This document shows, piece after piece, positions 1 to 64,000 of a DNA stretch of 64,000 bases. How positions within the stretch are numbered: position 1 is the stretch's first letter; every line of letters begins with the position of its first letter. The position numbers were made by a program, and so were the translations under genes. The DNA comes from Frigoribacterium sp. PhB116 (GTDB lineage Bacteria > Actinomycetota > Actinomycetes > Actinomycetales > Microbacteriaceae). The stretch is from contig NZ_SOBE01000001.1 in assembly GCF_004364285.1 (NCBI RefSeq), positions 1,330,649 through 1,394,648 of the forward strand, read 5' to 3'. The notes under the pieces were generated by a model, which was given only the letters and a program-made list of their open reading frames with translations, was not told where the DNA came from and ran no database searches.

Positions 1-2
1 GC

Positions 3-1031
3 ACGCGCGAGGTCGCGGCGAGCGCCGAGCAGCCCGGCAAGGTCATGCACGAGCTGCGGCAGCGGCCGCTCGAGATCCACGGGGAGGGCGTCACGCTCGC
101 GCCCCTCTACTACGGCACGGTCGACGCGACGGCGCTCTGGATCTGCCTGCTGCACGACGCGTGGCGAGCGGGCCTCCCCGACGACGAGGTGCGGGCCCTG
201 CTGCCGCACCTGGAGGCGGCGCTCGACTGGATGCGCGACCACGGCGACAGCGACGGCGACGGCCTGCTCGAGTACGTCGACGAGACCGGCCACGGCCTGT
301 CGAACCAGGGCTGGAAGGACTCGGGCGACAGCGTCCAGTGGAGCGACGGGCGCCTCGCCGACGGCCCGATCGCGCTGTGCGAGGTGCAGGCCTACGCGCA
401 CGAGGCGGCGGTGCACGGCGCCGATCTGCTCGACGCGTTCGACCGCCCCGGGGCCGACGAGTGGCGCGGCTGGGCCGACCGGCTGCGGACGGCGTTCCGT
501 GAGCGCTTCTGGGTCACGGACGCGCGAGGCAGGTTCCCTGCCGTCGCCCTCGACGCCGACAAGCGCGCGGTCGACACGGTCACGAGCAACATCGGGCACC
601 TGCTCGGCACCGGACTGCTCGACGCCGACGAGGAGTCGCTGGTCGCCGCCCGCCTCGCCGGCCCCGAGCTCGCGAGCGGCTTCGGCCTCCGCACGCTCAG
701 CTCGGACGCGGCCGGCTTCTGGCCCCTCGGCTACCACCTCGGCACCGTCTGGACCCACGACACCGCCGTCGCGGTCGCCGGCCTCGCCGCGACGCACCAC
801 CACGAGGAGGCGCGTCTGCTGTCCGAGGGACTGCTCGCCGCGGCGCCGTGGTTCGGCTACCGCATGCCCGAGCTGCACGGGGGCGACGCCGCGGCCGACG
901 TGCCCGCGCCGGTGCCGTACCCGGCGTCGTGCCGGCCGCAGGCGTGGTCGGCGGCCGCGGCCGTCGCGGTGTGGGCGGCGACGTCGCGCGCGTGCGCTTG
1001 CGGCGACGCCGGCGACGCCGGCGGGGCCTAG
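3..1031 (+). CDS. Amylo-alpha-1,6-glucosidase / glycogen debranching-like protein, 3' part
   Basis: The reading frame is open from the left edge, so the true start lies outside the window; the first in-frame Met at 45 sits inside a conserved stretch (GKVMHELR) and is not the start. About 342 residues of an (alpha/alpha)6 toroid glycosidase remain. Visible family features are GWKDSGDS, the EVQAYA segment and TVWTHDTAVAVAGL near the C-terminus, as in the actinobacterial amylo-alpha-1,6-glucosidase family that acts on alpha-glucans. The tail is low-complexity Ala/Gly. Exact substrate is not readable. Confidence 0.75.
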   Translation, partial: TREVAASAEQPGKVMHELRQRPLEIHGEGVTLAPLYYGTVDATALWICLLHDAWRAGLPDDEVRALLPHLEAALDWMRDHGDSDGDGLLEYVDETGHGLSNQGWKDSGDSVQWSDGRLADGPIALCEVQAYAHEAAVHGADLLDAFDRPGADEWRGWADRLRTAFRERFWVTDARGRFPAVALDADKRAVDTVTSNIGHLLGTGLLDADEESLVAARLAGPELASGFGLRTLSSDAAGFWPLGYHLGTVWTHDTAVAVAGLAATHHHEEARLLSEGLLAAAPWFGYRMPELHGGDAAADVPAPVPYPASCRPQAWSAAAAVAVWAATSRACACGDAGDAGGA

Positions 1032-1062
1032 GGCCGCCGGGGCCGCCGGGGCCAGCCGGGGC

Positions 1063-1082
1063 CAGCCGCCCCGCTGCGGCTG
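1063..1082 (+). terminator. Hairpin after the glucosidase gene
   Basis: Seven-base-pair perfect stem CAGCCGC / GCGGCTG with a 6-nt loop, 31 nt after the stop codon. There is no T-run, as is common in GC-rich actinobacteria. Confidence 0.4.
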
Positions 1083-1188
1083 ACCGCGCCCGCGCCTAGG
1101 GACGCGGCCACCGCCTCCTTCCGGGCTCGACCCTGCTCGGCCCAGTGGGTTCGGCGGGTTCCTGTGGCCGACGGCGGGTCAGCGCCCA

Positions 1189-1311
1189 CCCGCCGCGGAC
1201 GACGGGGACCCGCCGACCTCGCGCTGCCACCCGCCGCGGACGACGGGGACCCGTCGACTGCGAGCAACGGCCCGCCGCGGACGACAGCGACCCGCCGAAG
1301 GCAACTGCCGA
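1189..1311. repeat. Three tandem 41-bp repeats
   Basis: The core CCCGCCGCGGACGAC starts at 1189, 1230 and 1271, so the period is exactly 41 bp. Copies 1 and 2 share a longer core, and copy 3 is diverged. Just upstream (from about 1151) lies the inverted form with GGCGGGTTCC. A related inverted structure occurs at 11229-11313, so this is an interspersed intergenic repeat family, not a coding region. Confidence 0.7.
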
Positions 1312-1321
1312 TCCGCTCAGG

Positions 1322-1909
1322 TCACGACGACCGCGGGGCGCTCCGGAGCGCGAGCTCCCAGACGAGCCGGACGTGGGCGGACATGTCGGTCGACGGGTCG
1401 AGCATCCACTGCAGCTGCATGCCGTCGCTGACCGCCATCATCACGGCGGCCAGCTTCTCGACGTCGAGGTCGGCGGGAATGTCGCCGCGGGCCTGGCGCT
1501 CGCGCATGGTCTGGGTCAGCAGGGTGCGGAAGCGGACGTAGCGCTCGGCGAACCAGGCGTGCGCCGGATGCGCCGGGTCGCTGGTCGCGGCCGCGGACAG
1601 GCTCGTGAAGAGCTGCACCATGCCCGGTGTCCGCGCGTTGCGCTGGATGACCAGCAGGAACTGGTCGATGACGTCGAGCCCCGCGGCTCGCTCGGCGTCC
1701 TCGTCGTCGCGCACCGTGAGGATGGCGAGGAACAGCGCCTCCTTGCTGCCGAAGTGGTGCAGCAGACCCGCCTGGGTCAGGTCGACGGCGTCGGCGAGCT
1801 CGCGCACCGAGGTGCCCCGCATCCCGTTCCGGTCGACGACCTCGAGGGCCGTCCGGAGGATCTCCTCACGCTTGGCCACGCCCTTCGCGTACGGACCCCG
1901 GCGTGCCAT
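1322..1909 (-). CDS. TetR/AcrR family transcriptional regulator
   Basis: 195 residues, the usual size for TetR repressors. The N-terminal helix-turn-helix is about residues 15-60 (TSVRELADAVDLTQAGLLHHFGSKEAL), followed by an all-helical ligand-binding domain. The ATG at 1909 was chosen over the upstream in-frame start at 2053 because the extra 48 residues are Arg/Pro-rich and unlike the family. It follows the DHA2 exporter gene on the same strand with a 103-nt gap and may regulate it or another locus; the ligand is unknown. Confidence 0.85.
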   Translation of the reverse strand: MARRGPYAKGVAKREEILRTALEVVDRNGMRGTSVRELADAVDLTQAGLLHHFGSKEALFLAILTVRDDEDAERAAGLDVIDQFLLVIQRNARTPGMVQLFTSLSAAATSDPAHPAHAWFAERYVRFRTLLTQTMRERQARGDIPADLDVEKLAAVMMAVSDGMQLQWMLDPSTDMSAHVRLVWELALRSAPRSS

Positions 1910-2012
1910 GCGGCCAAGGCTATCCGGTGCGGTCCGCCGGACGCGGGAGAGCCCCCGTCGACGTCGCCTCGGAGGCGGTCGGCGGGGGCTCCGTGCGTCC
2001 GGGCCGGCGGGG

Positions 2013-3569
2013 CTAGTGCGCGACGACCGGCTCGGGAGCCGGCGAGCCCGCACCCGCGTCCGCGGCGCCGGTGTCGCCCGCCTCGCCCGCCCGGGCGGCC
2101 GCGGCCTCGGCCCGGGCCCGCGTGTCGGCCTTCGTGCGGAACAGCGTCACCGCGAGGACGGCGCCGAGCAGGAAGAAGCCGGCACCCCACGAGTACGCCG
2201 TCGCGTAGCCGTGCACCGCCGCCTCGGCCGCCGTGCGGGCGTCGGCGGGCAGGTGCGACGCGACGTAGCCCGTCGCCGCCGTGGCCGCGAGGGTGTTGAG
2301 CAGGGCGGTGCCGATCGAGCCGCCTACCTGCTGGCCCGTGTTGACCATCGCGGAGGCGACTCCTGCATGTCCTCGGTCGACGCCCAGGGTGGCCGTCTGG
2401 ATCGAGGCGGGCATGATCGAGCCCATGCCGAAGCCGAGCACCATCAGCGCCGGCAGCACGTCGCGGGCGTAGGTGCTGTCGAGGCCGAGACGGGTCAGGT
2501 AGAGCATGCCCGCCGCCCCGAGGAGCATGCCGAACGGCACCATGACCTTCGGCCCCAACCGCGGCACGAAGACGTTCGTCGAGAGCTGGGCGGCGAGGAT
2601 CAGCATGCCGATCATCGGCAGGAACGAGACGCCCGTCTGGATCGGCGTGTACGCCAGCGACGTCTGCAGGTAGTAGGTGACGAACAGGAAGATGCCGAAC
2701 ATGCCGGCCCCGGCGATCGTCACCGACAGGTAGGCCGCGCCGCGGTTGCGGTCGAGGACGACGCTGAGCGGCAGCAGCGCGTGCTCGGCACGGCGCTGCC
2801 ACACGACGAACGCGACCAGCAGGACGCCGGAGGCGGCGAGGAAGCCCCAGGTGAGCGGCGAGCCCCAGCCCTCGGCCTCCGCGTTCGAGAAGCCGTAGAC
2901 CAGCGAGAAGAGCGCGGCCGAGACGAGCACCGTGCCGGGCACGTCGAGCTTCGGGCGAGGGCCCTGACGCGGCACGGTGTGCAGGAACATCACGGCGCCG
3001 ACGACGGCGACGACCGCGATCACGACGTTGATGTAGAGGTTCCAGCGCCAGTCGGCGTTCTCGGTGAGGACGCCTCCGAGCAGGAGCCCGAGCGCGCCTC
3101 CTGCCCCGGCGATCGCGCCGAAGACGCCGAAGGCGCGCGCACGCTCCTTGGGGACCGTGAACGTGGTGGTGAGGACGGCGAGCGCCGTCGGGGCGAGCAG
3201 CGCGCCGAACGCGCCCTGCAGGGCCCGGGCCGCGACGAGCATGCCGAAGCTGCCCGCGGCGCCGCCGAGGGCCGAGGCGAGCGCGAAGCCGACGAGGCCG
3301 ATCACGAAGGTGCGCTTGCGGCCCATCAGATCGGAGAGGCGTCCGCCGAGCAGGAGGAGGCTGCCGAAGGCGAGCGAGTAGGCGGTGACGACCCACTGGC
3401 GGTCGCCGTCCGAGAAGCCGAGGTCGGCCTGTGCGCTGGGCAGGGCGATGTTCACGACGGTCGAGTCGAGCACCACCATGAGCTGGGCCAGCGCGACGGT
3501 GGTGAGGGTCCACCAGCGGCGGGACGCCACGGCGGGAGGGCCGCTCGTGGCGGGTGAGGTCTGGGTCAT
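2013..3569 (-). CDS. DHA2-type (14-TM) MFS drug transporter
   Basis: 518-residue inner-membrane proton-coupled antiporter of the EmrB/QacA type. It has motif D1 near residues 34-51 (LDSTVVNIALPS), motif A GRLSDLMGRKR near residues 76-86 and the antiporter motif C region (GAGGALGLLLGG) near residue 155. The length fits 14 helices. The C-terminal tail is Ala/Gly-rich and cytoplasmic. It is divergent from a TetR gene at 3666 across a 96-bp region holding repeat sequences, so that regulator is its likely repressor. The exported compound cannot be inferred. Confidence 0.88.
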   Translation of the reverse strand: MTQTSPATSGPPAVASRRWWTLTTVALAQLMVVLDSTVVNIALPSAQADLGFSDGDRQWVVTAYSLAFGSLLLLGGRLSDLMGRKRTFVIGLVGFALASALGGAAGSFGMLVAARALQGAFGALLAPTALAVLTTTFTVPKERARAFGVFGAIAGAGGALGLLLGGVLTENADWRWNLYINVVIAVVAVVGAVMFLHTVPRQGPRPKLDVPGTVLVSAALFSLVYGFSNAEAEGWGSPLTWGFLAASGVLLVAFVVWQRRAEHALLPLSVVLDRNRGAAYLSVTIAGAGMFGIFLFVTYYLQTSLAYTPIQTGVSFLPMIGMLILAAQLSTNVFVPRLGPKVMVPFGMLLGAAGMLYLTRLGLDSTYARDVLPALMVLGFGMGSIMPASIQTATLGVDRGHAGVASAMVNTGQQVGGSIGTALLNTLAATAATGYVASHLPADARTAAEAAVHGYATAYSWGAGFFLLGAVLAVTLFRTKADTRARAEAAAARAGEAGDTGAADAGAGSPAPEPVVAH

Positions 3570-3596
3570 GTCGGGGACTCTATACGGTCCGCGACA

Positions 3597-3628
3597 GTTT
3601 CGGAACTACCCGGTTTCGGATATGTCCG
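3597..3628. promoter_or_regulatory. Putative TetR operator between exporter and tetR
   Basis: Direct repeat GTTTCGGA at 3597-3604 and 3613-3620 (16-bp spacing), the second overlapping the palindrome CGGATATGTCCG at 3617-3628. It lies in the 96-bp divergent promoter region, where a TetR operator is expected. Confidence 0.45.
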
Positions 3629-3665
3629 CCTAGGATGGGGAAGCCGACGAAGGAGGCAGGGAGCG

Positions 3666-4355
3666 ATGACGCAGGACGACGCAGCCGTCGAGGTCGAGAC
3701 TCCCGTCGAGCCCGGATCCGCCGTCGAGGCCGGGACGGCTCCCCCGAAGCTCGGCCGCAAGCGCGACCCCTCGCGCGACGCCGAGATCCTGCAGGCGGCG
3801 ATCGACGTGTTGGCCGAGACCGGCTACGACGGGATGACCATCGAGATGGTGGCGACGCGGGCGAAGGCCGGCAAGGCCACCGTCTACCGGCGCTGGGCGT
3901 CCAAGAGCGACCTCGTCATCGACGCCGTGGCTTGCATGAAGGCCGCCCCCGGTCCCGGCGACCCGGTGGGCCTGCCCGACACCGGCACCCTGCGCGGCGA
4001 CCTCGTCGCCATGATCAGGCCGCACTCGATCCAGGACAACGAGAAGAAGCTCAAGGTCATGGCCGGCATCGTCTCGCTGCTCGCCGACAGCCCCGAGCTC
4101 GCCGCGGCCGTCAACACGGCGATCGTCCAGCCCCGGGTCGAGATCAACCGCCGGCTGCTGCAGCGGGCCATCGACCGGGGCGAGATCCCCGCCGACATCG
4201 CGATCGACGACCTCGCCCTCATCTCGCCGTCGATGGTCGCCTACCGCACGATCATCATGAAGCAGCCGGTCGACCGTGCGTTCCTGCTCGGCCTGATCGA
4301 CGGCGTCGTCCTGCCCGCCGTGGGGCTCCGCCCGCCCGCCGACCTCGGGGCGTAG
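3666..4355 (+). CDS. TetR family regulator divergent from DHA2 exporter
   Basis: 229 residues. A 30-residue acidic N-terminal extension precedes the helix-turn-helix (about residues 38-85, with MTIEMVATRAKAGKATVYRR). The C-terminal domain resembles the TetR_C type common next to exporters. The ATG at 3666 is preceded by a strong AAGGAGG Shine-Dalgarno at 3650-3656. Divergent position to the MFS gene suggests local repression of the exporter, relieved by a substrate drug (inference from context). Confidence 0.87.
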   Translation: MTQDDAAVEVETPVEPGSAVEAGTAPPKLGRKRDPSRDAEILQAAIDVLAETGYDGMTIEMVATRAKAGKATVYRRWASKSDLVIDAVACMKAAPGPGDPVGLPDTGTLRGDLVAMIRPHSIQDNEKKLKVMAGIVSLLADSPELAAAVNTAIVQPRVEINRRLLQRAIDRGEIPADIAIDDLALISPSMVAYRTIIMKQPVDRAFLLGLIDGVVLPAVGLRPPADLGA

Positions 4356-4360
4356 GCGAG

Positions 4361-4404
4361 AAGGGACGCGTCAGGGGCGGGCCCACGCCAGCCCGGTCCC
4401 TTTT
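4361..4404 (+). terminator. Intrinsic terminator between convergent genes
   Basis: Arms AAGGGAC (4361-4367) and GTCCCTT (4396-4402) enclose an inner GGCG/CGCC stem and run into TTTT at 4401-4404. It sits 6 nt after the TetR stop, between convergent genes. A 16-bp direct repeat (GGTCGGCGACGCCTCC at 4427 and 4445) lies just beyond. Confidence 0.65.
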
Positions 4405-4462
4405 CCCCTACCGGCCTGGCCTCCGTGGTCGGCGACGCCTCCACGGTCGGCGACGCCTCCGC

Positions 4463-4846
4463 TCAGCGGAAGGCGCCCAGCTGGCGCTCGACCGGCACGG
4501 TCCCCTCGACGACGACGTCGCCGGTGTGCGCGGTGGTGACCGTCTCGATCAGGACGATCTGCACCTCCTCGTCGGCGATCGGGTTGTGCTGCACCCCGCG
4601 GGGCACGACGTGGAACTGGCCCGGGCCGAGCACGACCTCCTGGTCGTCCGGCAGCTGGATGCGGAGGCGGCCCGAGACGACCAGGAACATCTCGTCCTCG
4701 GCGTCGTGAGCGTGCCAGACGAGCTCGCCGAGCAGCTTCGCGACCTTCACGTACTGGTCGTTGACCTGCCCGACGACCCGGGGCGTCCAGTGCGCCTCGA
4801 CCTGGCGCAGCTCGTGGGCGAGGTCGATGCCGCTGATGTCCGTCAT
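4463..4846 (-). CDS. Single-domain cupin protein
   Basis: 127-residue small beta-barrel. Cupin motif 1 gives metal ligands H45, H47 and E52, followed by G59; cupin motif 2 (GPGQFHVVPRGVQH) gives H87. All four ligands of a metal-binding cupin are therefore present. The family covers dioxygenases, isomerases and sugar-binding proteins, and nothing here picks one. The frame runs open for hundreds of codons upstream, but the ATG at 4846 matches the normal start of such cupins (MTDISGIDLAHELRQVE). Confidence 0.8.
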   Translation of the reverse strand: MTDISGIDLAHELRQVEAHWTPRVVGQVNDQYVKVAKLLGELVWHAHDAEDEMFLVVSGRLRIQLPDDQEVVLGPGQFHVVPRGVQHNPIADEEVQIVLIETVTTAHTGDVVVEGTVPVERQLGAFR

Positions 4847-4926
4847 GAGGCCATCCTGCCGTGCGGGCGCGCCCCTGCGTCGGACGGTGCCCGTCGGGCT
4901 CCCGCCACCGGTCGCAGACCGGCGCC

Positions 4927-5670
4927 CTAGGCGCCCTCGTCGAGGAGGCGCGTGAGCTCGGGCGCGAGGGCCGCGGCCCAGAGCTGGTGCACCCGCGACC
5001 ACGACCAGAGCCGGCCGCGGACCTGTGCGGCGCCCGCGTCGAGGTCGGGGAAGCGCACGAAGACGCAGTCGCCGCGGCGACGCACGAGCTCGGCGGTCGC
5101 CGCGTCCAGCCGAGCGACCTGCCGCCGGATCAGCTCCCGGCCCGTCCAGGCGGTCTCGGTGAAGCGGTCCATCGGCGGGATGCCGCCGACGATCACGGGG
5201 GTGAGGACACGGCCGGGCCGACGAGCACAGTCGAGGAGCCGGTCGAGGTCGCGCGTCCAGGCCTCGGCCGAGGTCATCAGCATGACGTCGCTGAAGCCGA
5301 GGGCGACGACGGTCACGTCGACGCCGGCGAGCGCCGCGGTCCCGTTCTCCGCCGCGTCGCGGACCGTGAGCAGGGCGGTCCCGTCCTCGATCCAGACCAT
5401 CGGTCGACCGCGCTGCGCCTCGACGAGCGAGGCCACCCGGGCGAGGGTGGTGAGGTCGTCGTGGAGCACGCCGAAGCGGGCCCCGGCGGGGCTGCCGAGC
5501 CAGCCGACCCGGTCGGCCGACGGGTCGGCACGGGCCTCGACCGCCGCCCGGAGAGCGGCAGACGTCGGGGCAGGCGGGAACGTCCCGCCGCGCACGAGGT
5601 GGCGGAACCAGGCCAGCCGGAGGCGCAGCACCGGACGCAGCATCCACCGTGCCAGCTCCGTCGCCCCCAT
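4927..5670 (-). CDS. SGNH/GDSL-hydrolase-like protein, catalytic motifs degenerate
   Basis: 247 residues. The middle (GFSDVMLMTSAEAW, then VIVGGIPPMDRF) aligns with blocks III and IV of actinobacterial SGNH hydrolases, and WSWSRVHQLWAAAL sits where block V (DxxH) belongs. The nucleophile block normally GDS appears as FGVLHDDLT with no serine, and the block III Asn is Ser (GFSD). It is therefore probably not a working esterase, or has diverged strongly. Fold assignment rests on block order and spacing. The ATG at 5670 begins a hydrophobic/basic N-terminus. Confidence 0.55.
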   Translation of the reverse strand: MGATELARWMLRPVLRLRLAWFRHLVRGGTFPPAPTSAALRAAVEARADPSADRVGWLGSPAGARFGVLHDDLTTLARVASLVEAQRGRPMVWIEDGTALLTVRDAAENGTAALAGVDVTVVALGFSDVMLMTSAEAWTRDLDRLLDCARRPGRVLTPVIVGGIPPMDRFTETAWTGRELIRRQVARLDAATAELVRRRGDCVFVRFPDLDAGAAQVRGRLWSWSRVHQLWAAALAPELTRLLDEGA

Positions 5671-5904
5671 GAGCGCGACCGTACTCCGTCGCCGCTGCCC
5701 GTCGACGCGGGCGGTCCGCTGAGCGCACCCGCGCCTCCTGCGTTGTCCGCAGAACGAGTGAGGGACCCTGCCTGACGGCGCCGGGGTACCCCACTTGACG
5801 GCACATCTGAGGACAAGGGGTCTGCGTCCGGCCTCCCGGCCGCTTGACTCTGACGGCTCCGCGATCCCCCGTCGCCGAGCACCCACCCGACGAAAGGCTC
5901 CGCC

Positions 5905-8900
5905 GTGCCCGCCAAGCACCGCGCTCGATCAGCGCGCCCCCACCTCAGACTGCTCGCAGGCAGCTGCGTCGTCGCGCTCGTCGCCGGCGGCTCCGCTCTC
6001 GTCCTGCCCCAGACGGCCTCCGCGGCCGAGAAGTTCTCGACCGCGGCGATCTACGGGACCGTGTCCGGCTCCTCCTCCGTGGTGTCGATCGACCGGACCA
6101 CCGGGACGGCGACCACCGTGCTCACCGAGCCGACCGGCGCGACCGGGCTCAACCAGCTCGGCTTCACGAACGACGGCGACAAGCTGCTGATGACCAACGG
6201 GACGAACGTGTACGAGTACACGGCGTCGGCGACGGCGCCGGGCACCGCCTGGGAGACCACCGCCCGCTCGACCGGCGCCACGGTGGCCAACCAGATGGGC
6301 GGGGTCGACCCCCGGACGGACAAGTACTGGTTCGGCGGGTTCGTGCAGGGCTCGGCCGACAAGTTCTCGTTCACCAGCTACGACCCGGACGGGAACAAGA
6401 TCGCCGCGACGGCGATCACGGTGACGGCGCCGACGCCTCCCGGGGGCAACGGCGACCTCGCCTTCGACCGCCTCGGCAACATGTACTTCATCTCGAGCAG
6501 CGCCGGCAACGCACAGATCTACCGCGTCGACGCGGCCGCCCTCAGCGGGACTGCGACCACAGCCGTCACCGCGGTCCCCGTGGGCCCGGTCATCACCCCG
6601 CCCGCCGCGCTCACGTCGCTCGCCTTCGCCGACGACGGCTACCTCTACATCTCGGGCAGCAGCGGCGCCAGCTTCCTCAAGGTCAACCCGGTCACGGGCG
6701 CGATCCTCGACCGTCGCACCCCCTCGGTCACGCTGACCGACATGGGCACGCGCCAGTACCCCTCCACCGGCCAGGCGTCGACGACGCTCTCCGAGGGGCG
6801 CCACGACGCGGACGACCAGTTCACCGTCGCCGTCGGCGGCGGGGACGTCCCGAAGCCGGCCACCGCGAGCACGGTCGACAAGGACACGTCAGCGACCGCC
6901 GGTCCCGTCATCCTGCTGCCGGGCCAGTCGTACACGGCGACGCAGACGCCCGCTAACGACAAGACGAACCCGGCGGACTACGCCACGGCCTACCAGTGCA
7001 CCGACCTGGGCACCGGCGCCGTCGTCTCGGAGGGCAAGGGCAGCACGGCCGCCTTCACCGTCCCGTCCGCCAACGGCAGCAACGTGACGTGCGAGTTCAC
7101 CAACCCGCTCGCCGGCCCGACCGCGCAGGACGACTCGTCGCGCGGCGCCGCCGAGGGCCGTCCGGTCACCGTCGACGTGCTCGCGAACGACTCCGGCGAC
7201 CTCGACGCCACGACCGTGCGCCTCCTCGCTCCCGGCGTCACCGGCTCGCAGCTGTCCAGCGACGGCCGCACCCTCGTCGTCCCCGGCGAGGGCACCTGGA
7301 CGGTCGACGCCACCACGGGCCGCGTGACGTTCACCCCCGCCGACGGCCTCGTCGGCGACCCGACCCCGGTGACCTACACCGTCGACGACGTCCGCGGGAA
7401 GCGCGGCTCGGCCACGATCACCGTCGCGTTCGCCGGCACCGCCGTCGCCGACGCCGCGACCACGAGCCAGGGCGCCGCCGTCGAGATCGACGTGCTCGGC
7501 AACGACCGCGGCCGCATCGACCGCACCTCGGTGACGTTCCCCGCGAGCGGCCAGCCCGCCGGCGCCGTCGTCTCGGACGACGGACGCACGCTGACCGTGC
7601 CCGGCCAGGGCACCTGGACCGCCTCAGCCACCACCGGCGGAGTCACCTTCGCTCCTGACCCCGCGTTCCGCGGCGACGCCGCCCCGGTGACGTACCGCGC
7701 CCTGGACGCCGACGGCACCGCCTCCACGGCTCCGATCTCCGTCTCGGTCACCGCGCTCGCGCCCCGCGCCACGGACGACATCGCGACGACCGGCCAGAAC
7801 GCCCCCGTCACGATCGACGTGACCGCCAACGACGCCCCCGGCGTGACCGGCGGCACCCCGGTCGACCCGACCACCGTCGTGTTCCCCGCCGCGGGCCAGC
7901 CTGCCGGGGTCACGGTCTCGGACGACGGCCGCACCGCGACCGTCGACGGTGAGGGCAGCTACCAGGCCGACCCCCGCACCGGCATCGTGACCTTCACGCC
8001 CGCGCCCGGCTACGCCGGCCCCGTGAAGGTCGTCACCTACCAGGTGTCGGACACCAGCGGCCTGACGGACCCCGCCACCATCGAGGTCAGGGTGAACACC
8101 GTCGCCCCGACCGCGAACCCCGACCGTCCGACCACCACGCAGGGACGCCCTGTCGTGACCGACGTGCTCGACAACGACGACGCGGGCAACGAGCAGACGC
8201 CGATCAACCCCACCACCGTGTCGTTCACGACCCCCGGCCAGCCCGCCGACGCCACCGTGTCGAAGGACGGCCGCACGCTGACCGTGCCCGACCAGGGCGT
8301 CTACGAGATCGATGCCAAGACCGGCGCGATCACCTTCACGCCCGAGCCCGCCTTCCGCGGCGAGGCCACTCCGGTCAGCTACTGGGTCGCCGACAGCGAC
8401 GGCGAGTCGTCCGTGACGACCGTCACGGTCACCGTCACCCCGGTGGGCCCGGCGCCCGCCGACGACACGGACGCGACGAGCCAGAACACGCCCGTCCTGA
8501 TCGACGTCACCTCGAACGACGTCCCCGGCGTGGAGGGCGGCACCCCGCTCGACCCGACCACCGTCGTCTTCCCGACCGCAGGCCAGCCCGCGGGCGCGAC
8601 GGTCTCGGACGACGGCCGCACCCTGGCCGTCCCCGGCCAGGGCACCTGGACGGCCGACCCGGCCACCGGGAAGGTGACCTACACGCCCGCTCAGGGCGCC
8701 ACCGGCACGACGAGCCCCGTCGTCTACCAGGTCGCCGACACGGGCGAGGCCCAGGGCACCGGCCGGATCACGGTCACCGTGGCGCCGGTCACCCCGACCC
8801 CGACCGACGACGCCGCCGAGACCCGTCAGGGCACCCCGGTGACGGTCGACGTCGTCGGGAACGACCGCGGCGGCAACGGCCGGACCCCGATCGAGCCGAC

Positions 8901-10635
8901 CTCGGTCGTGTTCCCCTCGAAGGGACAGCCCGCGGGAGCAGCCGTGTCGACCGACCGCCGCACCCTCACGGTCGCCGACCAGGGCAGCTACACGATCGAC
9001 CCGGCCACCGGAGCGATCACCTTCGCCCCCGTCGCGGGCTTCCGCGGCGAGGCCTCGCCGGTCGTCTACGGCGTCTCCGACGTCGACCGCACCTCGACCA
9101 CGGCGACGCTCACCGTCAGCGTGCGGGAGGTCGGGCCGAAGGCCCAGGACGACACGGCCAGCACGCCGCAGAACACCGCGGTCACCGTCGACCTCCCGCA
9201 GAACGACGCCCCCGGCGTGTCGGGCGGCACGGCGGTCGACCGGAGCACCGTGGTCTTCACCGCCGCGGGCCAGCCGAAGGACGCCGTCGTCTCCGACGGC
9301 GGCCGCACGCTGACCGTCCCGGCGCAGGGCGTGTGGACCGTCGACCGCACCTCGGGCGTCGCGACCTTCACGCCGGCCGACGGCTTCGCCGGCACGACGA
9401 CGCCGGTCACGTACCGGATCGCCGACGCGGGGGGCGCCACGAGCACCGCCGTCGCCACGGTCACGGTGACCCCGGTCGTCCCGCGTGCCGTGGACGACCG
9501 GGCGACCACCCCGCAGAACACCCCGGTCACGGTCGACCTCGTCGCCAACGACGCCGCCGGCGTCCGCGGCGGTGCGGCGATCGACCCGGCCTCGGTCGTG
9601 TTCACGACGACCGGCCAGCCGGCCGGAGCCGTGCTCGCCGACGGCGGGAAGACCCTCACCCTGCCCGGCCTCGGAGTCCTGCGGGTCGACCCCGCGAAGG
9701 GCTCGGTCGTCTTCTCGCCGGCTCAGGCCTTCGTCGGCACCACGGCACCGGTCACCTACCAGGTCGCCGACGCCCGCGGGCTGACCGCGACGGCCACCGT
9801 CGTGGTCACCGTCACCTCGGTCGCCCCCACGGCCGCACCGGACAGCGCGCAGACGCCGGCCAGGACTCCCGTGACGATCGACCCCCTGGCGAACGACGCG
9901 CCCGGCAACGCCCGCACCCCGCTGGCCCCGACGTCCGTCCGGCTGCTCGACGGGACCGGCTCGCCGGTCACGACCGTCACGGTCGGCGGCACCGGGACCT
10001 TCACGGTGGACGCCACGACGGGACGGATCACCTTCGCCCCCGAGGCCGCGTACACCGGCACGGTGACCGTGCCCTACGTCGTCAGCGACGTCGACGGCGG
10101 CACCGCCCGCTCGACCGTCACCGTGACGGTGGGCGCTCCCCCGACCGCCGTGGACGACCGCGGCACGACGGCCCCGGGCACGCCCGTGACCGTCACGGTG
10201 ACGGGCAACGACAGCTCGGGCTCGACCGCGCTCGACCCGCGCTCGGTGCAGCTCGTCGACCCGGCCACCGGCGAGCTCGTCTCGTCGGTAGCGGTGCCCC
10301 GCACGGGCACGTGGCGGGTCGGCATCGACGGCACGATCACCTTCACCCCCGAGGCGGCGTTCTCCGGGACGGCCACCGTCACCTACTCGGTCGCCGACGA
10401 GGACGGCAGCCGCTCGACCGCCGAGCTGGCCGTGACGGTGCCCGCGGCGCTGGGCGTCACCGTCACCCCGGCAGCTGACGGAGGCGGCGTGGTCGTCACC
10501 GCACCCGGCGGCGGCAGCCTCGCCTTCACCGGCACGGAGCTGGCGGTGCCCGCGAGCATCGCGGTGCTGCTGCTGGTCGCGGGCGGCACCCTGCTGGTGC
10601 TCCGTCGTCCGCGGAAGCCGGCACGCCGGCACTGA
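5905..10635 (+). CDS. Large cell-wall-anchored CshA-repeat surface protein
   Basis: 1,576 residues, start GTG at 5905. Signal peptide at about 1-40, cut near TASA-AEK. Residues about 41-300 look like a beta-propeller-like region (repeated LAFDRLGNMYF and LAFADDGYLYI strands), then a prealbumin-like segment with two Cys (about 305-400). From about 405 to 1525 there are ten repeats of about 110 residues, each starting like PRATDD..T..N.PVTIDV..ND and containing V.FTP and PVTY; these match CshA-type fibril repeats. The C-terminus has LAFTG at 1539-1543, a hydrophobic helix and RRPRKPARRH, a sortase sorting signal. Likely an adhesive fibril. No sortase lies next to it. Confidence 0.85.
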   Translation: MPAKHRARSARPHLRLLAGSCVVALVAGGSALVLPQTASAAEKFSTAAIYGTVSGSSSVVSIDRTTGTATTVLTEPTGATGLNQLGFTNDGDKLLMTNGTNVYEYTASATAPGTAWETTARSTGATVANQMGGVDPRTDKYWFGGFVQGSADKFSFTSYDPDGNKIAATAITVTAPTPPGGNGDLAFDRLGNMYFISSSAGNAQIYRVDAAALSGTATTAVTAVPVGPVITPPAALTSLAFADDGYLYISGSSGASFLKVNPVTGAILDRRTPSVTLTDMGTRQYPSTGQASTTLSEGRHDADDQFTVAVGGGDVPKPATASTVDKDTSATAGPVILLPGQSYTATQTPANDKTNPADYATAYQCTDLGTGAVVSEGKGSTAAFTVPSANGSNVTCEFTNPLAGPTAQDDSSRGAAEGRPVTVDVLANDSGDLDATTVRLLAPGVTGSQLSSDGRTLVVPGEGTWTVDATTGRVTFTPADGLVGDPTPVTYTVDDVRGKRGSATITVAFAGTAVADAATTSQGAAVEIDVLGNDRGRIDRTSVTFPASGQPAGAVVSDDGRTLTVPGQGTWTASATTGGVTFAPDPAFRGDAAPVTYRALDADGTASTAPISVSVTALAPRATDDIATTGQNAPVTIDVTANDAPGVTGGTPVDPTTVVFPAAGQPAGVTVSDDGRTATVDGEGSYQADPRTGIVTFTPAPGYAGPVKVVTYQVSDTSGLTDPATIEVRVNTVAPTANPDRPTTTQGRPVVTDVLDNDDAGNEQTPINPTTVSFTTPGQPADATVSKDGRTLTVPDQGVYEIDAKTGAITFTPEPAFRGEATPVSYWVADSDGESSVTTVTVTVTPVGPAPADDTDATSQNTPVLIDVTSNDVPGVEGGTPLDPTTVVFPTAGQPAGATVSDDGRTLAVPGQGTWTADPATGKVTYTPAQGATGTTSPVVYQVADTGEAQGTGRITVTVAPVTPTPTDDAAETRQGTPVTVDVVGNDRGGNGRTPIEPTSVVFPSKGQPAGAAVSTDRRTLTVADQGSYTIDPATGAITFAPVAGFRGEASPVVYGVSDVDRTSTTATLTVSVREVGPKAQDDTASTPQNTAVTVDLPQNDAPGVSGGTAVDRSTVVFTAAGQPKDAVVSDGGRTLTVPAQGVWTVDRTSGVATFTPADGFAGTTTPVTYRIADAGGATSTAVATVTVTPVVPRAVDDRATTPQNTPVTVDLVANDAAGVRGGAAIDPASVVFTTTGQPAGAVLADGGKTLTLPGLGVLRVDPAKGSVVFSPAQAFVGTTAPVTYQVADARGLTATATVVVTVTSVAPTAAPDSAQTPARTPVTIDPLANDAPGNARTPLAPTSVRLLDGTGSPVTTVTVGGTGTFTVDATTGRITFAPEAAYTGTVTVPYVVSDVDGGTARSTVTVTVGAPPTAVDDRGTTAPGTPVTVTVTGNDSSGSTALDPRSVQLVDPATGELVSSVAVPRTGTWRVGIDGTITFTPEAAFSGTATVTYSVADEDGSRSTAELAVTVPAALGVTVTPAADGGGVVVTAPGGGSLAFTGTELAVPASIAVLLLVAGGTLLVLRRPRKPARRH

Positions 10636-10683
10636 TCTGCGGGGCACTGGCCGGGAGCACTGAGCTGCCCGCCCAGGTGAGCC

Positions 10684-10717
10684 GAGGAGGCGCACGGCAC
10701 CCGCCGTGCGCCTCCTC
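10684..10717 (+). terminator. Strong hairpin terminator after the surface protein
   Basis: Perfect 15-bp stem (GAGGAGGCGCACGGC and its complement) with a 4-nt ACCC loop, 48 nt after the stop codon. No U-run, typical of actinobacterial terminators. Confidence 0.75.
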
Positions 10718-10791
10718 CGTCGTTGAGGAGGCGGTGCTCCCCTCGATCGAGGGGGCGCGGTGCCGAGGCGGTCGGCCCTAGCGTCAGCAGC

Positions 10792-11187
10792 ATGTCCTAC
10801 GAAGAACCGATGGTGGCCTACGACTACGGACCGAGCTTCTCGTCGATCCTCACGACGCTCGCCGCGGTGGCGCTGCTCGGGCTGGGCATCGCGCTCGCGG
10901 TCCTGCTGATGCGACTCGTGCTCGTGGCCACGCGAGCGCTCACCGTGTTCAGCCGTGAGCGCGAGCTGCGCCTCGAGACGCTGCTCGCCGAGTCGGGCGC
11001 TGCCGCACCCCCGGCACCGGCCGCCGCATCCGCCCCCGCGACCGCAGCTCCAGCCTCGGCGCCGGCGCCAGCCGCACCTCCGGCATCGGCCGCACCCGCA
11101 CCTCCCTCGGCGGACGGCGATCGAACCGAGGACACGTGTGCCCCTGACGGCGACGCCCCCGACGGCGGGGACGTCACGCCCCGCTGA
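10792..11187 (+). CDS. Small single-pass membrane protein with Ala/Pro tail
   Basis: 131 residues, start ATG at 10792. One hydrophobic helix at about residues 18-45 (LAAVALLGLGIALAVLLMRL), then a short charged segment (SRERELRLETLLAE) and a long Ala/Pro-rich disordered tail. No family recognised. It follows the surface-protein terminator and looks monocistronic. The tail is low-complexity, so homology by composition would be misleading. Confidence 0.6.
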   Translation: MSYEEPMVAYDYGPSFSSILTTLAAVALLGLGIALAVLLMRLVLVATRALTVFSRERELRLETLLAESGAAAPPAPAAASAPATAAPASAPAPAAPPASAAPAPPSADGDRTEDTCAPDGDAPDGGDVTPR

Positions 11188-11228
11188 GCCGCGACACCCG
11201 CGAGCCCGCGGCGCTCAGAGCAGGTGCT

Positions 11229-11313
11229 GGCGGGTTCTCGTCGCCCGCGGCGGGCGGGCGCGGACTCGCCGTCGACGACGGGAACCCGCCGCGACCGACA
11301 GGAACCCGCCGAC
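11229..11313. repeat. Inverted intergenic repeat related to the 1.2-kb tandem repeat
   Basis: GGCGGGTTCTCGTCG (11229-11243) and CGACGGGAACCCGCC (11276-11290) are inverted with one mismatch, followed by a further half copy GGAACCCGCCGAC to 11313. The sequence shares its core with the tandem repeats at 1189-1311. Confidence 0.6.
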
Positions 11314-11344
11314 ATGGGCCACCCGCGGCCGATAGCGTCGGGTG

Positions 11345-11827
11345 ATGAGCCTCACAGTCCGCCCCGCCCGGGCCTCAGATGCCACGGGCATCGCCGCCGT
11401 GCACGTCCAGTCGTGGCGTGAGACGTACGCGCACCTCGTGCCGGCCGGCTTCCTCGCGGGCCTCGACGTCGGCGAGCGGACCGCCGGGTGGGCTCGCATC
11501 CTCGACGACGACGTCACCGACGTGCTCGTCGCCCTCGACACGGAGCGCATCGTCGGCTGGGCCTCGGCGAGCGCAGGTCGTGATCGCCTGCGCCCGGCAC
11601 CACGTGAGCTCGAGGGCATCTACGTCGTCGCCGCCGCACACGGGTCGGGTGCGGGCCGCCTGCTGCTCGACGCCGCGATCGGCGACGGCCCCGCCTACCT
11701 GTGGATGGCCGACGACAACCCCCGGGCCGAGGCCTTCTACCGCCGCCACGGGTTCGCCCGGGACGGCGCCGCCAAGGAGGAGTCGCTCGGCCCGGTGGTG
11801 CTGCCCGTCGTGAGGCTCGTCCGGTGA
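11345..11827 (+). CDS. GNAT family N-acetyltransferase
   Basis: 160 residues, full GNAT length. The acetyl-CoA pyrophosphate-binding motif A is visible as YVVAAAHGSGAGRLLLDAAI (about residues 97-116), followed by W.ADDNPRAEAFYRRHGF, the typical motif B end. It transfers an acetyl group from acetyl-CoA to an unknown amine. An in-frame GTG lies one codon upstream (11342); ATG at 11345 is preferred. GATAGCGT just upstream may be the -10 box of a short-leader promoter. Confidence 0.85.
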   Translation: MSLTVRPARASDATGIAAVHVQSWRETYAHLVPAGFLAGLDVGERTAGWARILDDDVTDVLVALDTERIVGWASASAGRDRLRPAPRELEGIYVVAAAHGSGAGRLLLDAAIGDGPAYLWMADDNPRAEAFYRRHGFARDGAAKEESLGPVVLPVVRLVR

Positions 11828-11833
11828 CGCGGG

Positions 11834-13156
11834 TCAGTTCGCCCTGACCGTGGCGAGCTCGTCCCAGTGGGTGGTCGCTCGGGGCGAGACCATGTCGCGC
11901 TTCATCGACCAGCCTCGTCGGTGACGGAGCCCGGCGACCCCGAGCCCGAGGGTGTCCTCGCCGAACTTGCCCGCGATGCGGTCGATGACCGCGCCGTAGG
12001 CCGGGGGCGCGGCGCCCTCGAGATCGAACACGTCGAGGCTGGCGTGCTCGTCGCGTGGGGTCAGCTCCATCAGCGTGACGCCCGCGCGCACGTAGCGCTT
12101 GCCTGGCTCGAGCTGCGGGCCGAGCGCGGCGATCGCCGCCCGGGACAGGGTCGCCGCGTCGTCGGTGGGCTCGGGGAACGCCACCGACACCGAGTGGTTC
12201 GTGTGCGCGGCGCTGTCGGAGAACGGGGAGGTGGCGGCGAAGCAGCGCATCATCCGCGTCAGCGAGCCCTGTCTCCGCAGGCGAGCCGCAGCCCGCTGCG
12301 TGTAGACGGACAGCACCTCCTCGAGCTCTGTCACCGTGGTGACCGGCACGGCGAACGACCGCGAGTGGTAGATCTGCTCACGCTCGGGCTGGACCTGTTC
12401 GATGGGCAGGCAGTCGACCCCGCGCAGCTCATGCACGACCCGGGCCTGCACGACCCCGAACCGCGCGCGGATCCGTGCCGCGTCGGCATCGCGGAGGTCG
12501 GCTGCCGTGTGGACGCCGAGCGGCGCGAGCTTCTTCGCGGTGCGGCGTCCGATGCCCCAGACGTCGCCGACGTCGACGCTGGCGAGGATCGCGGTCTGCC
12601 GGTCGGGGGCGTAGCTGCCCAGGTGACAGACGCCTCCCAGTGCCCGGTTCTGCTTCGAGCCGCGGTTCGCGAGCTTCGCGAGGGTCTTCGTCGGCGCGAT
12701 GCCGATGCTGACGGGCAGGCCGATGAGCTTGCGCACGGCCCGCCGGATCTCGCGCGCCTGCGCGATCGTCTCGTCGAGGGTGCCGGTGAGCTCGATGAAC
12801 GACTCGTCGATCGAGTACACCTCTTGGCTGCTCGTGTAGCGGCTGAGCACCTCGGCCGACCGGGCCGACATGTCGCCGTAGAGCTCGTAGTTGCTCGAGA
12901 CGGCCACGACGCCCTGCATCTCTGCGATCGGCGCGATGCTGTGCCAGGGCGCGGCCATGTCGACGTTCAGCGCCTTCGCCTCTTCCGACCGGGCGATGAC
13001 GCAGCCGTCGTTGTTCGACAGGACGACCACCGGCCGGCCCTCGAGGGACGGGTCGAAGACCCGCTCGCACGAGACGTAGAAGTTGTTCGCGTCGACGATC
13101 GCGATGCTGCGACCGGACACACGAGGCGCAGGCACGGGGACGAGATGCTCAGACAC
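11834..13156 (-). CDS. umuC: Y-family DNA polymerase, UmuC subunit
   Basis: 440 residues. The N-terminal palm/finger core has [19 protein letters not shown] and [12 protein letters not shown], carrying the acidic metal ligands; a helix-hairpin-helix region ([16 protein letters not shown]) and little-finger domain follow. It copies damaged DNA with low fidelity as part of the SOS response (family knowledge). It starts with GTG at 13156 and overlaps the umuD stop, so the pair is translationally coupled. I did not see a clear C-terminal clamp-binding motif. Confidence 0.93.
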
Positions 13157-13580
13157 GGTGCAGGCACCTCGTCACGACGCCCCAGATCGTCGCCTCGTCG
13201 AGCTCGGACAGCACGATCTCGGGGTAGGCCGGGTTCTCGGGGCTGAGCACCATCTGCCCGTCGCGCCACGACAGGCGCTTGACTGTCAGCTCGGCGTTGA
13301 CGACCGCGACCACGACGTGCCCGTCGTGCGCGTCGAGCCCGCGGTCGACGACGAGCTCGTCGCCGTCGAAGATGCCGGCGCCGGTCATGCTGTCGCCGCT
13401 GACCCGCACCAGGAACGTCGCCGTCGGGTCGCGCATCAGGTGCCGGTTCAGGTCGACGGGCCCGTTGTAGTACCCCTGCGCGGGCGACGGGAACCCGGCG
13501 TGCACCGCCTCGGCCGCCTGCTGCGGGAGGAGGTGATCAGGACGCGGCTCGCCGCCCACCGCGCCGATCACCTCGGTCAC
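13149..13580 (-). CDS. umuD: UmuD self-cleaving SOS mutagenesis protein (S24 family)
   Basis: 143 residues from GTG at 13580, chosen because GGGAGGA sits 6 nt upstream; an in-frame GTG at 13616 lacks such a site. The cleavage site A28-G29 (VHAGFP), nucleophile S64 in SGDSM and general-base K101 (AELTVKRL) have the same spacing (36 and 37 residues) as in E. coli UmuD. RecA-ssDNA would trigger cleavage to the active form that partners UmuC. I see no clear LexA box in the 100 nt upstream. Confidence 0.92.
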
Positions 13581-13683
13581 GGTCGTTCCTCCCACGTCAT
13601 GCCCGGACGGTAGCACCGGCCGCCGACACTGCCGCGCCGGCCGTCGGCAGCCGGCCGCCCGCGGCCAGCAGCCGCCCCTCAGC

Positions 13684-14721
13684 TCACGGCACCAGGACGA
13701 CCTTGCCGGCGAGCGTGCGGGACTCGGCGAGCTCCAGGGCCTCGACCACCGCCTCCAGCGAGAACAGGGCCGCGACGTTCGCCGTCACGACGCCGTCACG
13801 CACGAGCTCGAGCACCTGCCCCAGGTCGTGCTCGAGACGGGCGCGGAACCGTCGCGGCGTGCGCGAGTGCCCGCTCCACAGGTCGTAGAACGTCGCCCGT
13901 CGGCCGTTGGGGAGGACGCTCCAGGCCCCGATGCGGACGAGCTGCCGGAGGAACGGCGGCCAGATGCTCCCCGTGCCTCCGGTCGCGCTGGCGATCGCGT
14001 AGGCGACGAGCGTGCCGCCGGGCGCGAGCATCGTCCACGCGGTGCGCGTGACCTCGCCGCCGATGTTGTCGAACACGGCGTCGACGCCGCCGGGGGCGAG
14101 CTCACGGACTTTCGCGGCGAGGCCGGGATCGGCGTAGTCCACGGGCTCGGCGCCGGCACGACTCAGCTGGTCGTGATGGCGAGGCGACGCGGCCGCGATC
14201 ACGCGCACGCCGTGGTGCAGCGCGAGCTGGATCAGGATGCCGCCCACTCCCCCGTTCGCGCCGAACACGAGCACCGTCCCGCCGGGCCGCACCCGCGCCG
14301 ACCTGTGCAGCATCTGCCACGCCGTCACCCCGTTGACCGTGACGGTCTCGGCGTCCTCCGCGGCGACGCCGTCGGGCACGACGACCGAGTCGCGCTCGCG
14401 CACGACCGCCTGGGTCGCCCACCCGCCCGTCTTGGTGAGGCTGGCGACGCGGCGGCCGACGAGCGAGCCGTCCCCGCCCGGGCCCACGGCCGACACCGTC
14501 CCGACGAGGTCGTAGCCGGGCGTGAAGGGGAACGCCGGCTGCCCGGGGTAGCGCCCGCGGCGCATGGCCTGCTCCGCGAACGAGATGCCGGTCGCCTCGA
14601 CGGTGACGAGCAGCTCGCCTGCTCCCGGCTCGGGCGTCGCGACCTGTTCGATCAGCAGCCCTGAGGGCTGCACGACGCCCGGCAGGACGACGCGGGTGGT
14701 GGTGGCGGTGGTGTCGGTCAT
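13684..14721 (-). CDS. Zinc-free MDR/quinone oxidoreductase-like dehydrogenase
   Basis: 345 residues. The N-terminal GroES-like domain lacks the catalytic zinc Cys/His set. The Rossmann domain has VFGANGGVGGILIQLA at about residues 158-173, and the mid region matches NADPH quinone reductase-like MDR proteins. Such enzymes reduce quinones or enones with NADPH. A TetR gene lies directly upstream on the same strand, and the intervening 92 bp hold a palindrome at 14757-14770, so the gene is probably repressed by that regulator. Confidence 0.85.
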   Translation of the reverse strand: MTDTTATTTRVVLPGVVQPSGLLIEQVATPEPGAGELLVTVEATGISFAEQAMRRGRYPGQPAFPFTPGYDLVGTVSAVGPGGDGSLVGRRVASLTKTGGWATQAVVRERDSVVVPDGVAAEDAETVTVNGVTAWQMLHRSARVRPGGTVLVFGANGGVGGILIQLALHHGVRVIAAASPRHHDQLSRAGAEPVDYADPGLAAKVRELAPGGVDAVFDNIGGEVTRTAWTMLAPGGTLVAYAIASATGGTGSIWPPFLRQLVRIGAWSVLPNGRRATFYDLWSGHSRTPRRFRARLEHDLGQVLELVRDGVVTANVAALFSLEAVVEALELAESRTLAGKVVLVP

Positions 14722-14756
14722 GGTGATCTCTCTTCTCGAGTGGGTGGTGGGTAATT

Positions 14757-14770
14757 ACTGACTGGTCAGT
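14757..14770. promoter_or_regulatory. TetR-type operator before the MDR gene
   Basis: ACTGAC-TG-GTCAGT, a perfect 6-bp dyad with 2-bp centre, 36 bp upstream of the MDR start, in the form typical of TetR operators. The TetR gene at 14814-15395 is adjacent. Confidence 0.6.
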
Positions 14771-14813
14771 CACAACTGCGGACAAGAAAGAACACGGGTG
14801 CAGGAGGCGCTCG

Positions 14814-15395
14814 TCACCGGTGCCGGATCCCCGCGGTCACCGAGGCGGCCCACGAGTCGCCCACGGAGGCGAGGTCCGTCTGGACGATCAGGTGGCACAG
14901 CTGCCCGTACGCGATGAACCGCTGCACGTCGGCCGGCGCCGCGCCGGAGACCCGCTCGACCGCCCGGACCACGTCGCGGAGACCGTCACGCACGGCGGCG
15001 CGGATCTCGGGCACGGCGCTCGCGCTCTGCGCCTGCGACTGCATCATGATCAGGTCGCGGTCCTCGACGAGGGCGACGTACGCCTCCGTCATCGCGTCGA
15101 GACGGCCGGCCGGGTCGGTCGAGGAGCTCGCCTCGCCTGCCTCGACGAGGGCGTCCGTCACTCGCGAGTACGTGTCCTCCACGGCCGCGAGGAACACCCC
15201 GAGCTTGCCTGGGAAGAGCCGGAACACGTAGGCCGGCGACACCGCGGCGGCGGCGGCCACGTCCGCGACGGGCGTCGCGTGGTACCCCTTCTCGGCGAAG
15301 ACGCGCACCGCGGCCGAGGTGATCCGGGCGCGCTGCGCCTCGGCGGTCGAGCGGAGGGCTGCGCCGGCGGCAGTGCCTGTGCTGGTCGGGGACAT
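14814..15395 (-). CDS. TetR family transcriptional regulator
   Basis: 193 residues. The helix-turn-helix (TPVADVAAAAAVSPAYVFRLFPGK, about residues 35-60) is followed by a helical effector domain. The start is ATG at 15395; upstream in-frame sequence is not family-like. The start region carries GAGTGAACACTTAC (15402-15415), with AGTG/CACT arms, a possible autoregulatory site. Downstream gene is the MDR reductase, its likely target. Confidence 0.85.
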   Translation of the reverse strand: MSPTSTGTAAGAALRSTAEAQRARITSAAVRVFAEKGYHATPVADVAAAAAVSPAYVFRLFPGKLGVFLAAVEDTYSRVTDALVEAGEASSSTDPAGRLDAMTEAYVALVEDRDLIMMQSQAQSASAVPEIRAAVRDGLRDVVRAVERVSGAAPADVQRFIAYGQLCHLIVQTDLASVGDSWAASVTAGIRHR

Positions 15396-15462
15396 GTGAC
15401 TGAGTGAACACTTACATGTCGCAGCTGTCAAGGGGCGTCGCGACGCACCCGTCGACGAGGCG

Positions 15463-15942
15463 TCAGGACGAGTGCCGCGAGGTCCAGTCCGCGAAGGGCG
15501 CCGTCGCACCCTCGACGTGCCCCTGCTCGGCCGCCAGGGCTCGGTCCTCGGGGGCCTTCGCGTACTCGTCGTAGAAGGTCGCGAGGCTCATCAGGCGGTT
15601 GCCGTCCTCGTAGTGCTCGCCCTCCTCCTCGCGGCTCACCGCGTAGATCACCCGGTCGGGCTGTGCGTAGTAGAGCGCCCCGAGGCACATCGGGCACGGG
15701 TACGCCGTCACGTAGGCGTCGAAGCCGCGCAGGTCGGTGATGCCCTGCTCGGCGGCCTGGCGGATGGCGAGGATCTCGGCGTGCGCGGTCGGGTCGCCCG
15801 TCTGGGCGACGTGGTTGCTCGCCTCGACGACGACCTCGCCGGCACGGACGAGCAGGCACGCGAAGGGCTTGCCCCCGGCGTCCACGTTCTCCTGGGCGCA
15901 CTGGACGCTGAGGGCGGTGAAGGTGTCGTCTCGTTCGGTCAT
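15463..15942 (-). CDS. Nucleoside/guanine deaminase-like zinc enzyme (CMP/dCMP deaminase fold)
   Basis: 159 residues. Zinc ligands H54 and proton shuttle E56 lie in TAHAEILAI; C83 and C86 lie in YPCPMC. The pattern matches guanine deaminase/cytosine deaminase-type small deaminases. It would hydrolytically deaminate a base or nucleoside in purine or pyrimidine salvage. Start ATG at 15942 is preferred over the in-frame start at 15966. It ends 67 nt from the TetR start upstream of the MDR gene but appears separately transcribed. Confidence 0.85.
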   Translation of the reverse strand: MTERDDTFTALSVQCAQENVDAGGKPFACLLVRAGEVVVEASNHVAQTGDPTAHAEILAIRQAAEQGITDLRGFDAYVTAYPCPMCLGALYYAQPDRVIYAVSREEEGEHYEDGNRLMSLATFYDEYAKAPEDRALAAEQGHVEGATAPFADWTSRHSS

Positions 15943-16026
15943 GCCCCGAGAGTGCACCCCGCGCACGAAGAGGCGTCCAGCCAGACCGCAGGCAGCAGGC
16001 CGTGCACTCCAGGAGGCGGTGGGCGC

Positions 16027-16443
16027 CTACGCGGAAGCGGTCGCGTCGGCGTCGGCGTCCGGCTTCATCCAGAACGGCGAATAGTGGTAACCGTCGAGGT
16101 CGTCGAACTGGCGCTGGTACATGAACGGGTAGTCGTCGGTGTCGCCGACGCGACCGCCTGCGGCCGCGGCGCGCTCGACCAGCTCGTCGACCGCCTCCTG
16201 GCTGGGCAGGTCGAACGAGACGGTCACCTTCGAGGGGGTGTCGGGCCCGCCGATCAGTTCTTCGACGCCGCCGACGCTCTCGTACATCGCGCGGCTCGTC
16301 AGCATCACGTTCTGCTCGGGCGCGATCGCGAAGCACGACGACTCGGGGCCCGACATCGCCGACTGCAGGTCCCAGCCGAGCGCGGCGTAGAAGGCGGTCG
16401 CGCGCTCGACGTCCGCGACGGGGCAGCTGAGGAAGAGGGACAT
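16027..16443 (-). CDS. VOC (glyoxalase/bleomycin-resistance fold) protein
   Basis: 138 residues of paired beta-alpha-beta-beta-beta modules, starting MSLFLSCPVADVERATAFYAALGW and ending FDDLDGYHYSPFWM, the standard VOC layout. ATG at 16443 has GAGGG 6-8 nt upstream. A close relative in length and ending (FDDLDGHHWDYVWM) is encoded at 23509. Function within the superfamily (dioxygenase, isomerase, binding protein) is unknown. Confidence 0.83.
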   Translation of the reverse strand: MSLFLSCPVADVERATAFYAALGWDLQSAMSGPESSCFAIAPEQNVMLTSRAMYESVGGVEELIGGPDTPSKVTVSFDLPSQEAVDELVERAAAAGGRVGDTDDYPFMYQRQFDDLDGYHYSPFWMKPDADADATASA

Positions 16444-16524
16444 GCGCACACCCTCGTCCTCGGCATCCCCGCCGTCAAGGTCCGGACGTCCCGGATGCCG
16501 ACCGAGCCGGTCGAGCGCCGTGGG

Positions 16525-17493
16525 TCACCACCAGAAGGGCGCCTGCGGCACGTAGTGCTCCTCGAGGCGGCGGACGTCGTCGTCGGTCAGCTCGACCTCG
16601 AGCGCGGCCACGGCGTCGGCCATGTAGTGCGGCTTGGTCGCGCCGACGATCGGGGCCGACACCACGGGGTTCCGGAGCACCCAGGCCACCGCTATCTGCG
16701 CCATCGACACCCCGTGCTCGGCGGCGACCTGCTCGACGGCGTCGACGATCGGGCCGTCGGCGTCGGTGTCGAACGCCTTCGCGACCTCGTCGACGGCCGA
16801 GCGGTCGGTCGTCACGTCGCGCGGCCTCGTCAGCCGCCCCTTGCCCTGCGGCGAGTACGGGACGAGCCCGACGCCGAGGTCGGCGCAGAGCGGGATCATC
16901 TCTCGCTCCTCCTCGCGCTTCAGGAGGTTGTACTGGTCCTGCATCGCCGCGAACGGCGTCCAGCCGTGCACGGCCGCGGCCGTCTGCAGCTTCGCGAACT
17001 GCCACGCGAACATGCTCGACGCACCCGTGTACCGGACCTTGCCGACGCGCACGAGGTCGTGCAGCGCCTCCATCGTCTCCTCGACCGGCGTCTCGTCGTC
17101 GAAGCGGTGGATCTGGTACAGGTCGATGTAGTCGGTGCCGAGGCGCCGCAGCGACGCGTCGACCTGCTCGAGGATCGCCGCGCGCGAGAGCCCCGAGCCG
17201 CCGGGCCCGTCGTGCACCTTGCCGCTGACCTTGGTGGCGAGCACGATCTCCTCGCGCCGCGAGTAGTCGCGCACGGCACGGCCGACGAACTCCTCGCCGG
17301 TGCCCTGCTGGTAGACGTTCGCGGTGTCCCAGAACGTCACGCCGAGCTCGACCGCCTGGCGGAAGAAGGGCGCGGACGCCTCCTCGTCGAGGGTCCAGGT
17401 GTGCAGGCCCCGCGTGGGGTCGCCGTAGCTCATGCAGCCGAGGCCGATCCTGCTGACGCGCAGGCCCGTGGTGCCGAGTCGTCCGTACTTCAT
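16525..17493 (-). CDS. Aldo/keto reductase
   Basis: 322 residues, (beta/alpha)8 NADPH oxidoreductase. Catalytic Asp lies in DTANVY with the following Tyr, Lys in LATKVSG and His in YQIHRF. It is closely similar to the product of 61240-62226 (same MKY.RLG start, same IHRFDxETPVEETMEALHD and same QDQY.LL.REEEREM segments), so the two are paralogues in one window, both next to an MmyB-like XRE gene. ATG at 17493 overlaps the upstream XRE stop (ATGA), so they form an operon. Confidence 0.9.
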   Translation of the reverse strand: MKYGRLGTTGLRVSRIGLGCMSYGDPTRGLHTWTLDEEASAPFFRQAVELGVTFWDTANVYQQGTGEEFVGRAVRDYSRREEIVLATKVSGKVHDGPGGSGLSRAAILEQVDASLRRLGTDYIDLYQIHRFDDETPVEETMEALHDLVRVGKVRYTGASSMFAWQFAKLQTAAAVHGWTPFAAMQDQYNLLKREEEREMIPLCADLGVGLVPYSPQGKGRLTRPRDVTTDRSAVDEVAKAFDTDADGPIVDAVEQVAAEHGVSMAQIAVAWVLRNPVVSAPIVGATKPHYMADAVAALEVELTDDDVRRLEEHYVPQAPFWW

Positions 17494-18425
17494 CGTGGGG
17501 TGTCCTCTCGTCGCGCGTCGTCGTTCCTCGGGTGCCGGCCGGCCAGCCCTGTCTCCCGCACCTCCTGGCTGGCGGGGGTCGCGCCCCAGCTGGCGAGGAG
17601 GCGGAGGCGCTCCTCGGTCGGCGAGCCCGGCTCTGCGCTGTAGATCAAGAAGTTGAGCCCCTGCTGCCCCATCGGCTCCATGGCCTCGTAGACGAGCTCG
17701 AGGTCGCCGACGACCGGGTGCCGGAACGACTTGTTCCCGGACGCGTGGTGCCGCACCTCGTGCGCGCCCCAGCGGGCGCGGAACTCGTCGCTGCGCGTCG
17801 AGAGCTCGCCGACGAGGTCGTGCAGCGCCTTGTCGTGCGGGTCGCGGCCCGCCTCGGTGCGGAGGATGGCGACGTTGATGTCGGCGGCGATCGACCACGA
17901 CGGGTAGAACGCCTCGGCCAGCTCGCGGTGCAGGAACACGAAGCGGGCCAGGTTGACGGGCCGGTCGGGCAGCGCGTACAGGTCGGAGTAGAGGGCGCGG
18001 AAGAGCGCGTTCTCGCCGAGCACGTCCATCCGGCCGTTCCGGACGAAGGCCGGGCCGGCCGTCACGGAGTCGAGGGCGAGCTGCAGGGCACGGGAGATGC
18101 CCGACGGCCGCGAGCGTGCCCGCGAGCGGCTGCGGACGGGCGACTCGTTCGCCGCACGGGCGAGGTCGCCCAGGTGCGACCGCTCGGCGTCGTCGAGGAG
18201 CAGCGCGCTTCCGATCGCCTCGAGCACCGCCTCCGAGACGCCCCCGAGGTCGCCGCGTTCGAGCCGCGAGTAGTACTCGACGCTGACGCCGGCGAGCATC
18301 GCCACCTCGGTCCGTCGAAGGCCCGGCACCCGCCGACCAGGGCCGCCGGGCAGCTCGACCTGCTCGGGTGTCACACGGGCTCGCCTCGTGGTGAGGAAGT
18401 CCCGCACCTCGCTCTTGTTGTCCAT
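17490..18425 (-). CDS. XRE family regulator with MmyB-like ligand domain
   Basis: 311 residues. The N-terminal helix-turn-helix (GLRRTEVAMLAGVSVEYYSRLERG, about residues 34-57) is followed by the MmyB-type C-terminal ligand domain (ATLRTEAGRDPHDKALHDLVGELSTRS-like core). It is paralogous to the regulator at 59180. Translationally coupled to the aldo/keto reductase through ATGA. The upstream dyad at 18459-18479 is a candidate autoregulatory operator. Confidence 0.87.
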   Translation of the reverse strand: MDNKSEVRDFLTTRRARVTPEQVELPGGPGRRVPGLRRTEVAMLAGVSVEYYSRLERGDLGGVSEAVLEAIGSALLLDDAERSHLGDLARAANESPVRSRSRARSRPSGISRALQLALDSVTAGPAFVRNGRMDVLGENALFRALYSDLYALPDRPVNLARFVFLHRELAEAFYPSWSIAADINVAILRTEAGRDPHDKALHDLVGELSTRSDEFRARWGAHEVRHHASGNKSFRHPVVGDLELVYEAMEPMGQQGLNFLIYSAEPGSPTEERLRLLASWGATPASQEVRETGLAGRHPRNDDARREDTPR

Positions 18426-18458
18426 GGCCTCGACCGTACGACGCCGGGGCGTCCGGAT

Positions 18459-18479
18459 GGGTGCTCCGGTGGGGCACCC
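18459..18479. promoter_or_regulatory. Candidate operator upstream of XRE-AKR operon
   Basis: GGGTGC (18459-18464) and GCACCC (18474-18479) form an inverted repeat with a 9-bp spacer, 34 bp upstream of the XRE start codon. Confidence 0.4.
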
Positions 18480-18663
18480 CCGACGAGAGACGGCGGCGCA
18501 GCCCGGTGAGGGGCGGCGCTGTGAGCTGCGGCTCGGCGAACTGCGGTCGGCCCCAGTTGGCGGCACCACGGCGAGCGCCTCCTGCGCGAGGCGTGCCTCC
18601 ACCTGGCGCCGCAGTCTGTCCCCTCGCAGGCGGCACCGCGCGTGAACTCGTCGCCGCTGTGCT

Positions 18664-18723
18664 GGTGAGAGGCCTCGAATCGACCTCACCGAACCTCCTG
18701 AGGTCGATCTGCGGCCTCTCACC
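18664..18723 (-). terminator. Two-stage hairpin downstream of the MerR gene
   Basis: Outer perfect 11-bp stem GGTGAGAGGCC / GGCCTCTCACC, symmetric 6/6 internal loop, inner perfect 8-bp stem CGACCTCA / TGAGGTCG and a 10-nt loop. It lies 69 bp past the MerR stop. It sits in a 366-bp gene-free stretch (18426-18791) that otherwise shows only the XRE operator candidate and no ORF of note. Confidence 0.65.
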
Positions 18724-18791
18724 CCGGGACGGACCAGGTGAACCGGCGGAGAAGGCTCGGCTTGGCCCTCGCGAGAGCACGTCGTGCCGGC

Positions 18792-19838
<1,047 letters not shown>

Positions 19839-19925
19839 GGCGGGGCCTTCCTGAGGGTGCGTGGGAGGTGGTGCGACGTTCCCCACCAGACCACATGACG
19901 TCGCGTCAGGTGCAAGTCCCGGCGC

Positions 19926-20264
19926 TCACCAGGGGCCGAGGTCGCCGCCGTTGATCCCGTAGAGGGCGATGCCGATCACGGCCCCGATCGCGAGCACGGC
20001 CACGGCGAGGGGCGCCCAGTCCATGAACACCTCGGAGCGGGACCGGGGAGGCACGGCCGCACCGGAGCCACGACCACGTCGGCGAGTCGCCGGGCCGCGC
20101 GCCCCGGCCTCGTGACCGCCGTGCCCGCGACCCTCGCTCAGGCTCCCGTTCTCGGCCTCGGCCTCGGACTGGCTCTCACGCTCGGCGGCAGCGAGGCCCT
20201 CACGGAGTGCTTCGCGGAAACGGCGATCCGCGGCGGAGCCACCGAGCTCGTCGGGGTCGGTCAT
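19926..20264 (-). CDS. Small C-tail-anchored membrane protein
   Basis: 112 residues from ATG at 20264 with AGGAG upstream. The N-terminal half is charged and disordered (AAERESQSEAEAENGS), and one hydrophobic helix lies near the C-terminus (LAVAVLAIGAVIGIALYGI), leaving about nine residues outside. Single-pass, N-in likely. No family recognised. Neighbours give no clue. Confidence 0.6.
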   Translation of the reverse strand: MTDPDELGGSAADRRFREALREGLAAAERESQSEAEAENGSLSEGRGHGGHEAGARGPATRRRGRGSGAAVPPRSRSEVFMDWAPLAVAVLAIGAVIGIALYGINGGDLGPW

Positions 20265-20362
20265 GGTGCTCCTGTCGGTGTGCGGGGACTCCTGTCTACC
20301 GTCTCTGCAGCCGACCGGCACCCGGCTCGCCGCCTCCTCGGCCCTCGGCGTGCAGGCTCGCG

Positions 20363-20950
20363 TCAGCTCTCGGGGTGCAGGCTCGCGTCGGCCTCGCCTG
20401 TCGTCCACGAGGTGAAGTGCACGGTGAGGTCGCCGCGCGACGGGGCGCAGCACATCGGCCCCGCCGAGACCCGGGCACCGGGATCGAGCGGCGCCACCCG
20501 GACGAGCCGCCACGGCTCGTCGTCGACGCGGGCCCGGACGGTGAGCGCGTCGCCGGAGCGGCTCGCGCGGATCGTGACCTCCCGTCCGTGCCAGCCGGGC
20601 ACGGGCGAGAGCGACCAGTCGGACACGCCGCGCGTGACGACCGCGCCCAGGCTCTCCTCGCCGTCGCTGCGCTCGACGCCGGCCTTGGTCCAGGTCTCGT
20701 CGTCGACCTCGACGAAGATGCCCGCCTGGTCGAACTGGGCGGTGAAGTCCAGCCGGAACGTCACCTCCTGGGCGGTGCCCTGCTCGAACGGGACGAGCAG
20801 CGCGTGCTCGGTGTCGTGCACGAACCCGTAGGAGGTGGTGCGCCAGGCGTCGCTCCCCTCGACGGCCGTCACGTGCAGGCCGTCGGACGCGACGTGCACC
20901 TGTGCGGGGGCCGTCGTCCAGGTGCCGGAGTTCCAGTCGATGTCGGTCAT
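20363..20950 (-). CDS. DUF1349-like concanavalin-fold protein
   Basis: 195 residues. The sequence (WNSGTWTTAP start, FRLDFTAQFDQAGIFVEVDDETWTKAGVE, GHGREVTIRASRSGDALTVRARVDDEPW-like core) matches the DUF1349 family, a beta-sandwich of unknown biochemical role. ATG at 20950 lies only 24 bp from the divergent acetyltransferase start, so both share one regulatory site. Confidence 0.83.
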   Translation of the reverse strand: MTDIDWNSGTWTTAPAQVHVASDGLHVTAVEGSDAWRTTSYGFVHDTEHALLVPFEQGTAQEVTFRLDFTAQFDQAGIFVEVDDETWTKAGVERSDGEESLGAVVTRGVSDWSLSPVPGWHGREVTIRASRSGDALTVRARVDDEPWRLVRVAPLDPGARVSAGPMCCAPSRGDLTVHFTSWTTGEADASLHPES

Positions 20951-20958
20951 GACGCCGA

Positions 20959-20974
20959 GTGTACGCTTGTACAC
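20959..20974. promoter_or_regulatory. Perfect dyad abutting the acetyltransferase start codon
   Basis: GTGTAC-GCTT-GTACAC, six-bp arms, ends at the base before the ATG at 20975 and lies 8 bp before the divergent DUF1349 start. A TetR gene (21559) is coupled to the acetyltransferase, so this is the likely operator. The mRNA would be leaderless or nearly so. Confidence 0.6.
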
Positions 20975-21562
20975 ATGACACAGGACCACTTCGCGGGCGA
21001 TGACCGCAGCAACCGCGAGCGGATGCTCGCCGGCGACCTCTACGTCGCCGACGACCCCGAGAGCGCCCGGCTCGCCCAGCGCGCCGTCCGGCTCGCCGAC
21101 GCCTACCACCGCGCCGCGGTCGAGGACGAGGGCGCAGCCCGCCCCCTGCTGGAGGAGCTGCTGGGATCGTTGGGGGAAGACGCGTTCGTGAAGCCGCCGC
21201 TGTTCGTCGACTACGGCGAGAACATCCGCATCGGCGCCCGGACCTTCGTCAACTACAACCTCACGGCCCTCGACGTCGCCGCCGTGACGATCGGCGAGGA
21301 CTGCCAGATCGGGCCGAACGTCCAGCTCCTGACGCCGACCCACCCCGTCGAGCCGGGGCCGCGACGCGACCGGCTCGAGGCGGCCCTGCCGATCACGATC
21401 GGCGACAACGTCTGGCTGGGCGGCGGGGTCATCGTCTGCCCGGGCGTCAGCATCGGCGACGACAGCGTCATCGGCGCGGGCGCGGTCGTGACCCGCGACG
21501 TCCCTGCCGGCGTCGTCGCGGTCGGCAACCCCGCGAGGGTCGTCCGGAGCGTCACCGGATGA
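20975..21562 (+). CDS. Sugar O-acetyltransferase (maltose acetyltransferase/LbH family)
   Basis: 195 residues. The N-terminal Mac segment (RERMLAGDLYVADDPE) is followed by left-handed beta-helix hexapeptide repeats; the catalytic His lies in LTPTHPVEP, and the C-terminus repeats are IGDNVWLGGGVIVCPGV and IGAGAVVTRDVP. It moves acetyl from acetyl-CoA to a sugar 6-OH. It is coupled by ATGA to the following TetR gene and starts directly after a dyad operator. Confidence 0.9.
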   Translation: MTQDHFAGDDRSNRERMLAGDLYVADDPESARLAQRAVRLADAYHRAAVEDEGAARPLLEELLGSLGEDAFVKPPLFVDYGENIRIGARTFVNYNLTALDVAAVTIGEDCQIGPNVQLLTPTHPVEPGPRRDRLEAALPITIGDNVWLGGGVIVCPGVSIGDDSVIGAGAVVTRDVPAGVVAVGNPARVVRSVTG

Positions 21563-22116
21563 CCGCTGCCCGGTCGCCCCGCCGGGCGGACCCCGGCCGA
21601 CGGGACCGCATCCTCGAGTCGTGCCTCGACGTCGTCGCCGAGGTGGGAGTGGACGGCACCACCCACCGGCGCGTGGCGGTCGCCGCCGACGTGCCCCTCG
21701 GATCCATGACGTACCACTTCGACGGGATGGACGAGCTCCTCCTCGAGGCCTTCGCGCTCTTCGCGGACCGCGTCGCCGAGCGGTTCCGACGCCGCCTGGC
21801 CGGCGACCTCACACCACAGGAGGCGCGGCGCGCGGTGGTCGAGATCGTCACCCACGACGTCGTCGGCAGCCAGCGCGACCTGGTCCTCACCCACGAGCTC
21901 TACACCCTCGCGGCGCGACGCCCCGAGTACCGGTCGATCACCCAGGCCTGGATGGCCCGGAGCCGTGCCGCGCTCGAGCAGCACTTCGACCCCGAGACGG
22001 CCCGCCTGCTCGACGCCCTGATCGAGGGCCTCACGATCCACCGCGCCCTCGACCCGGAGCCTGCCGACGAGGACGTCGTGGCGACGGCCGTGGGACGCAT
22101 CGTGCGTCCTGGTTGA
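21559..22116 (+). CDS. TetR family regulator coupled to the acetyltransferase
   Basis: 185 residues. Helix-turn-helix about residues 14-58 (THRRVAVAADVPLGSMTYHFDGMDELL), then a helical domain of the actinobacterial type with HELYTLAARRPEYR. ATG overlaps the acetyltransferase stop. Likely autoregulates the operon and the divergent DUF1349 gene through 20959-20974. Confidence 0.87.
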   Translation: MTAARSPRRADPGRRDRILESCLDVVAEVGVDGTTHRRVAVAADVPLGSMTYHFDGMDELLLEAFALFADRVAERFRRRLAGDLTPQEARRAVVEIVTHDVVGSQRDLVLTHELYTLAARRPEYRSITQAWMARSRAALEQHFDPETARLLDALIEGLTIHRALDPEPADEDVVATAVGRIVRPG

Positions 22117-22117
22117 C

Positions 22118-22132
22118 TTTCCGATTCGGAAA
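22118..22132. promoter_or_regulatory. Palindrome TTTCCGA-T-TCGGAAA
   Basis: Seven-bp perfect arms with a 1-bp centre, starting 2 nt after the TetR stop codon. It could be an operator for the downstream SDR gene or a scar; it lies at the edge of a regulator remnant. Confidence 0.4.
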
Positions 22133-22141
22133 CTCTCAGTG

Positions 22142-22255
22142 TTGCCGCGCGTCCAGCGCGCGAAGGGCCAGGCCCGGACGTGGGTGACGCTCACCCCGGC
22201 CGGGTCGCAGGCGCTGCGCGGCCACTTCGCGTTCCTGCAGAGCCTCGCACCGTAG
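22142..22255 (+). pseudogene. 3' remnant of a winged-helix (MarR/HTH_34-type) regulator
   Basis: The frame ending at TAG 22253-22255 reads RAKGQARTWVTLTPAG, then SQALRGHFAFLQSLAP, the wing-to-end segment of small winged-helix regulators. No helix-turn-helix or start precedes it: the upstream sequence is the TetR stop and a palindrome. It is a relict tail about 37 codons long, not a gene. Confidence 0.6.
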
Positions 22256-22337
22256 GTCGCGGGCCGTCGCTCGCGTCGAGGCACCCAGCTACCCAGTCCA
22301 CCAGGTCGGTTTTAGACAACGGGTGTACTTTACGCTG

Positions 22338-23270
22338 ATGACTTCCGACAGCGTCCGTGACGCGTTCAGCTCCTCCTCGACCGCTGACGAGGTGCTCGCC
22401 GGCGTCGACCTCCGGGACAGGAGCGCCGTCGTGACCGGGGCGTCCTCCGGCCTGGGCGTCGAGACGGCTCGGGCCCTGGCCGCGGCGGGCGCGAGCGTCA
22501 CGCTCGCCGTCCGGGACACCGACCGCGGCGAGGCCGTCCGAGCACAGATTGAGGGACGGACCGGCAACCGCAGGCTGGACGTCCAGCAGCTCGACCTCAG
22601 CGACCTCGACTCCGTCCAGTCGTTCGTCGAGCGACGGCAGGTGCCGCTCGACGTGCTCGTGGCCAACGCCGGGATCATGAACCTGCCCGCCCGCCAGCTG
22701 ACCCCTCAGGGCTGGGAGGCGCAGTTCGGCACCAACCACCTCGGCCACTTCGCCCTGGCGCTCGGGCTCCACGACCGCCTCGCCGCCGGCGCCTCCGCCC
22801 GCGTCGTCGTCCTGTCCTCCAGCGCACACCAACTCGGCGGCCTCGACCTGGACGATGTGGGCTTCGAGCGCAGGCCCTACGACGGCTGGACCGCCTACGG
22901 GCAGTCGAAGACGGCGAACGTCCTCTTCGCCGTCGGCGCGGCCACGAGGTGGCGCGCGGACGGGATCGCCGTGAACGCGGTGCACCCCGGCAACATCCGG
23001 ACGTCCCTGTCCCGGCACACCGAGATGGACCCGGAGACGACCGCCCGCTTCGACGCTGCAACGTGGAAGACCGTCGAGCAGGGCGCCGCGACCTCGGTCC
23101 TCCTCGCCGGCTCGCCGACCGTGGACGGCGTCACCGGGCAGTACTTCGAGGACGCTCGACCCGCCGACGTCGTCTTCGAGCCCGCGGACCACGGCGTGCT
23201 GTCGGCCGCGCTCGACCCGACGACCGCCGACGAGCTCTGGGACTTCTCCCTCGAGGCCGTCCGGCGCTGA
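22338..23270 (+). CDS. Short-chain dehydrogenase/reductase
   Basis: 310 residues. Cofactor motif TGASSGLG (about residues 38-45), NAGIM and active-site YGQSK with the preceding VVLSSSAHQLGG place it among retinol dehydrogenase-like/actinobacterial oxidoreductase SDRs using NAD(P). ATG at 22338 was chosen; GTG at 22323 is in frame. Upstream TACTTT in an AT-richer patch suggests a -10 box and a very short leader. Confidence 0.88.
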   Translation: MTSDSVRDAFSSSSTADEVLAGVDLRDRSAVVTGASSGLGVETARALAAAGASVTLAVRDTDRGEAVRAQIEGRTGNRRLDVQQLDLSDLDSVQSFVERRQVPLDVLVANAGIMNLPARQLTPQGWEAQFGTNHLGHFALALGLHDRLAAGASARVVVLSSSAHQLGGLDLDDVGFERRPYDGWTAYGQSKTANVLFAVGAATRWRADGIAVNAVHPGNIRTSLSRHTEMDPETTARFDAATWKTVEQGAATSVLLAGSPTVDGVTGQYFEDARPADVVFEPADHGVLSAALDPTTADELWDFSLEAVRR

Positions 23271-23427
23271 CCAGCCCACGGCGCTCCCGGGATCGGCTCC
23301 GATGGCCCGGCCCGTCCCGCCCCGCCCCGCCCCCGCGTGGCCCGCGCCGGACACGGGCCCAGCCTGCTGCTCCCGTGACCCTGCACGAGGGACCACGACC
23401 GTCGAGCGGCGGCAGTCTCGCGGGCTC

Positions 23428-23456
23428 TTGACCTCGTGGTGACGGGTCGCCATCAT
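23428..23456 (+). promoter_or_regulatory. Candidate promoter for the VOC gene
   Basis: TTGACC (23428-23433), a 17-bp spacer and CATCAT (23451-23456), 52 bp before the GTG start. The spacing is ideal, but the -10 is imperfect. Confidence 0.45.
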
Positions 23457-23508
23457 CAGGGGCGAGCGGTCGCGTCCGACGTCCGCCACCGGAAGAGAGG
23501 CGCCGCCC

Positions 23509-23961
23509 GTGCCCACCATGATCTTCGTCAACCTGGCCGTCAGCGACCCGTCCCGCTCACGCGCGTTCTACGAGTCGCTCGGCTACTCGGTCAACGAGGG
23601 CTTCAGCGACGAGAACGCCGTGAGCATCGTCATCAGCGACACGATCACCGCGATGTTGCTGACCCGCGAGTTCTTCGCCGAGTTCACGAGCAAGTCGATC
23701 ATCGACGCCACCACCTCGACCGAGGTCCAGCTCTCCCTCAGCGCCGACAGCAAGGAAGAGGTCGACTCGATCCACGAGAAGGCACTGGCCGCAGGCGCGA
23801 CACCCGCTGGCGAGCAGGACCACGGCTTCATGTACTCCAAGAGCTTCGACGACCTCGACGGCCACCACTGGGACTACGTCTGGATGGACCCGGAGGCGGC
23901 AGCCGGCGGCGCCCCGGAGATGACCGTCGACGAGATGCGCGCGGGCACGACCCACAGCTGA
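23509..23961 (+). CDS. VOC family protein (lactoylglutathione lyase-like)
   Basis: 150 residues starting MPTMIFVNLAVSDPSRSRAFYESLGY with the closing FDDLDGHHWDYVWMDP; two VOC modules. GTG at 23509 has GAAGAGAGG 8 nt upstream. The fold commonly binds a divalent metal; the substrate is unknown. Related in sequence pattern to the product of 16027-16443. Confidence 0.85.
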   Translation: MPTMIFVNLAVSDPSRSRAFYESLGYSVNEGFSDENAVSIVISDTITAMLLTREFFAEFTSKSIIDATTSTEVQLSLSADSKEEVDSIHEKALAAGATPAGEQDHGFMYSKSFDDLDGHHWDYVWMDPEAAAGGAPEMTVDEMRAGTTHS

Positions 23962-24054
23962 GCTGCGCCCGGTCGCCGCCGACACGACCACGGCCGGCCG
24001 GTCAGCGGGCACCGCGGCGCGTCATGCCCCGGTCCGTGCCGCGACGTTCCGAGC

Positions 24055-24077
24055 GTCGCGTCCTGCCGTGACGCGAC
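24055..24077. terminator. Bidirectional hairpin between convergent genes
   Basis: GTCGCGTC (24055-24062) and GACGCGAC (24070-24077) form a perfect 8-bp stem with a 7-nt loop between the convergent VOC and epimerase genes. Confidence 0.6.
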
Positions 24078-24108
24078 ATGAGGCGCGGAACACGACGCGA
24101 CATCGCGG

Positions 24109-25110
24109 TCAGGCTCCGAAGGCGCGAGCGCCAGCGAGGAGGCGCTCGAACGCCGCCTCCGCGGCCGGGTCGGCCTCGCGACGAGAGGCGGCGGCGTCGT
24201 ACCACTCGACGATCTCCCGAGCACCCGTGGCCCACGACGTCGTCGCCTGCCAGCCGGGCACGAACGCCTTGACCTTCGCGTTGTCGAACACGACCGAGTG
24301 CGCCTTGTCGCCCAGGAGACCCGGGCCCCACTCGGGCTCCACGACCGCGACGCTCTCGCTCGCCACGTGCACCAGCGCCGGGTCGTCGACGCCCGCCGCG
24401 GCCGCGAGGGTCGTGTAGATCTGGTCCCACGGCAGGGCCTCGTCCGAGGTGATGTGGAAGACGTCGCCGACGGCGGCCGGCAGGCCGAGCAGCCCGACGA
24501 AGGCGCGGGCGAAGTCGGCGTGGTGGGTCAGCGTCCAGAGGGACGTCCCGTCGCCGGGGACGACCACCTCGAGGCCGCGCCGCATCCGGTCGACGACGGT
24601 CCAGCCGCCGGTGACCGGGATCGTGGTGCGGTCGTAGGTGTGCGAGGGGCGGACGATCGTGACCGGGAAGCCGCTCTCCCGGTAGGCGCCGACGAGGAGG
24701 TCCTCACAGGCGATCTTGTCCCGGGAGTACTGCCAGAACGGGTTGCGGAGCGGAGAGGACTCTCGGATCGGCAGCGCGGCGACCGGCTTCTGGTAGGCCG
24801 ACGCCGAGCTGATGAAGACGTACTGGCCGGCCCGACCGGTGAAGAGGTCGATGTCGGCCTGGACCTGGTCCGGGGTGAACGCGACGAAGTCGACGACGAC
24901 GTCGAACGACCGGTCGCCGAGGGCCCGGCGGATCGACGAGGGGTCGGACACGTCCCCCGTGAGCACCTCGACCCCAGGAGGCGTGGGCCGGGTCGACGAC
25001 GCCCCGCGGTTGAGGACGGTGAGGTCGTGGCCGAGCTCGACGGCTCGGGCCGCGGCCGCCGAGCTGATGATGCCGGTGCCGCCGATGAACAGGACTGTCA
25101 ACGCTGACAT
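24109..25110 (-). CDS. NAD-dependent epimerase/dehydratase-like extended SDR
   Basis: 333 residues. N-terminal Rossmann motif FIGGTGIIS, then DVVVDFVAFTPDQ, SSASAYQKP and the active-site YSRDK. The pattern resembles actinobacterial NAD-dependent epimerases that replace the usual sugar-epimerase loop. ATG at 25110. It lies tail-to-head with the LacI gene on the same strand (77-nt gap) and may belong to the arabinoside regulon, though this is only positional. Confidence 0.82.
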   Translation of the reverse strand: MSALTVLFIGGTGIISSAAAARAVELGHDLTVLNRGASSTRPTPPGVEVLTGDVSDPSSIRRALGDRSFDVVVDFVAFTPDQVQADIDLFTGRAGQYVFISSASAYQKPVAALPIRESSPLRNPFWQYSRDKIACEDLLVGAYRESGFPVTIVRPSHTYDRTTIPVTGGWTVVDRMRRGLEVVVPGDGTSLWTLTHHADFARAFVGLLGLPAAVGDVFHITSDEALPWDQIYTTLAAAAGVDDPALVHVASESVAVVEPEWGPGLLGDKAHSVVFDNAKVKAFVPGWQATTSWATGAREIVEWYDAAASRREADPAAEAAFERLLAGARAFGA

Positions 25111-25187
25111 GGGGGGGTCTTCTTTCTTCGAGGAGGACCACCCCAGTCTGCGCGTCGCGGCCCCGGCGCGGACGACGGGTCAGGCGC

Positions 25188-26210
25188 CTAGGCGGAACCC
25201 CGGACGACGAGGTCCACAGCGCCGGCCACGATGCCCGGGGAGGGCGCTCCGCCGATGGCGTCGACCAGGTGCTGCGCGGCGGCGCGTCCGAGCTGCTCGA
25301 GCGACATGTCCACGCTCGTGAGCGGTGGTCGCGAGTCGCGGACGAGCAGGTCCCAGTTGTCGAAGCCGACCACGGAGATGTCGTCGGGGACGCCGACCCC
25401 CTCATCCCGGAGCGTGTCGATGACGCCGCGGGCGATGTGGTCGCTGCCTCCGATGATGGCGTCCACCGACTCGCTGCCCCGGACCAGGAGGCGGGCGCAG
25501 TCACGCCCCCACCCCTCGCCCCACTGCCCGAAGAGGGAGGTCCCGCCGACCAGTTCGAGCCCTGCCGCCGTCAGGGCCTGCTGGACGCCGGCAGCTCGGT
25601 CGCGCGCCGCAGCGTAGGACGCCTCGCCGTTGACCAGGGCGATGCGAGTCCGCCCCTTCTCGATCAGGTGCTCGGCGGCGAGCCGTCCGGCCTGGACGTT
25701 GTCGGGGGTGAAGGAGGCGTCGGCCGGGTCGCTGGAGGGGGCGTAGACGTAGACGACCGGGACGTCCGCGAGCAACGGGACGGGCGGACGCGGGTTCGTC
25801 GTGCGCCCCACGATCAGCAGCCCGTCGACCCGACGCGTCAGCAGCGTCTGCAGGTGCAGCTGCTCGCGGAGCGCGTCGTCGCGGGCGTCGGCGAGCAGCA
25901 CCGACAAGGAGCCCGAACCAAAGGCGTCCTCGGCGCCGAGCAGGACGGGCAGCACGAAACGGTTGTCGAGGTCGCTCGTGACCATCCCGATCGTGCCGGT
26001 CCGGGCCGAGTTCAACGCCTGCGCGAAGAAGTTGGGCGTGAACGAGAGCGCCGCGGCAGCCTCCTGCACCTTGACGCGAGTCGACTCCCGCACCTGTGCC
26101 CTGTTGTTCAGGGCCTTCGAGGCCGTGGCGACCGAGACCCCGGCGGCCCGGGCCACGTCGGCCAGCGTGACGGGCGTCGTCGCCGCCTTGCCGCCTCCTG
26201 CAGTGGTCAT
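25188..26210 (-). CDS. LacI family transcriptional regulator of the arabinoside locus
   Basis: 340 residues. Helix-turn-helix TLADVARAAGVSVATASKALNN (about residues 13-34) with hinge helix, then a periplasmic-binding-protein-like effector domain ending GFDNWDLLVRDSRPPLTSVD. ATG at 26210. It is divergent from the sugar ABC/GH127 operon. The 16-bp operator at 26270-26285 overlaps the predicted start point of that operon, so it should repress it until an arabinose-containing sugar binds (inference). Confidence 0.9.
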   Translation of the reverse strand: MTTAGGGKAATTPVTLADVARAAGVSVATASKALNNRAQVRESTRVKVQEAAAALSFTPNFFAQALNSARTGTIGMVTSDLDNRFVLPVLLGAEDAFGSGSLSVLLADARDDALREQLHLQTLLTRRVDGLLIVGRTTNPRPPVPLLADVPVVYVYAPSSDPADASFTPDNVQAGRLAAEHLIEKGRTRIALVNGEASYAAARDRAAGVQQALTAAGLELVGGTSLFGQWGEGWGRDCARLLVRGSESVDAIIGGSDHIARGVIDTLRDEGVGVPDDISVVGFDNWDLLVRDSRPPLTSVDMSLEQLGRAAAQHLVDAIGGAPSPGIVAGAVDLVVRGSA

Positions 26211-26235
26211 GTACCGAAAATAGTTCACAAAGTGA

Positions 26236-26264
26236 TTGACGAGCAAGTCATGCCCGTGTAACTT
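26236..26264 (+). promoter_or_regulatory. Sigma-70-like promoter of the ABC-GH127 operon
   Basis: TTGACG (26236-26241), 17-bp spacer, TAACTT (26259-26264); the predicted start point, about 26271, falls on the LacI-type operator. Confidence 0.7.
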
Positions 26265-26269
26265 CGCAC

Positions 26270-26285
26270 CCGAAACCAGTTTCGG
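26270..26285. promoter_or_regulatory. LacI-type operator
   Basis: CCGAAAC-CA-GTTTCGG, a perfect 7-bp dyad with a 2-bp centre. Its position at the predicted transcription start fits steric repression by the divergent LacI protein. Confidence 0.75.
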
Positions 26286-26373
26286 TCTCTTTGCTCTCGA
26301 CGATGAGCGCCCTGTGCTGCACCTGCCGGGCTCTCTGACGGAGCATCCGCAGCAGTTCAGAGAGGAACCTCCT

Positions 26374-27630
26374 GTGATCTCGTTCATCCGCAGCAAGCGC
26401 ACCGCCGTCGCGGTCGTCGGCCTGGCCGCCGCGACCCTCGCCCTGACCGGCTGTGCCGGCGGACCAGGCGGCGGCTCGTCCGACGCCGCCTCGGGCACCT
26501 ACACGTTCTGGGACCCGTACCCCCAGTTCGACGACTCGAGCGACTGGGCGAAGCTCATCGAGAAGTGCGGCACCGACGCGGGCGTCACCGTCGAGCGCAC
26601 CGGGTACGACACCTCCGACCTGACCAGCAAGGCGCTGCTGGCCGGCCAGCAGGGCAACTCACCCGACCTGCTGCTCGTCGACAACCCGGTCGTCTCGACC
26701 CTGGCCGAGGCGGGCCTGCTCACGGACACCGACGAGACCGGGGCCGACACCTCCGACATCGAGGCGAACATCCTCGCCGCCGGCCAGCTCGACGGGAAGA
26801 CCTACGGCGTCCCCATCGGCGCCAACACGCTCGCGCTCTACTACAACAAGGCCGTCCTCGACGCCGCAGGCGTCGACCCCGCGTCGGTCACCGACTGGGA
26901 CAGCCTCACCTCCGCCCTCGAGGCGGTCTCCGCCTCCGGCGGCAAGGGCATCACCTTCTCGGGCATCGGGACGGAGGAAGGCAGCTTCCAGTTCCTGCCC
27001 TGGTACTGGGGCTCGGGCGCCGACCTCACCGAGCTCGACTCCGACGACGCCGTCTCGGCGCTGGCCCTCTGGACCGACTGGGTCGAGAAGGGCTACGCCC
27101 CCAACTCGGTCATCAACAACACGCAGACGACGAGCTGGCAAGAGTTCCTGACCGGCGAGTACGCCTTCAGCGAGAACGGCACCTGGCAGCTCGCCGGCGT
27201 CAAGGAGTCGGGCATCGACTACGGCATCATCTCGATCCCCTCGAAGGACGGCGGCGCGGCCCCTGCACCCACCGGCGGCGAGTTCCTGACCGTGCCGGTG
27301 CAGAGCGACGACGCCCGCTACGAGGTCAGCGAGAAGATCCAGTCGTGCCTGACGAGCACCGAGAACCTCGTCGCGACCGACACGACGCTGTCCTACGTGG
27401 CCCCCACGAAGGACGCCCAGGCAGAGCAGGTCGCCACCGACCCCGACCTCGAGCCGTGGATCACCGCGGTCGCCGACGCCAAGGGCCGCACCAGCGACGA
27501 CCTGGGCACCGACTACCCGAAGATCTCGGAGCAGCTCTGGAAGGCCGTGCAGAACAGCCTCAGCGGGTCGTCCGACCCCGAGGCCGCCCTGCAGGAGGCG
27601 CAGCAGGCCGCCGCGTCCGCCACGAAGTAG
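26374..27630 (+). CDS. Sugar ABC transporter substrate-binding lipoprotein
   Basis: 418 residues. Signal peptide with lipobox LALTGC (Cys near residue 28) for lipid anchoring on the outer face, then a two-lobe binding fold (YTFWDPYPQFDDSSDW, YGVPIGANTLALYYNK, FLTGEYAFSENGTWQL). GTG at 26374 follows GAGGAA. First gene of the operon with two permeases and GH127, so an arabinose-containing oligosaccharide is the likely ligand (context only). Confidence 0.9.
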   Translation: MISFIRSKRTAVAVVGLAAATLALTGCAGGPGGGSSDAASGTYTFWDPYPQFDDSSDWAKLIEKCGTDAGVTVERTGYDTSDLTSKALLAGQQGNSPDLLLVDNPVVSTLAEAGLLTDTDETGADTSDIEANILAAGQLDGKTYGVPIGANTLALYYNKAVLDAAGVDPASVTDWDSLTSALEAVSASGGKGITFSGIGTEEGSFQFLPWYWGSGADLTELDSDDAVSALALWTDWVEKGYAPNSVINNTQTTSWQEFLTGEYAFSENGTWQLAGVKESGIDYGIISIPSKDGGAAPAPTGGEFLTVPVQSDDARYEVSEKIQSCLTSTENLVATDTTLSYVAPTKDAQAEQVATDPDLEPWITAVADAKGRTSDDLGTDYPKISEQLWKAVQNSLSGSSDPEAALQEAQQAAASATK

Positions 27631-27718
27631 CCACCGCAGCGCCACCAGCACCACCAGCACCACCCACCGCGACACCACCCACCGCACCGGACACCGCCCG
27701 ACGACGAGGAGCAGCCCC

Positions 27719-28702
27719 ATGAGCACCGACACGATGGAACGTCGCCAGGCACCGCCCGGAGGGAGGCCGGCCCCGCACACCGGCCTCCCCGGCGACGGAG
27801 CCCAGCGGCGACGCCGTGGGCCCGGCGCCTCACAACTCACCGCCTGGGCGTTCCTCGCCCCGGTCGTCACCTACCTCGCCGTCTTCTACGTCTGGCCGCT
27901 CGTCCGCAACGTCGACCTCTCGACGCACGACTACACGGTGCGGTCGTTCATCGACGGCACCGCGCCCTTCATCGGGCTCGAGAACTTCGCGGACGTCTTC
28001 TCCAGCCCGACCTTCGGGCCCGCGTTGGTGAACACCCTGCTGTTCACGGGCATCTCCATCGCGTTCCAGTTCACGATCGGCATGGCCCTCGCGGTCTTCT
28101 TCTTCCAGAAGTTCCCGCTGTCGTCGACCCTCAGGGCCCTGTTCCTCGTGCCGTGGCTGCTCCCGTTGATCGTCAGCGCCTCCACCTGGTCGTGGATGCT
28201 CAACAGCGAGAGCGGCGTCGTCAACTCCGTCATCCGCACGCTCGGCGGCGATCAGGTCAACTGGCTCACCTCGCCGCAGTGGGCACTCACCAGCGTGATC
28301 ATCGCCAACATCTGGATCGGCATCCCGTTCAACCTCGTCATCCTCTACAGCGGGCTGCAGAACATCCCCGGCGACATCTACGAGGCGGCGGCGCTCGACG
28401 GCGCGAACGCCTGGCAGGTCTTCTGGCGCATCACGTTCCCCCTGCTGCGCCCGGTCTCGGCCATCACGATCTTGCTGGGCCTCGTCTACACGCTCAAGGT
28501 CTTCGACATCATCTGGATCATGACGCGCGGCGGGCCCGGCGACGCCTCCACCACCTTCGCCATCTGGTCGTACCAGCTCGGCTTCGGCTCGACCCTCCCC
28601 TCCTTCGGACCCGCAGCCGCGGTCGGCAACCTGCTGATCGTCATGGCGCTCGTCTGCGGATTCGTCTACCTGCGAGTGCAGAGGAAGCAGGACCAGTCGT
28701 GA
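27719..28702 (+). CDS. Sugar ABC transporter permease (MalF-type)
   Basis: 327 residues with a cytoplasmic N-terminal tail and six predicted helices. The EAA loop that contacts the ATPase reads YEAAALDGANAWQVFWRITF (about residues 221-240). It is preceded by an 88-nt CAC-rich low-complexity spacer and an AGGAG site. The stop overlaps the next start (GTGA). No ATP-binding subunit is encoded in the operon, so a shared MsiK-like ATPase is expected, as in many actinobacteria. Confidence 0.92.
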   Translation: MSTDTMERRQAPPGGRPAPHTGLPGDGAQRRRRGPGASQLTAWAFLAPVVTYLAVFYVWPLVRNVDLSTHDYTVRSFIDGTAPFIGLENFADVFSSPTFGPALVNTLLFTGISIAFQFTIGMALAVFFFQKFPLSSTLRALFLVPWLLPLIVSASTWSWMLNSESGVVNSVIRTLGGDQVNWLTSPQWALTSVIIANIWIGIPFNLVILYSGLQNIPGDIYEAAALDGANAWQVFWRITFPLLRPVSAITILLGLVYTLKVFDIIWIMTRGGPGDASTTFAIWSYQLGFGSTLPSFGPAAAVGNLLIVMALVCGFVYLRVQRKQDQS

Positions 28703-29580
28703 GCGTCACCATCCGGCCCGCCGCGGCCCCCACGTCCGCCGCCCGCCGCGCCTCCTCGAGCCGTGCCGGTCGCCGCAGCCTCGCCACCACCGTGATCGGG
28801 GTCGTGCTGACCGCGATCATGCTGTTCCCGATCTACTGGATGATCAACGTCTCCCTGACCCCGACCGCGCAGATGCGGCAGAGCCCGCCGTCGTGGTTCC
28901 CCGCCGCCCCGACGCTCGACGGCTACCGGGCCGTCGTCGCCGAGCAGCTGCCGTTCCTCGGCACCAGCCTGCTGGTCGGCCTCGGGACCGTCGTCGTCAC
29001 CGTCGCCCTGTCGGCACCGGCCGCGTACTCCCTGGCCAAGCTGCGGCCGGTCGGAGGAGGCGCGCTGAGCTTCGTGATGATCGTCGCGCAGATGATCCCC
29101 CAGGTGATCATGGCGATGGGGTTCTACGCGATCTACCTCAACCTCGGCATCCTCAACCAGTGGTGGGGCCTCGTCATCGCCGACTCGACCCTCGCCGTGC
29201 CCTTCGGCGTGCTCATCTTCACGGCCTTCATGCGGGGCATCCCCGACGAGCTGATGAGCGCCGCGAAGCTCGACGGAGCCAGCGCGTGGCGCACCTTCCG
29301 TTCGGTCGTCCTGCCCGTGAGCCGCAACTCCGCCGTCACCGTCGGCCTGTTCGCGTTCCTCTGGGCGTGGTCGGACTTCGTCTTCTCGTCGACCCTCAAC
29401 AGCGGCGGCGACGCGCAGACCATCACGCTCGGCATCTACCGCTACATCGGCAACAACAACCAGGAGTGGAACTCGATCATGGCGACCGCCGTCGTCGCGT
29501 CGATCCCCGCGACGGTGCTGCTCGTCGTCGCCCAGCGCTACGTCGCCGCGGGCGTCACGGCCGGCGCAGTCAAGGACTGA
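28699..29580 (+). CDS. Sugar ABC transporter permease (MalG-type)
   Basis: 293 residues from GTG at 28699, overlapping the previous stop. Six helices; EAA loop MSAAKLDGASAWRTFRSVVL (about residues 186-205). It pairs with the MalF-type permease to form the channel. The C-terminus is typical of carbohydrate uptake family 1. Confidence 0.92.
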   Translation: MSVTIRPAAAPTSAARRASSSRAGRRSLATTVIGVVLTAIMLFPIYWMINVSLTPTAQMRQSPPSWFPAAPTLDGYRAVVAEQLPFLGTSLLVGLGTVVVTVALSAPAAYSLAKLRPVGGGALSFVMIVAQMIPQVIMAMGFYAIYLNLGILNQWWGLVIADSTLAVPFGVLIFTAFMRGIPDELMSAAKLDGASAWRTFRSVVLPVSRNSAVTVGLFAFLWAWSDFVFSSTLNSGGDAQTITLGIYRYIGNNNQEWNSIMATAVVASIPATVLLVVAQRYVAAGVTAGAVKD

Positions 29581-29639
29581 CCCGCACATCGACCTCGGCA
29601 CCACTTCCTCCTGCTTCCCCTCTCTTCTTGGAGCACATC

Positions 29640-31607
29640 GTGACCACCACTTCTCCGCGCACCGGCGCCTCCCGCACCGACTTCGGCGACAGCCGCCCCT
29701 TCGCCGGCCCGGTCGATCCGTCCCGTTCCGTCCTCACCCCGCTCGACGCGACCGAGATCCGGCTCACCGACGGCTTCTGGGCCGAGAAGCAGGCCCTGAA
29801 CGCCGACGTCGTGCTGAGGCACTGCGAAGACTGGATGGAGCGCATCGGCTGGACGTGCAACTTCGACCGCGCCGCAGCCGGCCTCACCGACCCCGGCACG
29901 CCGTGGGAGCACTCCGGCATCGAGTTCGTCGACTCCGAGGTCTACAAGCTCCTCGAGGGCATGGCGTGGGAGCTGGGGCGGGAGCACGACCCGGCCCTGC
30001 AGGCGCGCTACGACTCCCTCGTCGACCGCGTGGCCGCGGCCCAGGAGGCCGACGGCTACCTCCACACGAGCTTCGGCCGCGCCTGGCAGCGACCGAGGTG
30101 GAGCGACCTCGAGTGGGGCCACGAGCTGTACTCGATGGGCCACCTGCTGCAGGCCGTCGTCGCCGCCGAGCGCACCGCCTCCTCGCCCCGTCTGGTCGAG
30201 GTCGGTCGCCGTCTCGCCGAGCACCTCTGGACGGTCTTCGGCCCCGAGGGGCGCGTCGCGATCTGCGGGCACCCCGAGATCGAGGTGGCGCTCGCCGAGC
30301 TCGGCCGCGCCGTGGACGAGCCCCGGTGGATCGAGCTCGCCCGCCTCTTCGTCGACCGCCGCGGGCACGGGCTGCTCGGCCAGATCGAGTACGGCTCCGA
30401 GTACTTCCAGGACGACCTGCCGGTGCGCGACGCCGACGTGCTGCGCGGACACGCCGTCCGTGCCCTCTACCTCGCCGCGGGCGCACTCGACGTCGCCGTC
30501 GAGACGCGCGACGACGAGCTCGCCGCTGCCGTCCGGCGACAGTGGGAGGCGACGGTCGCCCACCGCACGTACGTCACGGGCGGCATGGGCTCCCACCACC
30601 AGGACGAGGCCTTCGGCGCCGACGACGAGCTGCCGCCGGACCGCGCGTACTCCGAGACCTGCGCGGGCATCGCCTCGACGATGCTCTCGTGGCGGCTGCT
30701 GCTCGCGGAGGGCGATCCCCGGTACGCCGACCTGATCGAGCGCACACTGCTCAACGTCGTGCTCGCCTCGCCTCGAGAGGACGGTCGCGCGTTCTTCTAC
30801 ACGAACACGCTGCACCAGAGGACGCTCGGCACCGAGCCCGACGAGGACGAGCTGAACGCCCGCGCCCTGTCCAGCCTGCGCGCGCCCTGGTTCGAGGTGT
30901 CGTGCTGCCCCACGAACGTGGCCCGCACCCTGGCCAGCGTGGAGCAGTACTTCGCGACCCGTAGCTCCGACGGGGTGCAGCTGCACCAGTACGGCAGCTA
31001 CGACGTCGACACCGTGCTCGACGACGGCACGCCGCTGGCGCTGTCGGTCGCGAGCGGATACCCCCTCGACGGGCGCGTCGAGGTGACGTGGCGCGGCGAC
31101 GTCGAGCGCGAGGTGGAGCTCACGCTCCGTGTCCCCTCGTGGGCCGACGGCGCCCCGGCCACGGTGGTCCTGCCGGACGGGGAGGTCAGGCAGGCCCGGG
31201 GCTCGACGACCGTCGTCCGCCGCCGCTTCTCGGCGGGCGACGTCGTCGTGCTCGAGCTGCCGACGACGGCCGAGTGGGTCCGCGCGGCCCCGACGATCGA
31301 CGCCGTCCGTGGTCAGGTCGCCGTCCAGCGCGGACCGCTCGTGCTGGCGCTCGAATCCGTCGACCTGCCCTCCGGCAGCGTCAACGACGTGCTCGTCGAC
31401 ACGACCGTCGACCCGGTCACGACGTCGACGGGTGCGCGGGTCGAGCTCTCGCGAAGCCACACGCCCGCGAGCGGATGGCCCTACGGCGACGCCGCGGCCA
31501 CCGCCCTGTCCCTCGGCAGCGTGCCGCTCGTGCCCTACGCCGCCTGGGGCAACCGCGGCCCGTCGACGATGCGCGTGTGGCTCCCCACGGACGATCTCGA
31601 GACCTGA
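29640..31607 (+). CDS. GH127 beta-L-arabinofuranosidase
   Basis: 655 residues. The (alpha/alpha)6 catalytic barrel and C-terminal beta-domains match GH127. The zinc/catalytic set of the Bifidobacterium enzyme HypBA1 (E338, C340, C417, C418) appears at E339, C341 (ETCAG) and C422-C423 (SCCPTN). It removes terminal beta-L-arabinofuranose, for example from hydroxyproline-linked plant glycans. No signal peptide: cytoplasmic, acting on sugars brought in by the upstream ABC system. GTG at 29640 has TTGGAG upstream. Confidence 0.93.
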   Translation: MTTTSPRTGASRTDFGDSRPFAGPVDPSRSVLTPLDATEIRLTDGFWAEKQALNADVVLRHCEDWMERIGWTCNFDRAAAGLTDPGTPWEHSGIEFVDSEVYKLLEGMAWELGREHDPALQARYDSLVDRVAAAQEADGYLHTSFGRAWQRPRWSDLEWGHELYSMGHLLQAVVAAERTASSPRLVEVGRRLAEHLWTVFGPEGRVAICGHPEIEVALAELGRAVDEPRWIELARLFVDRRGHGLLGQIEYGSEYFQDDLPVRDADVLRGHAVRALYLAAGALDVAVETRDDELAAAVRRQWEATVAHRTYVTGGMGSHHQDEAFGADDELPPDRAYSETCAGIASTMLSWRLLLAEGDPRYADLIERTLLNVVLASPREDGRAFFYTNTLHQRTLGTEPDEDELNARALSSLRAPWFEVSCCPTNVARTLASVEQYFATRSSDGVQLHQYGSYDVDTVLDDGTPLALSVASGYPLDGRVEVTWRGDVEREVELTLRVPSWADGAPATVVLPDGEVRQARGSTTVVRRRFSAGDVVVLELPTTAEWVRAAPTIDAVRGQVAVQRGPLVLALESVDLPSGSVNDVLVDTTVDPVTTSTGARVELSRSHTPASGWPYGDAAATALSLGSVPLVPYAAWGNRGPSTMRVWLPTDDLET

Positions 31608-31614
31608 GCCGCTT

Positions 31615-31671
31615 GAGGCCCGAGACGAGGACGAGCCGTCGCCCGATCGACCGGGCGGCAGCCTGCAGGGC
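31615..31671 (-). pseudogene. Fragment of a sensor histidine kinase gene
   Basis: The minus frame reads ALQAAARSIGRRLVLVSGL, matching 17 of 19 residues of the membrane-proximal start of the kinase at 47841-48908 (ALQAAARSIGRQIVLVSGL). Nucleotide similarity over about 59 bp is also high. No further kinase sequence flanks it, so it is a relic of a paralogue between the GH127 and P450 genes. Confidence 0.7.
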
Positions 31672-31735
31672 CACGTGACTGCCGCTCCGACAGGTGGTGT
31701 GGTCGCGAGTTCGTGGAGGCTGGCACGATGGCCGC

Positions 31736-33046
31736 ATGTTCCCCTCGACACCCGTGACGAACCCGCTTCGCGACGACTCGATCTCCCTGCTCACCCGGGG
31801 GTACGGTTTCGGTGCACGACTCTGGGAACGAAGACGGTCAGGCGCACGGGCTGTGCCACTTCGCCTCCTCGGGCGGGAGGCGCTGCTGGTCCGAGGCGCC
31901 GAGGCCGTCGAGCTGTTCTACGACGAGCGGCGCATCGTCCGGCACGGGGCCATGCCCTCGATCATCCAGCAGACGCTCTTCGGCCGTGGGTCCGTGCACA
32001 GCCTCGACGGAGCGGAACACCGGCACCGCAAGGCGACGTTCCTCGACGTCGCGTACGAGGACGAACAGGTCGCCCGGCTGACGCCCCTGCTCGAGCGCGA
32101 GTGGCGCCACGAGATCGATGCCTGGCTGTCCGGGGGACGACGCTCCGCCTACGACGCAGCCGTCGGGGCGTTCGGCCGCGCGAGCATGCGGTGGGCGGGC
32201 CTGCCCGGGACCTCGGCGGCCAGGACGCGCTGGGCGAGCCGTCTCGCGCAGATCGTCGACGGCTTCGGTGTGCCCTACTCCCCGGAGTACCTGCTGGCGG
32301 CGGCGAACCGGGCCTGGTCAGATCGGCACGCTCGCCGCCTCGTCGAGGCGGCGCGCGCCGGCGCTCTCGAGCCCGGGGCAGGGACGGCCCTCGACGAGTG
32401 GGCTCGGCACAGGGACCCCGACGGCGCGCTGCTGCCCGCGAAGCTGGCGGGGATCGAGCTGCAGAACAGCATCCGCCCGATGATCGCGGTGGCCCGCTTC
32501 GTCGCCTTCGCCGCCAAGGCCCTGCACGAGCACCCCGAGTGGCGGGGTCGCATCGCCGCGGAAGCCACCGAGCGTGGAGCGTCGGCAGGTGGGCCGCTCG
32601 CCGTCGCGTTTGCGCAGGAGGTCAGGCGGACCGCGCCGTTCGTCCCGATGCTGCCTGGCTGGGCCCGCACCGACGTCGAGATCGACGGACGGAGTCTGCC
32701 TGCTGGTGGGCGGGTGCTGCTCGACATCCTCGGCACCGACACGGATGACGCGTCGTGGGACCGCGCCTCCGAGTTCGACCCAGGACGTTTCATCGGCGTC
32801 GACGACTACGAGGCGATCTCGACGTTCGTCCCTCACGGGGGCGGGGACCCCGCGGGCGGACACCGATGCCCCGGAGAGAAACTCGCCATCGCAGGCCTCG
32901 CCGCCGCGGTCGCGGCCCTCAGCGACCCTCGCCTGGCGATCCTCGACGAGGGTCTCGGCGTCGACCGGCGACGGTTGCCGACCAAGCCGTCGTCGGGCGG
33001 CCGCGTACGCGCCACGGGGGCACCGTCCCGGTGCCCGTTCCACTGA
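31736..33046 (+). CDS. CYP152-type fatty-acid peroxygenase (cytochrome P450)
   Basis: 436 residues from ATG at 31736. Heme ligand C378 lies in GHRCPGE. The I-helix carries R247-P248 (NSIRPMIAVARF) in place of the usual acid-alcohol pair; in P450 BSbeta R242-P243 binds the fatty-acid carboxylate so that H2O2 drives alpha/beta hydroxylation. The N-terminal block LFGRGSVHSLDGAEHRHRK is also CYP152-like. No redox partner gene is adjacent, which fits peroxygenase chemistry. GTG starts at 31694/31697 are possible alternatives. Confidence 0.88.
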   Translation: MFPSTPVTNPLRDDSISLLTRGYGFGARLWERRRSGARAVPLRLLGREALLVRGAEAVELFYDERRIVRHGAMPSIIQQTLFGRGSVHSLDGAEHRHRKATFLDVAYEDEQVARLTPLLEREWRHEIDAWLSGGRRSAYDAAVGAFGRASMRWAGLPGTSAARTRWASRLAQIVDGFGVPYSPEYLLAAANRAWSDRHARRLVEAARAGALEPGAGTALDEWARHRDPDGALLPAKLAGIELQNSIRPMIAVARFVAFAAKALHEHPEWRGRIAAEATERGASAGGPLAVAFAQEVRRTAPFVPMLPGWARTDVEIDGRSLPAGGRVLLDILGTDTDDASWDRASEFDPGRFIGVDDYEAISTFVPHGGGDPAGGHRCPGEKLAIAGLAAAVAALSDPRLAILDEGLGVDRRRLPTKPSSGGRVRATGAPSRCPFH

Positions 33047-33065
33047 CAGCACCACGAGACGTCGT

Positions 33066-33090
33066 CGCCCTGCCGTCCGAGAGCAGGGCG
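33066..33090. terminator. Hairpin between convergent P450 and response regulator genes
   Basis: CGCCCTGC (33066-33073) and GCAGGGCG (33083-33090), perfect 8-bp stem, 9-nt loop, in the 64-bp convergent gap. Confidence 0.6.
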
Positions 33091-33110
33091 GGCGTCGCCT
33101 GAGGTCGCAT

Positions 33111-33761
33111 CTAGATCCACCCGCGCTCGAGCGCCATCAGGACTGCCTGCTGCCGAGTCGGCACGGACAGCTTCGCGAGGACGGCCGAGACGTGGTTGCG
33201 CACGGTGCCGGGCGCGAGGGAGAGCTCGCGCGCGATCTGAGCGGTCGTCTGGCCCTGACGCCCGACCCTCAGCACGTCCCGTTCGCGATCGGTCAGGGGA
33301 CAACGTTCGTCGCTCAGCGCGTCGGCCGCGATCTCGGGGTCGACGTACCGCGCTCCTGCGGCGACCCGGCGGATGACTGCGGCCACCTCCTTCGCGTCGC
33401 GGCTCTTCGGCAGGAATCCTGCTACTCCCGCGGCGAGTGCGCGGCGGAGCACGCCGGGACGGGCGTGTCGGGTGACCACCACGCAGCGAGCGGTGACGGT
33501 GCGTCGCAGCCGCTCCGCTACTTGGACTCCGTCGAGGCCGGGCATCTCGAGATCGAGCAAGCAGATGTCCGGGTGCAGGCGCTCCGCCGCGACGACGGCT
33601 TGCTCACCGTCGGAGCACTCGGCGATGACCTCGATGTCGCCCTCGAGGCGCAACAGCGCGGCCAGCGCCGAGCGGATCATCGCCTCGTCGTCGGCGACGA
33701 GGACACGGATGGGCCGGGAGCTGCCCGGAGCAGCGACGTCGGAAGTCGTGTCGATGCTCAT
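33111..33761 (-). CDS. NarL/DesR-type response regulator
   Basis: 216 residues. Receiver domain with phosphoacceptor D70 (ICLLDLEMPG) and conserved acidic pair D24-D25; C-terminal LuxR helix-turn-helix at about 150-205 (LTDRERDVLRVGRQGQTTAQIARELSLAPGTVRNH-type). Partner of the DesK-like kinase upstream, with ATGA overlap. Likely binds the dyad at 35045-35062. Confidence 0.9.
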   Translation of the reverse strand: MSIDTTSDVAAPGSSRPIRVLVADDEAMIRSALAALLRLEGDIEVIAECSDGEQAVVAAERLHPDICLLDLEMPGLDGVQVAERLRRTVTARCVVVTRHARPGVLRRALAAGVAGFLPKSRDAKEVAAVIRRVAAGARYVDPEIAADALSDERCPLTDRERDVLRVGRQGQTTAQIARELSLAPGTVRNHVSAVLAKLSVPTRQQAVLMALERGWI

Positions 33762-35029
33762 CGCGGCCCGCCCGCGGCCGACTCTGCGGGAACCGTCACG
33801 ATCACGGTGAAGTCGTCCTCCGCCGCGCGGACCTCCATCGATCCCCCGACATCTCCCGCGCGCCTGGCCGTGCCTTCGAGCCCGGTGCCCTGCCGCATGC
33901 GCTCAGGAGGTGCCCCGGCGTCACCGGGTGACGGTGCCGTCGCGGGAGGCAGGGGTGCGGGGACGTCGTTGCTGATCTCGTACCGCCACTCGTCATCGAG
34001 ACGCGTGAGGGCCAGGCGGGCTCGCCTCCCCCCGCCGTGTCGGAGGACGTTGGTGGTCGTCTCGCGGATGACGGGACCGAAGACCGAGGCCGGGGCGGTG
34101 TCGGCTTCGACGTCGATGACCGCCTCGACCGTGAGGCCGGCGGCGCGCAGCAGGTCACGAGCGTTGGCGAGTTCATCGGGAAGGGGGACGGTGCGGAACC
34201 GGGTCGCGAGATCGCGGGTGCCCTGCCGGGCCTCGTCGACGCTGAGGCGTGCGGCTCTCAGCTGATGGAGGGCGGCGTCGCGGTCGTCCGGCAGCAGTCT
34301 CTCGGCGAGTTCGAGCTGCAGGGCGATGACCTGCAGGTGGTGTCCCTGGAGGTCGTGGACGTCGGTGGCGACGGCGAGTCGCTCCTGGGTCGCGGCGAGC
34401 CGCGCCTCGGAGACGCGAGCACGGTCGAGCACCATCAGCACGTCCCACCACCAGAGCGACAGCACCGTGGTCAGAGGCAGCAGGACCGAGAAGACACCCG
34501 CGACGTACGGGTCTTCGTGGGCTGAGAACGGCGGTTCGGAGAAGGCCGTGGCGACGTCGACGACCAAGACGCCCGCCAACAGGGCCGTGACCGCCAATAC
34601 CATCCGCGCGCGCACGAACCGGGGCCAGTGGAGCAGCTGCAGGGACTGGGCGAGAGGCAAGATCAGCAGCACCCAGAGCCCGGACAGCGACCACACCGTG
34701 ACGCCGTAGGCAGTGGCGACGACCAGCGGCACGAGGGTGCTGCGCCAGTCGAGAGCGGTGGCGTCGCCTCCGCCGTGCCGATAGGCACGCAGCAGAGGAG
34801 CCGTGGAGAGGATCCAGACGAGACCGCCGACCAGGACGGCGAGGACGACACCTCGGTCGAGGCGCGCCTGCAGGAGCGTGGCCGCCCAGACCAGCACGAC
34901 GGTCAGCTCGAAGAGCACGAGCGCGACGACGGTGTACCACCAGGTCGCAGTGACGGCACGTGCCGTGCCCCTGGAGACCGGCGGGGACGACGCTGCCTCG
35001 ACGGTGGGGGCGTCGGCCGGAGCGGTCAT
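33758..35029 (-). CDS. DesK-like sensor histidine kinase
   Basis: 423 residues. About five or six transmembrane helices (residues 30-200), then a HisKA_3 dimerisation helix with phospho-His H225 (VHDLQGHHLQ) and an HATPase domain (VIRETTTNVLRHGGG; QGTGLEGTARRAGDVGG). The architecture matches DesK-type sensors of membrane state. Coupled to the response regulator. The extracellular loops are small, so the signal is probably sensed in the membrane. Confidence 0.9.
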   Translation of the reverse strand: MTAPADAPTVEAASSPPVSRGTARAVTATWWYTVVALVLFELTVVLVWAATLLQARLDRGVVLAVLVGGLVWILSTAPLLRAYRHGGGDATALDWRSTLVPLVVATAYGVTVWSLSGLWVLLILPLAQSLQLLHWPRFVRARMVLAVTALLAGVLVVDVATAFSEPPFSAHEDPYVAGVFSVLLPLTTVLSLWWWDVLMVLDRARVSEARLAATQERLAVATDVHDLQGHHLQVIALQLELAERLLPDDRDAALHQLRAARLSVDEARQGTRDLATRFRTVPLPDELANARDLLRAAGLTVEAVIDVEADTAPASVFGPVIRETTTNVLRHGGGRRARLALTRLDDEWRYEISNDVPAPLPPATAPSPGDAGAPPERMRQGTGLEGTARRAGDVGGSMEVRAAEDDFTVIVTVPAESAAGGPR

Positions 35030-35044
35030 GGCCCCACCATAGGT

Positions 35045-35062
35045 CCGTGACAGAAGTCACGG
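35045..35062. promoter_or_regulatory. Probable DesR-type operator
   Basis: CCGTGAC-AGAA-GTCACGG, perfect 7-bp dyad with 4-bp centre, 15 bp upstream of the kinase start and about 130 bp upstream of the divergent exporter gene. The form fits NarL/LuxR response-regulator sites and suggests autoregulation plus control of the exporter. Confidence 0.6.
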
Positions 35063-35192
35063 GTCCGACGGGTACATCGCCCCTTCGCCAGTGACGGCCC
35101 GACACTGCCGGTGACGTCGCCCGTGTCGTGGACTGGTCACCACAGCGGAGAGGTCGACCAGGCCCCTCCCGAGAACGACAGGAGCGACCGTC

Positions 35193-35768
35193 ATGGACCT
35201 GATCACACGATTCCAGGAGCTGGTGGCGCAGATGCCCGAGATCCTGCAGCCTCTCATCGTGGCCCTCGCCGGCGCGGTCCCGTTCATCGAGGGCGAGGGC
35301 GCCGCAGCCATCGGCATCGTCGGCGGCCTTCACCCCGCCGTCGCCATCACTGCTGGCGCCGTCGGCAACTTCTTGTGCGTCTTCGTGCTGGTGACGACCA
35401 GCTCGAGGGCGCGGTCGGCCCTCGTCTCACGGCGCCGCCGGGCAGCGGCGAGCCGGAGAGAGGCCGCTGTCGGTGTCCCTGCCGGAGGGGGAACCGCACT
35501 GGCCACTCTGGACCAGACCGCCGAGGTCGACGAGCGCGGCAGGAAGTCTGCCCGCAGGGCTAAGTTCCAGAACGCGCTCGTCCGCTACGGCGTTCCCGGC
35601 GTGAGCCTGCTGGGCCCCCTCCTGCTGCCCACCCAGTTCACCGCGACCCTGCTCGCCAGCTCCGGGGTGAGCAAGGCGCGGGTGCTGTTCTGGCAGGGAC
35701 TCGCCATCGCCGGGTGGTCCACCCTCATCGGCGTCGTCGTCGGAGGCGCCGCTCACGCCGTGGCATGA
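35193..35768 (+). CDS. Small multidrug export-like (COG2426) membrane protein
   Basis: 191 residues. N-terminal amphipathic/hydrophobic block with GAVPFIEGEGAAAIGIVGGLHP and C-terminal block with RYGVPGVSLLGPLLLPTQF and GWSTLIG, the two halves of the putative small multidrug export family (PF06695), a DedA-like fold. A charged cytoplasmic loop of about 50 residues separates them. Divergent from the DesK/DesR-like pair and probably in its regulon. Substrate unproven. Confidence 0.8.
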   Translation: MDLITRFQELVAQMPEILQPLIVALAGAVPFIEGEGAAAIGIVGGLHPAVAITAGAVGNFLCVFVLVTTSSRARSALVSRRRRAAASRREAAVGVPAGGGTALATLDQTAEVDERGRKSARRAKFQNALVRYGVPGVSLLGPLLLPTQFTATLLASSGVSKARVLFWQGLAIAGWSTLIGVVVGGAAHAVA

Positions 35769-35888
35769 GACGGCGCGCACAGGACGACCCGTCGGTGATG
35801 CCCCGCTCGGTCAGCCGATGTCGGGCCTTCCGTCGGAGAGGTCGGAGGTGACGAACGAGAGCGTGGAGGCACCGGATGGCCGGGGCCG

Positions 35889-36185
35889 TCAGAAGTCTCC
35901 GCTGGCGTCTCCGGGGGAACCTCTCCCGGAGCGCTGGAGGTGCACGCGCCTGGCGAGCCGGATGAGAGGGCGGATCATCAGCTGGACGCTTCCGAGGAGG
36001 AACAACCAGGTGCCGGCGGTCGTAGTCGACTCGGAGAAGAAGAGGATGCTGCCGACGACGAACCACACCGCGACCATGATGTCGTTGACGATGCTCGCGA
36101 CTTCGTACTTGTGCCAGATCACGATCTCATCGCGACCGAGCGAGAAGCTCAGGGTGCGGTCGTCCGACGACTCGTTCGGTGCCAT
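35889..36185 (-). CDS. YrhK-like two-helix membrane protein
   Basis: 98 residues from ATG at 36185. The sequence WHKYEVASIVNDIMVAVWFVVGSILFF, followed by a second helix and LMIRPLIRLARRVHL, matches the YrhK domain: two helices with a conserved KYE..N.I..AvwF start. Function unknown. The gap of 120 nt from the exporter gene holds nothing recognisable. Confidence 0.75.
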   Translation of the reverse strand: MAPNESSDDRTLSFSLGRDEIVIWHKYEVASIVNDIMVAVWFVVGSILFFSESTTTAGTWLFLLGSVQLMIRPLIRLARRVHLQRSGRGSPGDASGDF

Positions 36186-36273
36186 CGAACCATGCAACCA
36201 CGGCGCCCTCACCCGCCGACGCAAACCAGCTCCAGGGTGCGACCCGCGGCCGACGCGAGCTGACCCGGCCATC

Positions 36274-36288
36274 GATCGTCTGTGGGAC
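36274..36288 (+). repeat. Boundary motif, degenerate copy
   Basis: GATCGTCTGTGGGAC fits the 16-bp boundary motif with one base missing; it lies between the YrhK and WYL genes, the leftmost likely copy. Confidence 0.35.
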
Positions 36289-36341
36289 GGCGGCGGAGCT
36301 GCCGACATGATCGAGAGAGCGACCTGTCGGATGATGGAACA

Positions 36342-37037
36342 GTGAACAGGACCGATCGGCTCTACGGCCTCGTGGAGGAGTTGCGTGCCGTGTCGCCGCG
36401 GCCACGAAGTGCGCGTCGTCTCGCGGACCGGTTCGAGGTGTCAGTGCGCACGATCGAGCGGGACCTCGCTGCGTTGCAGCAGTCGGGCATGCCGATCTGG
36501 GCGGAGCCCGGCCGGACCGGTGGGTACGTCATCGACGCGTCAGCCACGCTCGGCCCAGCAGGATTCACGCTGGACGAGGCCCTTGCAGTGCTGATCGGGC
36601 TCGGTTCCCTTCGGCGCAGCCCGTTCCGGCAGTCCGCTCAGACCGCCGCGCGGAAGGTGCTCGCGGTCATGCCGGACGGCGACGCTGCACGTGCCGGTGC
36701 GCTCGCTTCCCGGGTCCACTTCCTGGAGGACGAGGATGACACGGTCGTGCCGGCGGAGTTCGCGGCGGCACTCCGTGCGGACCGTGTCGTGCGGCTTCGG
36801 TACCAGGACGCCAGCGGCGCTGCCTCCACACGAGACGTCGAGCCGTTGGGGTCGATCGGGAAGGACGGGCAGTGGTACCTGGTCGCGTGGTGTCGGCTCC
36901 GGGACGGGGTGCGAGCGTTCCGGGGAGACCGGATGCTCTCCGTCGAGGTGACCGACGAACCATCGCCGCGACGAACGCTGCGAGCAGAGGACCTCGCGAT
37001 TCCCTACGGGCGGCTGCGAACCGTCATCGACGACTGA
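36342..37037 (+). CDS. WYL-domain (YafY-type) transcriptional regulator
   Basis: 231 residues from GTG at 36342. N-terminal winged helix-turn-helix (ARRLADRFEVSVRTIERDLAAL), central linker and a WYL domain (VRLRYQDASG, GQWYLVAWCRLRDGVRAFRGDRM). Such regulators sense a ligand or nucleic acid through the WYL fold. The VOC and MDR genes follow on the same strand and are its likely targets, as in many YafY-VOC loci. Confidence 0.88.
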   Translation: MNRTDRLYGLVEELRAVSPRPRSARRLADRFEVSVRTIERDLAALQQSGMPIWAEPGRTGGYVIDASATLGPAGFTLDEALAVLIGLGSLRRSPFRQSAQTAARKVLAVMPDGDAARAGALASRVHFLEDEDDTVVPAEFAAALRADRVVRLRYQDASGAASTRDVEPLGSIGKDGQWYLVAWCRLRDGVRAFRGDRMLSVEVTDEPSPRRTLRAEDLAIPYGRLRTVIDD

Positions 37038-37051
37038 TCCGCTGCCGGTCA
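37036..37051 (+). repeat. Boundary motif, weak copy
   Basis: GATCCGCTGCCGGTCA overlaps the WYL stop codon (TGA shares GA). It keeps GATC, CT and CGG of the consensus only. Confidence 0.25.
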
Positions 37052-37135
37052 TCTCTGGAAACACCGACAGGACGCTGTCGCGCCGACCGGTGAAGCTGAT
37101 GCCCACACCTCGTCAGCCCGCCCGAAGGAACCCCT

Positions 37136-37510
37136 ATGTCGTTCGCCTCCATCCGCATCGTCACCGACGACCTCGACGGCCTCGTCGCCTTCTACGAGCA
37201 GGTCACCGGCCAGCGAGCCGAGCGCCCCGCACCGGTCTTCGCCCAGTTCAACGGCCCCGGCGCGAACCTCGCGATCGCCAGCACAGCCACCGTCGCCGTG
37301 CTCGACGGTGCACTGGCCCCTGCGACCGATCGATCCGTGCTCATCGAGTTCGAAGTCGCTGACGTCGACGGGGAGTTCGCCGAGCTCCAGCCCAAGGATG
37401 AGGACGTCGTCCTTGAACCGACCACGATGCCATGGGGGAACCGGTCCGCGCTGGTGCGCGATCCCGACGGCAACGTCGTCAACCTGTTCAGCAAGCCGAC
37501 CATCGACTAG
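37136..37510 (+). CDS. VOC (glyoxalase-fold) protein
   Basis: 124 residues: MSFASIRIVTDDLDGLVAFYEQVTG start, LIEFEVADVD middle and RDPDGNVVNLFSKP end, a complete two-module VOC protein. ATG at 37136 has AAGGAA 5 nt upstream. Directly followed by the truncated MDR gene. Confidence 0.85.
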   Translation: MSFASIRIVTDDLDGLVAFYEQVTGQRAERPAPVFAQFNGPGANLAIASTATVAVLDGALAPATDRSVLIEFEVADVDGEFAELQPKDEDVVLEPTTMPWGNRSALVRDPDGNVVNLFSKPTID

Positions 37511-37518
37511 GCGGAGGG

Positions 37519-38454
37519 CCTCCGTCACCTGAGCCCCGACCTGGCGAGGTCCGGGTGAGGCTCACCCGTTCGGGAGTGGACCCCGGAGACACGAAGAAGC
37601 GTGAGGGCTGGCTGGGGTCGGCCATGCCCGTCCCACTCGTCATCCCGCACAGTGACGGCGCAGGAACAATGGACCAGGTAGGCGCGGGCGCAGATCCAGC
37701 CCTTCTGGGCAGCCGCGTCGCCGTGTACGGCGCGCAGTCGTACCGCGCGTTCGGCACCGCAGCCGAGTACGTCGTCACCCCGGAACACCTGGTGGTGCCT
37801 GTGCCGGACACCGTCTCCGACGACGTCGCCGCGGCACCCGGGATCCCGGGGATCACCGCGCACCGGGCCGTGTTCGCCGACGGCCCCGTCGAAGGACTCA
37901 CCGTGCTCGTACAGGGCGTCCTCGGCGGGGTCAGCGGCATCGCCGCACAGCTCGCCTCCTGGCAGGGTGCGACCGTCATCGGAACGGTCCGCCGGTCCAC
38001 AGACCTCGACCGTGTCGAATTGACCCCCGTCGACCACGTCGTCGCTCTCGACAGCGACCCGGTGGCCGCGATCCGCCGGATCGCCCCTGGAGGAGCAGAC
38101 CGCATCATCGAGGTCGCCCTCGACGCGAACGCTGACCTCGACGCGGCCGTGATCGCTGACGACGGCGTCACAGCGACCTACTTCGCTCACGGCGACAGGG
38201 TTTCCCTTCCGTTCCCGCCGCTGCTCTTCGCCGACGTGGTCATCCGGTTCCTCGGCAGCGATGACCTCCCGCTCAAGGCCAAGCGGACCGCGATGGTCGA
38301 CCTCGTGGCCGCCGTCGACGAGGGCGCCCTCACCATCCCGCTACGCGAAGTCCTCCCTCTTCATCGGATCGCCCGCGCCCATGACGACGTCGATGCCGGC
38401 CATCGCGGGAGGGTGCTGCTCTCGCTCGAGGAACGAGACAGGGCGACCCGCTGA
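37519..38454 (+). pseudogene. 5'-truncated MDR NADPH:quinone oxidoreductase-like gene
   Basis: The frame resumes recognisable homology at PEPRPGEVRVRLTRSG and continues through DPGDTKKREGWLGS, VYGAQSYRAFGTAAEYV and LVQGVLGGVSGIAAQLA to a normal C-terminus. The first 20-25 residues of the family (start codon, beta-1) are absent: the sequence abuts the VOC stop. The only upstream ATG in frame (37432) lies inside the VOC gene and would add an unrelated 27-residue leader. Either a non-functional remnant or a protein with an odd start. A boundary motif follows the stop by 2 nt. Confidence 0.6.
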
Positions 38455-38456
38455 CC

Positions 38457-38472
38457 GATCCCCTATCGGGAC
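38457..38472 (+). repeat. Boundary motif, consensus copy
   Basis: GATCCCCTATCGGGAC, preceded by AC-C so the dyad CCGAT/ATCGG is complete; 2 nt after the MDR stop. Left edge of the fluoride segment. Identical to the copy at 56587-56602. Confidence 0.8.
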
Positions 38473-38488
38473 AGGCGAACACACCCTT

Positions 38489-38516
38489 TTCTTGGTCGAA
38501 AAGAATGTTGTATCAG
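38489..38516 (+). promoter_or_regulatory. Possible promoter of the fluoride operon
   Basis: TTCTTG (38489-38494), 16-bp spacer, TATCAG (38511-38516) in a locally AT-rich patch just inside the boundary motif and 37 bp before the riboswitch hairpins. Confidence 0.35.
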
Positions 38517-38552
38517 CAGGTGCAGCTTGGTCGGATCAGTGCTTCACTGAGT

Positions 38553-38658
38553 GTGGCGGAAACGCCACGGCGGTGGGGCTCGCCGTCACCAACCTCGACT
38601 CAGGTCGACAACAGTCCCTATCTCAACCACTGGCGTGCCCAGAAACCGAGATAGGAGA
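38553..38658 (+). promoter_or_regulatory. Fluoride (crcB) riboswitch with SD-sequestering expression platform
   Basis: A GAAA-capped 6-bp hairpin (38553-38568) precedes the aptamer. Stem 1 is GGCG...CGCC at 38569-38584 with loop GTGGGGCT, a second short stem TCGAC/GTCGA lies at 38595-38608, and AGTCCCTA (38614-38621) can pair with the stem-1 loop as the family pseudoknot does. CCTATCTC (38617-38624) is also complementary to GAGATAGG (38648-38655), which holds the Shine-Dalgarno AGGAGA (38653-38658). Fluoride binding would lock CCCTA in the pseudoknot and free the SD. The downstream genes include two crcB. Confidence 0.75.
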
Positions 38659-38662
38659 CCAG

Positions 38663-39133
38663 ATGACCACCGACACCATCGTCGTTGGGGCACATGCCCG
38701 AACGACCGACACCGTTCTCTCGACCGCCGCCCGGTTCGCGGCCCGGCTGTCGGCGCGACTCGTCGTTGTCCGGGTCGACGACTCCCGCGTCCCCGCTGAA
38801 CCCGACGACGGCAGCGGCCGAGGGGCGACCGTTCCCCTCGACCCCGACGAGTACGACGACGTCGTCGCGGACAGATCTGCCCTCGAGGCGACGGTAGCCC
38901 GCCTCCGCACCGACGCGCAGATCACGGTCGACGTCCGTGTCCTCGCCGGTGACCCCGGAAAGTCGTTGGCCCGCGTCGCCGCCGACACGCACGCCGTGAT
39001 GATCGTCGTCGGATCCTCGAACGGTCCGGCCGCGGGCCTGAAGGCTGCACTGCACGGGTCCACGGCATCGTTCCTCATGCACCATCAGCTCGTGCCGGTC
39101 CTCGTCGTGCCGGTCTCAGAGGCACGGCCGTGA
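38663..39133 (+). CDS. Universal stress protein (UspA family)
   Basis: 156 residues, one Usp domain: IVVGAHARTTDTVLSTAARFA start and IVVGSSNGPAAGLKAALHGSTASFLMHHQLVPVLVVP end. The ATP-binding GxxG(9)G(S/T) stretch is only partly kept. ATG at 38663 follows AGGAGA by 4 nt, the site masked by the riboswitch. First gene of the operon; its stop overlaps the next GTG (GTGA). Confidence 0.85.
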   Translation: MTTDTIVVGAHARTTDTVLSTAARFAARLSARLVVVRVDDSRVPAEPDDGSGRGATVPLDPDEYDDVVADRSALEATVARLRTDAQITVDVRVLAGDPGKSLARVAADTHAVMIVVGSSNGPAAGLKAALHGSTASFLMHHQLVPVLVVPVSEARP

Positions 39134-39870
39134 CAACCCGGATCGCCCTCGTGCGACATAGCGAAAGCCAGGCCAATGCCGACGGGCTGTTCACCGGCAT
39201 CACCGACTCACCCCTCACCACCGGAGGCCGGGAAGAAGCCCGCCGTGCTGCACACCTGCTCGACGAGGCGGGTTTCCGCCCGGCGTCGATCCTGTGCTCA
39301 CCGCTGGCCCGTGCAACTGAGACTGCCCGCATCATGGTGGCCGAGAACCGGTGGCCCGTGCCCGTCACCGTCGACGTGCGACTCCGGGAACGCGACTACG
39401 GCGACCTGACCGGACGGACCAAGGCGGAGGTGCGCCGCTCCGCCGGCGAGGAGGACTTCACCCTGTGGCGGCGCTCCCTGGAGACCCCGCCCCCGCCGTC
39501 CTCTGACGCGCTGTTCGCCAAGCTGTGGGCTCAGGATGCCCTCCGTCAGGTGGAACCCGAGAACCGCACCCGGGCCGAGAGCCTGCTCGACGTCATCGCC
39601 CGGGTCCGCCCCGTCACCGAGGCGGTCAAGGCCGGGACCGCCGGCGGCACCGTGCTCGTGGTCGGCCATGGCAACAGCCTCCGCGCGCTCTGCCTGCTGC
39701 TCGATGCGCTGACCCCGCTCGAGGTCGCCGCGCTCAACATCCCGACCGGACACCCCCTGATATACGACCTCGCCTCCGATGGGCATCCGCTGACGCGGGG
39801 CGGCACGTATCTCGACCCGGCCGCGGCGGCCCTCGCCGCCGCGGTCATCACCCACGAAGGAGGAACCTGA
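39130..39870 (+). CDS. 2,3-bisphosphoglycerate-dependent phosphoglycerate mutase-like enzyme
   Basis: 246 residues. Histidine-phosphatase fold with RHSESQAN (phospho-His 10, the usual RHG changed to RHS), LRERDYGDLTG, LWRRSLETPPPP and GHGNSLRAL, the layout of dPGM (GpmA) and not of small phosphatases. It would interconvert 3- and 2-phosphoglycerate, the step before enolase. In this operon it likely backs up glycolysis under fluoride stress (inference). Confidence 0.83.
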   Translation: MTTRIALVRHSESQANADGLFTGITDSPLTTGGREEARRAAHLLDEAGFRPASILCSPLARATETARIMVAENRWPVPVTVDVRLRERDYGDLTGRTKAEVRRSAGEEDFTLWRRSLETPPPPSSDALFAKLWAQDALRQVEPENRTRAESLLDVIARVRPVTEAVKAGTAGGTVLVVGHGNSLRALCLLLDALTPLEVAALNIPTGHPLIYDLASDGHPLTRGGTYLDPAAAALAAAVITHEGGT

Positions 39871-39871
39871 C

Positions 39872-41224
39872 ATGAACGACTACATCAGCAACCGCACCAT
39901 CCACACCCACGACGTCGGCACCTACGTCACCCACGGTGGAGCACACCCCGTCCAGATCGTGTCCGCCCTCGGGCGGTCGATCTTGGACTCCCGCGGATTC
40001 CCCACCGTCCAAGTCGACCTCGAACTCGCCGATGGCACCCTCGTCTCGGGCGCCGCCCCCGCAGGAGCCTCGACCGGTGCCCACGAGGCCGTCGAACTCC
40101 GGGACGGTGGCGCAGCGTTCAGCGGCAAGGGCGTCCGACGAGCCGCGCAGATGGTCACCACCGAGATCAGCGACCTCCTCACCTCACGCCCCTGGGCCGG
40201 GATCAGCGAGATCGACCGTGCCCTCGCCGACCTCGACGGCACCCCGAACTGGTCGAGGCTCGGCGCCAACGCCGTCGTCGCGACCTCGATCGCGGCGTCC
40301 CGGGCGCTGGCCCGCGAAGCCGGCCTGCCCCTGCACCGGTGGATCGCCCTGCTGTCGGGGGCGAGCGAGTCGCTCCCCGTCCCGCACTTCAACGTCCTGA
40401 ACGGAGGCGCCCACGCGGCCAACGACCTCGACTTCCAGGAGTTCATGATCGCTCCCGTCGGAGCGACCAGCGAGGAGGAGGCGGTACAGACCGGCGCAGA
40501 GGTCTACCACGCCCTGAAGGCGCTCGTACAGACCCGCTACGGCACCGCGGGCCTCGGCGACGAGGGCGGCTTCGCCCCGGCGATCAACAGCCCAGAGGAG
40601 GCCCTTGACCTCATCGTCCAGGCGATCACCGACGCCGGCCACCGGGCGGCGCTCGACGACGTCGCGATCGCCCTCGACCCTGCCGCGAACGGGTTCGGCG
40701 ACGGAGACGGCCGGTACCGGGTCGCCGGGCAGGACCTCGACCGTGGAGGTCTCGCGGACCGGTACGGGGCCCTGCTCGAGGCGTACCCGATCAGGAGCAT
40801 CGAAGACGCCTTCCACGAAGACGACCACGACGGGTGGGCGTTGATGGCGTCGCGGTTCGGCGGACGGGTTCAGCTCGTCGGCGACGACCTGTACGTGACT
40901 GACCCCGAAAGGATCGCTGAAGGCGCGGAGCAGGGCTGGTCGGACGCCGTTCTCATCAAGCCGAACCAGATCGGTTCTGTCAGCCAGACCCTCGACGCGA
41001 TCGCGACGGCCCGGTCCCACGGCATGGCCTGCATGGTGTCGCACCGCTCCGGGGAGACCACCGACACGTTCATCGCCGACCTCGTCGTCGGCACCGGGGT
41101 CGGGCAGATCAAATCCGGTGCCCCCGCACGCGGGGAGCGGGTCTGCAAGTACAACCGCCTCACCGATATCGAAGCCGATCAGCCCGGACTTCCCTACGGC
41201 CTCAGCACGAAGGACGATGCATGA
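39872..41224 (+). CDS. eno: Enolase, divergent fluoride-operon copy
   Basis: 450 residues, about 25 more at the N-terminus than typical. All catalytic residues are in place: loop GASTG 65-69, E190 (DFQEFMI), E231 (LGDEGG), Mg ligands D269, E311, D338, base K363 (LIKPNQIG), H391 (SHRSGET) and K414 (IKSGAPARGER). It dehydrates 2-phosphoglycerate. Enolase is the classic fluoride target, so a second copy beside CrcB suggests a tolerant or dosage-compensating isoenzyme. AAGGAGG precedes the ATG; the stop overlaps crcB (ATGA). Confidence 0.92.
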   Translation: MNDYISNRTIHTHDVGTYVTHGGAHPVQIVSALGRSILDSRGFPTVQVDLELADGTLVSGAAPAGASTGAHEAVELRDGGAAFSGKGVRRAAQMVTTEISDLLTSRPWAGISEIDRALADLDGTPNWSRLGANAVVATSIAASRALAREAGLPLHRWIALLSGASESLPVPHFNVLNGGAHAANDLDFQEFMIAPVGATSEEEAVQTGAEVYHALKALVQTRYGTAGLGDEGGFAPAINSPEEALDLIVQAITDAGHRAALDDVAIALDPAANGFGDGDGRYRVAGQDLDRGGLADRYGALLEAYPIRSIEDAFHEDDHDGWALMASRFGGRVQLVGDDLYVTDPERIAEGAEQGWSDAVLIKPNQIGSVSQTLDAIATARSHGMACMVSHRSGETTDTFIADLVVGTGVGQIKSGAPARGERVCKYNRLTDIEADQPGLPYGLSTKDDA

Positions 41225-41757
41225 GCTCACCCTCACCTGACTCACCGTTTCCGCCGCTGCCCTCGAGGAGAGGCGACGAGTTCGACGGGCTGGGCCAGGA
41301 CCCGGACCTCGACGTCGATGACTCCACGGGCACCGAACGGCCCGTGCACCTGCGGTGGCGGTTCATCGGACTCGTCACCCTCGGCGGCACGATCGGCACG
41401 GGCCTGCGCGAAGCCCTGGCGTTGAGCTTCCCCGCGGCCCCGGGCAGCATCCCCGTGACGATCCTGCTGATCAATGTCGTCGGTGCGTTCGCGCTCGGGC
41501 TGCTCCTTGAGTCGTTGGTGCGACGAGGGCCGGACGCGGGTCGCCGACGCGACCTGCGTCTGCTCATCGGGACTGGCGTTCTCGGCGGGTTCACCACCTA
41601 CAGCGCCCTCGCAGTCGACACCGCGACCCTGCTCGGTGACGCGCTGCCGATCGCGATCGCCTACGGTGTGGGATCGGTCGTGCTCGGCGCCGTGGCTTCC
41701 TGGGCCGGCATCACCGTCGGTGCCGCCCTCCACCGCCGTTCCGAGGCGGCGTCGTGA
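41221..41757 (+). CDS. crcB: CrcB/Fluc fluoride channel subunit, long form
   Basis: 178 residues. A 45-residue acidic cytoplasmic N-terminus precedes four helices. Fluc signatures: INVVGAFALGLL (fluoride-pathway Asn) and GVLGGFTTYSALAVD (phenylalanine-box region). Fluc channels are dual-topology or heterodimeric; the adjacent crcB suggests a heterodimer. Coupled to enolase and to the next gene by overlaps. Confidence 0.92.
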   Translation: MSSPSPDSPFPPLPSRRGDEFDGLGQDPDLDVDDSTGTERPVHLRWRFIGLVTLGGTIGTGLREALALSFPAAPGSIPVTILLINVVGAFALGLLLESLVRRGPDAGRRRDLRLLIGTGVLGGFTTYSALAVDTATLLGDALPIAIAYGVGSVVLGAVASWAGITVGAALHRRSEAAS

Positions 41758-42131
41758 TCGCCCCGTGGCTCTTTGTCGCGATCGCGGTCGCCGGTGGTGT
41801 GGGTGCGGCCCTGCGCCTGGTCGTTGATGGCGCCGTCCGCAGCACGTGGTCGGCCCCCATTCCGCTGGCAACCCTGGTCATCAACGTCAGCGGGTCGTTC
41901 GTGCTCGGCTTGCTCACCGGTCTTGCCGACCACGCGGGGCTGCCTCGAGAGTGGCTGCTCGTCGCGGGGGGCGGGCTCATGGGTGGCTACACCACGTTCA
42001 GCACCGCCAGCGTCGAGACCGTGCGCCTCGTAGCCGAGAAGAAATGGGTCGCTGGGATCGCCAGCGGCGCGGGCATGCTGCTGCTCGCCGTCGCCGCCGG
42101 GCTTGCCGGCCTCACCATCGGCACGTCATGA
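41754..42131 (+). CDS. crcB: CrcB/Fluc fluoride channel subunit, short form
   Basis: 125 residues, four helices, INVSGSFVLGLLTG and GLMGGYTTFSTASVE. GTG start at 41754 overlaps the upstream stop. Exports F- passively down its gradient. Its TGA stop shares bases with the boundary motif at 42130, so the segment ends exactly at the gene end. Confidence 0.93.
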   Translation: MIAPWLFVAIAVAGGVGAALRLVVDGAVRSTWSAPIPLATLVINVSGSFVLGLLTGLADHAGLPREWLLVAGGGLMGGYTTFSTASVETVRLVAEKKWVAGIASGAGMLLLAVAAGLAGLTIGTS

Positions 42132-42145
42132 TCGGCTATCGAGCG
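42130..42145 (+). repeat. Boundary motif closing the fluoride segment
   Basis: GATCGGCTATCGAGCG overlaps the crcB stop codon; diverged in the last four bases. Confidence 0.6.
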
Positions 42146-42195
42146 CGCGGCCATGTCGCGAGCGTCATGCTGACGAGTGAGCAGGAGAAAGCATC

Positions 42196-42639
42196 ATGAG
42201 CAACACCGTCATCCATGACTTGGTTTCCGAGATGCTGGGTCGGCTTCCGTCCGGCGGAGGCATCGTGGCTGTGGATGGCGATGCTGGCGAGCAACTCTCG
42301 GACATGGGCAGTCAGTTGGCTCGGGAGATCAGCGCGAGAGGCCTCACGTCGTCGGTCCGAGCATTCACGGGCGCAGACGTCGAGTCTTCGCCCGCCGGCA
42401 CGGACGTGGTGTTGGTCGTCGGCGAAGGCGCGTTGCAGCCTGGCGTCCGGACGCGGTGGAACTGGACTCTGTGGGTGGAGGCCTCCGGGGTGCGTGATCC
42501 GGCGAGCAACGACCGCAGTGCGGTGGCGTTCGAGAGCTACCGGTCGCGTGACGAGCCCAAGGGCGCCGCCTCGGCCATCGTCGACGTCAGTGACCCCGAG
42601 GGCTATCGCCGTGACTGGAACGACGCCTGTTCGATCTGA
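42196..42639 (+). CDS. Uridine kinase-like protein with eroded P-loop
   Basis: 147 residues. VAVDGDAGEQLSDMGSQLARE aligns with the P-loop region of uridine-kinase-like NTPases (VDG..G.GK[ST]..la), but the GK[ST] is replaced by EQL, so nucleotide binding is doubtful. The later VVLVVGEGALQPGVRTRWNWTLWVE matches the strand that normally reads DG.fl..pel...wd..iwv. AGGAG lies upstream of ATG 42196. Possibly a degenerate kinase; the assignment is by pattern only. Confidence 0.5.
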   Translation: MSNTVIHDLVSEMLGRLPSGGGIVAVDGDAGEQLSDMGSQLAREISARGLTSSVRAFTGADVESSPAGTDVVLVVGEGALQPGVRTRWNWTLWVEASGVRDPASNDRSAVAFESYRSRDEPKGAASAIVDVSDPEGYRRDWNDACSI

Positions 42640-42671
42640 GCCGCTCCCCCATGCACCCTCGTCGTCCGCGG

Positions 42672-43820
42672 TCAGGGCAGGGGGCGGGGAGGCGCGAGGA
42701 GCGTTCCGCGGATGACGCTGCCGTGGAAGGTGCGCACGGCGACCGTGATCCAGGCCCCGACGAGCCCGATGTAGAACACGACCGCCAGTACCTGCAGCGA
42801 GACGAGTCCCGTGTGCAGGGCCAGACCGTTCAGGCCTGTCACGCAGGTGCCGACGGGGAAGGTGAACGACCACCAGGTGAGTGAGAACGGGAGCCCCTGG
42901 CGGACGGTGCGGAGGGTGATGGCCGATGCCAGTGCCGCCCACATCAGGGCGAATCCCAGAGTGGGCACACCGTAGACGAGCCCGAAGACGAACAGGGCGT
43001 GCGAGGTTCCCTGGTCGACGGCGAGGTGGGCGTTGCCACCGAGCAGGTTGGCTGCGGTGATCGACTGCCCCAGGGGGCCGAGGACGATCCAGAGGGTCGG
43101 GACCATGCCGGCCGGGCCGATCTTGTGCTGGGCCAGGCGTGACCAGATCAGCGTGATGATCACGATCGACGCCAGCAACGACAAGCCGAACATCGCGTAG
43201 CACCCCCAGAGCATGTTCTGCCTTGCCTGCCCCGCGGGCAGGAAGGGCAGCAGCAGCGCACCGGTCGAGGCAGACACCATTGGGGGAACCACGGGCATGA
43301 GCCAGCCGCCGAACGCACTGTCGGGGGCCGTGTCGTGCCGGGTGAACGTCAGGTACGGGACCGCGATCGCGCTGACGAGGCCGAGCACCGTACCGATGGT
43401 CCACAACACCCAGTCGATGCCGACCGCCAGGGGCGTACCGAGGACGTCTTTACCCAAGAGCAGGGTGCCCGCGCCGACGGTCAGCAGCGCCATGGGCGGT
43501 GCCCCGTAGAAGTGCGCCATCACCGGATTGAGTCGATGCCCCCGCGCGGTGGCTCGGTAACGCACCCAGTGCATGACGGTCGCCGTGCTGAGAGCGACCA
43601 ACAACACGCTGGCCAGTGCCCAGACGATGGTCGCGGCGGGGCGCAGCCCCGGGAACTGCAGCGGCAGGGTCGCCGCGGCGTTGGCGACGATGCCGGTCCC
43701 CATGATCGACGCGAACCAGTTCGGGGTCAGGTTCGACACGATCTGCCCGCGGTGCTCGAGCTGGCGGAACAGACCGTGCGTGCGGGGAGGGGCGACAGTC
43801 GGTGAGATCGCGGCAGGCAT
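42672..43820 (-). CDS. TDT family (TehA/SLAC1-like) anion transporter
   Basis: 382 residues, ten predicted helices. NWFASIMGTGIVANAAATLP at the start and PVGTCVTGLNGLAL late are typical of tellurite-resistance/dicarboxylate transporters; some members export sulfite. Divergent from a LysR regulator 70 bp away, a common pairing for this family in actinobacteria. Substrate not determinable. Confidence 0.87.
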   Translation of the reverse strand: MPAAISPTVAPPRTHGLFRQLEHRGQIVSNLTPNWFASIMGTGIVANAAATLPLQFPGLRPAATIVWALASVLLVALSTATVMHWVRYRATARGHRLNPVMAHFYGAPPMALLTVGAGTLLLGKDVLGTPLAVGIDWVLWTIGTVLGLVSAIAVPYLTFTRHDTAPDSAFGGWLMPVVPPMVSASTGALLLPFLPAGQARQNMLWGCYAMFGLSLLASIVIITLIWSRLAQHKIGPAGMVPTLWIVLGPLGQSITAANLLGGNAHLAVDQGTSHALFVFGLVYGVPTLGFALMWAALASAITLRTVRQGLPFSLTWWSFTFPVGTCVTGLNGLALHTGLVSLQVLAVVFYIGLVGAWITVAVRTFHGSVIRGTLLAPPRPLP

Positions 43821-43873
43821 GTCTCGATCTTCGTACGTGCGTCCGGCTGCCGATACGGGCGGATGCTTGTAGT

Positions 43874-43894
43874 GTCACAATCGATCTTTGTGAC
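43874..43894. promoter_or_regulatory. LysR-type dyad
   Basis: GTCACAA (43874-43880) and TTGTGAC (43888-43894), perfect 7-bp arms with 7-bp spacer, in the region between the divergent transporter and LysR genes; overlaps the alternative LysR starts. Confidence 0.55.
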
Positions 43895-44798
43895 CGGACT
43901 CCCTGTTGATCTCGAGACGCTCCGACTGCTGGAGGCGATCTCGAGATCGGGCAGTCTGGGCCGTGCCGCGACATCGGTGGGCATCAGCCAGCAGGCGGCG
44001 TCGTCTCGCATCACGGTCGCCGAGCGGCGGCTGGGTCGTACGTTGCTCGTCCGCTCTCGGGCGGGCTCGGCGCTGACCGAGCACGGACTCCTGGTGTGCG
44101 AGTGGGGCCGACCCCTGCTCGAGGCGGCGACCACCTTCGAACGATCGCTGCACACCCTGATGACCGGCGCCTCCGACGCTCTCCTCGTCGCAGCGAGTCA
44201 GACGGTGTCAGAGGCGCTGATGCCACGCTGGATGACAGCGGCAGCGGATCGTGTCCGGGTGCGCCTGGAATCGGGCAACAGCGACTGGGTCGTCGACGAG
44301 GTCCGTTCGGGGCGTGCGCACCTCGGGTTCACCGAGACCCCCGATGAGGCCGACGGGCTCGCCACGACCGTCCTGGGTGTCGACGAACTGCTCATCGTCG
44401 TCTCGCCCAGGCACGCATGGGCATCGAAGTCCGAACCCGTGACGGCAGCGGATCTCGCATCCACACCGCTCGTGTCTCGGGAGTCGGGCTCGGGCACCCG
44501 CCGGACCCTCGAGCTCGCCCTGGGGATCGACCCTGCCCTGATGGCAGAACCCGCTGCGCAGTTGTCGTCGACGGGCGCCATCCGGGCGGCCATCGCCGGC
44601 GGTGTGGGTCCGGGAGTCATCAGCTCGTTGCTGGTCGAGGACGACCTCCGCGCCGGGCGCCTCGTCACCGTCCCGGCAGCCGTCGACCTGAGACGCCCGT
44701 TTCGCGCTGTGTGGTCGGCCGGTCTGAGCGCCGGGGCGCAGGATCTCCTGGCCGTGATCGCCGCGTTGCAGCACAGCCCCGACTCCTCGCCGAGATGA
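43890..44798 (+). CDS. LysR family transcriptional regulator
   Basis: 302 residues from GTG at 43890. Helix-turn-helix at about residues 8-65 (LETLRLLEAISRSGSLGRAATSVGISQQAASSRI), then a periplasmic-binding-like effector domain. ATG at 43863 is an alternative start; the dyad lies between the two and favours the later one. Likely controls the divergent TDT transporter. Ends one base before the stop of the convergent glycosylase gene. Confidence 0.86.
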   Translation: MTGLPVDLETLRLLEAISRSGSLGRAATSVGISQQAASSRITVAERRLGRTLLVRSRAGSALTEHGLLVCEWGRPLLEAATTFERSLHTLMTGASDALLVAASQTVSEALMPRWMTAAADRVRVRLESGNSDWVVDEVRSGRAHLGFTETPDEADGLATTVLGVDELLIVVSPRHAWASKSEPVTAADLASTPLVSRESGSGTRRTLELALGIDPALMAEPAAQLSSTGAIRAAIAGGVGPGVISSLLVEDDLRAGRLVTVPAAVDLRRPFRAVWSAGLSAGAQDLLAVIAALQHSPDSSPR

Positions 44799-45344
44799 TC
44801 AGAGAAGCGAAGCGTGCCGTAGGGCCGTGACGGCCCGCAGGTGCTTCTCGCCGGCGCGGGTGGCGTTCGCCGGCGACAGATGGGGTGCCGCGAGCACGGG
44901 CACGATCCTCGCACGCGGTTCCAGGGTGAAGTACCTCATCACGCCCGTCAGGGCCGGAGTGCCGAAGGTCACGATCGCCCGCAGCTGCGGCAGAGAATCG
45001 AGCAGCTGAGCCAGGGCAGGGCGTGCGTCGTCGAGATCGGTGACGGTCGGCGCCCGACCAAGGGCCCACGGGACGATGTTCCATCGCAGGTAGACGTTCC
45101 TGCCCAGACCAGACTCGATCCGTGCTCGCTTGAACGCAGATGCCGTCGGCCCCGGGTTGTCCTCACTGCTGATCGCGTCCTCGCCCTGCCTGATCGTGGC
45201 AGGACCGGGTGATTCCATCAGCACGAGAACTTTCGCCGCTCCTCCTCCACCTGATGGGTCGAAGCCCGGCACGAACCGCGCACGTTCTGGTCCGGAGCTT
45301 CGCCATTCCGATACGAGCTGATCGAGGCCCCTGGGCTGCTGCAT
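44799..45344 (-). CDS. Uracil-DNA glycosylase superfamily protein
   Basis: 181 residues. LVLMESPGPAT, SSEDNPGPTASAF and the NIVPWALG block match UDG-fold proteins; the final His motif reads APHLSPAN and not HPS. The subfamily is not one of the canonical ones, so the base specificity is open. ATG at 45344. Convergent and abutting with the LysR gene with no room for a terminator. Confidence 0.72.
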   Translation of the reverse strand: MQQPRGLDQLVSEWRSSGPERARFVPGFDPSGGGGAAKVLVLMESPGPATIRQGEDAISSEDNPGPTASAFKRARIESGLGRNVYLRWNIVPWALGRAPTVTDLDDARPALAQLLDSLPQLRAIVTFGTPALTGVMRYFTLEPRARIVPVLAAPHLSPANATRAGEKHLRAVTALRHASLL

Positions 45345-45457
45345 CCCTAGACGGTACGACGTTGAGGACCGTTTCCGCCCGCTCACCGACGACGCGGAAC
45401 GACCAAGACGGCGTCCTCTCCGAGTGCGCTCGCCCCACAGCAAGTGATCCAGTGGGC

Positions 45458-45473
45458 GATCCTCTTTCGGGCG
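45458..45473 (+). repeat. Boundary motif
   Basis: GATCCTCTTTCGGGCG, in the gene-poor stretch between the UDG-like gene and the MoeA-like fragment. Confidence 0.5.
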
Positions 45474-45703
45474 GGCCGAGGGCATTCGGCCTGAGCCAGA
45501 CTTGTCGCCGTCTCGGAGTGCGCTGAGGGAATCGTCCCCGTCGAGAGGCAGGGGCCGGCAATGACGTGCGGCCTCGTCGACGTGGACTCGACCGCAGTCA
45601 TTGAGACTTCGGGGATCGACGAAGGCGCGTCAGCACGCACTCTCTCGCTGCCCTGGTCTCGCTGAGATACGGCCTTTCTCAAGAGCGCACCTCGTGTCCG
45701 CTC

Positions 45704-45961
45704 CTGAGCGAGAACCGTCGGATGGCCTGGCCTCATCGAGACGCCGCGCACCAACACCTCTGCGTTCACACGGAGCAGCGCAGGGACGAGATGGTCCCCG
45801 TGCCCGTGACCTGTGCCCCCCGTCGAGATGACGATGTCGACGCCTTCCTGGCTCAGGGCGCGACGGACAGCCGACGCGTCGTCCGTCGCGTAGGTGACGC
45901 TGGTGACGTCCATGCCGGCTCCACGGAGCACCTCGGTCACGGAAACGCCGAGCGCGACAGT
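45704..45961 (-). pseudogene. Internal fragment of a molybdopterin-binding (MoeA/MogA-type) gene
   Basis: The frame reads TEVLRGAGMDVTSVTYATDD, then IVISTGGTGHGHGDHLVPAL and GVSMRPGHPTVLAQ, the MoCF core of MoeA-like proteins. Neither the N-terminal domains nor the LPGNP segment follow, so both ends are missing. It lies in a 727-bp region (45345-46071) with no intact gene; the rest (45474-45703 and 45962-46071) shows nothing recognisable. Confidence 0.7.
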
Positions 45962-46071
45962 GAATCATCGATCGTTGCGCATCTCGTGCTGTGCCTTTCC
46001 GATGCCCCGGCGCGACACGACGGCCCTGCGACACTCCGGCCGGCGCCTGCCGTAATCGGTCGAGGAGTTTG

Positions 46072-47148
46072 ATGGCGAGCATGGACACCCTTCCCCTCTG
46101 GCTGTTGGCCGCCATCTTCGTCGCCGGCGCCGCCGTCATCTGGGTCGCCGGCATCCAGCTGTCGAAGACGACCGACGTCCTCGACTCCCGACTCCACCTC
46201 GGTAGCGCGCTCGGCGGACTCATCGTCCTCGCGGTGGCGACCAACCTGCCCGAGATAGCCATCACGGTCAGCGCCGCCGTCTCGGGCTCGCTCGAGGTGG
46301 CCGCGGGCAACATCCTCGGCGGCATCGCCCTTCAGACGGTCGTCCTCGTCGTGCTCGACGCCCTCGGGAAACGCGGCAAGGGGGTCCACCCCCTCACCTA
46401 TCGCGCGGCCTCCCTAGGGCTGCTGCTTGAGGCACTGGTCGTGGTGGCGGTCCTCGCCGTCGTCATCGCCGGAACCCAGCTGCCGTCCTCGCTCACAGTG
46501 GCGCGCCTGACGCCGGACGTCGTCCTCATCGCCGTCATCTGGCTCGTGGGCCTGTTCCTCGTCCGGCGTGCCGGCAAGGGCCTGCCGTGGCACGAGGCCG
46601 GAGCAGCACCTGACACGTCGACGCCGCGACCGAGCGGACACCGGACCCGCTCGAACCCGTCGCCGACGACCATGAGCACGAAGAAGGCCGCGGTCGTCTT
46701 CGGCCTGTCGGCCCTCGCCACGCTCGTCGCCGGCGTCGTCCTCGAACGCGCGGGCGATGCGGCCGCGTCGCAGATCGGCTTGTCGGGTGTGCTGTTCGGC
46801 GCGACGGTCCTGGCCCTGGCGACGAGCCTGCCCGAGATCTCGACCGGGTTGCAGGCCGTCAAGCAGGGCGACGACAACCTGGCCATGAGCGACATCTTCG
46901 GCGGCAACGCCTTCCTGCCCGTGCTCTTCCTCGTCGCCACGGTCATCTCCGGGCAGGCGATCCTGCCACAGTCGAACACCAGCGACGTCTACCTGACCGC
47001 CCTCGCCGCGCTCCTCACGCTCGTCTACGCCGTTGGCCTGCTCTTCCGGCCGCGACGACGCATCGCGGGCATGGGCGTGGACTCGTTCGTCGTGCTCGTG
47101 CTCTACGCCGTCGGCATCGGTGGCCTCGTCGCCATCACGCTCGGCTGA
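46072..47148 (+). CDS. CaCA-type sodium/calcium:cation exchanger
   Basis: 358 residues. Two inverted alpha-repeats: LGGLIVLAVATNLPEIAITVSAA (about residues 43-65) and VLFGATVLALATSLPEISTGLQAV (about 240-263), each with the ion-binding Glu of the NCX/ChaA family. A cytoplasmic loop links the halves. ATG at 46072 follows AGGAG. Exchanges Ca2+ or another cation for Na+/H+; specificity unknown. Confidence 0.87.
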   Translation: MASMDTLPLWLLAAIFVAGAAVIWVAGIQLSKTTDVLDSRLHLGSALGGLIVLAVATNLPEIAITVSAAVSGSLEVAAGNILGGIALQTVVLVVLDALGKRGKGVHPLTYRAASLGLLLEALVVVAVLAVVIAGTQLPSSLTVARLTPDVVLIAVIWLVGLFLVRRAGKGLPWHEAGAAPDTSTPRPSGHRTRSNPSPTTMSTKKAAVVFGLSALATLVAGVVLERAGDAAASQIGLSGVLFGATVLALATSLPEISTGLQAVKQGDDNLAMSDIFGGNAFLPVLFLVATVISGQAILPQSNTSDVYLTALAALLTLVYAVGLLFRPRRRIAGMGVDSFVVLVLYAVGIGGLVAITLG

Positions 47149-47250
47149 CAGGACCATCCCGGCGACTGAGCCGTGGAAGTTGGGCAAGGCGTCCATGCTC
47201 CAGCCAACGTCTCACTGAACCATCGGCCACCGAACGATCCCGTGGTGTCA

Positions 47251-47315
47251 GCCACTCCCCCGTAGCTGAGGGGCTTGGGCCGTCTCGCTAGATCAGTCCG
47301 AAACCGATCGCGATG
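47251..47315 (+). repeat. 65-bp element, copy 1
   Basis: Aligns without gaps to 63274-63338 (52 of 65 identical by eye). Contains CCCC/GGGG arms (CTCCCCCG...GGGG), GTCTCG and TCCGAAAC. Ends 3 bp before a boundary motif, exactly as copy 2 does. Confidence 0.75.
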
Positions 47316-47318
47316 GAG

Positions 47319-47334
47319 GCTCCCCTACTGGGAC
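47319..47334 (+). repeat. Boundary motif supplying the NYN stop codon
   Basis: GCTCCCCTACTGGGAC, 13 of 16 to consensus. Its CTA is the TAG stop of the leftward NYN/OST-HTH fragment. Confidence 0.65.
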
Positions 47335-47807
47335 TGGCCCTTGAGGCGGACCCGGTGGCCTGTCGCCATCGGCTCGACTGCGAACTGTTCTGTCGCGCGG
47401 ACGAGTTCTGAGAGCTTGGTGAAGCCCCAGTTGCGGGAGTCGAAGTCTGGACGCCACTTGCGTAAAAGGCTCCCCACGGTGGCAAGGTTTGCCCACCCGT
47501 CTTCGGAGGACGCGGTGCCGACGCTGTTCCGAAGTCCCTCGATGAGACGTGCGTCGTCTCGCGGAGACAACGCCGTCGGCCGTTCCGTCGTCGTGGCTTC
47601 GGGGGCGGTTTCCCCCTCGGTGACGCCGAGGACATCGAAGTAGGTGACCTGGTCGCAGGCGTTCCGGAACGATGTCGGCGTCTTGCGCTCCCCGAACCCG
47701 TAGACGGTGATCCCTTCCTCTCGGATACGAGAGGCAAGCCGGGGGAAGTCGCTGTCCGACGACGCGATGCAGAACCTCTGGAATCGGCCCGTGTAGAGCA
47801 GGTGAGC
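47325..47807 (-). pseudogene. NYN (PIN-like) / OST-HTH protein gene, 5' half missing
   Basis: From the right edge the minus frame reads HLLYTGRFQRFCIASSDSDF, then LASRIREEGITVYGFGERKTP and ACDQVTYFDVL, the C-terminal half of a NYN ribonuclease domain. After a linker comes an OST-HTH/LOTUS domain (RLIEGLRNSVGTASSEDGW to LSELVRATEQFAV). The N-terminal NYN half and start are absent; the break coincides with the boundary motif at 47808, where an in-frame stop appears. The piece is thus bounded by motifs on both sides (489 bp). Confidence 0.8.
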
Positions 47808-47823
47808 GATCCCCTATCGGAAC
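47808..47823 (+). repeat. Boundary motif at the NYN truncation point
   Basis: GATCCCCTATCGGAAC, 15 of 16 to consensus, at the exact junction where NYN coding homology stops. Confidence 0.75.
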
Positions 47824-47840
47824 ACGCTGGACCGTTAGCG

Positions 47841-48908
47841 TCAGGTCGTGCAAGCCGGGACCGGCAAGACCAGCTCGAGCGTCGTACCCGTGGCAGAGGT
47901 CGAGGCGACCCGGACGCTTCCTCCGTGTCGTAGGGCGATCTCCCTGACGAGGGCGAGACCGATTCCGAAGCTCGGTCGGGTGTCGCCGCTGGCACGCCAC
48001 GAGGCTCCTTCTGCTGGCTCCGACCGAGCAAACCGGTCAAAGACCCGCGTTGGCTCGATCCCCGTGATCCCTGGCCCCTCGTCGGTGACCGCGAGCACGG
48101 CCGAGCCACGCTCGTGCCGGGTCGACAGCGTGACGGTCGAGCCTGGGGGCGCGTGGCCGAGCGCGTTGTCGACCAGGGCCAGCACCGCCCGTCGGAGGCT
48201 CGCGCGCGGCACTCGGACCCACGGGGCGGTAGTGCTGTCGTGCCGCAAGGTCACGTCGCGCTCGTCGGCGAGCACCGACATCGACCGCAGGACCTCCACG
48301 ACCACGTCGTCGAGGCGCACCGGCTCGGGCACGACAGCCGGGCCAGCAGGGTCGTCTCCCGCTGCCTCGAGCAGGTCGCCCACGATGTCGATCAGGGCTC
48401 GCGAGTCGTCGCGGAGTCTCGCCAGATCCGATGTGACGTGCGCGTCGGCGGAGGCATCGCCTCCTGCGATTTTCCGCTGCAGCGCCTGGAGGCGGGCGTC
48501 GAGCACGGTGAGGGGCGTGCGAAGCTCGTGGCTCGCGTCGGCGACGAACTGCCGCTGCAGGCGCAGGGCCTCACCGAGCGGCCGGACGGCGCGTCGGGCG
48601 ATGACGACCGTGACGAGCCCGGCGAAGACGACGCCGGCGACTCCCAGCACGACGAGGCCGGCCACGACGTCCGTGGCCGAAACGAAGACCTCGCCCTGGC
48701 CCGCGGCGACAACCTGCTCGAGCCTCTCCTGCGGGACGGTCTGGTGCAGCACCCACGCGATCGTCAGCGCGAGGGCGCCCACGACGACGAGGCCCGAGAC
48801 GAGCACTATCTGTCGCCCGATCGACCGGGCAGCGGCTTGCAGGGCCGCGGCCTCCGGATCGGGGAGGGCCTGGGCGCCCGTCCGCACTCGCCCGCGCCGT
48901 CCGCTCAC
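47841..48908 (-). CDS. Sensor histidine kinase (OmpR-system partner)
   Basis: 355 residues from GTG at 48908. Two helices (about 35-57 and 80-105) with a very short external loop, then HisKA with H127 (ADASHELRTPL) and an HATPase (VDNALGHAPPG, DEGPGI, FGIGLALVREIALRHGG). Short loop implies sensing at the membrane. Last gene of the PAP2-DedA-RR-HK operon, overlapping the regulator by 4 bp. A fragment of a paralogue lies at 31615. Confidence 0.92.
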   Translation of the reverse strand: MSGRRGRVRTGAQALPDPEAAALQAAARSIGRQIVLVSGLVVVGALALTIAWVLHQTVPQERLEQVVAAGQGEVFVSATDVVAGLVVLGVAGVVFAGLVTVVIARRAVRPLGEALRLQRQFVADASHELRTPLTVLDARLQALQRKIAGGDASADAHVTSDLARLRDDSRALIDIVGDLLEAAGDDPAGPAVVPEPVRLDDVVVEVLRSMSVLADERDVTLRHDSTTAPWVRVPRASLRRAVLALVDNALGHAPPGSTVTLSTRHERGSAVLAVTDEGPGITGIEPTRVFDRFARSEPAEGASWRASGDTRPSFGIGLALVREIALRHGGSVRVASTSATGTTLELVLPVPACTT

Positions 48909-49576
48909 AGGGCGCCCACCCGGTAGCCGCGTCCCCGCACGGTCAGCACGACGTCACGGTCGATCTTCCGCCGCAGGTAGCTGACGTAGGTGTCGACGGT
49001 GCCGACCTGCTCGCCGTGCGGGAACAAACGCGCGAGCAGGTCCGCCCGGTCGAAGGTGTGGTCGGGTCGCCCGGCCAGCTCGGCGAGCAGCGCGCTCTCG
49101 CGCTCGCTCAGCACCACGCGACTCGACCAGGGCGTGACGACGATGCGGCTCTCGGGGAACAAGCGCGCCTCGCCGATGTCGAGCCAGCGCTCCTCGGCGG
49201 CGAACGACCGGGTCAGCGCGCGCAGCCGGGCGAACAGCTCGTCGAACTCGAACGGCTTGACGAGGTAGTCGTCCGCGCCGCCGTCCAGCCCGGCCACCCG
49301 GTCGGCCGTGGTGCCGAGCGCGGTCAGCATGAGCACCGGCGTCGTCACGTGCTCGCACCGCAGGGCCGCCACCAGCTCGGTGCCGTCGAGCCCGGGAAGG
49401 CGTCGGTCGACGACGAGCACCGCGTGGACGCCTGCCCGCGCGGCCTCGAGCCCTCGTCGGCCGTCGACCACGAGGTCGACCTGCCAGGCCTCGCCGAGCA
49501 CGTCGGCCACGATGGGGCCGAGCTCCGCGTCGTCCTCGACCAGCAGGAGGCGCGGGCGCGCGTCAGGACCGGTCAC
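48905..49576 (-). CDS. OmpR/PhoB-type response regulator
   Basis: 223 residues from GTG at 49576. Receiver with acidic pair E14-D15, phospho-acceptor D57 (AVLVVDRRLPG) and Lys in DDYLVKPFEF; winged-helix output domain with VVLSERESALLAELAGRPDHTF and YVSYLRRKID..VLTVRGRGYR. It overlaps the DedA gene by 14 bp. Likely binds the paired TCCCAGAAA boxes at 51042-51115. Confidence 0.93.
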   Translation of the reverse strand: MTGPDARPRLLLVEDDAELGPIVADVLGEAWQVDLVVDGRRGLEAARAGVHAVLVVDRRLPGLDGTELVAALRCEHVTTPVLMLTALGTTADRVAGLDGGADDYLVKPFEFDELFARLRALTRSFAAEERWLDIGEARLFPESRIVVTPWSSRVVLSERESALLAELAGRPDHTFDRADLLARLFPHGEQVGTVDTYVSYLRRKIDRDVVLTVRGRGYRVGAL

Positions 49577-50222
49577 CCACCGCCTCCTCGTCCCTCGTCG
49601 TCGTCGCTGCGGCCGTCCTCCCGGCCCGAGCGGCGCGCGAGCGCCGCAGGGCCGTGACCACGATCGGTAGCACCGACACGACGACGAGCCCGACGGCGAG
49701 CAGGTCGATGTGGTCTGCCACGAACGGTAGGCCACCCAGCAGCGATCCGAGCACGGTCATGCCGACGGCCCAGAGGAGAGCGCCGGTGAGGTTCCAGACG
49801 ATGAACTTGCGATACGGGTAGCCGCTCGTGCCGGCGGCCAGGGGAACGAAGGTGCGGACGACGGGCACGAACCGGCCGAGGACGAGCGCCTTGCCTCCGT
49901 GCCGCTCGAAGAACGCCTCGGCCTGCTCGAGGTGCGCGGTCTTCAGCACGCGGGCGTCGGGGCGGAACCAGCGGCGCCCGAACCGGTGTCCGAGGAAGAA
50001 CCCGACCTGGTCGCCAGCCGCCGCTGCGAGGAACGCGCAGAGCGCGATCACCGCGACGCTGAGGCCGAGGCTCTGGTGCAGCAGGCCAGCGGTGACCAGC
50101 AGCGAGTCGCCGGGCAGGAACGGGAACAGCAGGCCCGACTCGACGAAGATCATCAGCGACAGGCCGCCGAGGGCCCACGGGCCCATGCCGGCGAGGAGGG
50201 TCTGGGGGTCGAGGATGCTCAT
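49563..50222 (-). CDS. DedA family membrane protein
   Basis: 219 residues. FVESGLLFPFLPGDSLLVTAGLL and GRFVPVVRTFVPLAAGTSGYPYRKFIVWN are the two re-entrant signatures of DedA/Tvp38 proteins; some members flip undecaprenyl phosphate. ATG at 50222 overlaps the PAP2 stop by 1 bp (TGATG). Next to PAP2 and a two-component pair, it suggests an envelope-lipid recycling or stress operon. Confidence 0.93.
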   Translation of the reverse strand: MSILDPQTLLAGMGPWALGGLSLMIFVESGLLFPFLPGDSLLVTAGLLHQSLGLSVAVIALCAFLAAAAGDQVGFFLGHRFGRRWFRPDARVLKTAHLEQAEAFFERHGGKALVLGRFVPVVRTFVPLAAGTSGYPYRKFIVWNLTGALLWAVGMTVLGSLLGGLPFVADHIDLLAVGLVVVSVLPIVVTALRRSRAARAGRTAAATTTRDEEAVGDRS

Positions 50223-51019
50223 CAGCGGGTCCGTCCTGGGTCGGTGGTCGTGGAGAAGTTCGGCGCCGACGGCCGGACGGGGTGGCCCGCCCCCGAGCGC
50301 TGCTCGATCCGGTCGAGGAGGCGCAGCCACGGCGGCAGGGCCAGCGCCACCACCGAGCAGCCGAGCACGGCCGAGGCGACCGTGTCGCTCGGCCAGTGAA
50401 CGCCCACCCAGACGCGCGACAGCCCGACGACCGCCACCGACGCCGCGCAGACGGCGATGACGACCAGTGCGCGGCGGCACCCCCAGGCGAGCAGGACCAG
50501 CGCGAGTGCGAGCCCGGTCGCGAGGGCGGTGTGCCCGCTGGGGAACGAGAAGGAGTGCGGCTCGACGATCAGCGGGTCGGCGAGGAGTCCCGGGGCGGGG
50601 CGGTCGCGCTGCACGACGAGCTTGACCAGCTCGGCAGCGGCCCACGGACCGACCGCGACGCCGAGGGCCGTCAGGGCGGCGGTCGCCCGACGGGTGACCA
50701 CCCACACCGCGACGGCCAGCAACAGCACGAGGGCTGCGCCCAGCTGCGGGCCGAGCAGCCGGTCGACGAGCAGCGCCGCCTGGTCGAGCACCGGCACGTG
50801 GGCACGGCTGGCGTGCTGGACGAGGTCGAGGTCAACCTCGTCCACGCCGCCGGCACCCGAGTCGATGAGCAGCCCCGCGACGACGACGCCGACGACGCCG
50901 GTCGCGCCCCACGCCGCCCACGCCCGGTCGTGCACGACCGCGCGGACGGCGGGGAACAGAGGAGGCGCGGTGCGGCCGCGAGGGAGCGCCGACGAGGGCG
51001 GACGGTGCAGGACGGTCAT
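50222..51019 (-). CDS. PAP2 family lipid phosphatase
   Basis: 265 residues, about six helices. Phosphatase motifs: KLVVQRDRP (C1), FSFPSGHTA (C2) and SRVWVGVHWPSD (C3) with the catalytic His. It dephosphorylates a membrane pyrophosphate or phosphate lipid such as undecaprenyl diphosphate. First gene of the leftward operon; ATG at 51019 chosen over an in-frame start further upstream that would run through the regulatory boxes. Confidence 0.92.
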   Translation of the reverse strand: MTVLHRPPSSALPRGRTAPPLFPAVRAVVHDRAWAAWGATGVVGVVVAGLLIDSGAGGVDEVDLDLVQHASRAHVPVLDQAALLVDRLLGPQLGAALVLLLAVAVWVVTRRATAALTALGVAVGPWAAAELVKLVVQRDRPAPGLLADPLIVEPHSFSFPSGHTALATGLALALVLLAWGCRRALVVIAVCAASVAVVGLSRVWVGVHWPSDTVASAVLGCSVVALALPPWLRLLDRIEQRSGAGHPVRPSAPNFSTTTDPGRTR

Positions 51020-51041
51020 GCACGAAGGCTCCGCCCGAAGG

Positions 51042-51115
51042 TCCCAGAAACCGCCCAGATGCCCTGGCGGGCCGACCCGCGCCTCCTCGTCTCGGCCCCT
51101 GGGGGATTTCTGGGA
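51042..51115. promoter_or_regulatory. Mirror-image response-regulator boxes in a divergent promoter
   Basis: TCCCAGAAACCGCCCAG (51042-51058, plus strand) and TCCCAGAAATCCCCCAG (51115-51099, minus strand) agree at 15 of 17 bases. Each contains a CCCAG direct repeat at 11-bp spacing, as OmpR-type regulators bind. They face the PAP2 operon and the gene at 51138 respectively. Confidence 0.7.
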
Positions 51116-51137
51116 GGCGACCCGCGACCGTCGTCGG

Positions 51138-51935
51138 ATGACGACACGCGCTGTTCCGACCGGGGCCACGGCTCCCGACCGCCGGGCCCTGCTGAACAAG
51201 GTCCCCGAGATCACCCTCGCGTTCTGGGGGATCAAGGTGCTCTGCACCACCGTCGGCGAGACGTTCGCCGACTTCCTCGCCGACGGCCTAGGCCTGGGGC
51301 TGACCTTGACGAGCGTCGCGACGGCGGGCCTTCTCGTCGTGGCGCTCGCGGTGCAGTTCCGGGCGAGGACCTACGTGCCCGTCGTCTACTGGCTCGCGGT
51401 CGTGCTGATCAGCGTCGTCGGGACGCTGCTCACCGACACCCTGACCGACTCGCTCGGCGTGAGCCTGTGGGTGTCGACGGCGGTCTTCGCGGTGGCGCTG
51501 GCCGTCGTGTTCGTCGTGTGGCACCGCGTCGAGGGCACGCTGTCGATCCACGAGGTCACGACTCCGCGTCGCGAGGCCTTCTACTGGGCGGCGGTGCTGA
51601 TGACGTTCGCGCTCGGCACGGCCGTCGGCGACCTCCTCGGCGAGCAGCTGGCTCTCGGCTACCTACCCTCGGCGCTGCTGTTCGCCGCGGCCATCGCCGT
51701 CGTCGCCCTGGCGCACCGGTTCGCCGGCGTCGGGTCGGTGCTCGCGTTCTGGGCGGCGTACGTCCTCACCCGGCCGCTCGGCGCCTCCGTCGGGGACTTC
51801 CTGTCGCAGCCGGTCGCCGACGGCGGGCTCGGCCTCGGGTCGACCGTCACGAGCGTCGTGTTCCTCGCGGCGATCGCCGCTCTCGTCGTCGTCCTCACGG
51901 TGCGACGGCCGGCGCGACCCGCGCTGCGCGTTTGA
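51138..51935 (+). CDS. COG4705-like membrane-anchored protein
   Basis: 265 residues, about eight hydrophobic helices arranged as two similar halves: NKVPEITLAFWGIKVLCTTVGETFADFLAD at the start and TFALGTAVGDLLGEQLALGY and YVLTRPLGASVGDFLSQP later. This repeated G(E/D)xxADxL pattern is characteristic of the uncharacterised COG4705 family. Divergent from and co-regulated with the PAP2 operon. Function unknown. Confidence 0.85.
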   Translation: MTTRAVPTGATAPDRRALLNKVPEITLAFWGIKVLCTTVGETFADFLADGLGLGLTLTSVATAGLLVVALAVQFRARTYVPVVYWLAVVLISVVGTLLTDTLTDSLGVSLWVSTAVFAVALAVVFVVWHRVEGTLSIHEVTTPRREAFYWAAVLMTFALGTAVGDLLGEQLALGYLPSALLFAAAIAVVALAHRFAGVGSVLAFWAAYVLTRPLGASVGDFLSQPVADGGLGLGSTVTSVVFLAAIAALVVVLTVRRPARPALRV

Positions 51936-51970
51936 CTCCCCCTGCCCCGCCGCTCGAGAAAGAAGACCCC

Positions 51971-52468
51971 GTGGACTGGCAGATCAACGGCCTCCCCGTG
52001 CACCCCCTCGTCGTCCACCTCGTCACCGTGGCCTTCCCCACGGCGTCGCTGCTGATCCTCGTCGGGGCGTTCTGGCCCGGCCTCCGTCGGCGGCTGGGCG
52101 TCGTCACCCCCCTCGTCGCCCTCGTCTCGCTGGTCGCTGTCCCCCTCGCGACGTCCTCCGGCGAGGCGCTGGAGGCGCGGGTCGGCCCGAGCGCACTGCT
52201 CGAGGCCCATGCGCAGCTGGGCGACACCCTGCTGCCGTGGGCGATCGCGGTGTTCGTCGTCGCCGTGGCGCAGTGGGCGTGGCAGCACTGGGTGCTCACG
52301 CCGGAGGCGCGCCGCCCGCGGCCGGCCCTCCGGCGCGACGTGCGCCTGGGCGTCGGCGCCGTGCTGACGGTGCTGGTCGTCGGCACCAGCATCGGCGGGA
52401 TCGTCACGACCGTCCGCATCGGCGACTCGGGCGCGAAGGCTGTCTGGTCCGACTCATCGGCCACCTGA
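51971..52468 (+). CDS. DUF2231 four-helix membrane protein
   Basis: 165 residues from GTG at 51971. INGLPVHPLVVHLVTVAFPTA is the hallmark HPl.VHfpia segment of DUF2231; four helices. Probably co-transcribed with the COG4705-like gene (35-nt gap). Family function unknown, sometimes linked to redox or metal homeostasis. Confidence 0.85.
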   Translation: MDWQINGLPVHPLVVHLVTVAFPTASLLILVGAFWPGLRRRLGVVTPLVALVSLVAVPLATSSGEALEARVGPSALLEAHAQLGDTLLPWAIAVFVVAVAQWAWQHWVLTPEARRPRPALRRDVRLGVGAVLTVLVVGTSIGGIVTTVRIGDSGAKAVWSDSSAT

Positions 52469-52544
52469 GCGCCCCGGACCGCTCGCACAACCCTGTGATG
52501 ACCGACAGCGAAGCCATCACACGAGCCGGTGACGCCCGGCTATC

Positions 52545-52560
52545 GATCGTCTAACGGGAC
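52545..52560 (+). repeat. Boundary motif, array unit 1 left edge
   Basis: GATCGTCTAACGGGAC; left edge of the dense array. Confidence 0.7.
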
Positions 52561-52592
52561 ACCGCTCCTAGGCCTCATGGTTGGATCGGTCT

Positions 52593-52823
52593 ATGCCGCA
52601 GGGAAAGCCACCAGAACCGCGAACCGAGAAGCAAAACATCGGGACGATGGTCTTCGGTCTGGGGCTCGGGGCCTTTGGCGTGGCCTGGCTCATCTTTAAC
52701 CCCAATTGGTCAGGCATCACGACTCGAGGCCTGCCGGTCTGGCTGGTCGGCCTATTGCTCATTGGGCCTTCGTGCGCTCTGTTCGTGATTGGACTACGGA
52801 GCTTCCTTGCCAATAAGCCTTAG
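52593..52823 (+). CDS. Small two-helix membrane protein (unit 1)
   Basis: 76 residues from ATG 52593 (TTG 52581 possible). A charged N-terminus (MPQGKPPEPRTEKQ) precedes two helices (MVFGLGLGAFGVAWLIF and LVGLLLIGPSCALFVIGL). No family recognised. It is the only gene of a 352-bp motif-bounded unit, and the local sequence is AT-richer than the flanks. Confidence 0.6.
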   Translation: MPQGKPPEPRTEKQNIGTMVFGLGLGAFGVAWLIFNPNWSGITTRGLPVWLVGLLLIGPSCALFVIGLRSFLANKP

Positions 52824-52896
52824 TTGCGGCGATGTTCACACCTGGATGGCTCGCAGGAGTCACGCGTAGACGGCTGAGTAATGGCTTAGCCGAGGC

Positions 52897-52912
52897 AATC
52901 CCCTATCGGGCG
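52897..52912 (+). repeat. Boundary motif carrying a stop codon
   Basis: AATCCCCTATCGGGCG; its CTA (52903-52905) is the TAG stop of the leftward gene. Confidence 0.7.
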
Positions 52913-53427
52913 TGCGGCTCCCTATGTCGCAACTCGTCGAGTATGCGGGTGAGCCTGTCGTAGCCCCGCCAGGCGCTGACCGTCGACACGATGAGCAAAG
53001 CAAGGAAGACGAGAGCGAGGACGAACCAGACCGGACCCGCTGTAGAAGCGAGCCAGAGGCTGAGCGCGATGAAGCCCGTGAACACGACAGGTGCCAGCCA
53101 CCTCGATCTACGGTTCTGGTCCCGCCACTTCTCGAGCATCGGGATCCATGTCGACGAGTCGACGTCCAAAGGAAGGGCGCCGGCCTTCACCGCAGCCTGC
53201 ATCCGGGAAAGCTCATCAACACCGCCGGCACGACGCCGAGCACGACTGATGACCACTCCGAGAAAGGCCGTCATTGCACCCGCGTAGACGACCGTGCTGA
53301 TGAGACGGGCAATCACGGGCTGTTCGGCCGGCATGACGACGACACCGATGCCCAGCCACAAGGCAGCCAGGAGGACGAAGAGCAAGGGCAGGAGCGCTCG
53401 AAGCGGCAGGGAGCGGAAACGCGCCAT
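52903..53427 (-). CDS. Four-helix membrane protein (unit 2)
   Basis: 174 residues. Helices at about 10-32, 38-58, 112-128 and 130-148, with a cytoplasmic segment (RMQAAVKAGALPLDVDSSTWIPMLEKWRDQNRR) between the second and third. The pattern resembles small actinobacterial membrane proteins of unknown role. The TAG stop is provided by the boundary motif. Only gene of a 623-bp unit. Confidence 0.7.
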   Translation of the reverse strand: MARFRSLPLRALLPLLFVLLAALWLGIGVVVMPAEQPVIARLISTVVYAGAMTAFLGVVISRARRRAGGVDELSRMQAAVKAGALPLDVDSSTWIPMLEKWRDQNRRSRWLAPVVFTGFIALSLWLASTAGPVWFVLALVFLALLIVSTVSAWRGYDRLTRILDELRHREPHAR

Positions 53428-53519
53428 CGGGGGGACTCCTTCGGATTAGCTCATACCCTTCCCTAGATTGTCTCCGCGTGACCGCATTGGAGCCGGCCCA
53501 TCACACGCGTACGGGCACG

Positions 53520-53535
53520 GATCGGCTATTGGGCA
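53520..53535 (+). repeat. Boundary motif carrying a stop codon
   Basis: GATCGGCTATTGGGCA; CTA at 53526-53528 is the TAG stop of the HAD gene. Confidence 0.7.
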
Positions 53536-54218
53536 TCCGCAGACCTGGCGATCACGGACCGGACCAACTCACCGATCGGAAGCTCGCGGCGCCCGTGGCC
53601 GTCGACCAGCAGCGCCTGCATCCCGGCTGCCCTGGCTCCGTCAACGTCCTTCACCGGATCGTCGCCGACGAACAGGCATGCCTCCGGCTCGACTCCGAGC
53701 TCAGAGGCGAGAACGGCGAAGGCCCTCACGTCGGGCTTTGCGAAACCGACGCGCTCAGACGTGCAAACGACATCGAACTCGACGAGGAGACCTGTACGCC
53801 GGAGCTTTGCTAGCTGCTGAGCCTCCGTCCCGTTCGTCAGCAGCCCGATGCGATGACCGGACGCGCGCAAGTTCTGAAGAAGTGGAAGCGCATCGGGGAA
53901 TGCCCGCCATGACGACTCGTACGCCCGCAGATAACCGCCGAACAGCCCGTCGACATCGACCTCGCCCGCAGGGACATCCACCCCGAGCGGCGGGAGGACA
54001 GAGCGCAGCCGCTCACGGCGCTGCTCCAAGAAGCTGATCTCACCCGACCGCCAACGCTCGAAGTGCAGCTCTTCGGCGGCGAACCAGCTAGCAAGCGTCG
54101 AGTCTGACGCGACCACACCGAGCGAGCCGAGGAAGTGGACCGCGGCGGATCGGGCTGAACCGTAGTGATCGAACAGCGTCCCGTCGAGGTCGAAGCCGAC
54201 CGCACCCACTCGCGTCAC
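53526..54218 (-). CDS. HAD-superfamily hydrolase (unit 3)
   Basis: 230 residues from GTG at 54218. Motif I FDLDGTLFD (nucleophile Asp), motif II LLTNG, motif III Lys in FAKPD and motif IV VGDDPVKD; a helical cap lies between I and II. Subfamily IA phosphatase, similar to YjjG/phosphoglycolate-type enzymes. The only unit in the array with a clearly enzymatic product; stop codon lies in the boundary motif. Confidence 0.88.
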   Translation of the reverse strand: MTRVGAVGFDLDGTLFDHYGSARSAAVHFLGSLGVVASDSTLASWFAAEELHFERWRSGEISFLEQRRERLRSVLPPLGVDVPAGEVDVDGLFGGYLRAYESSWRAFPDALPLLQNLRASGHRIGLLTNGTEAQQLAKLRRTGLLVEFDVVCTSERVGFAKPDVRAFAVLASELGVEPEACLFVGDDPVKDVDGARAAGMQALLVDGHGRRELPIGELVRSVIARSADAQ

Positions 54219-54247
54219 CGCGCCAGTCTAGAAGTGGACCGGTGGCC

Positions 54248-54263
54248 GATCCTCAATCGGGCA
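54248..54263 (+). repeat. Boundary motif
   Basis: GATCCTCAATCGGGCA, with full CCGAT/ATCGG dyad; between unit 3 and unit 4. Confidence 0.65.
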
Positions 54264-54312
54264 GACCAAGTCTTGCGACCTAGCTGTCACCGATTCAGAG
54301 AGATGATGGGTC

Positions 54313-54636
54313 ATGTCCTCCGATGACGGCACCCAGTCTCGCCTTCAGCAGCAGCGACGGGTCCCTCGCATCGCTGCTGCGCTTCTCGCAGCAGCTTTCG
54401 TATTCCTCGTCTTGCTCCCTCTGCTGCCCAGTCCCTACGTCTCGGGCGGCGCGCGACTTGCGTTGTTCCTCCTACCCCTCCCTCCCCTCCTGGCTTTCGG
54501 GGGCACACTCGCAGCACTCCTCGACCGAAAGATCGGCGAAACCAGCAAGGGCCTATGGGCCATCGGCTCAGCCCTCTTCGGGTTCGTCTGCGTACCGGCA
54601 CTCTTCGTGCTCGTCACCCTCATAGCGGGGCCCTAA
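54313..54636 (+). CDS. Three-helix membrane protein (unit 4)
   Basis: 107 residues from ATG 54313. A polar N-terminus (SSDDGTQSRLQQQRR) is followed by helices at about 20-40, 46-68 and 80-105. No family recognised. Only gene of a 442-bp unit. Confidence 0.65.
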   Translation: MSSDDGTQSRLQQQRRVPRIAAALLAAAFVFLVLLPLLPSPYVSGGARLALFLLPLPPLLAFGGTLAALLDRKIGETSKGLWAIGSALFGFVCVPALFVLVTLIAGP

Positions 54637-54689
54637 AGAATGAGCTCTCTGGCCAACGTGATCACCAGAGGACCAATTGGCCGCTGACT

Positions 54690-54705
54690 GATCTCCTACC
54701 GGGCA
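54690..54705 (+). repeat. Boundary motif carrying a stop codon
   Basis: GATCTCCTACCGGGCA; CTA at 54696-54698 is the TAG stop of the leftward unit-5 gene. Confidence 0.6.
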
Positions 54706-54895
54706 CCAGTGGATTCATCCCTCCGCCGCGATACGTAGGAGCGGTAAAGAGCGATCAGGGTCAGCGGAGCGCCAATCACGACCAGCCATATAGCGCCGGA
54801 GACCGACCGAGACCAGCAAGGCCCACGCCGATCATGGTCGGTCCGAGAATGAGTCCGACAAGGATCAAGATCGTCCCGCGACGCCTCTGCTGCAT
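54696..54895 (-). pseudogene. Small membrane protein gene with frameshift (unit 5)
   Basis: From ATG 54895 the frame reads MQQRRRGTILILVGLILGPT, then MIGVGLAGLGRS, and stops at a TGA soon after; a second frame continues with SGAIWLVVIGAPLTLIALY, then RSYVSRRRDESTGAR, to the motif-borne TAG. Both halves look like one two-helix protein of about 66 residues; the 200-nt span is one base short of 201. Either a one-base deletion, a sequencing error or recoding. Confidence 0.6.
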
Positions 54896-54973
54896 GAACG
54901 GAGCCTGCCACTTGCAGAGCTCAGGTGTTGCTGCGCGCCGGCACAGAGGGGCAGCCCTCTAGGACCGTTGGCC

Positions 54974-54989
54974 GATCGTCTACTGCGAC
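54974..54989 (+). repeat. Boundary motif, diverged
   Basis: GATCGTCTACTGCGAC, preceded by GGCC; between units 5 and 6. Confidence 0.5.
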
Positions 54990-55090
54990 TCTTTGATGAT
55001 GTCGCGGTGAGTGCGATCGACGATGCAGCGACAACGATCCCGCTTCGCGCCACGAAACCGATGGCGGATCGTTCCTCGATAGGGTCGAGT

Positions 55091-55195
55091 ATGAAGTCCT
55101 TCGGATGGCGCGTATTCGGCTGGGGCATTGCACTCACCGTCGTGGTTGTCGTCGGCGGGTTCATCCTCCGAAGCTTCGGCGCCGTCGCGGCCTGA
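55091..55195 (+). CDS. 34-residue single-helix peptide (unit 6)
   Basis: MKSFGWRVFGWGIALTVVVV, then VGGFILRSFGAVAA: a short basic/aromatic start and one membrane helix. AGGG lies 7 nt before ATG 55091. A longer frame from TTG 54968 would run through the boundary motif and is not preferred. Only plausible product of a 285-bp unit; could be a toxin-like or regulatory micropeptide, but nothing proves it is made. Confidence 0.4.
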   Translation: MKSFGWRVFGWGIALTVVVVVGGFILRSFGAVAA

Positions 55196-55258
55196 CTCAC
55201 GGGGACGTCATGCCGAGGAACGAGCCGCCTCCGCCGCCATGGCGCATTCCCGCGCGGG

Positions 55259-55274
55259 GATCCCCTAACGGGCG
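55259..55274 (+). repeat. Boundary motif
   Basis: GATCCCCTAACGGGCG; 7 bp before the stop codon of the leftward unit-7 gene. Confidence 0.65.
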
Positions 55275-55281
55275 CGAAGCC

Positions 55282-55539
55282 TCAGTCTTGGTTCTCGGAC
55301 TTAAGAGAGGCGTCGTAGGCCTCGTACGGCAGGGCTTTGAGGTAGAACGTGACCTTTAGGAGCATGGCTCCAGCCACGGCCCCGAGCGCAGCAACGGGCC
55401 AGAAGATCCACATGCCCGTGACGACCGCAGCGAAGACCAGCATGCCCGTGCACAACCCAGCGACAGTCGCAGCGCCATACGTGATCTCACGGGGGATGGA
55501 ACCCCACACTTTTCGGTCTTCCAGAATCGTCAGACTCAT
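55282..55539 (-). CDS. Two-helix membrane protein (unit 7)
   Basis: 85 residues from ATG 55539 with GGGAGAG upstream. Helices at about 22-45 and 47-65 (AATVAGLCTGMLVFAAVV; VAALGAVAGAMLLKVTFYL), then an acidic tail (DASLKSENQD). Resembles the small YxxxIP-type helper proteins with REITYG before the first helix, but no family is certain. Confidence 0.65.
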   Translation of the reverse strand: MSLTILEDRKVWGSIPREITYGAATVAGLCTGMLVFAAVVTGMWIFWPVAALGAVAGAMLLKVTFYLKALPYEAYDASLKSENQD

Positions 55540-55629
55540 CGGCTCTCTCCCAAATCTCGGAGCCCAACATGGCTCGGATGCTCAGCTAAGCGCCTTTACA
55601 GCGCGCGGCGTGCGAACCGCCCCGAGCAG

Positions 55630-55645
55630 GATCGTCTATCGGGAC
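55630..55645 (+). repeat. Boundary motif, consensus copy
   Basis: GATCGTCTATCGGGAC; between units 7 and 8. Confidence 0.75.
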
Positions 55646-55700
55646 AGGATCAATCGCCTGATGGACGCGTTGGCGCACAAGCGGGACCTACAGTCACCTC

Positions 55701-56228
55701 ATGCGAACACGTACCGTGATCCTCGGAGGGCCGCTCCTCGTAGCCCTCTACGCCGGCATCATGGTCGTGTCCCTCGGCTGGTTGGAGCCCCAAGCAGCCG
55801 TCCCGGGCCTCACGAGAACTGAGATAGCGCAGGGACTCGATCACTTCGGTAGCGACCTCACCGCACTGACCTGGTCACTCGTGGTTCTAGGCCTGGTTGG
55901 GGTCGGGCTCTCAGCAGTGGCCAGCACCGTGGGGCGCCGGGCTCGGCTCCAGCTGAGCACCATCGCGACCCTGCACCTCGGCTTGCTGGTCCTGGGAGCC
56001 CCCGTCTCGTTCTTCGCCGCTTTCCCGCTCGGCATGGACATGGCTGACGCCTTCGGGGTCTCAGGTGGACTCCGCACCCCGTGGTACATGGTGTTGCTCT
56101 GGGCGAGCGGCATCAGCCTGCTTTCGCTGCTCGCCCTGCTGTTCTCCACCATAAGAACGGGACAGCCGATCACCCCATCGCAAGAGTCAGGCGCCGAGAG
56201 GCGAGCTGCAACGATCCATCACCACTAG
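55701..56228 (+). CDS. Four-helix membrane protein (unit 8)
   Basis: 175 residues from ATG 55701 with almost no leader. Helices at about 7-27, 53-75, 85-105 and 125-148; extracytoplasmic loop with LEPQAAVPGLTRTEIAQGLDHF. No family recognised. TAG stop lies 2 nt before the next boundary motif, so here the plus-strand gene ends at the right motif. Confidence 0.7.
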   Translation: MRTRTVILGGPLLVALYAGIMVVSLGWLEPQAAVPGLTRTEIAQGLDHFGSDLTALTWSLVVLGLVGVGLSAVASTVGRRARLQLSTIATLHLGLLVLGAPVSFFAAFPLGMDMADAFGVSGGLRTPWYMVLLWASGISLLSLLALLFSTIRTGQPITPSQESGAERRAATIHHH

Positions 56229-56230
56229 CC

Positions 56231-56246
56231 GATCGGCTATCGGGAC
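56231..56246 (+). repeat. Boundary motif, consensus copy
   Basis: GATCGGCTATCGGGAC with full CCGAT/ATCGG dyad; between units 8 and 9. Confidence 0.8.
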
Positions 56247-56289
56247 GCAGAGCGTTCCCCTCTAGGTCGGTTTCGTGAAGCAACGGTTT

Positions 56290-56499
56290 CTAGCGTCGCA
56301 TCTCAGCCACGGCTCGAACATTGAAGTAGATGCCGATCACGATCAGTCCCACGCCTAGGAGCATGAGCACATTCGGCAGGTCACTGAAGACCTTGGCGAT
56401 GAATAGGACGGCAGCCAGAAAATAGAAGATCGTGGCCACGCCCATAAGCTTTCTAAAGCGAGGAATGTTGAAAGGCACCAGCGGCTCCGTATCGATCAA
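56290..56499 (-). CDS. Two-helix membrane protein (unit 9)
   Basis: 69 residues from TTG 56499 (GAGG 9 nt upstream); ATG at 56445 is an alternative. Helices VATIFYFLAAVLFIAKVF and VLMLLGVGLIVIGIYFNV with a short polar turn. No family recognised. Only gene of a 356-bp unit. Confidence 0.55.
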   Translation of the reverse strand: MIDTEPLVPFNIPRFRKLMGVATIFYFLAAVLFIAKVFSDLPNVLMLLGVGLIVIGIYFNVRAVAEMRR

Positions 56500-56586
56500 G
56501 AGAAATAACCTCGCGGGCCGAAAGGTCGGCTGTGGACAAGACTCCTCGCAAGGTACTGCCCAGTGTGGCCCGCTGTCCCGAGGGTG

Positions 56587-56602
56587 GATCCCCTATCGGG
56601 AC
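56587..56602 (+). repeat. Boundary motif, consensus copy at array right edge
   Basis: GATCCCCTATCGGGAC, identical to the copy at 38457. A perfect 14-bp palindrome GCCGATGCATCGGC follows at 56625-56638. Confidence 0.8.
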
Positions 56603-56675
56603 GATCGTTTTTCGTAGCTTCGACGCCGATGCATCGGCACCACGGCCGTGTTGCAGCAGCTCCGCGTGATGAGAC

Positions 56676-57431
56676 CTAGGGGCGTGCTCGGATGCGGTCG
56701 AGGTCATCTCGTACTCGTTCCGGTTCCTCCTCGAGCGGTAGGTTCGCTTCGTCGTGGACTCCATCCAGTGAGCTCGTAGGGTCGGGGTCGAGGACTGCGA
56801 AGACGGGGCCGAGGTCGTCCTGCTCGGGGCCGCGCTCGGCGACGAGCTCGAGGGTGCGGTGGTCAGCACGGTCGTCGGTGAGGCTGTCGACGAGGACGCG
56901 GGCGATCTGGTACCGGGCGATGACGCCATCGGCCGGGTTGCCGGCCTGGTGGGTGTCGCCCTGGCGCATGGTGACCTGCAGCTGGTCGGCATCGTTGTAG
57001 TCGAACCATCCGGGGCGGACGATCGTGTATCGGTTGCCACTGGCCCTGACGAGGCGTTCGCCTCGGCGCTTCCACTCGGAGCTGGGGTGCCGGACGGTCG
57101 CCCCGACCGTGGTCATCAGCGCGATCCGGACCGGACGCCCGTCGAGGACCTGCAGGACGTTGCGGACGGCGCCGTAGTTGACGGCTTCGCCGTTGCTGTT
57201 GTCGCCGTGGGTAAAGACGACGGCGTCGATGCCTGCGACAGCCGCGGTGAGGGTGGAGGCGTCGGTGAGGTCACCGACGACGACCTCTGCGGCCGGGTCG
57301 AGGCCACGTGCGCGGGAGGCGTTGCGCGCGAGGGCGCGGGTGCTGTGCCCGGCGGCGACGGAGGTGGCGACGACGTGGCGGCCGATGCTGCCGGTGGCGC
57401 CGACGACGAGAACGGTCAGGTGGTCGGTCAT
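56676..57431 (-). CDS. NmrA/atypical SDR NAD(P)-binding protein
   Basis: 251 residues from ATG 57431. N-terminal VLVVGATGSIGRHVV (GATG..G dinucleotide motif), then DLTDASTLTAAVAGIDAVVF and ERLVRASGNRYTIVRPGWF, the standard layout of NAD(P)H-binding NmrA-like proteins. Often a redox sensor or an oxidoreductase lacking the Tyr-Lys catalytic pair. Starts the leftward set NmrA/flavodoxin/AKR with an 11-nt gap to the flavodoxin gene. Confidence 0.87.
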   Translation of the reverse strand: MTDHLTVLVVGATGSIGRHVVATSVAAGHSTRALARNASRARGLDPAAEVVVGDLTDASTLTAAVAGIDAVVFTHGDNSNGEAVNYGAVRNVLQVLDGRPVRIALMTTVGATVRHPSSEWKRRGERLVRASGNRYTIVRPGWFDYNDADQLQVTMRQGDTHQAGNPADGVIARYQIARVLVDSLTDDRADHRTLELVAERGPEQDDLGPVFAVLDPDPTSSLDGVHDEANLPLEEEPERVRDDLDRIRARP

Positions 57432-57442
57432 GGTGGGGCCTT

Positions 57443-58123
57443 TCATGCGAGGCCAGCGGCAGAGAGCCACTGGTCGAGGTCGGCGGCGCTGTCGGCGACT
57501 TCTTCGCCCTGCACGGCGAGCCCGTCACGGAGGCGGGCGCCGGTGTCGAGGTCGCGGTAGAAGCGTGCCGTGGAGCCGAGACCGCTGACGGCGTAGGTGA
57601 CGAACGGGTGGACGTCCTTGCCTGCCAGGTCGACGGCCTCGACGAAGGTGGCCATGATCATCGGGGGCTGCACGTTCCAGATCGGGCTGCCGAGGAGCAC
57701 CGTGTCGTACTGGGTGAGGTCCGGGAGGGCGCCGGCGATCGCGGGGCGTGCGTCGGCGTCTTGTTCCTCGGTATTGCGAGCGACCGTGGGGTCGTAGGCG
57801 TCCGAGTAGGGGTCGGCGGCCTCGATCCGGTAGACGTCGCAGTCGATGCGGTCGCTGATCATGCCGGCGAGGACTTCGGTGTTGCCGGTCTCGAGGGTGC
57901 GGCGGTCGCCGTACCAGTAGTTCTCGCCGGGGCGGGAGAAGTAGGCCATGAGGACGCGGCTACGGGAGGACGGCTTCACGGGGGTTCCTGTCGAGGTCGA
58001 AGGGGCAGCCGGCCCTACAGGCGCCGGTGGTGACGTCGTGCAGGCGGCGAGGCTGGCGGCGGTGAGGCCGGCTCCGCGGAGGACGGTGCGGCGGCTGAGG
58101 GGGTGACCGTGGTCGTGGGGCAT
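57443..58123 (-). CDS. Secreted flavodoxin-fold lipoprotein (Tat-type signal)
   Basis: 226 residues from ATG 58123. The N-terminus has RRTVLRGAGLTAASLAAC: a twin-arginine-like signal ending in a lipobox Cys, so a folded, cofactor-loaded protein may be exported and lipid-anchored. The body (RVLMAYFSRPGENYW, DTVLLGSPIWNVQPP) matches flavodoxin family 4, binding FMN. Unusual to find a flavodoxin exported. Upstream of the NmrA gene in a leftward operon. Confidence 0.85.
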   Translation of the reverse strand: MPHDHGHPLSRRTVLRGAGLTAASLAACTTSPPAPVGPAAPSTSTGTPVKPSSRSRVLMAYFSRPGENYWYGDRRTLETGNTEVLAGMISDRIDCDVYRIEAADPYSDAYDPTVARNTEEQDADARPAIAGALPDLTQYDTVLLGSPIWNVQPPMIMATFVEAVDLAGKDVHPFVTYAVSGLGSTARFYRDLDTGARLRDGLAVQGEEVADSAADLDQWLSAAGLA

Positions 58124-58230
58124 GAGCGTCGCTTCCGTGGTCGAGGGAGGTGCCGTTCGTGGTGCGGGGCGGGGAGCGACAGAGGGCGGGTGCGACGCAG
58201 GCAACTGCGTCGCACCCGCCCTCTGGGGTA

Positions 58231-59079
58231 CTAGCTGAGCCGGCGGGCGGCGAGGTGCCGGACGGTCTCGGGGTCGGCGTGGTCGAAGAACTGCGACGCA
58301 CCGGTGTCGAGGGCCTTGATGCTCTCGAGCTCGTCGGCCGTGAGCTCGAAGTCGAAGACGTCGAGGTTCTGCGCCATGCGGTCCGGGTTCACCGACTTCG
58401 GGATCACGACGATCTGACGCTGGGTGAGGTAGCGGAGGACGACCTGGGCGACGGACTTGCCGTGGGCGTCACCGATCTTCGTGAGGACGTCGTTGGTGAA
58501 GAGGCCGTTCTTGCCCTCGGCGAAGGGGCCCCACGACTCGATCTGCACGCCTTCCTTGGACAGCAGCTCGTGGTAATCGTTGTTCTGCTTGAAGGGGTGG
58601 GTCTCGATCTGGTTGACGGCCGGGACGATCTCGTTGTTGACGATGAGGTCGATGAGGCGGTCGGCGGCGAAGTTGGAGACGCCGATGGCGCGGGCGCGGC
58701 CTTCCTTGTTGGCCCTCTCCATGGCGCGCCACTGCCCGTACACATCGCCGAAGGGCTGGTGCATCAGGTACAGGTCGAGGTAGTCGAGGCCGAGCTTCTG
58801 CAGGGACTCATCGAACGCGCGGGTGGTGTTCTCCTCCGCGGGGGCGTCCTGGATCCAGAGCTTGGTGGTGATGAACAGCTCGTCGCGGGCGATGCCGGAG
58901 GCCTTGATCGCGGCGCCGACGGCGTCCTCGTTGCCGTACGCGGCGGCGGTGTCGAGGAGGCGGTAGCCGGCCGAGAGGGCGCTCTCGACGGCCTTCTGGG
59001 TCTCGTCGGCGCCGACCTGGAAGACGCCGAAACCGAGGATGGGCATTTCGATGCCGTTGTTGAGGGTGACTGTCTGCAT
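58231..59079 (-). CDS. Aldo/keto reductase, 2,5-diketogluconate reductase type
   Basis: 282 residues. Catalytic Asp and Tyr in [11 protein letters not shown], Lys in ITTKLW and His in [10 protein letters not shown]-terminal [21 protein letters not shown] is typical of AKR5-like enzymes reducing small carbonyls with NADPH. Divergent from the XRE gene over a 100-bp region with three palindromes, the probable control point. Confidence 0.9.
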
Positions 59080-59108
59080 GTGACCATCACACTCGCGCCT
59101 TCACGGGT

Positions 59109-59150
59109 GTGGGAGTGAGGGTTTATACCCTGTCTGGCAGACACTCCCAC
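59109..59150. promoter_or_regulatory. Nested palindromes between AKR and XRE genes
   Basis: Outer arms GTGGGAGTG (59109-59117) and CACTCCCAC (59142-59150) are perfect complements. Between them lie AGGGT-TTAT-ACCCT (59118-59131) and GTCTG-G-CAGAC (59132-59142). Three adjacent dyads in the divergent promoter point to cooperative binding, probably by the XRE regulator. Confidence 0.65.
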
Positions 59151-59179
59151 CGCGCTCGACCCGGTCGTACGGTGGCGGC

Positions 59180-60064
59180 ATGGACAACCAAGCAGAGGCC
59201 AGCGACTTCCTCCGCACCCGTCGCGCCCGGATCACCCCGGAACAAGCCGGACTCATCAGCGGCGGTCGCCGTCGGGTCGCAGGGCTGCGCCGAGAAGAGG
59301 TCGCGATGCTCGCTGGGACGAGCAGCGACTACTACACCCGCATGGAGCGCGGGCACCTGGCCGGTGTCTCCCTCGAGGTGCTCGAGGCCGTCGCTCGGGC
59401 TCTGCAGCTCGACGAGGCCGAGACGGAGCACCTCCACAACCTCGCTCGCGCCTCGAACCCGTCCCCGGTCCGGCGGCGCCCCAAAGCGCCCCAGTCCACT
59501 GTTAGGCCGAGCCTGCAGCGTTTCCTCGACACCATCACCGGCACACCCACGTGGGTGCGGAACAAGCAGATGGACATCGTCGCCACCAATCCCCTCGGCC
59601 GTGCCCTCCTCGCGCCGGTCCTCGACGACCCCGCGAGTCGCGGCAACAACGCCCTGTTCACTTTCCTCAATCCCGCCGCGCGGATCTACTACCCCGGGTG
59701 GGAGCAGGGCGCGAGCAGCATCGTCGCGACCCTCCGCACCGAGGCCGGCCGCGACCCGCACGACAAGGCCCTCACCGGCCTCATCGGCGAACTCGTCACC
59801 CGCTCGGACGAATTCCGCGTCCGGTGGGCCTCCCATGACGTCCGGTACCACCGCACCGGCGCCAAGCAGATCCATCACCCGGACGTCGGTGACCTCGAGT
59901 TCACCTACGAGGCGTTCGACCTGCCCGACAGCCCGGGCTGGAGCATGTACGCCTGCACCGCAGCGGCCGGGTCACCGACCGAGGAACGCCTCGCCCTCCT
60001 CGGCAGCCTCACCGCCACCCCTGCCACGACCACGATCGGCAACGACGCCGACCTCGACCACTGA
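59180..60064 (+). CDS. XRE family regulator with MmyB-like ligand domain
   Basis: 294 residues. Helix-turn-helix GLRREEVAMLAGTSSDYYTRMERG (about residues 35-58), MmyB-type domain with TLRTEAGRDPHDKALTGLIG and GSPTEERLALLGSL. Paralogue of the regulator at 17490. Controls, by position, the AKR to its left and the CMD-SDR-AKR-AKR series to its right (inference). Confidence 0.9.
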   Translation: MDNQAEASDFLRTRRARITPEQAGLISGGRRRVAGLRREEVAMLAGTSSDYYTRMERGHLAGVSLEVLEAVARALQLDEAETEHLHNLARASNPSPVRRRPKAPQSTVRPSLQRFLDTITGTPTWVRNKQMDIVATNPLGRALLAPVLDDPASRGNNALFTFLNPAARIYYPGWEQGASSIVATLRTEAGRDPHDKALTGLIGELVTRSDEFRVRWASHDVRYHRTGAKQIHHPDVGDLEFTYEAFDLPDSPGWSMYACTAAAGSPTEERLALLGSLTATPATTTIGNDADLDH

Positions 60065-60078
60065 ACGAGAGCACCCGC

Positions 60079-60393
60079 ATGCCCGACCAGACCCCCGCCC
60101 AGCGCGCCATCGGCGACTTCGCCCCGAAGCTCGTCGACCTCACCGACGACGTCCTCTTTGGCGACGTCTGGGAGCGCCAGGAACTGCCCAAGCGCGACCG
60201 CAGCCTCATCACCGTGACGAGTCTCATCACCTCCGGCGCGTTCGAGCAGCTCCCCAACCACCTCCGCCTCGCACGTCAGAACGGCCTCACGGAGACCGAG
60301 ATCAAGGAGGCGATCATCCAGCTCGCCTTCTACGCCGGCTGGCCCAAGGCCATGTCTGCCATTCAGGTCGCCAAGACCGTCTTCGCCGAGTGA
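60079..60393 (+). CDS. Carboxymuconolactone decarboxylase-family protein
   Basis: 104 residues. VWERQELPKRDRSLITVTSLI and AFYAGWPKAMSAIQVAKTVF match the CMD/AhpD-like fold. The CxxC of AhpD is absent, so peroxidase activity of that type is unlikely; it resembles gamma-carboxymuconolactone decarboxylase-like proteins often found in AKR/SDR clusters. Start 15 nt after the XRE stop, same operon. Confidence 0.87.
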   Translation: MPDQTPAQRAIGDFAPKLVDLTDDVLFGDVWERQELPKRDRSLITVTSLITSGAFEQLPNHLRLARQNGLTETEIKEAIIQLAFYAGWPKAMSAIQVAKTVFAE

Positions 60394-60415
60394 CCCACCC
60401 CGAAAGGCACCACAC

Positions 60416-61153
60416 ATGAGCAACACCACCAGCACTCCTCGTGACCGGGTCGCGGTCATCACCGGCGCCTCCTCCGGCATCGGTGAAGCCACCGCCCGCG
60501 CCCTGCACGCCGCCGACTACGCAGTCGCCCTCCTCGCCCGCCGCGGCGACCGGATCGATGCCCTCGCTGCCGAGCTCGGCGACGGCGCCCTCGCTGTCCA
60601 GGCCGACGTCACCGACCGCGACTCCCTCGTCGCCGCGGCCGACCGCGTCAGTGACGAGCTCGGCAGCGCCACCGTCCTGGTCAACAACGCCGGCGTCATG
60701 TTGCTCGGCCCGTTCAGCACCGACCAGCGCGACGACTACCGCCAGATGATCGAGATCAACCTCCTCGGGGCCATCACCACCACCGAGGTGTTCCTCGATC
60801 AGCTCACCTCCGGCGAAGGCGACATCATCAACACCTCCTCCGTCGCCGGCCGCACCGCCCGCGCCAGCAACGGTGTCTACGCCGCCACCAAGTGGGGCAT
60901 CAACGGCTGGTCGGAATCCCTCCGCCAGGAGCTGCAGCCCGCCGTCCGCGTCGCACTCATCGAGCCCGGTGTCGTGGCCACGGAGCTGCCGACCCACATC
61001 ACGCACGAGCAGACGAACACCAGCGTCAACGAGATGTACGCCGAGGCCACCGTCACCGCGGACGACATCGCCGAGGTCATCGCTTTCACCCTGTCCCGGC
61101 CGCGGCACCTCGCCATCAACGAGATCCTGCTCCGCCCCGCCACCCAGGCCTAG
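60416..61153 (+). CDS. Classical short-chain dehydrogenase
   Basis: 245 residues. TGASSGIG (residues 18-25), NNAG, catalytic Ser in NTSSVAG, YAATK (Tyr/Lys) and PGVVATEL. NADP-type classical SDR of the YdfG-like group. In the rightward XRE operon, 22-nt gap after the CMD gene. Confidence 0.92.
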   Translation: MSNTTSTPRDRVAVITGASSGIGEATARALHAADYAVALLARRGDRIDALAAELGDGALAVQADVTDRDSLVAAADRVSDELGSATVLVNNAGVMLLGPFSTDQRDDYRQMIEINLLGAITTTEVFLDQLTSGEGDIINTSSVAGRTARASNGVYAATKWGINGWSESLRQELQPAVRVALIEPGVVATELPTHITHEQTNTSVNEMYAEATVTADDIAEVIAFTLSRPRHLAINEILLRPATQA

Positions 61154-61239
61154 AGCCCCAGAACCCGGAGGATCAGGCGCCCGCTGCTCCTCCACGTCCA
61201 GAACCACCTGCGCGGCGCCGCACCATCGAGAGGAACACC

Positions 61240-62226
61240 ATGAAGTACACCCGACTCGGCAACTCCGGCCTCAAGGTCAGCAGCATCGCGCTCGGCTGCA
61301 TGAGCTTCGGAGACCCCGCCAGCGGCCACCTGCCCTGGTCCCTCCCCCAGGACGACGCCCTGCCCTACTTTCGGCAGGCCCTCGACCACGGCATCACCTT
61401 CTGGGACACCGCCAACGTCTACTCCTACGGCGACTCCGAGCGCATCGTCGGCGAAGCCCTCCGCCAGTTCACCAACCGCGACGAGATCGTCCTGGCCACC
61501 AAGGCCTTCTTCTCGGACGCCCCCGGCACCAGCCCGGGCCTGACCGTTGCCGGCCTGTCGCGGAAGGCGATCATGCAGCAGATCGACGCGTCCCTCACGC
61601 GGCTCGGCACCGACTACGTCGACCTCTACCAGATCCACCGCTTCGACCCCGAGACCCCTGTCGAGGAGACGATGGAAGCCCTCCACGACGTCGTCAAGGC
61701 CGGAAAGGCACGCTACATCGGTGCCTCCGCGATGTGGGCCTGGCAGTTCGCCAAGATGCAGCACGCGGCCGACCTGCACGGGTGGACCCGGTTCGTGTCG
61801 ATGCAGGACCAGTACTCGCTGCTCTACCGCGAGGAAGAGCGCGAGATGTTCGGCCTGCTCGCCGACCAAGGCGTCGGCAGCATCCCCTACAGCCCCCTCG
61901 CCAAGGGCCGCGTCGCCCGCCCCGCCGGTGAGCAGACCAAGCGCTCCTCCGACGACCCCGTCGGCAACGCCTTTTTCGCCGACACTGAGCGCGACCGCCC
62001 CGTCATCGACGCCGTGCAGCGGGTCGCTGAGGGCCGCGGCGTGCCGATGGCGCAGATCGCGATGGCGTGGGCTCTGAACAACCCCGTGGTTACCGCACCC
62101 CTCATCGGAGCCACCAAGCCGCACCACCTCGACGACGCGGCCGCCGCCGTCGACATTGACCTCACTCCTGAGGAGATCACCGCTCTCGAGGAGCACTACA
62201 CGGTGCGCGACGCCGGCGGCTTCTGA
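61240..62226 (+). CDS. Aldo/keto reductase, paralogue of 16525-17493
   Basis: 328 residues from ATG 61240 (GAGAGGA upstream). Tetrad residues in DTANVY, ATKAFF and YQIHRF. Strong resemblance in sequence and in regulator type to the XRE-AKR pair at 16.5-18.4 kb. Carbonyl reduction with NADPH; substrate unknown. Confidence 0.92.
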   Translation: MKYTRLGNSGLKVSSIALGCMSFGDPASGHLPWSLPQDDALPYFRQALDHGITFWDTANVYSYGDSERIVGEALRQFTNRDEIVLATKAFFSDAPGTSPGLTVAGLSRKAIMQQIDASLTRLGTDYVDLYQIHRFDPETPVEETMEALHDVVKAGKARYIGASAMWAWQFAKMQHAADLHGWTRFVSMQDQYSLLYREEEREMFGLLADQGVGSIPYSPLAKGRVARPAGEQTKRSSDDPVGNAFFADTERDRPVIDAVQRVAEGRGVPMAQIAMAWALNNPVVTAPLIGATKPHHLDDAAAAVDIDLTPEEITALEEHYTVRDAGGF

Positions 62227-62240
62227 GCCCGACATCGGGC
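62227..62240. promoter_or_regulatory. Palindrome GCCCGA-CA-TCGGGC
   Basis: Perfect 6-bp arms with a 2-bp centre directly after the AKR stop codon. It shares TCGGGC with the boundary motif but does not fit it; an operator or weak hairpin before the next AKR. Confidence 0.35.
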
Positions 62241-62280
62241 AGCACTCCACACCGACGACCAGCACCAAGAACGGACACCC

Positions 62281-63228
62281 ATGACCCGCATCGGCACCTC
62301 TGACCTCGACGTCTCCTCCCTCTGCCTGGGCGGCAACACCTTCGGCTGGACGTCAGACCGCGACACCTCGTTCGCAGTCCTCGACGCCTACACCGCTGCG
62401 GGCGGCAACTTCATCGACACCGCCGACGTCTACTCCGCGTTCGCGCCGGGGAACGTCGGCGGCGAGTCCGAGACGGTCCTCGGCGAATGGTTCACGACGA
62501 CTGGCCGGCGTGAGGACGTGGTGCTGGCGACAAAGGTCGGCCAGCACCCGGAGTTCCGCGGTCTCGGCGCCGACAACATCGCCCGCGCCGCGGACGCCTC
62601 CCTCCAGCGTCTGGAGACGGACCACATCGACCTCTACTACGCCCACCGCGACGACCCGGACACCGCCCTGGAAGAGACCGCTGCTGCGTTCAACGCCCTC
62701 GTGCAGGCCGGCAAGGTGCGCCACGTCGGGCTGTCCAACTACTCGGCCGAACGAATCCGCGAGTGGATGGCCATCGCGGACGAGAACGGCTTCGCTCGCC
62801 CCATCGCTCTCCAGCCGCACTACAACCTCGTCAAGCGCCACGAATTCGAGACGGAGCTCGCACCCGTCGCGACCCAGTTCGACCTCGGAGTCATGCCGTA
62901 CTTCGCCCTCGCCAGCGGCTTCCTCTCCGGCAAGTACCGCAGCAAGGACGACTTCGACGACTCCGCCCGAAGCGGCTTCGCCTCCGCCTACCTGAACGAC
63001 GAGAGCGTGAAGGTCCTCGAAGTGGCAGACGAGATCGCGGAGGCGCGCGACGTGACGATGCCGACCGTGGCCATCGCGTGGCTTTTGACCAAGCCGACCG
63101 TGGTTGCCCCAATCGCCAGCGCCCGGGTGACCGAGCAGCTTGAGGCACTGTTGGCCGCGATGAGGCTCGAGCTCTCGGCCGATGATCTTGACCGTCTCGA
63201 CGCAGAATCTGCTCGCATCCCCGCGTGA
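62281..63228 (+). CDS. Aldo/keto reductase, AKR11/13-like
   Basis: 315 residues. MTRIGTSDLDVSSLCLGGNTFGW start, FIDTADVYSAF (Asp/Tyr), LATKVG (Lys) and LYYAHRDD (His). Belongs to the YdhF/AKR11 style group with a long FLSGKYRSKDDF loop. Third AKR of the cluster. A minus-oriented boundary motif begins 5 nt after its stop. Confidence 0.92.
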   Translation: MTRIGTSDLDVSSLCLGGNTFGWTSDRDTSFAVLDAYTAAGGNFIDTADVYSAFAPGNVGGESETVLGEWFTTTGRREDVVLATKVGQHPEFRGLGADNIARAADASLQRLETDHIDLYYAHRDDPDTALEETAAAFNALVQAGKVRHVGLSNYSAERIREWMAIADENGFARPIALQPHYNLVKRHEFETELAPVATQFDLGVMPYFALASGFLSGKYRSKDDFDDSARSGFASAYLNDESVKVLEVADEIAEARDVTMPTVAIAWLLTKPTVVAPIASARVTEQLEALLAAMRLELSADDLDRLDAESARIPA

Positions 63229-63233
63229 CTCCC

Positions 63234-63248
63234 GTCCGATAGCCGATC
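63234..63248 (-). repeat. Boundary motif, the only inverted copy
   Basis: Minus strand reads GATCGGCTATCGGAC (one G short) with full dyad. Faces the plus copy at 63342, enclosing the 65-bp element. Confidence 0.7.
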
Positions 63249-63273
63249 GGCCAGCGACCATCGGCGGACGCTA

Positions 63274-63338
63274 GCCACTCCCCCGCATCTACGGGGCGCA
63301 GGCTGTCTCGATAGGTCAATCCGAAACTGATCTCGATG
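63274..63338 (+). repeat. 65-bp element, copy 2
   Basis: Ungapped partner of 47251-47315; contains CCCCG/CGGGG arms around CATCTA. Ends 3 bp before the boundary motif at 63342. Confidence 0.75.
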
Positions 63339-63341
63339 ACC

Positions 63342-63357
63342 GATCGACTATCGGGAT
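63342..63357 (+). repeat. Boundary motif
   Basis: GATCGACTATCGGGAT with full CCGAT/ATCGG dyad, 3 bp right of the 65-bp element; rightmost copy seen. Confidence 0.75.
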
Positions 63358-63405
63358 TCATCAACAGCCTTTCCCGGAATGACCCACCAACGACGAGGTG
63401 CAGGA

Positions 63406-63591
63406 TCAGGCGGGAAGTACGTCTCCACCTGTTGATGCGTCGATGGCTGCATTCCTAATGAGGTCCTCGTACGACACCGGCATATCAGGCGAGTTCTGCA
63501 CTGCTGTCGCTGGCTCTGCGAGGGGGCGACGAGCTGCATAGGGAACGATCCGGACCGGCACTGCGTCGGGGGCGCTTTCGTAAGTACTCAC
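63406..63591 (-). CDS. Small hypothetical soluble protein
   Basis: 61 residues from GTG 63591, which has AGGAGGAGG 8 nt upstream, strong support for translation. Sequence begins STYESAPDAVPVRIVPYAARR and ends YEDLIRNAAIDASTGGDVLPA. No transmembrane helix or known family. It lies just right of the last boundary motif and is divergent from the lipoprotein gene. Confidence 0.55.
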   Translation of the reverse strand: MSTYESAPDAVPVRIVPYAARRPLAEPATAVQNSPDMPVSYEDLIRNAAIDASTGGDVLPA

Positions 63592-63761
63592 GTTCGCGGC
63601 CTCCTCCTGGCTGTGAGGATGGCAGAACTCAGGGCGGGCGGGAAGAGGCGGTTCTTCCGCTCTGCTGATGTCTCGTTCAGGTAACGCAACCTGTCGTTCT
63701 GCGTGAGGGTGGCGAACCCTTGTCAACTCCCCACCGGGAACCACAGACAAGGAGAACCATC

Positions 63762-64000
63762 GTGAACATCTCACGCAAGACCATCACCAAGTCCGCCTTC
63801 GGCATCGTCGCCTCCGGCGCCCTCATCTTCAGCCTCGCCGCCTGCTCCTCGACCGACGCCGGCTCCGGCTCGTCGTCGTCCGCCGCCCCGTCGTCCTCGT
63901 CGTCCGCTGCGTCGACCGAGCCCGTCGCGTCGCTCCCCGACCTCAGCAAGGGCGTCGACACCCAGGTCGCCGTCGACGCGTCCTTCGTCGAGGCCCTCAC
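63762..64000 (+). CDS. Lipoprotein, truncated by the window end
   Basis: First 79 residues only. GTG at 63762 follows AAGGAGA by 6 nt. Signal peptide (NISRKTITKSAFGIVASGAL) with lipobox SLAAC at about residues 24-28, then a Ser/Ala-rich linker and SLPDLSKGVDTQVAVDASFVEAL. The fold after this lies outside the window; no function assigned. Confidence 0.75.
   Translation, partial: MNISRKTITKSAFGIVASGALIFSLAACSSTDAGSGSSSSAAPSSSSSAASTEPVASLPDLSKGVDTQVAVDASFVEAL

What the first reader, a model, noticed from the sequence alone, without database searches (positions are those of the whole stretch)
52545..56602. Dense array of single-gene cassettes delimited by a directional 16-bp motif
Ten copies of GATCNNCTATCGGGAC-like sites, all on the plus strand, cut 4.06 kb into nine units of 284-728 bp, each with one gene. 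Genes point both ways but the sites do not. Seven units encode small membrane proteins, one a HAD hydrolase, one a 34-residue peptide. Unit size, single-gene content and site polarity resemble an integron cassette array, yet the site is far shorter than attC and no IntI-type gene is present. I know of no described system with this site.
Basis: partly seen in the sequence, partly recalled or inferred. Interest (0 to 1): 0.93.

Follow-up and report, generated by a model that had tools for sequence, protein, structure and literature searches.

The report
Serine-recombinase integron: interchangeable gene-cassette arrays
Frigoribacterium bacteria carry mostly one-way rows of small, interchangeable gene cassettes whose boundaries match a DNA site found beside the genes of the serine recombinase family encoded at the end of such rows, which likely makes this an integron-like gene-shuffling system built on a different kind of enzyme.

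Summary
The motif is the right half of a ~28-bp imperfect dyad centred on AT; the window's array runs from about 36 kb to the contig end. The site occurs in 16 of 16 Frigoribacterium genomes searched, with no hit to the reversed pattern. A 189-aa serine recombinase (PF00239) lies at one end of the arrays: for 34 non-identical genes, the 6 kb downstream hold 121 sites, 112 facing the gene; the 6 kb upstream hold none. Between genomes, homology stops at the 4-bp centre of the site (30 cassettes seen from the head side, 29 from the tail side). In other genera, 20 of 57 upstream regions of the same recombinase family hold a matching dyad (random windows: 9 of 523), so the array sites are very probably its crossover sites. 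No IntI-like gene lies near the arrays checked, and the site is not attC. Best reading: an integron-like cassette system run by a small serine recombinase. Excision and insertion are inferred. Relatives of this enzyme need accessory sites, which the array sites lack, so synapsis is unexplained. The window's own recombinase gene probably lies across an assembly gap. Ten literature searches listed no description.

The parts
52533..52561 (+). recombination dyad, centre GATC at 52545
   Evidence: 26.0 bits; shared DNA changes from G006-like (left) to G015-like (right) here
52593..52823 (+). cassette 1 gene, 76 aa, two hydrophobic stretches
   Evidence: cassette 92% identical to one in G015
52885..52913 (+). 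degenerate dyad, centre AATC at 52897
   Evidence: central AT kept; homology of cassette 1 with G015 ends at 52896; 0.7 bits with centre masked
52903..53427 (-). cassette 2 gene, 174 aa membrane-like protein; its TAG stop is the CTA of the site
53508..53536 (+). dyad, centre GATC at 53520
   Evidence: 16.5 bits; homology boundary
53526..54218 (-). cassette 3 gene, HAD-family hydrolase, 230 aa; stop codon inside the site
   Evidence: PF00702 1.8e-26; same cassette in G013, G015, G002 and G004 and, 83% identical, in G008
54236..54264 (+). dyad, centre GATC at 54248
   Evidence: 29.0 bits; homology boundary seen from both sides
54313..54636 (+). cassette 4 gene, 107 aa, three hydrophobic stretches
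   Evidence: cassette also in G004 and G015
54678..54706 (+). dyad, centre GATC at 54690
   Evidence: 21.4 bits; boundary
54696..54911 (-). cassette 5 ORF, 71 aa (alternative: 39 aa at 54776-54895)
54962..54990 (+). dyad, centre GATC at 54974
   Evidence: 20.3 bits
55091..55195 (+). cassette 6 ORF, 34-residue hydrophobic peptide
55247..55275 (+). dyad, centre GATC at 55259
   Evidence: 20.4 bits
55282..55539 (-). cassette 7 gene, 85 aa, two hydrophobic stretches
55618..55646 (+). dyad, centre GATC at 55630
   Evidence: 22.4 bits
55701..56228 (+). cassette 8 gene, 175 aa, four hydrophobic stretches
56219..56247 (+). dyad, centre GATC at 56231
   Evidence: 28.9 bits
56290..56499 (-). cassette 9 gene, 69 aa (TTG start), two hydrophobic stretches
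56575..56603 (+). dyad, centre GATC at 56587; both halves close to the strong right-half type
   Evidence: 27.3 bits; GTCCCGAGGG on the left mirrors CTATCGGGAC
36262..36290 (+). leftmost, weak dyad, centre GATC at 36274
   Evidence: 14.4 bits; 6.3 with centre masked
38445..38473 (+). dyad, centre GATC at 38457
   Evidence: 31.5 bits; boundary with G015
42130..42145 (+). remnant site GATCGGCTATCGAGCG
   Evidence: homology with G013, G015, G004 and G005 stops at 42131; left half not recognisable
45446..45474 (+). dyad, centre GATC at 45458
   Evidence: 24.7 bits; boundary
47209..47335 (.). probable degenerate copy of the 97-bp double-site unit (centres 47221 and 47319, 98 bp apart; the inverted direction of the first is not recognisable)
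   Evidence: left flank of 47319 resembles that of 63342
47796..47824 (+). dyad, centre GATC at 47808
   Evidence: 22.9 bits; 4.8-kb homology with G006 starts here
63233..63358 (.). 97-bp double-tail unit: inverted site at 63245 (-) and site at 63342 (+)
   Evidence: 27.1 and 29.8 bits; 9 non-redundant copies with this exact spacing, this one included

Best explanation
The array is a row of exchangeable gene cassettes bounded by ~28-bp dyads, and a small serine recombinase of the kind encoded at the end of such arrays likely cuts these sites at their central AT to excise, insert and shuffle the cassettes, as an integron does with an unrelated enzyme. Shown by sequence: the dyad with its variable spacer, the prevailing one-way orientation, the recombinase gene on a fixed side of the genus's arrays, cassette exchange between genomes with breakpoints at the 4-bp centre, and a matching dyad upstream of many genes of the same recombinase family in other genera. 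Inferred: a recombinase dimer binds each site (tail half CCGGTRRNC, head half NNCTATCGGGCA), cuts with a 2-bp stagger, and two sites in the same direction release a one-gene circle carrying one site, which can enter another array. Inferred: the dyad beside the recombinase gene has an AC/GT centre (GGTC), which should not be joinable to AT-centred array sites, so the gene is not deleted with the cassettes. Inferred: the recombinase for the window's array is the one on contig C7, across an assembly gap.
For: (1) Site: 77 non-redundant copies, picked by the head half GATCnnCTAnCGGG[AC], show a tail half that was not selected for, CCGGTRRNC, and almost no conservation outside -11..+17. (2) Enzyme: 34 non-identical Frigoribacterium recombinase genes; sites of >=16 bits within 6 kb downstream: 112 facing the gene, 9 not; upstream 0 in 182,561 bp (the scan looked for GATC, AATC, GCTC and ACTC centres only); first site faces the gene in 29 of 31 loci that have one. 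Near copies merged, 30 genes: 106 to 9, upstream 0, 26 of 28. (3) Other genera: the centre-masked matrix finds >=14 bits in 20 of 57 upstream regions against 9 of 523 random windows; 18 of the 20 lie 141-152 bp before the GYxRVS codons. (4) Breakpoints: identity at -3 and -4 falls to 0.37 and 0.27 when only the right cassette is shared (n=30), and at +3 and +4 to 0.31 when only the left is shared (n=29). Pairs were chosen on flanks 15-75 bases away; the centre itself was required in calling sites. (5) Centres, with the centre left out of scoring: GATC 236, CATC 26, GACC 22, GGTC 12, GATG 7, AATC 4 and rarer ones, overlapping loci kept; reversed control 25 in all. AT is the common core, as for 2-bp serine crossovers. 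(6) Homology ends within 25 bp of a site: 371 of 1905, against 5-62 for twelve shifted controls. (7) G008 and G015 share a 4417-bp, 99.86% identical block of six units bounded by sites, with an extra 223-bp unit in G008 at its edge and a 3.4-kb unit elsewhere in the order. (8) Three looser filled/empty pairs (72% cut-off) lacking 4, 1 and 2 units meet at AT.
Against: No excision circle or recombination was observed. Tn3 resolvase does not recombine site I with site I without subsites II and III (passage in PMC12217951); array sites show no conserved accessory sequence, so this enzyme would have to be accessory-independent or use accessory DNA elsewhere. The gene-linked dyad is GGTC-centred in 31 of 34 loci (the other 3 not characterised), so it is no obvious attI partner for AT sites; of the 20 strong dyads beside relatives' genes only 2 have a GATC centre, 10 have GACC or GGTC. 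A few array sites have GACC centres. 37 of 280 neighbouring site pairs are inverted. Nearly identical G013 and G015 showed no whole-cassette difference in the stretches compared. Three of 34 recombinase genes have no site within 6 kb downstream. 81% of homology ends (1534 of 1905) are not within 25 bp of a called site. The window's recombinase is outside the window. DNA right after the recombinase stop codon differs between most loci although no site lies there. In other genera sites are of mixed orientation.
Confidence: 0.82

Rival explanations
1. The sites are scattered crossover sites of an ordinary Tn3-type resolution system, and the arrays are accidental products of resolvase-assisted rearrangement with no evolved cassette function.
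For: The enzyme and its upstream dyad look like a resolvase/res pair; Curtobacterium plasmid D35 and a contig of another genus (G046) hold several sites in mixed orientation.
Against: Density (median unit 758 bp), the 243:37 orientation bias, zero sites upstream of the gene and 133 distinct small units go beyond stray sites.
Confidence: 0.12
2. A true integron: IntI-type tyrosine recombinase acting on degenerate attC sites.
For: Array anatomy.
Against: No PF00589 hit within 30 kb of the known arrays of G000, G004, G008 or G015, the four genomes compared by coordinates; consensus lacks RYYYAAC/GTTRRRY boxes; breakpoints at the 4-bp centre.
Confidence: 0.02
3. XerCD-dependent modules like the pdif modules of Acinetobacter.
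For: 28-bp dyad-like site and small modules; two strong tyrosine recombinase genes in most genomes of the genus could be XerC and XerD (assignment recalled).
Against: pdif modules alternate in orientation (PMC13141974 passages), here they mostly do not; the exchange interval is at most 4 bp, shorter than a Xer spacer (6 bp, recalled); the linked enzyme is a serine recombinase.
Confidence: 0.02
4. Each unit is a DDE-type mini-transposon with short inverted ends and a GATC target duplication.
For: Unit ends are weak inverted repeats flanked by GATC.
Against: Head-to-tail polarity and single shared junctions, variable bases CATC/GATG/AATC around AT, and the dyad found upstream of serine recombinase genes.
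Confidence: 0.02

Closest known systems
Integrons (IntI, attI, attC gene cassettes)
   Same: Recombinase gene at one end of an array of small units in one prevailing site orientation; cassettes exchanged between species; stop codons in the site here, and in attC as recalled
   Different: Serine instead of tyrosine recombinase; double-stranded dyad instead of a folded attC; longest ORFs point either way (69 versus 61); recombinase gene faces the array
Tn3-family resolvase/res resolution systems
   Same: Small serine recombinase with an upstream crossover dyad; central AT or AC both known (PMC12217951 passage)
   Different: Many isolated site-I copies bounding other genes, with no conserved accessory sites at them
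pdif (Xer) modules of Acinetobacter
   Same: Modular genes between ~28-bp recombination sites, shuffled between replicons
   Different: pdif modules alternate C and D types with inverted sites and use XerCD; here sites mostly run one way with a linked serine recombinase
SCC elements with Ccr large serine recombinases
   Same: Serine recombinase and insertion of gene blocks at a fixed site (recalled)
   Different: Ccr family models are 442-558 positions long; here 189 aa and mostly small units
Gin/Hin DNA invertases
   Same: Best-scoring solved chains are 193-aa 'DNA-invertase' (4m6f, 3uj3)
   Different: Invertases act on inverted sites with an enhancer (recalled); here sites are mostly direct repeats

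Membership tests
Integron | IntI-type tyrosine recombinase beside the array | tested here: not met
   PF00589 hits lie >30 kb from the known arrays in G000, G004, G008 and G015; array-linked enzyme is PF00239
Integron | attC sites with RYYYAAC/GTTRRRY boxes and hairpin arms | tested here: not met
   Consensus of 77 sites has neither box and almost no conservation beyond -11..+17; hairpin folding was not run
Integron | Array of small single-gene cassettes in one orientation | tested here: met
   243 same versus 37 opposite; 171 units of 150-1500 bp, longest ORF covers a median 74%
Integron | Cassettes move individually by site-specific recombination | tested here: inconclusive
   Comparative breakpoints support it; no direct assay
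Tn3-family resolution system | Small serine recombinase | tested here: met
   PF00239 1e-41 and PF02796 3.6e-07
Tn3-family resolution system | Crossover dyad upstream of the gene | tested here: met
   GGTC-centred dyad in 31 of 34; relatives 20 of 57 at >=14 bits
Tn3-family resolution system | Accessory subsites II and III | tested here: inconclusive
   Conserved ~132-bp block between dyad and gene, subsites not resolved; none conserved at array sites
Tn3-family resolution system | Resolves cointegrates or dimers | not testable with these tools
   Needs an assay
pdif/Xer modules | Alternating inverted sites | tested here: not met
   243 same versus 37 opposite
pdif/Xer modules | XerC/XerD halves around a 6-bp spacer | tested here: not met
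   Exchange interval at most 4 bp; spacer length recalled
SCC/Ccr | Large serine recombinase | tested here: not met
   189 aa

The most novel reading that the evidence does not exclude
A second, independently evolved integron: a genus-wide gene-capture platform in Frigoribacterium in which a small serine recombinase moves one-gene cassettes between minimal double-stranded site-I dyads, the central dinucleotide acts as a code (AT for cassettes, AC/GT for the anchor that keeps the recombinase gene in place), and a strictly 97-bp double-tail unit serves as an accessory element that lets inverted units join a one-way array.
Probability: 0.5. Interest if true: 0.95.

Novelty: categorically new. Interest (0 to 1): 0.92.

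Why it matters
Integrons are the textbook case of bacterial gene-cassette capture, and their recombinase is a tyrosine recombinase acting on folded DNA (recalled). An analogous system using a small serine recombinase on ordinary double-stranded sites would show that cassette arrays evolved more than once. It would test the view that resolvase-type enzymes are limited to resolution by their accessory sites, open a large pool of unstudied small genes, and offer a new recombination tool whose specificity may rest on a 2-bp code.

Tried and rejected
Integron, Xer/pdif and DDE mini-transposons were considered and rejected for the reasons given under rivals. A first search for filled/empty cassette pairs gave only two overlapping copies of one locus and was discarded; the wider and looser search gave three. 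G013 against G015 gave no whole-cassette difference, only changes inside units. tRNA genes are not a common neighbour: ARAGORN found one in each of 2 of 25 loci. Cargo: 100 longest ORFs (of 127 of at least 60 aa listed) were scanned; Pfam matched 56 families, GNAT acetyltransferases in the largest number of members (4), and PADLOC 16 families, one member each; no defence theme. Longest ORFs in GC-rich DNA may be spurious in part. A hydropathy script failed halfway and was completed. A stop-codon test used the wrong offset and printed 0; it was recounted. Ten paper searches listed no description of such a system, judged from titles and starts of abstracts (one search listed 12 of 21 papers, one search listed 2 of 3); bioRxiv and most subscription papers are not held. 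Of the two papers used (PMC12217951, PMC13141974) I saw search listings and passages, not the whole text.
Full report
WHERE. The window is the right end of a 1.39-Mb contig of a 3.37-Mb genome. The 16 named loci whose recombinase is 95-98% identical to the own one are all Frigoribacterium, and three of their contigs have the lengths of contigs of G004, G006 and G007. I therefore take the genus of G000-G015 to be Frigoribacterium (Microbacteriaceae).

OBSERVATION. The ten sites exist as described. In the own genome, the eight places with at most one mismatch are seven in the window and one at C1:298399, about 2 kb from a serine recombinase gene at C1:300351. The exact pattern GATCNNCTATCGGGM occurs in 16 of 16 genomes of the genus (own plus 15) with no reversed-control hit in them. 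In 299 genomes of the family, 43 have a match: the 7 of this genus, and 36 of 292 others, which have at most five hits and mostly one; the reversed control gives 4 hits in all.

THE SITE. Aligning 77 non-redundant copies gives GnCCGGTRRNC-GATC-NNCTATCGGGCA. The head half and centre were used to pick the copies; the tail half was not. It is an imperfect dyad: the tail half CCGGTRR mirrors the head half CTATCGG. Some sites have two head halves (L045:13468 and L064:12032; window 56587), as expected if two oppositely oriented sites crossed over at the centre. When the centre is left out of scoring, centres are GATC 236, CATC 26, GACC 22, GGTC 12, GATG 7, AATC 4 and rarer ones (overlapping loci not removed; reversed control 25 in all). 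The common core is AT.

THE ENZYME. PF00239 searches of 16 genomes found a ~189-aa serine recombinase close to arrays. For 34 non-identical genes (from 39 loci given), 112 of 121 sites within 6 kb downstream face the gene and none lie within 6 kb upstream; 31 loci have a downstream site, and in 29 the first one faces the gene. With near copies merged, 30 genes give 106 of 115, none upstream, and 26 of 28. The protein has the resolvase domain and HTH_7 and matches solved DNA-invertase and gamma-delta resolvase chains; the alignment keeps the RVST and KLDRLxRS motifs (catalytic role recalled). In Frigoribacterium a GGTC-centred dyad lies about 132 bp before the gene in 31 of 34 cases. In the 13 loci aligned, the conservation common to all begins there, though some pairs share outer flanks too. 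In other genera, 57 upstream regions of the same family were tested with the centre-masked matrix trained on array sites alone: 20 reach 14 bits against 9 of 523 random windows, and 18 of the 20 lie 141-152 bp before the GYxRVS codons. Their centres are GACC or GGTC in 10, GTCC in 3, GTTC in 3, GATC in 2, other in 2. This links the array dyad to this enzyme family without using array position.

EXCHANGE. Between genomes, 371 of 1905 homology ends fall within 25 bp of a site; twelve shifted controls gave 5 to 62. In 30 non-redundant cassettes sharing only the right side and 29 sharing only the left, identity collapses at the two edges of GATC. The window's cassettes 1, 3 and 4 each occur in other genomes with at least one other neighbour. 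G008 and G015 share six units at 99.86% identity; an extra 223-bp unit sits at the block's edge in G008, and a 3.4-kb unit is in a different place. Three looser filled/empty pairs agree at AT. G013 and G015, nearly identical, showed no whole-cassette difference.

CARGO. 243 neighbouring site pairs agree in direction and 37 do not. Of 171 units of 150-1500 bp, 133 are distinct and 29 of these occur more than once; the longest ORF points with the site in 69, against it in 61, and 3 have none; mean GC is 62.6%. In 19 of 58 units whose longest ORF (at least 60 aa) points against the site, the stop codon lies at the CTA position of the site, read backwards (18 CTA, 1 TTA). Pfam and PADLOC results show mixed small functions.

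THE WINDOW'S ARRAY. Sites run from 36274 to 63342, and the contig ends at 64000. The sites point to the right, so the recombinase should lie beyond the contig end. Contig C7 carries one, with three sites facing it; its first downstream unit matches that of the G015 recombinase at 180 kb, and its outer flank and gene match G008 at 930 kb. Segments homologous to the C7 end and to the window lie about 2 kb apart in G015 and 9 kb apart in G008, in the order and direction expected if the C7 end joins the window's end. I infer that the C7 gene anchors the window array.

MECHANISM AND LIMITS. The best reading is site-specific excision and insertion of cassettes by the serine recombinase with a 2-bp overlap. 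The AC/GT centre beside the gene would protect it from deletion. The weak point is synapsis: Tn3 resolvase needs accessory subsites (PMC12217951 passage), and array sites have none conserved. A naturally accessory-independent enzyme, or accessory DNA in the upstream block or in the 97-bp unit, would solve this; none was tested.

NOVELTY. The parts, a small serine recombinase and its crossover dyad, are known; their use as a one-way gene-cassette array with the recombinase at the end was not found in ten searches of the held library.

Noticed in passing
window 63245-63342; L050, L052, L059, L063, L083, L091, L095, L191: A unit of exactly 97 bp with two tail halves (sites pointing outward), with conserved stretches, in 9 non-redundant copies; 8 of 16 head-head units sit next to one. 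Possible accessory or adaptor element.
   Followed up: partly
window 52903, 53526, 54696; other units: Genes running against the site often take their stop codon from the site itself: 19 of 58.
   Followed up: partly
G046 contig C15 (L173, L174): Another genus carries about 21 distinct sites of mixed orientation in 33 kb, with no such recombinase in the stretch fetched.
   Followed up: no
L194 (Curtobacterium plasmid D35), L193 (Frigoribacterium plasmid): The recombinase and such sites also occur on plasmids, which could carry cassettes between strains.
   Followed up: partly
L049:4096, L046:10293, L064:18194: A few sites inside arrays have GACC centres instead of GATC; they may mark units that cannot recombine with AT sites.
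   Followed up: no
L049:16330-16950; G013:C3, G006:C14 and others: A second, more distant serine recombinase lies a few kb beyond the first at some array ends.
   Followed up: no
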